Assembly (NCBI GenBank): GCA_019695095.1
Contig: JAIBAQ010000048.1
Coordinates: forward strand, 1-35,506
Length of the DNA stretch: 35,506 nt
Direction of reading: 5' to 3'
Origin: Candidatus Hydrogenedentota bacterium
GTDB lineage: Bacteria; Hydrogenedentota; Hydrogenedentia; Hydrogenedentales; SLHB01
The notes below the pieces were generated by a model, which had not been told where the DNA came from, did not search any database, and saw only the letters and a program-made list of their open reading frames with translations. This document shows, piece after piece, positions 1 to 35,506 of the stretch. How positions within the stretch are numbered: position 1 is the first letter of the stretch; each line of letters begins with the position of its first letter. The position numbers and the translations under genes were made by a program.

Positions 1-1450
1 CTATGGTCACCGGCATGCCCAACTCGGCGGCGGTCTTCGACGTGATGGGACCGATGGACGCGAACTGCGCCGTGAGCGCCACCGCATCGAGCCGCGTTGC
101 GCCGAGTATCTCGGCAAAATTTCGCGCAGTGGACGAACTGGTGAACGTAACCAGATCGGGACGGTACGCGGCGAGTTGTTCGGCCAATTCGTCGGAGGTC
201 TTGGGCGCGACGGTGCGGTACGCGACAAGTTCGGTGACAACAGCGCCGCGCTTGCGCAGCTCTTCGGGCAGAAAGCTCCGCGCAATGTCCGCGCGCGGCA
301 ACAAGAAACGCTTGCCCTCTAGTTCGCCTTCGCGTTGCACGAGCGCTGTCAGCAGATCTTCGGCCACATATTTCTCGGGCATCAAATCGACGTTAAGAAA
401 CCGTTTGCGTACGGCCTCTGCCGTCGCGGAACCAATCGCGCACAGTTTCACGTTCGCGAGGTCTCGCGCATCCTGACCAAGTTCTTCCAATCGCTCGAAC
501 AGCATCTCGACGCCGTTCACGCTGGTCATCACGACCCAGTTGTACGTGCCGATGTAGTCGAACGGTTCCGAGATCGGCGCGGGTTCGATTTCGATGGTCG
601 GAAACTCGAACACGTCCGCGCCGAGTTCGTACAGACGCCGCACCAGTTCGGCCGCCTGCGCGCGCGCGCGCGTCACGACGACGCGCCGCCCGAAGAGCGG
701 ACGGCTCTCGAACCAGCTCAGTTGATTGTGAAGTCGAACCACATCGCCGACGACGACCAAGGCGGGCGGGGTGGGTTTCTCGCGGTCGCAAACCTCTTCC
801 AGCGTCGCCAACGTCGCAACGATGGTGCGTTGCTTGGGCAACGTGCCCCATGTAATCACGGCGGCAGGAGTCTCGGGCGCTCGCCCCAGCGCGATGACCT
901 GCTTCACCAGCGTCGGGAGATTCTTCACGCCCATGAAGAAACACAACGTACCCTGCACGGCGATATGCGCAAAATCCGTCTCTTCTTCATCAAGCAGGTC
1001 TTCGTCGTGACCCGTGATGAACATGCAACTTGTAGAAAGACCGCGGTGCGTCACGGGGATTCCCGCGTAGGCGGGCACGGCGATACCGGCCGTAACGCCC
1101 GGCACGACCTCGTAGGGTATGCCGTTCTCCGCCAACGCCAGTGCCTCTTCGCCGCCGCGTCCGAACACAAACGGATCGCCGCCCTTGAGCCGCACGACGC
1201 GCTTGCCTTGCCGGGCGAGATCGATCAGTAGGCGGTTGATTTCCTCCTGCAGCAGCATGTGTTTGTCCGGAGATTTTCCGGCGAAGATCTTCTCGGCGTT
1301 GGGCGCGTACTCGGTCAACACTTCGTTCGACAGCGCGTCGTACAACACCACGTCGGCGCGCTCGAGGCACTCTTTGCCGCGCACGGTCAAGAGGCCGGGG
1401 TCGCCTGGCCCCGCTCCAACAAGAAATACTTTTCCGGTTACATCGCTCAT
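1..1450 (-). CDS. cobA/hemD: Uroporphyrinogen-III C-methyltransferase / uroporphyrinogen-III synthase fusion (partial)
   Basis: This is a bifunctional tetrapyrrole enzyme, read from the minus strand and cut by the left window edge after about 483 residues. The start ATG (1450-1448) overlaps the hemC stop as ATGA. Residues 1-245 or so form the SAM-dependent uroporphyrinogen-III methyltransferase: the N-terminus carries GKVFLVGAGPGDPGLLTVRG, followed by RLKGGDPFVFGRGGEE, VVPGVTAGIAVPAYAGIPVTHR and ITGHDE, all hallmarks of CobA/SumT. From about residue 250 a HemD domain begins with GRRVVVTRARAQ, then NWVVMTSVNGVEM and LVTFTSSSTARNF. HemD closes hydroxymethylbilane to uroporphyrinogen III, and CobA diverts it to siroheme or cobalamin. 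Such fusions are known in clostridia, Planctomycetes and related groups. Probably only 10-20 residues are missing. Confidence 0.95.
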   Translation of the reverse strand, partial: MSDVTGKVFLVGAGPGDPGLLTVRGKECLERADVVLYDALSNEVLTEYAPNAEKIFAGKSPDKHMLLQEEINRLLIDLARQGKRVVRLKGGDPFVFGRGGEEALALAENGIPYEVVPGVTAGIAVPAYAGIPVTHRGLSTSCMFITGHDEDLLDEEETDFAHIAVQGTLCFFMGVKNLPTLVKQVIALGRAPETPAAVITWGTLPKQRTIVATLATLEEVCDREKPTPPALVVVGDVVRLHNQLSWFESRPLFGRRVVVTRARAQAAELVRRLYELGADVFEFPTIEIEPAPISEPFDYIGTYNWVVMTSVNGVEMLFERLEELGQDARDLANVKLCAIGSATAEAVRKRFLNVDLMPEKYVAEDLLTALVQREGELEGKRFLLPRADIARSFLPEELRKRGAVVTELVAYRTVAPKTSDELAEQLAAYRPDLVTFTSSSTARNFAEILGATRLDAVALTAQFASIGPITSKTAAELGMPVTI

Positions 1451-2367
1451 CGCACCGATGCGATGATCGCAGCCGCGCCGTTCGCGATCAAGGCCTCCGC
1501 CGCTTGGATGCCGAGCGATTCCGCTTCGTCGGCGATTCCCCGCTCCGTAGTCCGCAGTACCTTCTCGCCGTCGGGAGTGCACACGCAGGCCGTCAATTCG
1601 AGTTCGCCGCCGTTCAGACGCGCCAATGCCCCCAACGGAACCTGGCACCCGCCTTCAAGCGTTGCCAGACACGCGCGTTCCGCGCGCACTTCCGCAAGGG
1701 TCTGCGAATCCGTCAACCGTTGCAGCAATGCCAACGTCTTGGCGTCATCGGCGCGCGCTTCAATACCGAGCGCCCCTTGCGCCGGCGCGGGAATCATGAC
1801 GTCGACATCGAGCGCGTAGAGCACGGCATGGCCCAGCGCGAGGCGGTTCAATCCGGCGCACGCGAGCACGGCCGCGTCAACGGCGCCCTCCTCCACGCGG
1901 CGCAGCCGCGTTTCCACGTTGCCGCGAATGGGCACGATTTCGAGATCGGAACGGTATGCGCGTAGTTGCGCGCCGCGCCGCAGGCTCGATGTGCCTACGC
2001 GCGCATTCGCGGGCAGGTCATCCACGCTGGTCCACTTCGAACACACGAAGGCGTCGTAGGGACTCTCGCGTTTGGGTACGGCGGCCAACGTAAGGCCCTC
2101 GGGCAACTCCGTGGGTAGATCTTTCAGGCTGTGCACGGCAAGGTCGATGCGTGCATCCTGCAACGCGACTTCGAGTTCCTTGGTGAAGAGTCCCTTGCCG
2201 CCTATCTGTGCGAGCGGGGCATCGAGAATCTTGTCGCCTTTCGTGTGGATGATCTCTACCCGCACCTCCAGCCCGGGTTCCAACGCGCGTATCGCATCGG
2301 CGATGAAATTGGACTGTGTCAGAGCAAGTTTGCTGCCTCGGCTGCCTATAGTCAGCGATCGTGTCAT
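1447..2367 (-). CDS. hemC: Hydroxymethylbilane synthase (porphobilinogen deaminase)
   Basis: The enzyme polymerises four porphobilinogen units into hydroxymethylbilane in the cytoplasm. Its 306 residues match the usual family length. Visible signatures are IGSRGSKLALTQSNFI near the N-terminus, HSLKDLPTELPEGL (residues 79-92, with the catalytic Asp83), GTSSLRRGAQL (125-135), RGNVETRLRRVEEG (148-161) and EGGCQVPLGA, where Cys241 anchors the dipyrromethane cofactor. It starts at ATG 2367, 34 bases after the hemA stop, and its stop overlaps the cobA/hemD start by 4 bases. It is therefore an internal operon gene, co-transcribed and probably translationally coupled to the fusion that uses its product. 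Confidence 0.97.
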   Translation of the reverse strand: MTRSLTIGSRGSKLALTQSNFIADAIRALEPGLEVRVEIIHTKGDKILDAPLAQIGGKGLFTKELEVALQDARIDLAVHSLKDLPTELPEGLTLAAVPKRESPYDAFVCSKWTSVDDLPANARVGTSSLRRGAQLRAYRSDLEIVPIRGNVETRLRRVEEGAVDAAVLACAGLNRLALGHAVLYALDVDVMIPAPAQGALGIEARADDAKTLALLQRLTDSQTLAEVRAERACLATLEGGCQVPLGALARLNGGELELTACVCTPDGEKVLRTTERGIADEAESLGIQAAEALIANGAAAIIASVR

Positions 2368-2401
2368 ACTGCCCGGATCTCCCTGCCTGCAATTGGTCTC
2401 A

Positions 2402-3676
2402 TCACGGCGTCTCGCGAAGTCCGAACAGACGTTTCACCAGGTGCAGCACGGTATTCGGATCGTGATGGGCTACTTCGCGCTTCAGTTGCGTCATGGGACG
2501 CTGTAAAATCGCATTGACGATGCGTTTCGACAAATACGCAATCTCGTCGCGCTGCTTGTCCGTCAAATCCGGAAGCGAGGCAAGCGTCTTGGCGAGTTCG
2601 CGCTCGCGAATCGCGTGCAACTCCTCCGACATGGAAACGATCGTCGGCTCCGCAACCAACCCCTGATGCCACTGCCAGAAGTTGTCGACGCCCGCGTCGA
2701 CAATTTCCACGCACTTCGCGATTTCCTTCCTGCGCGCCTCCAAATTGCTTTCCGTGACCTGCTGCAGACTGTCGATGTCATAGAGATACACGTTGTCGAG
2801 CTCGTTGACGCTCGGATCCACGTTGCGCGGTACCGCGATATCGATCACGAACATCGGCGCGTGCGCCCGATTACGCAAGGCTTTCTCGAAGTCGGGCTGC
2901 TTCAACAAGTAGTCTCGCGCGCCCGTAGACGTAATGATGATGTCGGCGCGGTGCAGATGGTTGTCGAGATCGCTCAAGGCAATCGGCTCGCCGTGAATGC
3001 GATCCGCAAGTTCGGCGGCCTTCTCTTGAGTGCGATTCACGAGCAACACATGCGACACGCCGCGCGAGACAAGGCTCTTGAGCGCAAGTTCGCCCATCTT
3101 GCCCGACCCGATCACCATCACGGTCTTGCCGGTGAGATTGATAAAGATAGAAACGGCAAGATCGACGGCCACACTGCCCACGGATACTTTGCCTTCGCTG
3201 ATGCCGCTGCGCGACCGCACGTCTTTCGCAACGGAAAACGCGCGTTGAAACAGTTGGCTGATGATCTTGTCGGTGGACTGCTCGGCCTGGGCAATCAGAT
3301 AGGCGTCGTGAACCTGTCCCAGGATTTGGCCTTCTCCCACGACCAGGCTGTCAAGACTCGACGCGACATGGAAGAGGTGACCGACGGCGTCGCGGCCATC
3401 GCGCTCGTAGAGCATCTCCGCAAACTCGCCTTCAGGGATGCCGTGCCACTCGCTGAGAAAGCCGCGAATGCGCGAGAACGAATCGTCGCATGCTTCGGGC
3501 GTATTGGCGTAAATCTCCACACGGTTGCACGTGCTGAGAATGACAACGCCGGCATCGTCCAAGTGCCTGCGCAGACGCAGAAGCGCCGCCGGCAACTGGG
3601 CTTCGGGAAAATGAAGGCGTTCCCGGAGCTCAACCGGACTCGTATGATGGCTCAATCCTGAGACCACCAGGCTCAT
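2402..3676 (-). CDS. hemA: Glutamyl-tRNA reductase
   Basis: It reduces glutamyl-tRNA(Glu) to glutamate-1-semialdehyde with NADPH, the first committed step of the C5 tetrapyrrole pathway. The protein has 424 residues. The start is set at ATG 3676, which gives the classic N-terminus MSLVVSGLSHHTSPVELRER and overlaps the upstream stop as ATGA; the open frame extends 67 codons further 5', but that part lies inside the upstream gene. STCNRVEIYAN carries the catalytic Cys50. FHVASSLDSLVVGEGQILGQ and the NADPH-binding VIGSGKMGELAL follow, then a C-terminal helical dimerisation region ending in LKREVAHHDPNTVLHLVKRLFG. As in many bacteria it heads the hem genes, here directly after a CcsA/HemX-like membrane protein. 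Confidence 0.97.
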   Translation of the reverse strand: MSLVVSGLSHHTSPVELRERLHFPEAQLPAALLRLRRHLDDAGVVILSTCNRVEIYANTPEACDDSFSRIRGFLSEWHGIPEGEFAEMLYERDGRDAVGHLFHVASSLDSLVVGEGQILGQVHDAYLIAQAEQSTDKIISQLFQRAFSVAKDVRSRSGISEGKVSVGSVAVDLAVSIFINLTGKTVMVIGSGKMGELALKSLVSRGVSHVLLVNRTQEKAAELADRIHGEPIALSDLDNHLHRADIIITSTGARDYLLKQPDFEKALRNRAHAPMFVIDIAVPRNVDPSVNELDNVYLYDIDSLQQVTESNLEARRKEIAKCVEIVDAGVDNFWQWHQGLVAEPTIVSMSEELHAIRERELAKTLASLPDLTDKQRDEIAYLSKRIVNAILQRPMTQLKREVAHHDPNTVLHLVKRLFGLRETP

Positions 3677-4521
3677 GAAGAGGTGCTCCAGAAATTGTAG
3701 TCCTGCACGTCGAACAGCCCGAGCACAAGATACCCGGCCAGCATGATCGTAAACCCGACAAAGACAAGATAGGCGAGCCGTTGTCCGCGCAACTGTCCGC
3801 GCCTTCGCGCGTGAAACGCTGTCGAATACAACAGCACCATGAACGCAGCGCGGAAAATCTTCGGCGACAGGAACCAATAGGGGCCGAGAGCGTCGCGGTC
3901 GATGTAGGCCCAGATCATGCCAAGCACCAGCGTGATGCCAAAGAAGATGTAACCCAGCGCGATGAGAAAGTAGAGCGTCTTATCGAGTTGCTCGAGGGCA
4001 GGCAGCTTCTTCACCAGCCCCGACGTGCGTATTTGCTTCAATCCACGCGCCTGAACCACATAGGCGATGCTGGTGATACTCGCGACAAAGAACAACGCGT
4101 ACGCCAGCACGGCCAATCCCACGTGCACGGCAAGGAACGCGCCGTTGAGTTCTTTCGGTTCGCTGTGGAGGTCGCTAAACGCGATGACGGCGTTCACGGT
4201 GAACAAGGCAACCAGCGGTGGCGTGTAGAGGCAGAGGATAGCGTGTTGCGCGCCCCGGTGCGCCACGATAGCCACGACAAGCGACGTAAGGACGATAAAC
4301 AGGTTTAACGCGTCGGCCATTGTCGTCAAAGGCAAGCGCCCCCACGCGATCCAGCGCAAGGCGATCGTGGTGGCAAGGACGACGGACCCGATCATGACCA
4401 GCACGTGGGTCACCCGCAGAATCCGCTTGCCCCCGCTGTGCAGGTACCATCCGGCGGTGGCTGCGGACGCCACGTACAGAAAGAACGCTAGTGAGAAGGT
4501 TCCGTAAATGGCCGATGTCAT
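3673..4521 (-). CDS. ccsA: CcsA/HemX-type cytochrome c assembly membrane protein
   Basis: A 282-residue integral membrane protein with about eight hydrophobic segments, the size of HemX or a short CcsA. Family marks include the early WGRLPLTTMADALNLF segment, AVHVGLAVLAYALFF (His133) and a C-terminal LYSTAFHARRRGQ (His237), matching the conserved heme-contact histidines of the CcsA/CcmC/HemX superfamily. The tryptophan-rich WWD motif is degenerate: residues 211-221 read ALGPYWFLSPK where CcsA has WGxYWxWDPK. In bacteria HemX often lies beside hemA and affects its level, while CcsA moves heme for cytochrome c maturation; no CcsB partner is visible here. It is first in the operon, and its stop overlaps the hemA start. 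HemX-like is the safer reading. Confidence 0.85.
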   Translation of the reverse strand: MTSAIYGTFSLAFFLYVASAATAGWYLHSGGKRILRVTHVLVMIGSVVLATTIALRWIAWGRLPLTTMADALNLFIVLTSLVVAIVAHRGAQHAILCLYTPPLVALFTVNAVIAFSDLHSEPKELNGAFLAVHVGLAVLAYALFFVASITSIAYVVQARGLKQIRTSGLVKKLPALEQLDKTLYFLIALGYIFFGITLVLGMIWAYIDRDALGPYWFLSPKIFRAAFMVLLYSTAFHARRRGQLRGQRLAYLVFVGFTIMLAGYLVLGLFDVQDYNFWSTSS

Positions 4522-4574
4522 GGTTCCACTCTCTCAAATTTGCTTCCGGGGACATACTTGCTTTCGGACGCTAC

Positions 4575-4605
4575 AGAATAGCGGGCTTTGCGGGTCAATT
4601 GCCAA
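4575..4605 (-). promoter_or_regulatory. Weak candidate promoter for the ccsA-hemA-hemC-cobA/hemD operon
   Basis: On the minus strand TTGGCA (4605-4600) and TATTCT (4580-4575) are separated by 19 bases, 54 bases upstream of the ccsA start. The spacing is long, so the call is tentative. The whole 344-base divergent gap (4522-4865) otherwise holds only the plus-strand signal at 4787, and no open frame in it looks coding. Confidence 0.25.
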
Positions 4606-4786
4606 TATGAAGAGACAGGAGAAGACGCATTGCACGAAAGCATCCGGATTGAAGACTGGCATGTAACGCCTTAAACCGTTGAATCAACTAGATGTGAAGT
4701 AAGTTCAGCGGCCTGAGTTCGAATTACCCTGAGGTTTTGCGTTAGCGTAAATGGTAAGGGCAGATAACGTATGAAGAAGTGGCGGG

Positions 4787-4792
4787 TATAAT
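4787..4792 (+). promoter_or_regulatory. Candidate -10 element for the protease gene
   Basis: A perfect TATAAT lies 74 bases upstream of the GTG start at 4866. No good -35 box sits 16-18 bases upstream (only GATAAC/ATAACG), so an activator or alternative spacing would be needed. A GGAG (4853-4856) lies 9 bases before the GTG and supports that start. Confidence 0.35.
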
Positions 4793-4865
4793 ACATGGGC
4801 CATCGAGGGAGTCTTCCTTTGGTTGGCGAATCGTAGTGTTCGACGAGGCAGTGGAGTGGTAAGAC

Positions 4866-6455
4866 GTGCGTAACCTATTGATTATTCTAGGATTGGCTGT
4901 GCTGGCGGTCCAAGCGGGCAGTGCTCAGGACTATGCGGACATGGTGGTCGCCCCTGCAGTGACCTCCAAAGCGGAACTTGAAGCCCAACTGAATCCCCTG
5001 CCAAAGTCAACGCTCGCCAAATACATGGAACGCATCGGCCGAACCAATACCTACGCCGAAATGGAAGGTCAAAACGCCTTCCTGCAGCAATATGCCGAGG
5101 CCGAAAAGAACTTCATGGTCGGCGCGGGGTACCCTGTCGATCAGGGTTCGGAGGATCTCTTCGGCGAGGGATTCGTCGATGGCGCGTACACCGTCCATCA
5201 AGCGGCCATTACCTCGATTGACGCGTACGCCTTGCGCCTTCACGTTGACTTGTCGCAGTTGCAGGACGGCGAAGAAGTCTGGGTAGTCGACCTGACTGGG
5301 CCGCGTGCTTTTGGGCCGTTTACGGCCGCCGACAACACCGATGATGGACGCTGGCTGCCCACGACCGAAGGCGAGTCATGCGTATTGATGGTGCGAAGCG
5401 CCACCGGGTCGCTGCCAGAGGTGCGTCTGATCGAATTCTCCCACTTTTTCAGAAGCTTCGAGCAAACCTTAAAAGCGCTTTCGTGCAATAACAACATCAA
5501 TTGCGACTCCACCACCGCCGTCCAGACAGCATCGACCGGCGTTGGCATGATCGTCATACCCTCGGGATCCGGCGATTCGGCCTTGTGCACGGGCTCGCTC
5601 ATAAACAACGCGGACACCGCGGCACTTGAGCCATACTTCCTTACCTCCGCTCACTGCGTACCAGAGACAGCTTCTGCAAGCGGGGTCGATATCGTGTGGG
5701 ACTGGCGCTCCACGTCGTGCGCGAACTACACCCCACCCTCCTTGTCGGGTATGCCGCGCAGTAACGGAGTCAAGATGCTGGCATCCAGCGGCACCTACGA
5801 CCTGACGCTCATGCAGTTGGACACGGTGCCGTCTGGAACGAACGGCAGGGCTTACCTCGGCTGGGACGTCCGCGACCCAATCGTCAATGAACCCATCATC
5901 GCGATCCATTTTCCGGCAGGCACCGCGCAGCGGATATCTTATGGCACCGTAGTCTCCATCGATCAGACCTTCGATTCCTACCAGAATGAAACCAAGGTAC
6001 ATTGGGACGATGGCGTCACGGAAGGTGGCTCCTCGGGCAGCCCGCTTCTGTTCGTGAATTCGAGTTATCGCATTACGGGAACCCTCAGCGGCGGCCCAAC
6101 CCACTCGTGCAGCAACACCACTGGGAATGTGGATTGGTACACGTCATTGCGGGATTTCTACAGCCAGATTCAAGACTATCTGACCGGGACGACCCCTCCC
6201 GACCCCGGCAGCGACCCTTCGACCGGGTGCGCGGCCGCGAAGGCATTTGTCGATAACCCGCAGGTATTGCAGGACTTACGCGCCCTTCGCGACGAGGCCC
6301 TCGTCAAGACCTCTTGGGGCAAATCGCTCGTGGATGCCTACTACGCGAATTCTCCCAAGGTGGCCACCGCCGTGGACGAATCGCCCTCGGCGCGCACGGC
6401 GTTTCGCTTGATGGCCGCACCCTTTGCAGCCTTGGGCGGACTGCTCTCAAGATAG
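4866..6455 (+). CDS. Secreted lysyl-endopeptidase-like serine protease (S1 fold) with C-terminal CFI-box-like tail
   Basis: An exported trypsin-fold protease of 529 residues. Residues 1-20 are a Sec signal peptide ending AGSA before Gln21. Residues 21-220 or so resemble a propeptide. The catalytic domain starts near STGVGMIVIPSGSGDSALCTG; the triad is visible as His263 (LTSAHC), Asp312 (TYDLTLMQL) and Ser390 (EGGSSGSPL). IVWDWRSTSC and LSGGPTHSCS match positions seen in Achromobacter-type lysyl endopeptidases, so cleavage after basic residues is possible but not proven. A PPDPGSDPS linker leads to Cys455 and a roughly 50-residue tail containing LRALRDEALVKTSWGKSLVDAYYANSP. That tail resembles the CFI-box C-terminal domain of surface-sorted proteins, although the Cys-Phe-Ile box is only Cys-Ala-Ala here. 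GTG start, single-gene unit. Confidence 0.85.
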   Translation: MRNLLIILGLAVLAVQAGSAQDYADMVVAPAVTSKAELEAQLNPLPKSTLAKYMERIGRTNTYAEMEGQNAFLQQYAEAEKNFMVGAGYPVDQGSEDLFGEGFVDGAYTVHQAAITSIDAYALRLHVDLSQLQDGEEVWVVDLTGPRAFGPFTAADNTDDGRWLPTTEGESCVLMVRSATGSLPEVRLIEFSHFFRSFEQTLKALSCNNNINCDSTTAVQTASTGVGMIVIPSGSGDSALCTGSLINNADTAALEPYFLTSAHCVPETASASGVDIVWDWRSTSCANYTPPSLSGMPRSNGVKMLASSGTYDLTLMQLDTVPSGTNGRAYLGWDVRDPIVNEPIIAIHFPAGTAQRISYGTVVSIDQTFDSYQNETKVHWDDGVTEGGSSGSPLLFVNSSYRITGTLSGGPTHSCSNTTGNVDWYTSLRDFYSQIQDYLTGTTPPDPGSDPSTGCAAAKAFVDNPQVLQDLRALRDEALVKTSWGKSLVDAYYANSPKVATAVDESPSARTAFRLMAAPFAALGGLLSR

Positions 6456-6483
6456 CAGCGGAAGAGTCAGGACCCCCTGTGGG

Positions 6484-6516
6484 CCGGGTATCCTCGAATA
6501 CCCGGAATTTCGACCT
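6484..6516 (+). terminator. Probable intrinsic terminator after the protease gene
   Basis: CCGGGTAT (6484-6491) and ATACCCGG (6498-6505) form an 8-bp stem with a 6-base loop, followed by AATTTCGACCT. The T-tract is interrupted, so termination may be partial. It lies 28 bases after the protease stop and ends just before the next promoter. Confidence 0.5.
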
Positions 6517-6526
6517 ATTTTCTGCT

Positions 6527-6555
6527 TTGGATTTGCCCCTGGCAGGTGCTACACT
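6527..6555 (+). promoter_or_regulatory. Sigma-70-type promoter with extended -10
   Basis: TTGGAT (6527-6532), a 17-base spacer and TGCTACACT, with the -10 at 6550-6555. It precedes the lipoprotein start at 6597. An AAGGAG ribosome-binding site (6584-6589) is 7 bases before that ATG. Confidence 0.65.
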
Positions 6556-6596
6556 GGCGGCCCCTTATAGACCTTCACACGGTAAGGAGCCGCATC

Positions 6597-8015
6597 ATGA
6601 AGAAATGTCAGATCCCCCCTCTGACCTCCTGGATTCTGGTCATCGCATTGTGTCTTTCCTTTTGCGGATGTTCGACATCGTTGTCACCGTCGACCGATTC
6701 CGCGGTGGAAAAGTCGTCGCAAACTCCGCTTGACGAGTACGTAGCCAAACCCGATCCCGCGTTCACTTACGATCCAAAACCTGCACGAGAAGACCAAAAA
6801 GACGCGTATACGGCGCGTACTTACCACTTGGTTTCCCAGGAGTGGCTGGACACCACGAAGGTCGATCGCACCAAGTGGGAGCACTGGGTAATCGTTGTCA
6901 TTCCGAAGGAGGTCAAGTACAACCAGACGCTCCTCTTCATCGGCGGCGGCGGCAACGGCGGCCAAGACGTGCCCGAAGCCGACGGCATGCTGGCGCAAGT
7001 GGCCGTAATGACCAAATCGATATTGGTGGAGATCAAACAGATCCCCAACCAGCCGTTGCACTTCACGGAAGAGAAAGATGAACAATACAAGGAATCCGGG
7101 AGAAAGGAAGACTCCCTAATCGCTTATGGCTGGGACAAGTTCCTGGTGACGCAGGATCCGATTTGGCTGGCCCGCCTACCCATGACCAAAGCCGTTGTGC
7201 GCGCCATGGATTTGGTCCAGAAGGAGTACCCTCAAATCACGGGCTTCTTCGTGTGCGGCGGCTCCAAGCGGGGTTGGACCACCTGGACTACTGCTGCAGT
7301 CGACAAACGCGTGGTTGGCATCGCGCCGGCGGTGATCGACGTGCTGAACGTGGCGAAGTCGCTCGACAACCATTTCGCCGCGTACGGATTCTGGGCGCCG
7401 GCGGTTGGCAATTACGACGAAATGCATATCATGGATCGGATGCACACGCCGGAGTTCAAGGCATTGGAAGCGGTTGTCGACCCGTATTCCTATATCGACC
7501 GGTTGACCATGCCCAAGTACATCATCAACGCGGCAGGCGACCAGTTCTTCCCGCCGGACTCGTGGAAGTTTTATTTCGACGACTTGAAGGGCGAGAAATA
7601 CCTCCGCTACATACCGAATACCGATCACGGTCTTTCGCCGGAAGCCTATTTCAACATGGCGTCGTTTTATAACGCGGTTCTCACCAACACGCCGCGTCCA
7701 AAGTTCACCTGGAGCAAGGGAGCGGACGGCTCGCTCGAGGTACGCTGCGAAGACAAACCCACGCAGGTCTTGCTGTGGCAAGCGACAAATCCCGAGGGAC
7801 GCGATTTCCGTCTGGAGAAAATCGGCAAGGCATACGTGAGTTCTCCCGCCGAGGAGACCGAGCCGGGCGTGTACCGCGCCGCAATACAGGCTCCCGAAAA
7901 GGGTTATACGGCCTTCCTGTTGGAGATGGAATTCCCGAACCCCGGATTCCAATCTCCGTTCAAGTTCACGACTGGCATCAGCATCGTCCCTGACACGTAT
8001 CCAGGCGCGAAATAG
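6597..8015 (+). CDS. PhoPQ-activated pathogenicity-related (PqaA-type) lipoprotein, alpha/beta-hydrolase fold
   Basis: A 472-residue envelope protein. The start ATG 6597 is chosen over an in-frame one at 6546 because AAGGAG sits 7 bases upstream and the result is a clean signal, MKKCQIPPLTSWILVIALCLSF, followed by a CGC lipobox-like site. The mature part matches the PhoPQ-related family: YHLVSQEWLD, HWVIVVIPKEV, LLFIGGGGNGG, then the nucleophile elbow FVCGGSKRGWTTW with Ser223. Asp315 (NAAGDQFFPP) and His344 (PNTDHGLSPEA) complete a plausible hydrolase triad. A C-terminal beta-rich domain follows (about residues 385-472). Family members, first described as PhoP/PhoQ-activated in Salmonella, have poorly defined substrates. 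Own promoter and a strong terminator make it monocistronic. Confidence 0.85.
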   Translation: MKKCQIPPLTSWILVIALCLSFCGCSTSLSPSTDSAVEKSSQTPLDEYVAKPDPAFTYDPKPAREDQKDAYTARTYHLVSQEWLDTTKVDRTKWEHWVIVVIPKEVKYNQTLLFIGGGGNGGQDVPEADGMLAQVAVMTKSILVEIKQIPNQPLHFTEEKDEQYKESGRKEDSLIAYGWDKFLVTQDPIWLARLPMTKAVVRAMDLVQKEYPQITGFFVCGGSKRGWTTWTTAAVDKRVVGIAPAVIDVLNVAKSLDNHFAAYGFWAPAVGNYDEMHIMDRMHTPEFKALEAVVDPYSYIDRLTMPKYIINAAGDQFFPPDSWKFYFDDLKGEKYLRYIPNTDHGLSPEAYFNMASFYNAVLTNTPRPKFTWSKGADGSLEVRCEDKPTQVLLWQATNPEGRDFRLEKIGKAYVSSPAEETEPGVYRAAIQAPEKGYTAFLLEMEFPNPGFQSPFKFTTGISIVPDTYPGAK

Positions 8016-8038
8016 CGCGCTTTGGTTATGACATGAAG

Positions 8039-8084
8039 CCGTCTCGGACGCTCGTACTGGGCGCTCCGAGACGGTCCTTTTCTT
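8039..8084 (+). terminator. Intrinsic terminator of the PqaA-like gene
   Basis: A perfect 10-bp inverted repeat, CCGTCTCGGA (8039-8048) and TCCGAGACGG (8065-8074), with a 16-base loop and followed by TCCTTTTCTT. It lies 24 bases after the stop codon. Confidence 0.85.
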
Positions 8085-8101
8085 GTGAGCGGACTTCTCC
8101 G

Positions 8102-8130
8102 TTGCGCCGCCTTTCGCCGGTTCGTATGAT
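8102..8130 (+). promoter_or_regulatory. Sigma-70-type promoter of the DUF1559 pseudopilin gene
   Basis: TTGCGC (8102-8107), a 17-base spacer and TATGAT (8125-8130). The predicted leader is about 120 bases. AGGAGG (8246-8251), 5 bases before the GTG at 8257, is the strongest ribosome-binding site in the window and fixes the start. Confidence 0.6.
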
Positions 8131-8256
8131 GTGGGCTCGGTTTCGCCAGAAACCGGCCCCGCGACGGCGTGAAGCAATTCTTGCCAACCTTCCTGCGGGG
8201 TGAGGGGGAATCCACGGTTAAACAGCGGTGTCGAAATGTTGCAGTAGGAGGTTGCA

Positions 8257-9195
8257 GTGAGCAGTACAAAGAAGTACGGATTTACCCTGATCGAGTTGTT
8301 GGTCGTAATCGCCATTATCGGCATCTTGGCGGCGATCCTGTTGCCCGCGTTGGCGAGGGCTCGCGAGGCCGCGCGCCGCGCATCGTGTCAGAATAACCTC
8401 AAACAGATGGGCGTAATCTTCAAGATGTATTCGGGGGAATCCAAGGGTGAATTGCTGCCCCCGATACGAACGGCCATCATCGATCTCACGATACCCTTGG
8501 TAGACGGCTGCAACGGACCCAACGCCGACGCCTCGTTTGCGCGCGCAACAACGCCCCATGGGCCCGCGATTTATCCGGAGTACCTCACCGACTTCAACAC
8601 GCTCATTTGCCCGTCCGATCCGCGCAGCAGCAAGGTGGATTCGGGCGAGTGGTGGCACTGCCCCGAAAACGACGCGACGAGTCCGATCAATCCGTGGCTC
8701 GTGCACAACATGTCGTACATCTACTACAGTTGGGCGCTTTCGCCCGAGTTGTACCTCGCGGACATCGCAAACCTCAACAACCCCGAAGACGATATTGGCG
8801 CCTTTCTCGGCCTGCTCAATCCCGCGTTTCTGGACGTCGTGACGGAACTCGTTACGCGCGTCGGCGAAGCCTACACGACCGCCGATTACTCCGTTTTCGA
8901 CGAAGACTTCGACGTCGGTGGAAGACCGCTCTACCGTTTGCGCGAGGGCATCGAACGCTTCTTCGTCTCCGACATCAACAACGCCGCTGCCTCCTCGAAG
9001 GCCCAGAGCGACCTGCCGATCATGCACGACGACATCAACGCCAACGTTCAATTGAATGGCGGCAGCTTCAACCATATCCCGGGCGGGGCGAATGTCCTCT
9101 ACCTTGATGGACATGTCTCGTTTCTCAAGTATCCCAGCGATTGGCCCGTAGCCAGCTCGTGGGCCATGATGATGCGCGCTATCGATACGCTGTAG
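8257..9195 (+). CDS. DUF1559-type pseudopilin with prepilin N-terminal methylation domain
   Basis: A type II secretion/type IV pilin-like exported protein of 312 residues. It starts at a GTG with a perfect AGGAGG site. The prepilin peptidase motif is YG/FTLIE (cleavage after Gly8, Glu13 at +5), followed by the hydrophobic [19 protein letters not shown] helix and the [20 protein letters not shown] stretch that typifies DUF1559 proteins. The C-terminus holds [17 protein letters not shown], the H-X9-DG-type ending. This family is greatly expanded in Planctomycetes, Verrucomicrobia and Hydrogenedentes, and its function is still unclear; pseudopilus or surface-layer roles are proposed. It is flanked by its own promoter and terminator, with no secretion genes nearby. 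Confidence 0.92.
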
Positions 9196-9213
9196 TCCGT
9201 TATTTGCTGCCAC

Positions 9214-9249
9214 GCGCCGCCCTCATCCAGGGGGCGGCGCTGTTGTTTT
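9214..9249 (+). terminator. Intrinsic terminator of the pseudopilin gene
   Basis: GCGCCGCCC (9214-9222) and GGGCGGCGC (9232-9240) form a perfect 9-bp stem with a 9-base loop, followed by TGTTGTTTT. The T-tract overlaps the next promoter's -35 by two bases. Confidence 0.85.
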
Positions 9250-9276
9250 GAAAGTCTTCGCCAAGGCGACTATACT
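9248..9276 (+). promoter_or_regulatory. Sigma-70-type promoter at the start of the polysaccharide locus
   Basis: TTGAAA (9248-9253), a 17-base spacer and TATACT (9271-9276), close to consensus. It precedes the TTG start at 9318, which has GAGG (9309-9312) 5 bases upstream. Confidence 0.75.
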
Positions 9277-9317
9277 TTCTCCTCACCCCTGAAATAGGCG
9301 TAATTCGCGAGGTTTCC

Positions 9318-11699
9318 TTGAACGACAGTCTCCTCGAAACATCCCCGGATGCCGCGGGAGCAAGTATTCGCGTCGCACCGGTTCGAGGTCTGATTCCCGC
9401 CGTGAACGCGAAGGGCTCGCCGTTTCCGCAGGTCGTATTGAACAAGTGGATCCGGCTGAGCCGAACCGCCTACAAGACGCCCAAGATCGATGTGTTTTTC
9501 GACGCATTCAACGCGGGCGTCTTCCGTGAGATGACCGCGTGTGCCGACACGCTCGACACAAAGCTTTCGATCCGCACCAACTGCGCGTCCGCGCCTCCCA
9601 GCGCGGAGGAACTCAAGGCACTCGCCCCGTGGGACGTCTATTTGGCTGGGCCTTCGCCCTCCGATGCCAACGTCCGCGCATGGATGGACGCCTGCCGCGA
9701 ATGCCGGATTCCGGTGCGTTTGCAGGTGCGCGCGCCGTTCGGGCCTGCCTTCAACGCCGATGCGTGGGCCACCGATTTCGCCGAGCATGGCGTCGTCTCC
9801 GTGAATGTGTGCCTCGCGGACCCCTTCGCGACCAGTTCGACAAAGCAGAATGGCACAGACCCAGATTGGGCAAGCCAGTCTGCTGCCCTTGCAGACGCCC
9901 TCCAGGCAAAGGGAATCGAGATCAATATAGTTGGCCTTCCATTTTGCGGAGTGGATGAGCGACTCTGGCCGAATGTGCTGAACTCACGCCAGTTCGTGCT
10001 GGATCATCAACAGTACCGCGAGAAGGCGTATCAACTCGCGCAGTTGCTGTATCGCCGGAGTCCGATTGTCGCGGGGAAGATCGTGACGATGCTTCTCGCG
10101 CGGCACACCCTCTTCAAAGACCCTATCGACGCGCGCGTGCTTCCGTTGCTCGTCAGCAGGCCCGTTCCCTACCTGTGGGCCGTTGCGTGGCGAAAACTGA
10201 CGCGGCATCTGCGGTTCATTCCGAAGACACCACACATCCGCCCCTCCGACGACATTCTCGACAATGCGGCCTTCGCGCAGGCAGACGACCGAACGAAACT
10301 GGATGGCGATCCGGTATGCGGTACGTGTTGCATGCGGCGCATCTGCGACGGCATTACTCCCGACGTCAAGCGCGTATGTCCGTCGCTCACGGCATTGCCG
10401 CGCGCAGGCGAACTCATCGTATCGCCCATGCACTTTTGCGCAGACCGCCCGAGATACTACGACGCGTTCGACGCGGGGCGCGGCAGGTTTACGGAAGGGC
10501 AGATCGCGCTTGCGAAGAAAGCAAACGACCTCACGAGCAACAGCATACCGACGCGGCGCATCACCCCGCGCGAATACGGCACGGATGACGCGATGTTCGC
10601 CCAGTTCGAGGGCGCGGTGCAGTGGCGTTCGCTCTCAAACGGCGAGAAACTCAGTTGGCCGCTGGCGCGCTTGACGGCCCCCTATACCGTGTCGGTTACG
10701 TTCGGAGGAGGGATTGCCGACTATATCGGCTTCAGCCTGGGACGGCATTGCCGCATCGTGTGCCCAATGGAGGCGTATCGACATACCTTAACGCTGCACG
10801 TCGAGGCGGACGGACACTACGTCTTTTTGCGCGATGGCCAACTCGTTCGCCCGACGGAGTTCGAGGGGCTGTTCTACGCGCCCGTGCGGTTGGCCTCGGC
10901 CACCGAACTGCGATTGTCCATATGGAACATCGAATCGGAGATCCTCAGCCAGTTTGTGGACATCTGGACAGAGGAGACCAGTGAAACCTCCGCCCTTCCA
11001 AAGCCAACGTATTCCGTGGTGATTGTCAGCACCCGCTATGCGCGCCGTTTGCAGGCCGTATTGCTGAGTCTCGCGAACCAGCGCGGGTTCGACATGCGCA
11101 AACTCGAAGTCATCGTGGCCTACGTGCCTGGCCTGGACCCCACCGATGACCTTCTCGACAGCCTGCAAATGACGCACCCGGATCTGCGTATTCATCGCTC
11201 GCCGTTCCAGGAGAAATACGCCAATTCCAAGGGCTTCATCATCAACGAAACCGTCAAGATGGCCTCGGGCGAATGGATCGTTCTCATTGACTCGGATATC
11301 GTTGTGCCGCCGAATATGTTTCAGAGCATCGACAAGTTGAAGACCGACAGTTACTTCCTCGCCGCGGACGGCCGCAAGATGTTATCGCCGGAAACAACAG
11401 CGAAAATACTGCTTGGCGAAATATTGCCGTGGCGCGATTGGGATGACTTGCTTTCCGATGCCAGCGAGTTCCGGCTGCGTGAAGCGCATGGAGTCCCTGT
11501 GGGCTTTTTCCAATGCGTGCGTGCGTCCTGCTGGGACAAAGTGCAGTATGAAGAACTGGATCACTTCGAAGGTTCGGACATGCGGTTCGGAGTGCGCATC
11601 ATCCACACCTTCGGACCCCCGGTGCGCTTAAGCGGACTTCCGGTGCTGCATCTGGACCACGGCGGCAGCCAGTGGTACGGGACGATCAAGCACCGTTGA
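9318..11699 (+). CDS. Family 2 glycosyltransferase fused to a cluster-less radical-SAM-like domain
   Basis: A 793-residue multidomain cytoplasmic protein. The C-terminal part (about residues 563-790) is a GT-A family 2 glycosyltransferase: TYSVVIVSTRYARRLQAVLLSL, a nucleotide-sugar fold and GEWIVLIDSDIVVPPNMF with DSD at 658-660. Residues 30-400 look like a radical-SAM-type alpha/beta barrel (KIDVFFDAFNAGVFREMTAC, IPVRLQVRAPFG, GIEINIVGLPF), but no CxxxCxxC cluster motif is present. It keeps a downstream cysteine set, C334-G-T-C337-C-M-R-R-I-C343-D-G plus C354, with the same CxxC-x5-C-D-G spacing as the radical SAM enzyme at 16912-18234. Residues about 415-555 are a beta-rich linker domain. 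It uses a TTG start and is first in the polysaccharide locus. The GT call is firm; the barrel assignment is inference. Confidence 0.75.
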   Translation: MNDSLLETSPDAAGASIRVAPVRGLIPAVNAKGSPFPQVVLNKWIRLSRTAYKTPKIDVFFDAFNAGVFREMTACADTLDTKLSIRTNCASAPPSAEELKALAPWDVYLAGPSPSDANVRAWMDACRECRIPVRLQVRAPFGPAFNADAWATDFAEHGVVSVNVCLADPFATSSTKQNGTDPDWASQSAALADALQAKGIEINIVGLPFCGVDERLWPNVLNSRQFVLDHQQYREKAYQLAQLLYRRSPIVAGKIVTMLLARHTLFKDPIDARVLPLLVSRPVPYLWAVAWRKLTRHLRFIPKTPHIRPSDDILDNAAFAQADDRTKLDGDPVCGTCCMRRICDGITPDVKRVCPSLTALPRAGELIVSPMHFCADRPRYYDAFDAGRGRFTEGQIALAKKANDLTSNSIPTRRITPREYGTDDAMFAQFEGAVQWRSLSNGEKLSWPLARLTAPYTVSVTFGGGIADYIGFSLGRHCRIVCPMEAYRHTLTLHVEADGHYVFLRDGQLVRPTEFEGLFYAPVRLASATELRLSIWNIESEILSQFVDIWTEETSETSALPKPTYSVVIVSTRYARRLQAVLLSLANQRGFDMRKLEVIVAYVPGLDPTDDLLDSLQMTHPDLRIHRSPFQEKYANSKGFIINETVKMASGEWIVLIDSDIVVPPNMFQSIDKLKTDSYFLAADGRKMLSPETTAKILLGEILPWRDWDDLLSDASEFRLREAHGVPVGFFQCVRASCWDKVQYEELDHFEGSDMRFGVRIIHTFGPPVRLSGLPVLHLDHGGSQWYGTIKHR

Positions 11700-11747
11700 C
11701 CAAGACTTCATTGTTGGGGGCAGCCGACCGACGGCGGGTGTTCAAGA

Positions 11748-11777
11748 TTGGCGGTGTGTCTGCCGCTAAGGTAGAGT
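11748..11777 (+). promoter_or_regulatory. Candidate promoter directly before the ABC permease
   Basis: TTGGCG (11748-11753), an 18-base spacer and TAGAGT (11772-11777). The predicted start site falls at or next to the ATG at 11785, so the transcript would be leaderless; no convincing ribosome-binding site precedes that ATG. Confidence 0.35.
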
Positions 11778-11784
11778 ACGGGGT

Positions 11785-12633
11785 ATGAGTTCACTTGTTT
11801 ACAGCGACGCCTATGCGAGACAGGTTCGACGGGTACTGCCCGACCTGATTCGAAGCCGGGGCCTCATCTACGATCTAGTCTCCAAGGATCTTCGGGCACG
11901 GTATCGCAATACCGTGGTCGGGTTCATGTGGACGGTACTGCAGCCCCTTGCGTTCACGCTGATACTGACGTTTGTGTTTACTCATGTGTTTGCGGGAAGG
12001 GCTGCCGGATTGTCCGGCGACCATCCTATGATTGTCCACATCTTGTGTGGCCTTGTCTTCTGGCAAATGTTCGCGACCTCCGTCGGACGGGCGACGTCTT
12101 CACTGCTCGACAACCACGATCTGGTCAAGAAGGCCTATTTCCCGCGAGAAGTGATGCCGCTGGCGTCCATGGGCATCTGCATCGTGAACGGCATCATCGG
12201 TTTCCTGCTTTTCATGGTTGTGCGAATCTGGCTCGAAGGGGGATTCGGCTGGAACGCGCTATGGACTCCCGTGATCTTTCTTATCCAACTGATCCTCACG
12301 ACTGGCATCGCGCTGTTGTGCGCATATCTCAATGTCTACTACCGCGACGTCGGTTACATCGTCGAGGTAGCGCTGACGTTCGGATTCTATGCAACGCCCA
12401 TCTTCTACAGCATCGAACAAGTTAGCGCCGCGGCGGGCAATTCGCTTGCACTGAAGTTGTACATGCTGAACCCGATGGTGGGGATCATCTCCTCGTTCCG
12501 GCAAGTTCTGCTGGACAATCGCGCGCCTTCGCTGGACCTAATGCTCTATCCTCTCGCAATCGCCGTAATCGTCCTGCTGCTTGGCATCGTGATGTTTCGA
12601 CGTAACGCGGCCACCATCGCCGATCATCTCTAA
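11785..12633 (+). CDS. ABC-2 polysaccharide/teichoic-acid-type export permease
   Basis: The membrane subunit of an ABC exporter for lipid-linked O-antigen, capsule or similar glycans (Wzm/TagG/RfbA type). Its 282 residues have six predicted membrane spans. The N-terminal LIYDLVSKDLRARYRNTVVGFMW amphipathic segment and LQPLAFTLILTFVFTHVF are diagnostic, as are LLDNHDLVKKAYFPREVMPLAS and the late LKLYMLNPMVGIISSFRQVLLD loop. The stop codon shares one base with the start of the ATPase gene (TAATG), so the two subunits are translationally coupled. Together with the upstream glycosyltransferase it points to a glycan assembled in the cytoplasm and then exported. Confidence 0.93.
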   Translation: MSSLVYSDAYARQVRRVLPDLIRSRGLIYDLVSKDLRARYRNTVVGFMWTVLQPLAFTLILTFVFTHVFAGRAAGLSGDHPMIVHILCGLVFWQMFATSVGRATSSLLDNHDLVKKAYFPREVMPLASMGICIVNGIIGFLLFMVVRIWLEGGFGWNALWTPVIFLIQLILTTGIALLCAYLNVYYRDVGYIVEVALTFGFYATPIFYSIEQVSAAAGNSLALKLYMLNPMVGIISSFRQVLLDNRAPSLDLMLYPLAIAVIVLLLGIVMFRRNAATIADHL

Positions 12634-14699
12634 TGCCCATCATCGAATTAGAAAATGTAGGCAAGAAATTCGCCACGCGACGCGGCACCGGCATGCTGCT
12701 GGGACGCCGCGGACTGTTCGACACGTTGCGGGGCCGCAAAACCGAGTACTTTGACGCGTTGCGTGGAATCACGTTCAACGTGGAACCAGGCGATTCGTTT
12801 GGAATCATCGGTCCCAACGGTTCCGGCAAGAGCACCCTGCTGAAGATCCTTGCGGGAGTCACGGCGCCGACCAGCGGTCACGTGCGGGTACACGGACGGA
12901 TGGCTTCGCTTCTTGAACTAGGCGCGGGCTTCCATCCATTGCTCACGGGGCGCGAAAACGTCTACCTCAACGGCCGCATTCTTGGCATGTCCCACAAAGA
13001 CGTTGACGGCGTGTTCGACCGTATCGTCGAGTTTTCGGGCATTGAGCCTTTCATCGACAACCCCGTGGAAACCTACTCCAGCGGCATGTTTGTGCGCCTC
13101 GCCTTCTCCGTGGCCGTACACGCCAACCCCGACATCTTCCTCGTCGACGAAGTTCTTGCCGTGGGCGACGAAGAATTCCAGCGCAAATGCCGCCAGCGCA
13201 TCATCGATTTGCGCGACCAAGGAAAGACAATCATTTTTGTCTCGCACGATCTCGGATTGGTCCACGCGCTGTGCAACCATGTAGTTCTCCTCACCAAAGG
13301 CGAGATGGTCACCCGCGGATCGCCGCAACAAACCATCGAATACTACCTGCGGCAAACGGGGTCGCCGAAGGGAGTGCACACGTTCAAAGAGGGCAATCTG
13401 GATGCCATCTTTGCAAACGGGCGGATATCACTTTTCCGAGATCAGGTAGAAGTCAGTGCTTCTGGCGGCCTGCGCGCCGAGGTATATTCCATGGAGGCCT
13501 GCCATCAATGCCACGAGGCAACATGGACGGTCGTCGAGAAAGGGCCCTTCCACTGTGTGGCGCGCGGACGTATGCCACGCCTGCCCTTGGTCCATATCTG
13601 GAGAATGTGGATCGAGAATAACCGTCTAAAGTGGAGTGTGGCTGTTGAATGCGACCGTCCGACTCCGGTAACGCTTATTAATGCCAACCTCTTCTTCCCC
13701 GCGCTTTACCGCGAATGGATCTACGGCGACTTAGAGGGCGTCTTTCCAGACCATCTCCCGACGGATACATTCTGGACATCCGTGGCGTCGTACACCGCCC
13801 CGTGCAGGGAAGCTGCGCTCTTTGCTCCTGACGATTCGGTCTTTCCCAACATCGACATTGCCGTAGAATCGCTTTACCCGTTTGTCCGCCTATTCTGGTA
13901 CAACAGCGATTATGTCGCTGGTTCCCGCGTTCTCCAGATCAATGCACAATTCCCCGCGCAGGAAGCGCGTTTACCAAAAGGTCGAACCGAACTCTTTGAG
14001 GCCTCTATTGACCTGGGTTCCTCAAAGGCAACTATTCATTCCCGAACACAGACTGTTCGATCGGTGAACTCAGGCGATGTTTCCTGTTATTTCGAGCGGG
14101 GGTCCATCCGAATATCCTATCGGGGAGAGGAACTCACAAGTTTCGGGCATGTTTACTCCTCGCTGCTCATCGGCCGTCTGTGGAACGACAGTATCGGCCT
14201 TCAGTGGGGAAGTGCTGAGCGAATCGGCGACACGTTGCGAATATCGGGCGAATCCAGAAGGATACCGTTTCACCTCACTTGGGAAATTTCGCCGTGCGTT
14301 TCGGGTTTCGATCTTTCACTCTGGCTGGACACTCTGGATGTTCTCGACGTCCAGGAATATCAAGTCAGCGTTATGCTTCGCGACTCGTACGATCATTGGG
14401 AAAGCGAGCATGAATCAGGGATCTTTCCGCAAGTTGCCACAAGTCAAAAGGACTGGGTTCATCTGAACACAGACTATAGTCCGGGAGGCAGAATCTCGGC
14501 GTGGGGTCCGTCACTGCCAAAGGTAACCTTCTCAGGCAAAGCCACGGTTAGCCATCCCCGGATGACAGCCCTTAACACCGCCCATTTCGAGAATGCTCGT
14601 GTACTTCAAGCTCTCCACACTCCTGCCCGGCTTGTCTTTCATGTAGATAAGGGAAGACATCTCTTGTTCTCTGGGACAATCTCGATTGAGGCTACCTAG
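12633..14699 (+). CDS. ABC polysaccharide exporter ATPase with a long beta-rich C-terminal extension
   Basis: The nucleotide-binding subunit of the exporter. Residues 1-243 are a standard Wzt/TagH ATPase: Walker A GPNGSGKST (60-68), a LLELGAGFHPLLTGRENVYLNG segment typical of O-antigen exporters, signature YSSGMFVRL (148-156), Walker B DIFLVDE (167-173) and H-loop His205. The remaining 445 residues (244-688) are unusually long; Wzt carbohydrate-binding C-domains are commonly much shorter. They are rich in aromatic and beta-strand-like segments and contain a CHQC pair near residue 290. Two beta-sandwich domains are possible, and substrate-glycan recognition is the natural guess. I do not recognise the family of this extension. 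It overlaps the permease gene by one base. Confidence 0.9.
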   Translation: MPIIELENVGKKFATRRGTGMLLGRRGLFDTLRGRKTEYFDALRGITFNVEPGDSFGIIGPNGSGKSTLLKILAGVTAPTSGHVRVHGRMASLLELGAGFHPLLTGRENVYLNGRILGMSHKDVDGVFDRIVEFSGIEPFIDNPVETYSSGMFVRLAFSVAVHANPDIFLVDEVLAVGDEEFQRKCRQRIIDLRDQGKTIIFVSHDLGLVHALCNHVVLLTKGEMVTRGSPQQTIEYYLRQTGSPKGVHTFKEGNLDAIFANGRISLFRDQVEVSASGGLRAEVYSMEACHQCHEATWTVVEKGPFHCVARGRMPRLPLVHIWRMWIENNRLKWSVAVECDRPTPVTLINANLFFPALYREWIYGDLEGVFPDHLPTDTFWTSVASYTAPCREAALFAPDDSVFPNIDIAVESLYPFVRLFWYNSDYVAGSRVLQINAQFPAQEARLPKGRTELFEASIDLGSSKATIHSRTQTVRSVNSGDVSCYFERGSIRISYRGEELTSFGHVYSSLLIGRLWNDSIGLQWGSAERIGDTLRISGESRRIPFHLTWEISPCVSGFDLSLWLDTLDVLDVQEYQVSVMLRDSYDHWESEHESGIFPQVATSQKDWVHLNTDYSPGGRISAWGPSLPKVTFSGKATVSHPRMTALNTAHFENARVLQALHTPARLVFHVDKGRHLLFSGTISIEAT

Positions 14700-14970
14700 T
14701 CCGGATTTCTCGCGAACGCCCGCAAACCCATACCAAAACCAGTGCAATCGTCATACTTGATACTTCGTGTGAGGCAGTTCTGCATAGACAGATTGTGTTC
14801 GTGAGAAGAAGTCCGAATGGCATAGCCTCAACGTCTTGTACGTCACCCATTTGCGCCGACGGTCGGGTCCAATCGTACAAATTACGATCTAAAGCTCCGG
14901 TAGCCATGACGACGCCGATAGGGCAATCCTCCCGATAGGCATCGGAGGCTTGGTCTTTACGACCATGTTG
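14692..14970 (-). pseudogene. Possible gene remnant, perhaps glycosyltransferase-like
   Basis: The open minus-strand frame between stops reads like degraded protein sequence: AYREDCPIGVVMATGALD, RNLYDWTRPSAQ and GDVQDVEAMPFGLLLTN. The last phrase resembles the VQEVDA-x-P-x-G-LL segment of some family 2 glycosyltransferases. There is no plausible start or ribosome-binding site, and the frame sits between convergent genes at the end of the plus-strand ATPase. It could be a decayed glycosyltransferase or chance. The rest of the gap (14700-14984) shows nothing else. Confidence 0.3.
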
Positions 14971-14984
14971 TCACGAGAAGATGC

Positions 14985-16661
14985 TCAGTGTTTCTTGCGG
15001 GGAAAGTACTCGGCGACCAAATAGTCGGCTAGCGCCGCACCGACTTCTCGCGCGCCAGCCGGAGAGAAGTGGCCATCTTGACGATAGAAAACTTCCAACC
15101 TCTCTTCTTCTGGCAGTGCCAGTAATGCATCCGTTACTTTCGCGTAGGGAATTCCAGCGGATTGGAAACACTCCTGCGTTACGCGAATGTCCTTGTTCAT
15201 TACGTATTGGTACCCGTGACTCTGTTCATTCAAGACTACCCACGCTTGTGGGAAAAGCGAGATCTCATCCGAGTGCGCAAACCCAATTAGGTCGACGCCT
15301 CTGCTATCGCATTTCTCCTTTAGCGCACGAATGTCCGCACACATCATCTCGAATGCCTCGGTGAGTTCCGGGTACCACTCGACAAGACATGGTTCGCGTA
15401 ACCAATGTCTATCGGTTTTGGGCACAAGTCTTGGGTATTTGTACTCGGGCATCATGCGAAGGTCCGCGAGGCATTTCATCACGGGACCTTCATAGTTATA
15501 GTTCGTCGAGATTAAGGCATATACGTTCGAGTGCGTCTGCAGCCATCGCTCTGCCAGGATTGGGAACTCATTCTGTCTTCGGAAATTGTAATAACAACGT
15601 TCCCACTGCACATCGAAAGTTGGCAGCAGCTTGTTCAAGCGAGAATACGTTCCCGCTATGTCGTTTGACGGAAAGATCTGCCAGATCACCAAGTCTGGCT
15701 CAAGCTTGAATCCTCGTTCTTGCAGAAAGCCTGCCTCCTGCCACGGCGCGTAACCTCCAACGCCCATGTTTATTACAACAATACGCTTGCCGATCCCTGC
15801 ACTCGCAAGCCGGCGCTCCAGAACACGTGCGTACGTTTCGTCCGTCTTCAAACCGTGACCCATCGTATATGAGTCTCCCAGCATGATGATGCGGAATTCA
15901 TCGGGTGACTTTGGACCGTAAATGCGATCATCACGAATGCCTTGCTCTGAAATACTAACCGGTACGGTAATCCGCCGGTCGTCGTTGTCGATCAGCGTGA
16001 TCGCGCCTTTGCTGCCTGGCCTCAATGTAAAGACATATTCCGGCACCGGTTCATAACATTTGGATGGCTGGGCTGGGGCCGGAGCTACATACCGAGAACC
16101 GAATTCTAGAATTGCCAGTCCGATCGCCGTGGAAACCGCCATAACGACCGCGCTACCTACGTCCATTCTGGTTCTCGTGCCAGGGAGTCGTGACAACGAC
16201 CTCGCGGCACAAGAGAGCTGCACGGCGGCACAGGTCAGGATGATTAAGTTCGCCGAGCGAAAGAGCATAAGAAACAGCGCAGCGATTAGACATGCAAGCA
16301 TTGCCAAGCGAATTCCCACACCGTTCTTTATGCCGAATGCCGAAGCGACCCGGCCATGCTCGGTCACGGAAACAAGACGGGAATTGAAGAATAGAAGAAT
16401 CCCTAACACGGTTTGTGCGCACAAGAATACTGCTGTGGTCGCTTGCGCCGGAAAGAATCCAACAGAAAGGATGAGCAACGCGACGCCCGTCAGAGAAATT
16501 GCCAGAAACAGAGGACTTGCGACAAGGCAGATAGGCAGCATCAGCAAAACTAGACTTGAGTTTGTGAGGACGTAGTACGTGTACGGAATCAGTATAAAGC
16601 CAAAACTTCGCAGCACGTGCGAATACAAGTAAGCATGCCTCCCGTTTACGTTACTTTTCAC
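14985..16661 (-). CDS. Polytopic membrane protein with C-terminal SGNH-hydrolase (AlgX/AlgJ-like) domain
   Basis: A 558-residue membrane protein on the strand opposite its neighbours. Residues about 15-190 hold five to seven hydrophobic segments. A soluble SGNH domain follows: block I IIMLGDSYTMGHG with Ser264, block II NMGVGGYAPW, block III FPSNDI (Asn333) and block V QDGHFSPAG with Asp529 and His531. SGNH domains of this kind act as O-acetylesterases or O-acyltransferases on extracellular polysaccharides, which fits the locus: it could trim or add acyl groups on the exported glycan. The GTG start at 16661 is supported by AGGA 8 bases upstream. The acceptor and the direction of the reaction cannot be told from sequence. 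Confidence 0.8.
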   Translation of the reverse strand: MKSNVNGRHAYLYSHVLRSFGFILIPYTYYVLTNSSLVLLMLPICLVASPLFLAISLTGVALLILSVGFFPAQATTAVFLCAQTVLGILLFFNSRLVSVTEHGRVASAFGIKNGVGIRLAMLACLIAALFLMLFRSANLIILTCAAVQLSCAARSLSRLPGTRTRMDVGSAVVMAVSTAIGLAILEFGSRYVAPAPAQPSKCYEPVPEYVFTLRPGSKGAITLIDNDDRRITVPVSISEQGIRDDRIYGPKSPDEFRIIMLGDSYTMGHGLKTDETYARVLERRLASAGIGKRIVVINMGVGGYAPWQEAGFLQERGFKLEPDLVIWQIFPSNDIAGTYSRLNKLLPTFDVQWERCYYNFRRQNEFPILAERWLQTHSNVYALISTNYNYEGPVMKCLADLRMMPEYKYPRLVPKTDRHWLREPCLVEWYPELTEAFEMMCADIRALKEKCDSRGVDLIGFAHSDEISLFPQAWVVLNEQSHGYQYVMNKDIRVTQECFQSAGIPYAKVTDALLALPEEERLEVFYRQDGHFSPAGAREVGAALADYLVAEYFPRKKH

Positions 16662-16762
16662 ACGGCTATTCCTAGAGCGCTCCGCCTTTATTGTTCTGCT
16701 ATTCGTGACCGCAAATCCAAGTTGTTGATGCTAGTACACGAAGCGTTTCTATGGCAATTCGC

Positions 16763-16786
16763 ACAACGCCTTCGAACAACGCCTTC
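16763..16786 (+). repeat. Short tandem repeat, two copies of ACAACGCCTTC
   Basis: Two exact 11-base copies (16763-16773 and 16776-16786) with a 13-base period, in the divergent gap between the SGNH protein and the radical SAM gene. It could be a regulator-binding site. The rest of 16662-16911 has only the -10 noted at 16811. Confidence 0.45.
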
Positions 16787-16810
16787 TTCTCTTCTGCCAT
16801 CAGACTTGTC

Positions 16811-16816
16811 TATAAT
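16811..16816 (+). promoter_or_regulatory. Candidate -10 of the radical SAM gene
   Basis: A perfect TATAAT, with TG four bases upstream, sits 95 bases before the ATG at 16912. The -35 region (TTCTCT at 18-base spacing) is poor. GGAG (16901-16904) is 7 bases before ATG 16912 and decides that start over an in-frame TTG at 16882. Confidence 0.45.
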
Positions 16817-16911
16817 CTATTCTGTGGAGTCAGCGACTATGCGAACACTGTACCGGGCAGGTAGGTGTTAGTGGCTCGTAATTGCCTTCTGGCCATGCGT
16901 GGAGACTATCT

Positions 16912-18234
16912 ATGAACTCAAACACCAATACCGCCCCCCCGCTCCGATCTGACGCGAAAAACCTTTCTGCGACGGCACCTCTTGAGAGGACAACGATTCG
17001 CACACTCACAAAGCGTGGAGTCTTGTGGTTGGGACAGACCTGCAATCAACGTTGTTACTTCTGTTATTTCCTAACCCGTGTTGCCGATGCCCACCATCCC
17101 GAGCACCCGTTCATGTCGTTGGAGAAGGCCAAAGAAATCTGCAAACGGCTTCGCTATTTTTACGGTAATACCTCTATTGACATTCAGGGTGGCGAGCCAA
17201 CAATCTACCCCGACATTCTTGAACTCATCAGGTATTGCCGCGAAATTGGCTTGTATCCGACTCTGATTACCAACGGTCTGCAATTGGCCAAGCCCGGCAT
17301 TCTCGAACAATTTCGCGACGCGGGCATTCGTGATTTTCTCGTTAGCCTTCATGGCATCGGCGAACAGCATGATCTTGTCGTCGGTAAGAAGGGGGCCTAT
17401 GAGAAAATCACGACTGCTATTCAACGCATGCGCGAATTGGGAATTCCGTTCCGGCTGAACTGCACGATGTCCAAGCCCGTCGTACCGCTCTTACCGGAGA
17501 TCGCGCGGCGGGCCGTCGAATACAGCGCGCGCGCGGTAAACTACATCGCGTTCAACCCGTTCGAGGATCAGGATTCCGGTATCCGAACACATGAAAACGT
17601 CGCTCGGTATTCGGAGATTAAGCCGTATCTCACTGAGGCCATGGACATTCTGGAAGCAGCTTCCATCGAGGTGAACGTACGCTACGTTCCGTTGTGCGTG
17701 GGCGAGGCACGCCATCGAAAAGGCTTCTACAATTTCCAACAGCTTCCGTACGATCATCACGAGTGGGACTACGAAAGCTGGATGTGGACCGGACTACGCC
17801 CAGAGCGAATGCGGGACGGGAATCTCGTGCCGGTATACAGGATGGGTCCGTTGGCGGATCGCGTGTTCCGCGGTCATGTGGAGTTGATTCGAGACAATTA
17901 TTACCGCCGTCCGTGGCGCGGTCGATTCCGGTTTGGCGCGCAACACGTTGTCGGGCGATTGACGCAGGCTATTCGCGGAAAGGACATACTCTATCGTGAG
18001 GAAGCGCGAAAGCGGGCTTCACAGGATCTGCACTACAAGCACGATAACGGATGCAGCAAGTGCGCTGCACGTGAAATTTGCGATGGTTTTCACGGAGACT
18101 ATGCGCTGCTATTTGGTACCTCGGAGGCGACTCCCATTATCGAGGACAGGACCGCAACGAGCCCTCTTCACTACATTCAGCATCAGGAGAAAGTGGTAGA
18201 GCCGGAAGACCGGCAATGGGCGTTGAAAGGATAG
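16912..18234 (+). CDS. Radical SAM enzyme with C-terminal CxxC-x5-C auxiliary motif
   Basis: A 440-residue cytoplasmic iron-sulfur enzyme. TCNQRCYFCYFL gives the canonical CxxxCxxC motif (Cys44, Cys48, Cys51) that holds the [4Fe-4S] cluster cleaving S-adenosylmethionine. IDIQGGEPTIYP (Gly93-Gly94-Glu95) contacts the SAM amino group, and LYPTLITNGLQL and RDFLVSLHG match later barrel strands. The C-terminus ends with NGCSKCAAREICDGFHGDY (Cys381, Cys384, Cys390), a truncated SPASM-like set that may bind a second cluster or zinc. The same CxxC-x5-CDG spacing appears in the fusion protein at 9318-11699. The substrate is unknown. Its place among glycan genes suggests modification of a sugar or lipid carrier, but peptide modification is not excluded. 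Confidence 0.9.
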   Translation: MNSNTNTAPPLRSDAKNLSATAPLERTTIRTLTKRGVLWLGQTCNQRCYFCYFLTRVADAHHPEHPFMSLEKAKEICKRLRYFYGNTSIDIQGGEPTIYPDILELIRYCREIGLYPTLITNGLQLAKPGILEQFRDAGIRDFLVSLHGIGEQHDLVVGKKGAYEKITTAIQRMRELGIPFRLNCTMSKPVVPLLPEIARRAVEYSARAVNYIAFNPFEDQDSGIRTHENVARYSEIKPYLTEAMDILEAASIEVNVRYVPLCVGEARHRKGFYNFQQLPYDHHEWDYESWMWTGLRPERMRDGNLVPVYRMGPLADRVFRGHVELIRDNYYRRPWRGRFRFGAQHVVGRLTQAIRGKDILYREEARKRASQDLHYKHDNGCSKCAAREICDGFHGDYALLFGTSEATPIIEDRTATSPLHYIQHQEKVVEPEDRQWALKG

Positions 18235-18414
18235 GTCCACGAGTCACTCGTATCGGAGTTTGCTCTCGGCTTGCCGGCGAGTATCGTTCGGCCAATTCCG
18301 GAGGTAGTCTGCGGAAACGAGAATCATGAGTCGTTTCTAATTGATGAGTATTTAAGATCTGGTTGCGGGCGGTTCTCATGATGATCCCCGAGTGCTTCGT
18401 CTTGATACGGTTCG

Positions 18415-18443
18415 TTGCTCCCCCCTCGGCTCGTTGCTATAAT
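18415..18443 (+). promoter_or_regulatory. Sigma-70-type promoter with extended -10 before the methyltransferase
   Basis: TTGCTC (18415-18420), a 17-base spacer and TGCTATAAT, with the -10 at 18438-18443. The upstream gap from 18235 holds no open frame that looks coding. Confidence 0.65.
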
Positions 18444-18502
18444 CGCGCCAATTTAAAAGCATGATTTGCAGTGGCCAATGCTGGCCACAGAAGGGTTTCA
18501 GC

Positions 18503-19345
18503 GTGGCGAGTTCTTTCCTGGCTAAATGGCGCAGGCGGTTGGGTCTCTATCGTGACATTGGGTTTCTCTACCGAACCGGGTTCTTCACAAATTCCGTTAC
18601 TGCGTGCCCAATCTGCGCAAGCTCCGACGTCATTTTCGAAGCCAAGAACGATGTAAGCGAGCTCGATCGCTGCAAGAAGTGCAATCACGTGTACACCCGC
18701 AAGCAGCCTCGCGATTACATACTCCGCATTATGTATGGCGACTTCGGCTACTGGGTGAAAGACAAGGCGCATCAGGGCATTCACTCCGTGGAATATGGCC
18801 CCCAATGGGAAGGATTCATCAAAGCACGTGTCGGCATAATGGAGCGGTGCGGTATGCTGGACGGAAAGGAAGCGAAACGCTTCTTCGAAATTGGCTGCTC
18901 GGAAGGAATCCTGCTTAAAGCGCTGGTTGATCGCGGTCACCAGGCATCCGGTTGCGAAATGAACGTGGCAATTGCCGAGGCCGGACGTCGCTCGCTGGGA
19001 GTCGATATCTCTTCCGAGAAATTCGAGAATCTCCGTCTGGATGACTCGTGTTTTGACGGAATTGTCTCTTTCCACACGGTGGAGCACGTCAATTCTCCGC
19101 ATTCCGTCTTAAAGAAGTCAGCCAAACTCCTGAAGCCTTCAGGTGCCATTCTGATTGAGGTGCCTATCGGCGAAGAAGAGTATGCCAATACTGACCACCT
19201 TCATTTCTTTTCTCGCGAATCGCTTCGCGCGCTTCTTGACACTTATTTCGAGGAATCCGAAATCATTGACAACTGCTACACCAACTGCAATAACGTGCTT
19301 ATTGGTTCTGTCTACGGATTTGGGCGCCGCCCTCGCCGGGGGTGA
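18503..19345 (+). CDS. Class I SAM-dependent methyltransferase with N-terminal zinc ribbon
   Basis: A 280-residue enzyme from GTG 18503, chosen because AAGGG ends 7 bases upstream; an in-frame ATG at 18461 would add 14 residues but has no ribosome-binding site. Cys35/Cys38 (ACPICAS) and Cys57/Cys60 (RCKKCNHVY) form a probable zinc ribbon like those of sugar and surface-polysaccharide methyltransferases. The Rossmann domain follows: motif I RFFEIGCSEGILLKAL (about 126-141), the acidic turn GCEMN, FDGIVSFHTVEHVNSP (motif IV region) and KPSGAILIEVPIG. It ends FSRESLRALLDTYFEE, as in Methyltransf_23-type proteins. O- or C-methylation of a sugar in the local glycan is likely. The convergent gap after it (19346-19567) shows no feature I can support. 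Confidence 0.85.
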   Translation: MASSFLAKWRRRLGLYRDIGFLYRTGFFTNSVTACPICASSDVIFEAKNDVSELDRCKKCNHVYTRKQPRDYILRIMYGDFGYWVKDKAHQGIHSVEYGPQWEGFIKARVGIMERCGMLDGKEAKRFFEIGCSEGILLKALVDRGHQASGCEMNVAIAEAGRRSLGVDISSEKFENLRLDDSCFDGIVSFHTVEHVNSPHSVLKKSAKLLKPSGAILIEVPIGEEEYANTDHLHFFSRESLRALLDTYFEESEIIDNCYTNCNNVLIGSVYGFGRRPRRG

Positions 19346-19567
19346 GCTTTGGCCGCAGGAACGGCCTCATTCGACTTCGCGAATGAGGGCAATGCGAGTG
19401 TGAAAACGGTGACTGCGAACACGGCCATCACTCGCACTTCATGTATGCGATTCAATACATATCTCCTGCGTGCAAAGTCCGAAATGGACTCCACCGGACT
19501 AACGAGGGCTGAATTGATCTTGGACCTGCATCCGAGGCAACGGCCGTGAGTACCCTAAGTAACCCCT

Positions 19568-20617
19568 CTACTGGCCGACAAGCGCCTTGAAGTCTTCGTT
19601 TCCTCGTAGATTGCTAAAGGAAGCGTCTTCTCTCGCATCGGCTTTCTTGCCGGGCGCCAGCTTAATGGCGCTCTTCAAGTATTCGATGCACTTGGCAACA
19701 TCCTTGGTTTCCGCATACCAACAGGCAAGGTTGTACGCAGAGGCCGCAAGCAACGAATCCGCCTCCAGTTCGTTCGCTAATTCGTATCCAAGTTCGAAGT
19801 AGCGTTTAGAGGCACCGTAGTCGCCCGACATGCCGCAACACATGCCCAGGCCGTCGTAACACTTCCAGAGCGTCATTGGGTTTGCGATAGGTTGCGTCCG
19901 ATGATTCTTCAGCGCTTGAAGGTAAGCCTTCATTGCATCATCGCGCTGTTCCGAGGCGAAATAATGTTCCGCAAGCATGACGGAACCCCACGAATTCAGC
20001 GGGTATTTCTCGACAAAGGCCTTAAGCGGCGCATCCACGTCGCCGGAGTTCCGGGCGGCGTTCAACTTCTGGACTAGCGACAACATGTCTGCCGGTTCTG
20101 TCGAATCGACAACCTGGAACGTTGCGAGAAGAAGCGCAATTTGTTCTTTGGAGTGTTTTGTGAGATCCGCGGAGAGGTGAATGTCGAACGATAGGTCGTT
20201 CTTTGCCGCGTAACCATTGATTTTCGTCATTGTACTCGGTCCAGACTTCCGATCTAACAAAACACACATTTCACCAGTGCTCGAAGTCTTCACCTTGGTT
20301 TCCTCGACGTCTGCGCCCGCCGGGACCCCGTATTTGGCTCGGACTTCCGACGGAGTTATGCCAAGTTTCTCCTCCTCCGAGATGATCGTAATAATAATGT
20401 CTCCTTCGGCGTCACCAGCGAGAATGGTCGCGCCTTGGAGTATCGGATGAGGCTTGAAGTCCTTGAGGTCGATACTGACTTCGTACGGCTTCTCGGGAAC
20501 AAACACCCTGATACGCTCACCCTGCGCAAGAGGAGAGGCGACAACGACTGCCGCAAGCAGCAATGCAATTTGGGCCAATTTGCCGTTTGATTCCTTCTCG
20601 CGCGATCCGTTACGCAT
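19568..20617 (-). CDS. Exported tetratricopeptide-repeat protein of unknown function
   Basis: A 349-residue protein from ATG 20617 with a positively charged N-terminus and a hydrophobic stretch, LAQIALLLAAVVVASPLAQG, that reads as a Sec signal. Residues 30-180 or so form a beta-rich domain I do not recognise (RIRVFVPEKPYEVSIDLKDF). Residues about 185-340 contain TPR-like helical repeats: WGSVMLAEHYFASEQRDDAMKAYLQALKNH, LGMCCGMSGDYGASKRYFELGYEL and AYNLACWYAETKDVAKCIEYLKSAIKLAPG. The C-terminal DASFSNLRGNEDFKALVG is the common ending of TPR proteins in this type of genome. A run of ten G (transcript sense) sits 4 bases upstream of the ATG. A start at 20647 in the same frame would translate that run as glycines. 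Confidence 0.75.
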   Translation of the reverse strand: MRNGSREKESNGKLAQIALLLAAVVVASPLAQGERIRVFVPEKPYEVSIDLKDFKPHPILQGATILAGDAEGDIIITIISEEEKLGITPSEVRAKYGVPAGADVEETKVKTSSTGEMCVLLDRKSGPSTMTKINGYAAKNDLSFDIHLSADLTKHSKEQIALLLATFQVVDSTEPADMLSLVQKLNAARNSGDVDAPLKAFVEKYPLNSWGSVMLAEHYFASEQRDDAMKAYLQALKNHRTQPIANPMTLWKCYDGLGMCCGMSGDYGASKRYFELGYELANELEADSLLAASAYNLACWYAETKDVAKCIEYLKSAIKLAPGKKADAREDASFSNLRGNEDFKALVGQ

Positions 20618-20621
20618 TCCA

Positions 20622-20631
20622 CCCCCCCCCC
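20622..20631 (-). repeat. Ten-base C (G on the coding strand) homopolymer in the ribosome-binding region
   Basis: Ten consecutive C on the plus strand lie just before the ATG at 20617. Tracts of this length are prone to slipped-strand changes and could alter translation initiation. Confidence 0.7.
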
Positions 20632-20727
20632 TTTCATGACGCCGCATGACTTCGAAAAGCTACACCCCCACTCGATACAATCAGTCTAACTTTGCCTCCA
20701 GTATTATTACAATGAAGCTCGTCACAC

Positions 20728-20913
20728 TCACGGTGTCCACGCGATCTCCTCTCCTTTGCGCAGGCTGTAGGGCTTGCCGGCCGCGACTTCATTCTGCAAC
20801 AACTCCGGATACGGCAGATTGCGAAGGCTCGTCCACGTATCGGATTGACTGAAAAGAGACACGCCGTCGGCTCCGGCGTGACATAAATCCGATACGTTAG
20901 TTGCGCCTGCCCC
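20728..20913 (-). pseudogene. 5'-truncated gene remnant, C-terminal 61 codons
   Basis: A clean minus-strand frame ends at TGA 20730-20728 and begins directly after a TAG. Its protein-like content is SDLCHAGADGVSLFSQSDTW, TSLRNLPYPELLQNEVAAGK and PYSLRKGEEIAWTP. The AGADGVSLF phrase is typical of the last barrel strand of GHL10/GH10-like or amylase-like TIM barrels (usually AGADGI-x-LFN). No start codon with a ribosome-binding site precedes it, and the CoA-binding gene ends 22 bases upstream, so most of the gene is missing. The frame is far more protein-like than its alternatives, but the family assignment is tentative. Confidence 0.5.
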
Positions 20914-20935
20914 CTACTTCGCGGAAGACTGCCGC

Positions 20936-21316
20936 TTACTCGTCCGGATACATCTCGGGGCGCAGGCCGATGTTGACGATGCTGCACGCGTTGACGACGT
21001 TGATGCCTTTCGCACGGGCGAGGTCCATTACTTCGGCGTCTTCGGAACCGGGATTGAAGAAGAGTTCGCCGGGATGTTTCGCGGCGATGGCGTCGAGCAG
21101 ACCTTTGCCGACCGTAGGCGGTACGTACATCGATACGCGGTCGATGGGTTCGGGCACGTCGTCAATGCGCGCGAAGCACTTCAATCCTTCCACCTCGTCT
21201 GCCTTCGCGTTGACGGGATACACCGTCCACCCGCCGTCGCGAAACGCGCGCACAGCCTTGTTCCCATATTTCTTGCGGTCGGTCGATGCGCCGATGATGG
21301 CTATGGATTTGGGCAT
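20936..21316 (-). CDS. CoA-binding protein (YccU-like, CoA_binding_2)
   Basis: A small Rossmann-fold protein of 126 residues, the usual size of the YccU/YneT family. The N-terminus KSIAIIGASTDRKKYGNKAVRAF carries the nucleotide-binding GAS turn. GWTVYPVN, IDRVSMYVPP, LFFNPGSEDAEV and VVNACSIVNIG match the conserved blocks of CoA-binding domains related to succinyl-CoA synthetase alpha. It lacks catalytic domains, so its role is binding only and remains poorly defined. ATG 21316 has AAGGAG 9 bases upstream. A G9 run and a 7-base tandem repeat lie just upstream (21364-21400). Confidence 0.92.
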   Translation of the reverse strand: MPKSIAIIGASTDRKKYGNKAVRAFRDGGWTVYPVNAKADEVEGLKCFARIDDVPEPIDRVSMYVPPTVGKGLLDAIAAKHPGELFFNPGSEDAEVMDLARAKGINVVNACSIVNIGLRPEMYPDE

Positions 21317-21363
21317 GGGCGAGTACTCCTTATTGACGTTTCGTGGTATCCGAGTTACGGCAC

Positions 21364-21400
21364 GGGGGGGGGTTGGATTTTAGATTTTGGATTTTGGATT
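21364..21400 (+). repeat. G9 run followed by four tandem TTGGATT units
   Basis: Nine G (21364-21372) are followed by TTGGATT, TTAGATT, TTGGATT and TTGGATT (21373-21400), a 7-base period with one mismatch. It lies between the CoA-binding and metallophosphoesterase genes. This kind of T-rich heptamer array is often dispersed in environmental bacterial genomes. Confidence 0.75.
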
Positions 21401-21458
21401 GAATACGAAAGAGCATATACCTCACTTAGGAATGCAACTCTTGCCATCAAGCTTGTTA

Positions 21459-23234
21459 TCACTTTTCTATAGCGAAATCGTCCTGCACGGAACCGTCATT
21501 TCGAAATGCGCGGAGACGCAACCGCTTCGCGTCGACGTCGATGACGTTACAGAACGCGCCGCCGCCCACATACGCCTCGCACCAATCGGGCTTCGCATGC
21601 GCGGGTCCGCTGGGGATCGATACCGAGGTCACGTAGACCGTACCTTCCGCGGGTGACGCCACGCGCTTGCCCGCGCGCATGGGATAGCTGCGCATGTGTT
21701 CGTGCACGTGCCCAGACAGCACAAGATCGACGTGGAACTCGTCGAACAGGCTGCCCCACGCCTTCTCCAACAACGGATACGTCTCGTCATTCGAGTAGAG
21801 CGGGAAATGAAAGATGGCGATCTTCCACACGGCGTCGCTCTTCGACAAGACGTCGCGCAGCCATTCCGCCTGCGGCTTCGTCTCGCTCATCACGTCGAGG
21901 ACAAAGAACTGCGCGTTGCCGTAGCGGAAGGTGTATGCGGCTTCGGGCTTGATCCCCTTGGGTCCGTTTTCGGGCAATCCGAAAATGTCGAGATACATGC
22001 CCGCGCCGAGGCCGAGCTGCGCGTCGTGGTTTCCGATGGCGGGCATCACGGGCCGCGTGCGAAACACCGGCTCGCCATATACAAGCGTTTGATCCCAGTC
22101 TTCGCGTTCGAGTCCCGTGCCGACCAGGTCGCCGGAGATTACGCAGAAGTCCACGTCGGGATTCCGGTCGAGCGTGTTTTTCATGAGCACGCCCCAATCC
22201 TCGTGGCTGTGCGTGTCGCTGCAATGCATGAAGGTGAACGGCTTCGGGTCTTGCGGGGCCGTTGTAAACTCGGCGGGCTTGCTCCACGTATTGTGCGTTG
22301 GGCTCCCCACGATGTACTCGTAAGTCGTATCCGGCGCGAGGCCGCGCACGACCGCCGTGAACCAATGGCACACGCGATCGTTGGCCAGCATGCGGTCGTC
22401 CATCGTAAGGCTGGCCGCTTTGGTCTCCGTGTAATCCGCGTTCGAGCCCTTTACGCGGACCTTTGCCACGCCGTCGGTCACGGCGGTATTGGTGCGCCAT
22501 TGGATGTTCTGCGTGGTGCGCGGATCGTCGCTCCACGTGAGATAGACCGGCGCCGGCGTGTCAGACGACGGAAACGGCGTCTTGCGGAACGCGCCGACTA
22601 TCGCCGCTTCGCGTCCGCGCCCGCGAATCGTCGGCAATAATTGCTGCCCAACCAACGACTCCGGGACTTCCGTCAAGACCAGTTCCGTCCAATCGCGATA
22701 GGTCATCGCGCCGGTCTTCATTTCGAGCACATTCTGATTGGCCGGGAAGAAGTTCGAGAGGGTGACCTTCACGCCCGATTCCTGCGGACCTACGCACACA
22801 AAGTAATGCGGACGGAAGTTGTCGAACCCGTTGATGCCAAGCTCGACACGGCCCGCCGGGAAGGGCTTCTGCCAGACTTCATAGGTCCAGCCTTCCATGT
22901 TCTTCACGATCATGTCCGTCTTCTTGAAGCCGGACTCCTGCAACCAGAACGGCAGGACCTTCTGCTCGACGTTGTGCATCACCGACACCACGACGGGCAC
23001 GTCCACATCGAAATACCAGTGCTTTGTCGCGAGGACCTGCTTTTCGGCGGGCGTGACAAAGGCTTCGGCCTGCGCCTCGTCGAGCGCATACAACTGATCC
23101 AGGTTCTTCTCCGAATACAGCCGCGTCACGACGGCGTCCATCACGGAGTCGATGGTGTTTTGCGCGTGTGCGGATATGGCCGCCGAGACAAGGCCAAAGA
23201 GCACGAAGAGAGACTTGAGTTTTCGAATAGTCAT
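21459..23234 (-). CDS. Exported purple-acid-phosphatase-like metallophosphoesterase
   Basis: A 591-residue secreted phosphoesterase. ATG 23234 has GGAGG 9 bases upstream and yields the signal LKSLFVLFGLVSAAISAHA, cleaved before Gln25; the open frame extends further but without signal character. Residues about 30-220 are a domain I do not recognise. Residues about 225-320 match the fibronectin-like N-domain of purple acid phosphatases (PVYLTWSDDPRTTQNIQWRTN, TYEYIVGS). The catalytic domain shows Asp340 and His342 (HCSDTHSH), Asp369 (SGDLVG), Asn402-His403-Asp404 (GNHD), His476 (FHFPLY) and Gly508-His-Val-His511, a complete two-metal set. Substrate is probably a phosphate mono- or diester outside the cytoplasm. 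A second, unrelated metallophosphoesterase lies at 33569-35344. Confidence 0.9.
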   Translation of the reverse strand: MTIRKLKSLFVLFGLVSAAISAHAQNTIDSVMDAVVTRLYSEKNLDQLYALDEAQAEAFVTPAEKQVLATKHWYFDVDVPVVVSVMHNVEQKVLPFWLQESGFKKTDMIVKNMEGWTYEVWQKPFPAGRVELGINGFDNFRPHYFVCVGPQESGVKVTLSNFFPANQNVLEMKTGAMTYRDWTELVLTEVPESLVGQQLLPTIRGRGREAAIVGAFRKTPFPSSDTPAPVYLTWSDDPRTTQNIQWRTNTAVTDGVAKVRVKGSNADYTETKAASLTMDDRMLANDRVCHWFTAVVRGLAPDTTYEYIVGSPTHNTWSKPAEFTTAPQDPKPFTFMHCSDTHSHEDWGVLMKNTLDRNPDVDFCVISGDLVGTGLEREDWDQTLVYGEPVFRTRPVMPAIGNHDAQLGLGAGMYLDIFGLPENGPKGIKPEAAYTFRYGNAQFFVLDVMSETKPQAEWLRDVLSKSDAVWKIAIFHFPLYSNDETYPLLEKAWGSLFDEFHVDLVLSGHVHEHMRSYPMRAGKRVASPAEGTVYVTSVSIPSGPAHAKPDWCEAYVGGGAFCNVIDVDAKRLRLRAFRNDGSVQDDFAIEK

Positions 23235-23356
23235 CGGGAGAGGCCTCCAAGAATAGCAGACATGATTAACAAGATTTACAAGATGGAGTGATTGCACTCA
23301 CCCGGCTTGGCGCAGATCATCTTGAAAATCGTGCGAATCCTGTCGAGATCATGATT

Positions 23357-24205
23357 CTATTGCGCAGCTTTCGGTCCTGACTTTCCAGGAACGAAGATAT
23401 CCTTGGGCGTTAGGTTAAGCGTCTTTGCAGCTTCCAGACAATACTCGATCTGCCCCATCTTCGGATAACGGCCGTTCGATCCGAACGAGAACTTCACGCC
23501 CGCGGCTTTCGCCATTGTCAGGAACGGCATCTTCGGCAGTCTCAGTCCGCCGCAGATTTCGAGCGCCACGTCGTTCTTTACGGCAGCATCGATCACGCGC
23601 TTCATGCGCGCTTCCGTCCACAAGGCATCGTACTGCGGCATGAATGCGTCCGGCATCCACGTCGTGTTCGCGAAAATATCGATGGGGTCTTCCGTCATGC
23701 GCCGCTCGTGCCATTCCACGTAACGGTCCATGAACGATTCCGCATCTCCGAGCGCCGCGCCCGCTTCCCACAGCTTCATGCGCTGGCCGTCGGGACCCGG
23801 CATCGTCATGCCGTCGCCGAGCACATAATCGAGCCGTTTGTAAGCGGTCTTCGAAAAGCACTTCGGCCAATCCGTGTATTCGGCCTGCACGCCTTTCCAG
23901 ACGCCCTTGCCTTCCAGCATATCCGCATACGCTTCCAGTTCGGCGTCGTTGCTCAGCAGAGTGGGATACTTGTTCTCTTTCGTGCCCGCATGGTCCACGA
24001 TGCCAAATTTCACGCCGCGCTCCTTAGCGAGCGCCGCTACCGCATCGATGGTGCTGTTGTCGAGATGTACATGAAGGTCGACATGCGGAATGGATGCGTC
24101 CGCAGTCTCTGAAGTGGGTTCATTTGCCGTCGCTAACGCGGACGCGGCCAACAGTCCGCTCGAACGCGCGAGGAACTGACGTCGGGAGAGGTGTGAGTAT
24201 TTCAT
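23357..24205 (-). CDS. Tat-exported PHP-domain-like metal hydrolase
   Basis: A 282-residue protein with a twin-arginine signal, SHLSRRQFLARSSGLLAASALATA, so it is exported folded. The mature part begins HVDLHVHLD (Asp43, His45, His47), the first metal-binding motif of PHP and histidinol-phosphatase-like hydrolases. GIVDHAG supplies a further His and Asp, and DVALEICGGLRLP and VKFSFGSNGRYP correspond to late barrel strands, ending with a YCLEAAKTLNLTPKDIF helix. The reaction is not predictable; family members hydrolyse phosphoesters. The gene has no good ribosome-binding site and is followed after 122 bases by the metallophosphoesterase gene on the same strand, so an operon is possible. Confidence 0.8.
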   Translation of the reverse strand: MKYSHLSRRQFLARSSGLLAASALATANEPTSETADASIPHVDLHVHLDNSTIDAVAALAKERGVKFGIVDHAGTKENKYPTLLSNDAELEAYADMLEGKGVWKGVQAEYTDWPKCFSKTAYKRLDYVLGDGMTMPGPDGQRMKLWEAGAALGDAESFMDRYVEWHERRMTEDPIDIFANTTWMPDAFMPQYDALWTEARMKRVIDAAVKNDVALEICGGLRLPKMPFLTMAKAAGVKFSFGSNGRYPKMGQIEYCLEAAKTLNLTPKDIFVPGKSGPKAAQ

Positions 24206-24403
24206 GGGGAGACTCTAGCAGAGCGGAATGAGCGGGGCAAACACGAATAGAGGGTTCCAGAACACTCAATGGAAGTCATTCAGACATCGCTTTCCATGCA
24301 GTTGGAACAAGCTATTCATGAGCAACTTCTATGCCGCAAAGACAGGCTTTTGAGAGTTCTCGCGCAGATACTCCGAACCGCCAAATCCCCTGTCCAAATC
24401 CCC

Positions 24404-24432
24404 TTGACGAATTGGCGATCCTGGGGTACAGT
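24404..24432 (+). promoter_or_regulatory. Promoter of the structured RNA
   Basis: TTGACG (24404-24409), a 17-base spacer and TACAGT (24427-24432). This is the best -35 in the window. The predicted start is about 24439, two bases before the closing stem of the RNA. The 198 bases upstream to the PHP gene show nothing coding. Confidence 0.75.
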
Positions 24433-24438
24433 AGGGGT

Positions 24439-24602
24439 AGAGCGACTCGCAGAATGTGGCCTTGACGGTGCCGCTTCACCTCGCGCCCCATAAGGGGCGG
24501 AGAAGGCAGTAAGCCTATGTGGGGTGGAAAAGAACGCGGGCGTCACCGCACACTCTACGAGTCGCTGAGGGGCATTGAAGTATCGCCCCTCCTTTCTTTT
24601 TG
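24439..24602 (+). ncRNA. Structured non-coding RNA with own promoter and terminator (class unknown, 6S-like at most)
   Basis: A transcription unit of about 164 bases without a plausible open frame. Its ends pair perfectly: AGCGACTCG (24441-24449) with CGAGTCGCT (24558-24566). The stem continues with AGA/TCT (24451-24453 with 24554-24556), TGTG/CACA (24455-24458 with 24549-24552), GACG/CGTC (24464-24467 with 24541-24544), CCGC/GCGG (24471-24474 with 24536-24539) and CACC/GGTG (24477-24480 with 24523-24526). Two hairpins sit at the apex: GCCCC-ATAA-GGGGC (24485-24498) and AGGC-AGTAA-GCCT (24504-24516). The terminator hairpin follows one base after the closing stem. A long rod with internal loops and an independent promoter is 6S RNA-like, but I see no sequence signature of 6S, SRP, tmRNA or RNase P RNA. 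Confidence 0.65.
24567..24602 (+). terminator. Intrinsic terminator of the structured RNA
   Basis: GAGGGGC (24567-24573) and GCCCCTC (24585-24591) form a 7-bp stem with an 11-base loop, followed by CTTTCTTTTTG. It marks the 3' end of the RNA. Confidence 0.85.
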
Positions 24603-24957
24603 TCCCACCTCAATAGGCTTCCCGCCGGCACATTGTTTTCTTGAGCCGAATCCTAAGCTGCGCTCTTTAGAAATGAACCGCGTAAGTTGGTTTCGCCCTG
24701 ACAGGGCTCCCGTTGAGCGGGGGCTGGAATCTGGAGTCTGCCGTGCCTACGGCACTCAAGAGAAAAGGCCGTCCGCTAGACTTCTGTTTCTACCGCTGAA
24801 ACCCGCGCACGCGCGGTCACCCGCTCGGAATGACAGAAGGATGAGGTTGGCCGTACACGCATCCTCCAGAACCTTCTTCCGGAGAAGCAGACGGAGCGGC
24901 AGCAAGTAACGTACAGGGCGTATTGCCCGACGCCTCGTCAAGGCTGTCCGTTTGAGC
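24603..24957. other. Non-coding spacer with small palindromes
   Basis: No credible gene is present. Short perfect palindromes occur: GCCCT-GAC-AGGGC (24695-24707) and GTGCC-TAC-GGCAC (24743-24755). A CTCGGAATGACAG phrase follows near 24825, a form often seen in dispersed intergenic repeats of environmental bacteria. Whether copies exist elsewhere in the genome cannot be told from this window. Confidence 0.4.
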
Positions 24958-25947
24958 CTATTGTGCCGTCGCTTCTTTGCCGTTCGCGCTTCCGTAGCGG
25001 TACCCGAGCAACATGAAGAATTGCAGGCCGAATATGAGGTTTGCCAACAACAAATGCGTAGGCTGTAGAACGGCGGGCATCGCAAGGTAGTAGAGAGCCG
25101 CGCCCGTCGCGATTTCGAAGAGAATGAGCGCGTTGGCCGCAATCGCGCAGACTTGAATAATTCCGTACTCGTTCGTCTCGCGAACGATCTTCATTGCAAG
25201 CGCGAAATTGACCGCGAAGACAACCATTGAAAATGTTCGATGGACGTAGAAGCCGAATCCCAGGGATTCGGCCCACAAGTAGCGCTTGTCTTCGCCAAAC
25301 AACTCAACCGCCTTATCGATGGTCTCGCGGACTTGTGTGCCCATCACCACCTGCAACAGCGACAACCCCAGCACCACCAGCATCAGCGCTTGCAGGCCTG
25401 GACTGGGCGTGACCGTGCCGAAGTGGAATACCGAGCGCTGGGCACGCACGACCACGTAGAGCAGTATCGAAACGAGCAGCAGAGCGATGACCATATGCGC
25501 GGTGATTAGGAGCGGTGTCAGATTCGACTCGACGACCTTCGCCCCGAGCCATCCTTGAAAAGCCACGAGCAGAAACGAAACAAAACTCAATACGGTGACG
25601 GTTCGGTCGGTCTGCCAATACGAGTACGAGGACACGAGCGTGAGAAAGATGAGAATGCCTATGGTCACGCCGATGAGCCTGTTAATGTATTCCGTCCATG
25701 TCTTCACGACGTTGAACGTTGTGTCCGCGTAGCCGCGCTCGGCGTAGATCTCCTGGTAGTTGGCGGGCAACTGCGATTCGTCTGTGGGCGGTATCCACTG
25801 TCCAAAACACGTGGGCCAGTCGGGACATCCCATACCGGCGCCCGAGGCGCGCACGATACCCCCGACGGCGATTAGAAAGTAGACCGCCACCACCGTCGTC
25901 AGCCCAACGATCCGAAATGCGCGCGGAGTGAAGAACGACTGAATCAT
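24958..25947 (-). CDS. ctaA: Heme A synthase (COX15/CtaA)
   Basis: An eight-span membrane enzyme of 329 residues that oxidises the C8 methyl of heme O to a formyl group, giving heme A for aa3-type cytochrome oxidases. GGIVRASGAGMGCPDWPTCFG is the family signature, with the paired Cys41 and Cys47 of the first external loop. His151 (LLITAHMVIALL), His236 (FYVHRTFSMVV) and His298 (LQPTHLLLANL) match three of the four heme-ligand histidines. The first site reads TEYINRLIG: Glu86 is kept but the usual histidine is Asn89, a variant I believe occurs in other bacterial CtaA proteins. AAGGG lies 6 bases before ATG 25947. It follows the NADP reductase gene by 34 bases and is very probably co-transcribed with it. 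No ctaB is in the window. Confidence 0.95.
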   Translation of the reverse strand: MIQSFFTPRAFRIVGLTTVVAVYFLIAVGGIVRASGAGMGCPDWPTCFGQWIPPTDESQLPANYQEIYAERGYADTTFNVVKTWTEYINRLIGVTIGILIFLTLVSSYSYWQTDRTVTVLSFVSFLLVAFQGWLGAKVVESNLTPLLITAHMVIALLLVSILLYVVVRAQRSVFHFGTVTPSPGLQALMLVVLGLSLLQVVMGTQVRETIDKAVELFGEDKRYLWAESLGFGFYVHRTFSMVVFAVNFALAMKIVRETNEYGIIQVCAIAANALILFEIATGAALYYLAMPAVLQPTHLLLANLIFGLQFFMLLGYRYGSANGKEATAQ

Positions 25948-25981
25948 GGCCGGCCCTTTCTACTGCTTGGGCTGCTTGCAG

Positions 25982-27355
25982 CTAGCCCAATACCGCCAAC
26001 ATGTCCTCGACGCGCGTAAACTTCTCGCGCGGTTTACCTCTTGTCTTGCCGCGTTCGATTTCGGCCGCATCGATGCGCTGCCAATCCGCATACGACACCA
26101 CGCGCACGTTGCGTTCGCGCAGCAACGCCGCCAGCGCGTTAGTATCGGGCGTCGCGCACGGCGTCAGCGACGCGGCATCCGCCAGCATCGAGGCTACCGT
26201 TGCCTGGCTGTCGGGCTTGTTGTTGCCGATGATGCCGCTGGGGCCGCGCTTAATCCAGCCCGCCGCGTATAAGCCGGGAATAACGGCGTCTCCATCCAGA
26301 ATACGCCCATCGCGATTTGGAAACACGCCGCGCTTCGCATCAAATGGCAGGCCCGGAAACGCCGTGCCCCGGTAGCCAACGCTGCGGAATACAAGGCCGC
26401 ACGCGAGCGTCTCCATCTCGCCAGTGCCGACGGCGCGCATCTTGTGCGGCTCGCCTTCCAGGCGATTGCGCTCCAGTTTTAGCGATTCCACGCGGCCGTT
26501 GCCGGAAAGCTCAATCGGGCTCTTGAGGAAATGTACGAAGAACCGTTTCCCCTTGCCTTCGGGCGTGCGCGAAGCGAGTTCCTGCATGACCGCAAAGTTC
26601 TTTTTGGCGTGCTGGTTGTCCGGATCGTCCAACTCGGCCTGGCTTGCAGGGTCCAACACGAGGTCTTCGGGCGCGATCACCGGATGGCAGTCCACCAATT
26701 CGCCGAATTCTTTCAGTTCCGGCTGCGTGAACTTGGCTTGCACGGGGCCGCGCCGCCCGATGAGGTGCACTTCCTTGATCGCGCTCGACGCCAGCGCATC
26801 CAGCGCGTGCGCGGCGATGTCGGTCTCTTTCAATTCATCCACGGTCTTCGCGAGAATGCGGCTGACGTCCATCGCGACGTTTCCTTGTCCGATCACGACA
26901 GCGACTTCCTGCGACAGATCGAACACGCGGTCGCGGTAATCCGGGTGGCCGTTGTACCAGCCAACAAACTCCGTCGCGGTGTGGCTGCCCAGCAGGTCCT
27001 CGCCTGGAATACCAAGACGATTGTCCGATTCCGCGCCACACGAAAACAGGATCGCGTCGTAGAACCGGCGCATTTCCTCGACAGTCACGTCGCGTCCGAC
27101 CGTCACATTGCCTAAGAACGCGAATCGTTCGTGCGCGGCAATCTTGTCGTACACGCGGATGACGCTCTTGATCTTCGGATGATCCGGCGCAACACCGCCG
27201 CGAACCAGCCCGAAGGGCGTCGGAAGTCGATCGAACATATCGACTTGAATGGTCTTGTCCGACTTGAAAAGGGCTTCAGCGGCGTAGAAACCACTGGGGC
27301 CGCTGCCCACGATGGCTACGCGCAACGGTCGCACGGCGGTACCGATCTCGCTCAT
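25982..27355 (-). CDS. fprA: Ferredoxin/adrenodoxin-type NADP+ reductase
   Basis: A 457-residue FAD flavoprotein of the adrenodoxin reductase/FprA family, passing electrons from NADPH to a ferredoxin. The FAD-binding [17 protein letters not shown] (GSGPSG at 17-22), the family-specific [18 protein letters not shown], the NADP-binding [16 protein letters not shown] and the C-terminal [23 protein letters not shown] are all present. ATG 27355 is chosen because GGAG lies 6 bases upstream; the frame is open 53 codons further, but that part is not family-like. It is the first gene of a two-gene unit with ctaA, for which an adrenodoxin-type electron chain (Arh1-Yah1) is known to serve Cox15 in yeast. 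The ferredoxin itself is not in the window. Confidence 0.95.
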
Positions 27356-27378
27356 GTGTAACTCCAGGAAGAATAGAC

Positions 27379-27411
27379 CAAAAATAAAGCCCCCGCGTCC
27401 TACGTGCGGGG
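27379..27411 (-). other. Hairpin with U-rich tail at the 5' end of the fprA-ctaA transcript
   Basis: On the minus strand CCCCGC (27411-27406) pairs with GCGGGG (27396-27391), followed by GCTTTATTTTTGG. It looks like an intrinsic terminator but begins only a base or two after the predicted transcription start, so a stabilising 5' hairpin is as likely as attenuation. Confidence 0.5.
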
Positions 27412-27419
27412 TTGTATGT

Positions 27420-27448
27420 ACGATACGCCGACCGTGTCTTTGGATCAA
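27420..27448 (-). promoter_or_regulatory. Candidate promoter of the fprA-ctaA operon
   Basis: Minus-strand TTGATC (27448-27443), a 17-base spacer and TATCGT (27425-27420). The predicted start is near 27413, giving a leader of about 58 bases. Confidence 0.5.
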
Positions 27449-27590
27449 GATCGCGGCATCCCGGCAACGGCATATCCGGCGGCGGAGTTGCGGCGAATTC
27501 TGGGCCGTCCTCATGACCGGTCCGTCTGATAGCGTTTTGCCTGCCCACTTCGTAGACTATAGCGATGTTCAACCAACGGGGGTGGATTTC

Positions 27591-30239
27591 ATGGACATGG
27601 CGATCTCGCGGCGCGCGTTTCTTGGAACCGGTGTGGGCGTGGGGCTGGGATTGGCGCTGGGTTCGGGGCCGTTGCTGGCGCAGACGGTGGATCTCTCCAA
27701 GCAAAGGCTCATCATCAAGTTCGATTGCACCCAGGACTTTCCTGCCGAGGTCTACTTTGGCGCGGGCGACGTGCGCGTTGTCGAGAGTCCCGCGGGCAAA
27801 TACCGTGAAGCCGAGGGCAAACCCATCTCGCGCTTTGGATACCGCTTCAAGATCGAGCATATCGGCCGCCCACACGCCGCCGTCATCCATTATCCCGACG
27901 ACAAGCGGCGGTTCATGTGCATCAACGATGGAACCTGCTATGACCTCACAACGGGCGTGTTCACGGGGTGGGCGCAGCCTATCACCAACACGATGCTGGA
28001 ACTCCGCCAGGTCTTCTGGCCGCGTTGGGAGGATTGTTCCATTGTTTTCATGACGTGGAGCGACGGCGAACCCGCGGCGGCGGCAACCATCGAAATCTAT
28101 GAACTCGACGATCTGCCCGCTCTCGCCGTGCCGGGCGATCCGCTCGACGGTTCGCGGCGTGAGGTGGGTGTGCAATACGAGGACCCCTGCGGCATCGGCG
28201 CGTCGGAAGGCGCCATGAACCGCGAGGAGTGGATCGAACGTGTTATTCAGTACATGCGCTATACCGGACAGAACCTACTAGCGTATCCGATGGCATGGTA
28301 CGAAGGGCCTCAGTTCCCGAGTCAGTACGAGCCCTCCGACGGATTCCACACCGTGATCGCGCGCGATCGGAAGCAATACGCGGTCTGGACCACGAACCCC
28401 GAAGATTGGTACGCCGGCTTGTTCGAGCGTTTCGAGAAGGAGGGCCTTCGCTTCCAGGGAGGGCTCACTTTGCTGCGTCTCGGTTCCTTGCTGAAAGGCA
28501 TGAACATCGATCTTGAAGCCATTAAGGGCGGCGCGGAGACGTATAACAACATGACCTGGAACGACAACGTCCAGGCGAGCACCAACGATTGGACGCCCTT
28601 CTACAACGCGATCAACCTCAATATCGTCGCCGAACAACTCAAGGGCAAGCCGCCAGCGCCGCCGAGTTCGATGCTGCCCCAGTTGGCCTATGGCGAGCGC
28701 GGCGGCCCCGACAACCATATGGGCGCCATGTTCAACCCGCTTCATCCCACCGTGCAAGAAGCCATCATTCGCTTCGCGAGAGAGATCGGCCAGCGCTATT
28801 CGAAATATCCCGCATTTGATGGCATTTCGTTCAACATGTTCTCGTCGTGCATTTGCTGGTACGGGTCGATTCACCTCGGCTACGACGACTATTCGATCAG
28901 GTTGTTCGAAGAAGAGACGGGCATTCAGGTGCGCGTCGACCCCAAAGCACCGGATCGGTTCTCCAAGCGCTACAACTACCTCATCTATGCGTGCAAGCCT
29001 GCGTGGGTGGAATGGCGTTGCCGCAAGATCCGCGAGCTCTTCGGCAAGATACACGCTGCCTTGGCGGAATCCCGCAAGGACCTCCGCGTCGCCATCACGC
29101 TGTGGGACGAGACGACCGTTCCGGGAACGCTGGGTTTCCCGACAACGGCGCATCAAATCGGGGCGCGCGAGTCCATGCTGGAGTTCTATCGCGAAGCGGG
29201 CATCGACATCACCATGTACAACGATGAGCCCGGCCTTGAAATCGATCGCGGCATGGGCAATCCGCGGGATCGAGGCGGGCACGGTTCCGGCTCCACCGCC
29301 GGGGTCAACTGCGCTATCGAAGATCTGACGATGTACCGCGACTTCGATTTCCTCGACAAGCCCGCAATCGACGCCTACTACGCCAACCGGCAGGCCGGGG
29401 CGTTCATTTTCAACTGTTGGGTTGAGGCGTGGGGCAATCACGTGTGGTTTACGCCCGATCCCAATGACCCGAATCTGGAAACCGTGCGCATGATCGACGG
29501 TAAACCCGCCGATGGCGTGCTGCAGATGAATTCGGAGTATCCCAAAGACGGCTTCTGGTGGGATTCGCAATTGCGCATCACGCCGCCGTTCCAGGGAGGA
29601 GTGCATTTCCTTGAGCCGTATGCGCAGGCCGTAGCGGACCTCGATGCGTGCCGCATCACGCGGGGCGGTCTGTTCATGGACAAGGCCCACAGCGAACAAT
29701 TGCAGCAATTCACGCGGGCTTTTCGCGCGCTGCCTCGACGCAAGTTCGATACGCGCGGTGAAACCACCGACCCCGTGGCGGTGCGCGTGCTGGTGGAGAG
29801 CGGCATGCGCTACATCTACCTCGTCAATCGCGAGTACTACCCGGTAACTGTCGATCTGGTTTTCAATACGTTGCCGCAGGGGCTGCGCAATCTCTCGACC
29901 GGCGAGCTTGTGGACGCCAAGCAGCAATGGAGCGTGGAATTGGGACCCTACGAACTGCGCGTCTTTGGGGCAACGCCCATCGTTGACGTACTCAACTTCG
30001 CGGCGAAGGCGCCCGATGAAGTTGTCGCCGAGTTGATTGCGCAGGCAAAAATGGTTACCGAAGCCTTCGAGGCGTTGCGCGCCGGGGACAAGCTCATTCC
30101 AGGAATGGATAATCTCGATAGGGGAATCCGCGCGGCCGTCGAGGAAAAGCGGTATGCGTGGTTGCGGCGCGCGGTGACCAGTTACATCGCCCGCAAGGCA
30201 GTATCCCTAACGGCCGGCGGTCAAGGAAAGGCGCAGTGA
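27591..30239 (+). CDS. Tat-exported TIM-barrel glycosidase-like protein
   Basis: An 882-residue protein with a twin-arginine signal, AISRRAFLGTGVGVGLGLALG, and cleavage near LLAQT. ATG 27591 is taken as the start; a second ATG at 27597 is equally placed, and the frame upstream to 27312 lacks coding character. Residues 30-200 or so form a beta-rich domain. From about 200, EEWIERVIQYMRYTGQNLLAYPMAWYEGP opens a large barrel that continues with FDGISFNMFSSCICWYG, DLRVAITLWDETTVP and EFYREAGIDITMYNDEPG, reminiscent of GHL10/GH-like barrels of unknown specificity. A beta-rich C-terminal domain and a final helical stretch follow. The stop overlaps the next gene's GTG by 4 bases, so both products are probably made together, perhaps for polysaccharide breakdown. 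Confidence 0.7.
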   Translation: MDMAISRRAFLGTGVGVGLGLALGSGPLLAQTVDLSKQRLIIKFDCTQDFPAEVYFGAGDVRVVESPAGKYREAEGKPISRFGYRFKIEHIGRPHAAVIHYPDDKRRFMCINDGTCYDLTTGVFTGWAQPITNTMLELRQVFWPRWEDCSIVFMTWSDGEPAAAATIEIYELDDLPALAVPGDPLDGSRREVGVQYEDPCGIGASEGAMNREEWIERVIQYMRYTGQNLLAYPMAWYEGPQFPSQYEPSDGFHTVIARDRKQYAVWTTNPEDWYAGLFERFEKEGLRFQGGLTLLRLGSLLKGMNIDLEAIKGGAETYNNMTWNDNVQASTNDWTPFYNAINLNIVAEQLKGKPPAPPSSMLPQLAYGERGGPDNHMGAMFNPLHPTVQEAIIRFAREIGQRYSKYPAFDGISFNMFSSCICWYGSIHLGYDDYSIRLFEEETGIQVRVDPKAPDRFSKRYNYLIYACKPAWVEWRCRKIRELFGKIHAALAESRKDLRVAITLWDETTVPGTLGFPTTAHQIGARESMLEFYREAGIDITMYNDEPGLEIDRGMGNPRDRGGHGSGSTAGVNCAIEDLTMYRDFDFLDKPAIDAYYANRQAGAFIFNCWVEAWGNHVWFTPDPNDPNLETVRMIDGKPADGVLQMNSEYPKDGFWWDSQLRITPPFQGGVHFLEPYAQAVADLDACRITRGGLFMDKAHSEQLQQFTRAFRALPRRKFDTRGETTDPVAVRVLVESGMRYIYLVNREYYPVTVDLVFNTLPQGLRNLSTGELVDAKQQWSVELGPYELRVFGATPIVDVLNFAAKAPDEVVAELIAQAKMVTEAFEALRAGDKLIPGMDNLDRGIRAAVEEKRYAWLRRAVTSYIARKAVSLTAGGQGKAQ

Positions 30240-32884
30240 TAGTGGAAACCGGAGGAAATGTACGGACGGTGTCGGTCTCCAAGACCGCTTCGTATGCCAT
30301 TGCCCTCTTCGCATGGGCAGAGACTTTTATTTTGGTGGGCATTCAGTACAACTGGGCCTTGACCAAGAGCTATCCGATATCGACGGAGAATTGGTGGTCG
30401 GGCCTCGCGGCGCTGACGCCGTTCCTGGTCCTGCTTGTGGTGGGGTTGCCGGCCAGCGCGCTGCGTTTCCGGACGACTCTGGTCCGTTTGGAGCCGGTGT
30501 TGCATCTCACGGCGAGCGCCCTTCTGTTTGTTCTCGTACTCTTGACGGCGACGTATGACCCTTTCGACATGCTGGTTCCTTTTTCTTGGCCGTTTCATAT
30601 ATGGGCGATTGCGATGACGTTTGTCCTGCTTGCCAACATGGCGCGCCAGCAAAGGCAACGCTTTGAACTGCCCTCATCGGGTCCCGCCGAACCACGCTGG
30701 CGCATGGTTGTCGTGTCGGTGCTCATTGGAGGAATCGTGCTGGGGACGGCGGTGTCGTTGAATTCGCCGGCGTGGTATTGGGCGGTGTCGCTGGTGGCGC
30801 ACGCGATCATGGCCCCGTACGCCGCGCGACTGCCGCTCACACCGGTGGTATCGGTACCGTTGCGGCAACGGGCGTTACGCGGCGCGTGTTCCTTGTTTGA
30901 AACCATTGCATTAGGCCTGATTGTGCTGGTCGTGTCTATGCGCCTCGCGAAAGCGCAACTAATACTGGGCACACTCGAAACGAAATACATTGAGATGTTT
31001 CAGGTGTACGTTTCGGGGTGGTTCCTTGCGGGTGTCGTTGTGGCAGTCCTCGCCAAACGACTGAAGATTGGTTGGGCGGCGTACGCCGTGGCCGTCGCGT
31101 GTGCATGCCTCTTCGTGGATATATCGACGACTCCCATGCTGCCGGCGCTTCTGGGCTATGCGCTCGCGGCCATGTTCCTGGCGTCGGGCCGACTCACCAC
31201 ACTGGGCTATGCCGTGTCTTCGTTGATCCTGACGGCGGTATGGATCTTGACAGTCGCGGCCTTCGCGTTTTCGGGAATGCTATCGTCGGATGGCATGGCC
31301 AAGGATATGGCCACGACTATCATGGCGAATGACCAGAATGCCACGTTGGCTGCGTTTGCCATAGCTGTTGTGCTTGCGCTAATCGTGCGTTTTACCGCAC
31401 CGGGCGGTGCGCCGGGGTTTGTGGAAGCGCCCCGTGCCAGGAGAAGGGCGGTTATGCTGGCCTACGCGGGCGTCGCGTTGCTCAGTGTTGCTCCGTCGTT
31501 GTATGTGCTGGCGGTGCATTCCGCGCCGCCTTTGCGCATTAAGGCTGCGGCGCAAATCCCTGTGAAAGAACCGGCGGGGCTTTGCCACGCGGGATACTCC
31601 AAGTCCGATGACGAATATGCCCTTCTCGAACAATTGGGCGCGTCCGTGTTGCGCATTGATTTCCGGTGGGACGGCATACAGCCTAATCCGGACACGTGGA
31701 ACTATGAGGATAAGGATGCCTATGTCGCGGCTGCTGAGAGCCACGGCAAGAAAGTCCTTGCGATTCTCGACTTCGACAACAACGCAGTCGAGCAAGATCC
31801 AATCGGTAAAGAACGCGGCGTGTACATCGCGCCGCAGGATGTGCCTTTGTTTTTGGAATACGTGCGCCGCACCGTAACGCGATACAAAGACCGTATATAT
31901 GCGTGGGAAATCTGGAACGAACCCAGCCTCCCTCGGTTCTGGAATGGCCCCAGCGAAGAGTTCAGTAGTCTCGCGAAACAAGTTGCCGAGACGCTGCACG
32001 AGATCGACCCGAATCTCCGGGTTGTGGGCACGCCCATGCATGGGCCGATGGGCGTTTGGACGCCGCATCTGAGTGAAGAACTGTACGCTGCGGGAGCCAT
32101 GACGTATGTCGACTATCCCAATCTTCACATGTACATCGCCAATCCGCGTGGATATCCCAACGAATTCGCGAAGTACCTGGCGCTCAAATCGAAGTACGAT
32201 CATCCTGGGCCTCTGTGGATTACGGAACTAGGCGATCCCGACGGCGGCAGCTACCCTTGGCGGCAGTCTCCCGACGACCTTGCGCAGCACGTCATCAAGT
32301 CATACGTCACGGCCACATCGTATGGTGTGGAGCAACTCATCTGGTTCACCTATGAAGACCCCACCATCGAATCGCAACGCGAGCACCGTATCGATTCGGA
32401 GGGTTTCTTCGGATTGATTGGCCCGGGGCGGCAATGGAAGCCTGCCGCGCATGCGTTCAGTCTTTTCAATACAACGTGCACCAACAGCATGTTGAGTCCG
32501 GGTCTTGTGAAGCGAAGCGGCGGCCTCACGGCGCGCCAAGTCCGCACCGCGCTTTACCGCCGCGACAACGGCGACTCCACGCTGATTCTCTGGTACGAAC
32601 CGACGCTTTCCGGGCAAGAATCCGTGCGGGTAGCGCTGAACTTCGAGAACATCGACGGCTCGCCGGTCGAGCATGACATCGGGTCTGCGTATACCAAGGA
32701 GTTCCTTGACAGCACATTGGACGTGAGTGAACGGCCCACCGTCATCACGTATCACGCGGCCGATCCGGATGCCCCGGTACACGTCATGGTCAAGAGCGCA
32801 GTGACCGACACGACGCTGATGGTCATGCTCGGTATTGCGGTACTTGCGTCGGCTGCAGCGTGTGTGACAACGCGAAGGGCATGA
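30236..32884 (+). CDS. Polytopic membrane protein with extracytoplasmic GH5/GH39-like glycosidase domain
   Basis: An 882-residue protein starting at GTG 30236, which overlaps the preceding TGA as GTGA and has AAGGA 8 bases upstream. Residues 1-435 or so hold about 11-12 membrane spans. After the last span a soluble clan-A glycoside hydrolase begins near LCHAGYSKSDDEYALLEQLGASVLRIDFRWDGIQP. YAWEIWNEPSLPRFW supplies the acid/base Glu562, and LWITELGDPDGG the nucleophile Glu664, as in GH39/GH5 beta-xylosidase-like enzymes. A C-terminal beta-sandwich and a last hydrophobic segment (about 863-877) complete it. It is coupled to the exported TIM-barrel gene upstream. The membrane part has no recognised transporter or transferase motif. 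Confidence 0.82.
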   Translation: MIVETGGNVRTVSVSKTASYAIALFAWAETFILVGIQYNWALTKSYPISTENWWSGLAALTPFLVLLVVGLPASALRFRTTLVRLEPVLHLTASALLFVLVLLTATYDPFDMLVPFSWPFHIWAIAMTFVLLANMARQQRQRFELPSSGPAEPRWRMVVVSVLIGGIVLGTAVSLNSPAWYWAVSLVAHAIMAPYAARLPLTPVVSVPLRQRALRGACSLFETIALGLIVLVVSMRLAKAQLILGTLETKYIEMFQVYVSGWFLAGVVVAVLAKRLKIGWAAYAVAVACACLFVDISTTPMLPALLGYALAAMFLASGRLTTLGYAVSSLILTAVWILTVAAFAFSGMLSSDGMAKDMATTIMANDQNATLAAFAIAVVLALIVRFTAPGGAPGFVEAPRARRRAVMLAYAGVALLSVAPSLYVLAVHSAPPLRIKAAAQIPVKEPAGLCHAGYSKSDDEYALLEQLGASVLRIDFRWDGIQPNPDTWNYEDKDAYVAAAESHGKKVLAILDFDNNAVEQDPIGKERGVYIAPQDVPLFLEYVRRTVTRYKDRIYAWEIWNEPSLPRFWNGPSEEFSSLAKQVAETLHEIDPNLRVVGTPMHGPMGVWTPHLSEELYAAGAMTYVDYPNLHMYIANPRGYPNEFAKYLALKSKYDHPGPLWITELGDPDGGSYPWRQSPDDLAQHVIKSYVTATSYGVEQLIWFTYEDPTIESQREHRIDSEGFFGLIGPGRQWKPAAHAFSLFNTTCTNSMLSPGLVKRSGGLTARQVRTALYRRDNGDSTLILWYEPTLSGQESVRVALNFENIDGSPVEHDIGSAYTKEFLDSTLDVSERPTVITYHAADPDAPVHVMVKSAVTDTTLMVMLGIAVLASAAACVTTRRA

Positions 32885-32922
32885 AGATGGCGCGCGGCGG
32901 CATGGCAAAAATTGGCAAGATT

Positions 32923-32931
32923 TGCTAAGAT
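32923..32931 (+). promoter_or_regulatory. Extended -10 promoter of the toxin-antitoxin pair
   Basis: TGCTAAGAT, with the -10 at 32926-32931. A near-repeat, GGCAAGAT and GCTAAGAT, overlaps it and could serve as an operator for autoregulation by the antitoxin. Confidence 0.4.
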
Positions 32932-32960
32932 CGAATGAGACCAATTTGAGGCCAATGACC

Positions 32961-33230
32961 ATGACTACGCTGAATATCTCGCTTCCCGATTCCATGCGAA
33001 GTTTTGTTGAGAAACAGGTGGAGGCTGAAGGTTTTAGCACCGCCAGCGAGTACGTCCGAGCGTTAATCCGCGAAGATCAGAGGCGCGAAGCCAAGAGGCT
33101 CCTTGAAGACCAGCTCATGGAAGGAATTCTAAGTGGGCCGCCGAAGAAGTTGACTGGTAAAGATCTTGAGCGAATTCGTGCTCGAATAGGCAAGTCCGTA
33201 GACAAGTCCAAGCGTCGTGCCCATCGCTGA
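32961..33230 (+). CDS. parD: ParD-like antitoxin (ribbon-helix-helix)
   Basis: An 89-residue antitoxin. The start is placed at ATG 32961, 9 bases after TTGAGG; an in-frame ATG at 32955 has only a 3-base gap. TTLNISLPDSMRSFVEKQVE is the DNA-binding ribbon-helix-helix, followed by GFSTASEYVRALIREDQRREAKRLLEDQLMEGILSG, the helix and flexible tail that wrap the ParE toxin. It would neutralise the toxin and repress its own promoter. The 3' end overlaps the toxin gene by 14 bases, the classic antitoxin-first arrangement. Confidence 0.92.
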   Translation: MTTLNISLPDSMRSFVEKQVEAEGFSTASEYVRALIREDQRREAKRLLEDQLMEGILSGPPKKLTGKDLERIRARIGKSVDKSKRRAHR

Positions 33231-33534
33231 TGTCTATATCAGGCCAAGGGCCTACCAAGACATCACGCAGCATGTGGATTACCTGGCGACGGTGAACCAC
33301 AATGCGGCGGAACGTTTTATTGCGACACTTGAAGAGACTCTGGGGATTCTGGCGAGAATGCCCGAAATGGGTTCCCCAAGAGTATTCCGAAATCCAGCGC
33401 TTAAGAAGTTGCGGATGTGGCCGCTAAAGGGATTCGAGAAATACCTGATCTTCTACCGTCCATATAGGCGCGGCATCGATGTGGTCCGCGTGATTCATGC
33501 TCCGCAAGACTATCTGCGCATACTTGGCAAGTAG
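33217..33534 (+). CDS. parE: ParE-like toxin (RelE/ParE superfamily)
   Basis: A 105-residue toxin of normal size, starting at GTG 33217 inside the antitoxin's last codons. DVYIRPRAYQDITQHVDYLA is the N-terminal strand-helix unit, AAERFIATLEETLGILARMPEMGSPR the second helix and typical MGxPR turn, and KLRMWPLKGFEKYLIFYRPYRRGIDVVRVIHAPQDYLRIL the beta-sheet core and C-terminal helix of the superfamily. ParE members inhibit DNA gyrase, whereas RelE members cut ribosome-bound mRNA; the pairing with a ParD-type antitoxin favours ParE. The gene appears intact. Confidence 0.92.
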   Translation: MPIADVYIRPRAYQDITQHVDYLATVNHNAAERFIATLEETLGILARMPEMGSPRVFRNPALKKLRMWPLKGFEKYLIFYRPYRRGIDVVRVIHAPQDYLRILGK

Positions 33535-33568
33535 CTCGGTTATGAATTCCTCGTCGACCGAACGCGCC

Positions 33569-35344
33569 CTACTTCGGCTCGATTGCGAATTGTAGTTCCG
33601 ATCCCGGGTCGGCGAAGCGCAACCGGAAGGTCCAACCGCCGGTTGCGTTGGCGACTTTCACCACGACCGTGTTCCAGCCTTCCTTCATCGGAAGCGCCAC
33701 GTATCGGGCATCGCTCCGAGTCCGGAACAGGCGCTCGTCTTCGATGCCGACGCCGTTAACATAGATCTGTCCCATGTCATCCGCGCGGAATTCGGCAAGC
33801 ACGGTCTTGGCGGTGGGACATTTCACGGCGCACGTTGCATAGCCGAAACTGTGATCGGGTGTCGGGGCAAGCCGCGCGAGGTTAACGAAGCCGTCTTCGG
33901 TCTTAAGTGTTTGCCACGTCAACGTCTTGTCACCTTCTTGGAACGTCGCGCCCGCCGTGTAGCCCTTTTCCGGCCCGCGCGCTTCATATAGCTTCGTCAA
34001 CGACCAGCGTGGAAACATGGGGACGTAGGTGGGGACGGTACCGGCTTTGAACGGGCCGGCCGCGTGCCAATCTTCCGCAATGCGGAACTGGTCTTCTGGA
34101 ACGATAGGCATATTGCGTTCGAGGTTGTAGAGCGGCTTTCCTTGATAGGTCACGTTGCATCGGATGCGCGGCGCGGGCACGACGCGGTCCTTTTCCACGT
34201 CGAATTCAGTGAGCACCTTCGCTTGTGTGTTCGGCGGAACGGCGCACGTCTTCGTGAGAGCACCGCCTACCGGTTTCCATGCACTCACCGAGTCCGGCAA
34301 CGTCTGAACGGTCACGTCCACCGGTCCCGGCAACGCATTTTTGATGCTGACCTCAGCGCCGAAGCGGGCGGAATCTGTGCCCAGTCCATTCGGAGACAGC
34401 GCCTTGATGTTCAATAGGTCGCGCGCGGCGCGTTGGAATTCGATCGGGGCGATATCCTCCGGCCACGTCGCGCCGCCCGGTTCGATGTACGTAATTTTCG
34501 GTTCGCTGCCCTCGACGGTTACGTTCGTATAGTGCGCGAAATTTCCCAACTCCATGATCTGCGAGTCGTCTCGGCGCGGCGAAAACCCGCGCGTCGTGCT
34601 CACGACGATGTATCGCGCTCCGTTACGGCGCTCAAAACTCAGGTTGTGCAGATGTCCCGCGAAAACGGTGTAGGGGCGGCCGCTCAACGCGGCTTCAATT
34701 TGATCCCACTCGGCGTTCTTGCCGTTATGCCACACGGGAACGTGCATGAAGACAAACGTGTGTTGCGCGCTTTTGGCCTTCGCCAGATCGTCGAGCGCAA
34801 ATTGCACCTGCTCGGGTCCGATGCTGCTGTCGTTGCCCTGCCAATACTCGTGCGTATTAAGAATGAGGAAATGAGAACCCTCGTAGTCGAAGGAGTAATA
34901 CCTGCGCCCGTGGTGTTGTGCCCACCAATCCTTCATCACGGGACTGGACATGTCGTGATTGCCGGGCATGATGAAGAAGGGAACTTGCAGCGCCGACGTA
35001 TGCTGCCGGAACTCCTGCCATTCCTTCGTGATTTCGGAGGGGTCTTGCGTGTAGCCCTGAATCGCATCGCCAACCATGATCGCGAAATCAGGTCGAAGCT
35101 TGTTGATCTCTTGCATGGCGAGATCGAAGAGCGGCCACTCGTTCACGCCGCCACCCGTGCGGTCGCCCACCACGACGAAGTGGAGTTTCCCATCGGAGTT
35201 GGACCATGCCGCGTCAGTGACCGGAGTCTCGGGTAGCAAGGCGGGTTTGGCGCCGCCCGTTTCCGCAGGCTGCGCGAAGGCACACAACGCCGACGCGATG
35301 AAAAGGAGTGGAGGAAGAAGAATTCGAGGTGAGATCACGGTCAT
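33569..35344 (-). CDS. Exported calcineurin-like metallophosphoesterase with C-terminal beta-sandwich
   Basis: A 591-residue secreted protein with a Sec signal cleaved after CAFA (residue 24). AAAAGG lies two bases before ATG 35344, so the in-frame GTG at 35338 (8 bases away) may be the real start; the difference is two residues. The phosphoesterase core at residues 53-235 has Asp61 (VVGDRTGGG), Asp93 (MVGDAIQ), Asn129-His130-Asp131 (GNHD), His201 (FMHVPVW) and His231/His233 (GHLH). The first motif is D-R-T rather than the usual D-x-H, so one metal ligand is replaced. A C-terminal region (about 420-591) resembles a PA14- or jelly-roll-type sugar-binding module (AEFRADDMGQIYVNG, WNTVVVKVANATGGWTFRLRF). 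Substrate unknown. Confidence 0.88.
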   Translation of the reverse strand: MTVISPRILLPPLLFIASALCAFAQPAETGGAKPALLPETPVTDAAWSNSDGKLHFVVVGDRTGGGVNEWPLFDLAMQEINKLRPDFAIMVGDAIQGYTQDPSEITKEWQEFRQHTSALQVPFFIMPGNHDMSSPVMKDWWAQHHGRRYYSFDYEGSHFLILNTHEYWQGNDSSIGPEQVQFALDDLAKAKSAQHTFVFMHVPVWHNGKNAEWDQIEAALSGRPYTVFAGHLHNLSFERRNGARYIVVSTTRGFSPRRDDSQIMELGNFAHYTNVTVEGSEPKITYIEPGGATWPEDIAPIEFQRAARDLLNIKALSPNGLGTDSARFGAEVSIKNALPGPVDVTVQTLPDSVSAWKPVGGALTKTCAVPPNTQAKVLTEFDVEKDRVVPAPRIRCNVTYQGKPLYNLERNMPIVPEDQFRIAEDWHAAGPFKAGTVPTYVPMFPRWSLTKLYEARGPEKGYTAGATFQEGDKTLTWQTLKTEDGFVNLARLAPTPDHSFGYATCAVKCPTAKTVLAEFRADDMGQIYVNGVGIEDERLFRTRSDARYVALPMKEGWNTVVVKVANATGGWTFRLRFADPGSELQFAIEPK

Positions 35345-35402
35345 GTCCTTTTGTTAAACCTGTCCAATAGCGTAGAAAACCGTCCACAACCGTGCAAAAG
35401 AC

Positions 35403-35431
35403 AGTGTACGCGCTCTCGCGGAACCGTTCAA
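35403..35431 (-). promoter_or_regulatory. Sigma-70-type promoter of the second metallophosphoesterase
   Basis: Minus-strand TTGAAC (35431-35426), a 17-base spacer and TACACT (35408-35403), 58 bases upstream of the start. The -10 is identical to that at 6550. Confidence 0.7.
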
Positions 35432-35470
35432 TATGCGCAGCAACAGCAATCGCACTTGAATTGAAGATGC

Positions 35471-35490
35471 ATTCCCGCTTGCGGGGGAAA
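35471..35490. repeat. Short palindrome, possible dispersed repeat
   Basis: TTCCCGC and GCGGGGGAA flank a TT loop, followed by GACGGGATGG. It has the look of a REP-like intergenic element, cut close to the right edge. Confidence 0.3.
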
Positions 35491-35506
35491 GACGGGATGG
35501 CGTGTT

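Follow-up and report, generated by a model that had tools for sequence, protein, structure and literature searches.

Genes and repeats around the locus

The stretch of DNA analysed here, which we call the window, is contig 48 (35.5 kb) of a Hydrogenedentota genome assembly of 6.77 Mb in 405 contigs that is 95% complete. At positions 24440 to 24600 of its + strand lies a predicted RNA gene, referred to below as the window RNA. Both genes that flank it are on the − strand, and the next sizeable candidate gene on the + strand begins at 27312. The right-hand neighbour (24958 to 25947, −) lies outside the RNA, is convergent with it and encodes the heme A synthase CtaA, an assignment already made in a preliminary description of this DNA and now confirmed by a match to PF02628 (E 4e-53). 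The left-hand neighbour (23357 to 24205, −), also outside the RNA, had been called a PHP-type hydrolase. Its product was matched in 17 of 60 genomes, its own included, and contains a DLHVH motif that we take to fit a PHP or amidohydrolase enzyme; however, a Pfam search gave no match. No tRNA or tmRNA was found in the window.

Between the window RNA and ctaA, at 24682 to 24830, is a dispersed palindromic repeat with many partial copies, up to about 94% identical over 66 bases, across 1.6 Mb of this genome. In contrast to this adjoining repeat, 24440 to 24600 is present as a single copy in the genome. A sub-threshold match to Acido-Lenti-1 RNA (RF01687; 17 bits, with a cut-off of 37) at 24731 to 24756 falls inside the repeat, 130 bases downstream of the window RNA and outside it, and the window RNA has nothing in common with that class. 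A full Acido-Lenti-1 match lies elsewhere, at L092:42-88.

Promoter, rod and terminator in exact register

The preliminary description had proposed a stand-alone structured RNA with its own promoter and terminator, and the signals, their register and the stability of the fold support this. A promoter scan recovered the claimed promoter on the + strand, with a −35 box TTGACG at 24404 to 24409 and, after a 17-nt spacer, a −10 box TACAGT at 24427 to 24432. It is the sole promoter-like site between 23900 and 25000, where shuffled sequence leads one to expect 0.3. Eight bases past the −10 box begins the closing stem, in which fold predictions pair AGCGACTCG (24441 to 24449) with CGAGTCGCT (24558 to 24566) in nine perfect pairs, as described earlier, at pairing probabilities of 0.95 to 1.0. 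The closing stem is the foot of a rod that has roughly 90 of its 128 bases in pairs and is interrupted by small internal loops and, on its 3′ side, by one unpaired 7-nt bulge (24529 to 24535). At the apex, the two hairpins noted before were again predicted: GCCCC-AUAA-GGGGC at 24485 to 24498 (arms 24485 to 24489 and 24494 to 24498; pairing probability 0.98) and AGGC-AGUAA-GCCU at 24504 to 24516 (arms 24504 to 24507 and 24513 to 24516; 0.91 to 0.98).

From sequence and fold (−13.5 kcal/mol), an intrinsic terminator occupies 24567 to 24602, with a 7-bp stem (GAGGGGC at 24567 to 24573, GCCCCTC at 24585 to 24591), an 11-nt loop and then CTTTCTTTTTG. The terminator is thus present as claimed, but it stands one base after the closing stem only if counted from AGGGGC; otherwise it abuts that stem directly. 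A terminator scanner missed it because its loop exceeds the 8-nt maximum of the scanner, and we count the length of the loop against our preferred explanation. The start of the stem lies in exact register with both promoter and terminator; this arrangement, together with the folds, the G+C-corrected rank and the design scan given below, points to a predicted non-coding transcript of about 160 nt.

An open reading frame for 130 amino acids beginning with ATG (24517 to 24909) overlaps the 3′ half of the RNA. We rejected it as coding: it has no Pfam match, its third-position G+C is 0.59 compared with 0.71 to 0.75 in the real neighbouring genes, and it would run through the terminator. The earlier statement that no sensible frame is present holds.

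The fold is far more stable than chance

Positions 24438 to 24567 fold at −64.9 kcal/mol, as against −45.5 ± 3.8 in dinucleotide shuffles (z −5.2; none of 200 shuffles reached it), and a separate fold test gave z −4.9. When the closing stem was constrained to form, the interior was still 12 kcal/mol more stable than shuffles. For its G+C, the window RNA is the most stable 160-nt stretch on either strand of the 35.5 kb. We also scanned 1.62 of the 6.77 Mb with a descriptor of the design: a promoter, a stem of at least 8 pairs starting 4 to 10 bases after the −10 box, the partner arm 85 to 190 bases on and a T-run within 45 bases. Twenty loci passed, mostly weak ones; the window RNA ranked above all the others and had the greatest folding stability per base.

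Two apical hairpins also formed in 115 of 300 shuffles (38%), so the forked apex on its own is uninformative. A weakness of the case is that the reverse strand folds equally well or slightly better (−69.4 versus −64.9 kcal/mol, with three G-U pairs each), so only the promoter and terminator indicate the strand.

The window RNA falls in no known class

Rfam 15 gave no match in the whole window at the gathering score and, when the limit was relaxed to E 10, no noteworthy match near the window RNA, which bears out the earlier remark that no Rfam class could be recognised. The preliminary description had named a 6S-like regulator as the nearest shape. The window RNA does resemble 6S RNA (RF00013) in its size class and its end-to-end closing helix. 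However, a search reaching E 10 gave no 6S match in its stretch, and it lacks the large central bubble of 6S RNA. The genome carries a good 6S match of its own, above the cut-off at 71.1 bits, on contig 78 (G000:C78:20146-20329, −; L002:1501-1684), and the window RNA is therefore not its 6S RNA; we reject 6S as its identity.

A cis-acting leader or riboswitch was rejected too, since no co-directional gene follows the RNA and both neighbours sit on the − strand, in agreement with the earlier view that it is not an obvious leader. We also looked for Hfq (PF17209), which base-pairing small RNAs of the Hfq-dependent kind would need, and did not find it in this genome, an absence that is not certain at 95% completeness; a control search found Hfq in 5 of 14 reference genomes.

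Homologues of the window RNA were not found in relatives

A DNA search of 60 relatives matched the window RNA only to itself. A covariance model built from the single sequence (R1) gave nothing credible over 68 genomes of the phylum, nor over the family with looser filters. Its hit at 0.7 in G039 proved to be a low-complexity stretch, C-rich and G-rich, and its hits beside ctaA and the hydrolase gene in G004 and G020 were palindromic repeats of another kind than the window RNA. By synteny, in three other relatives with ctaA (G018, G021 and G009) different genes follow directly and an RNA of this kind is absent, and plasmids, phages and viral contigs held no homologue. The genomes searched included no second one from the organism's own genus. 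As no homologue was found, the window RNA is a single sequence, an orphan and not yet a family, which sets aside for now the suggestion that it may found a new one. As far as can be seen, the gene is confined to its lineage.

Separately, nearly perfect and very long palindromes (for example, ACACAGGCGAGGGCGCCTGTGCCACACG with its complement) lie beside ctaA or the hydrolase gene in genus-5 relatives (L008:1240-1400, L010:1097-1270, L034:1100-1330 and L033:1576-1659); two of these contigs end within ctaA.

A phylum-wide structured RNA found beside ctaA

In genome G024, the region 3′ of ctaA holds a different RNA: a 116-nt rod, convergent with ctaA as the window RNA is, with a promoter TTGCAA-17-TATCTT that ends 7 bases before the foot of the stem and a T-run after it. 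G004 has a copy that is 83% identical and contains three compensatory pairs. A model built from these two RNAs (R2) picked up the same type in further genera. In an alignment of 13 sequences made without structure (A4), seventeen pairs were changed on both sides, as compared with 8.8 ± 1.8 in shuffles, and 86% of its cells were paired, a share that fell below 50% once the alignment was slid by one column or more.

The model derived from the 13 sequences (R3) found 35 of 68 Hydrogenedentota genomes at E ≤ 0.005, with one strong locus each (L088, L084, L093, L094, L090, L095, L096, L079, L097, L082, L098 and others), and had no match in the approximately 320 genomes from outside the phylum among the 386 searched. 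When 32 rows were aligned by fitting them to the model, changes on both sides appeared at 27 of 35 pairs. The consensus contains, in this order, GCGGAAGCYGCG-UAG-CGAGAG, hairpin 1 GAUCC/GGAUC, hairpin 2 GGGC/GCCC and CUCUCG-A-CGCNGCUUCCGC followed by a U-tract. Members are about 125 nt long and have their own promoter, which is clear in the family of the window organism, and a T-run, while their neighbouring genes vary. Rfam 15 recognises none of them. The R3 RNA, well supported by covariation, can be regarded as a solid new-family candidate.

The window organism has a likely member on contig 7 (G000:C7:26041-26163; L114:1501-1623, −). It scores 25.1 bits (E 0.02) and is backed by a family promoter in register and by a convergent CBS-domain gene that G014 and G006 have in common.

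Relation of the window RNA to the R3 family

The window RNA and the R3 RNAs are alike in being stand-alone, in having a promoter 7 bases before a rod that begins at +1 and in ending with a T-run or terminator. Both also have two apical hairpins, an arrangement that shuffled sequence often gives too. Their promoters are similar as well. Among 1405 promoter-like sites in 1.62 Mb, that of the window RNA is the closest to that of the contig 7 member, with 20 of 34 non-hexamer positions identical and GCGATCC common to both spacers. A weight matrix of R3-family promoters taken only from other genomes ranked it third in 3.2 million positions (1.62 Mb); however, a higher rank went to the promoter that serves an ordinary pilin-like gene, and this type of promoter is therefore partly generic.

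The bodies, on the other hand, are unlike. Neither R2 nor R3 matched the body of the window RNA, and on this stretch the terminator was the only part that scored with R3 (9.3 bits, E 0.7). Similarity to the contig 7 copy was no better than chance, as 482 of 500 shuffles reached it, and the near-invariant R3 core, CGUAGCGAGAG paired with CUCUCGACG, is absent. The models give no match and the genome's likely member lies on contig 7; the window RNA is thus no orthologue, and judged by its sequence it is not a demonstrable member of the family.

Discussion

We consider it very probable that the window RNA is a real RNA gene. Our best overall explanation, held at about even confidence, is a stand-alone, lineage-confined non-coding RNA gene whose predicted transcript most likely binds a protein. 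RNA polymerase would start at the foot of the long imperfect rod, about 8 bases past the −10 box, produce a rod of about 128 nt with two short hairpins at its forked end, and stop at the abutting terminator, releasing a discrete RNA of about 160 nt. This RNA may then bind a protein, as a scaffold or a decoy. We favour protein binding because so many of the rod bases are paired, leaving little single strand for pairing with mRNA, and because Hfq was not found; given a real gene, we put this mode of action at an even chance. Transcription and function are both inferred, with less confidence in protein action than in the transcript, and the protein partner is a prediction.

A tentative alternative is that the window RNA is a far-diverged paralogue of the R3 RNA, in which an old duplication placed a copy 3′ of ctaA and kept the promoter type and layout while the body changed beyond recognition. 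The R3 member of G024, with the same place and orientation, the ranks of the promoter and the common layout all speak for it. The missing core and the chance-level similarity of the bodies speak against it, as do the higher-ranking pilin gene promoter and the frequency of a forked apex in shuffles. Somewhat more doubtful is a regulatory small RNA that pairs with its targets independently of Hfq, with its seed in the bulge, in a GGAGA junction or in the hairpin loops. Such a role would suit an RNA with a promoter and terminator of its own, a U-rich tail and purine-rich unpaired stretches, but little of the sequence is unpaired and Hfq was not detected.

It is improbable that the locus is instead a DNA palindrome or a decayed mobile element, MITE-like or REP-like, that mimics an RNA gene. 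Hydrogenedentota genomes are rich in palindromic repeats, one of which shares this intergenic region; long palindromes lie upstream of ctaA in G004 and G020; and both strands of the window RNA fold well. An element of this kind is at odds with the lack of a second copy in the genome, with a directional promoter and terminator that flank the rod in exact register and with the first place in 1.62 Mb for the design. A second 6S RNA is very unlikely: it would account for the overall length and end-to-end pairing, but not for the absent bubble, the failed 6S search or the 6S RNA already encoded on contig 78.

Taken alone, the window RNA that we interpret as a lineage-confined RNA gene is another orphan among candidate structured RNAs. 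It matters more through the R3 RNA, which was reached from its neighbour ctaA; our literature searches found no work on RNA motifs for the phylum Hydrogenedentota. If the paralogue explanation were true, an undescribed phylum-wide RNA that occurs in single copy would have spun off a second RNA with a wholly changed body while promoter, layout and place were kept. The window RNA indicates that Hydrogenedentota contain additional structured RNAs absent from every catalogue.
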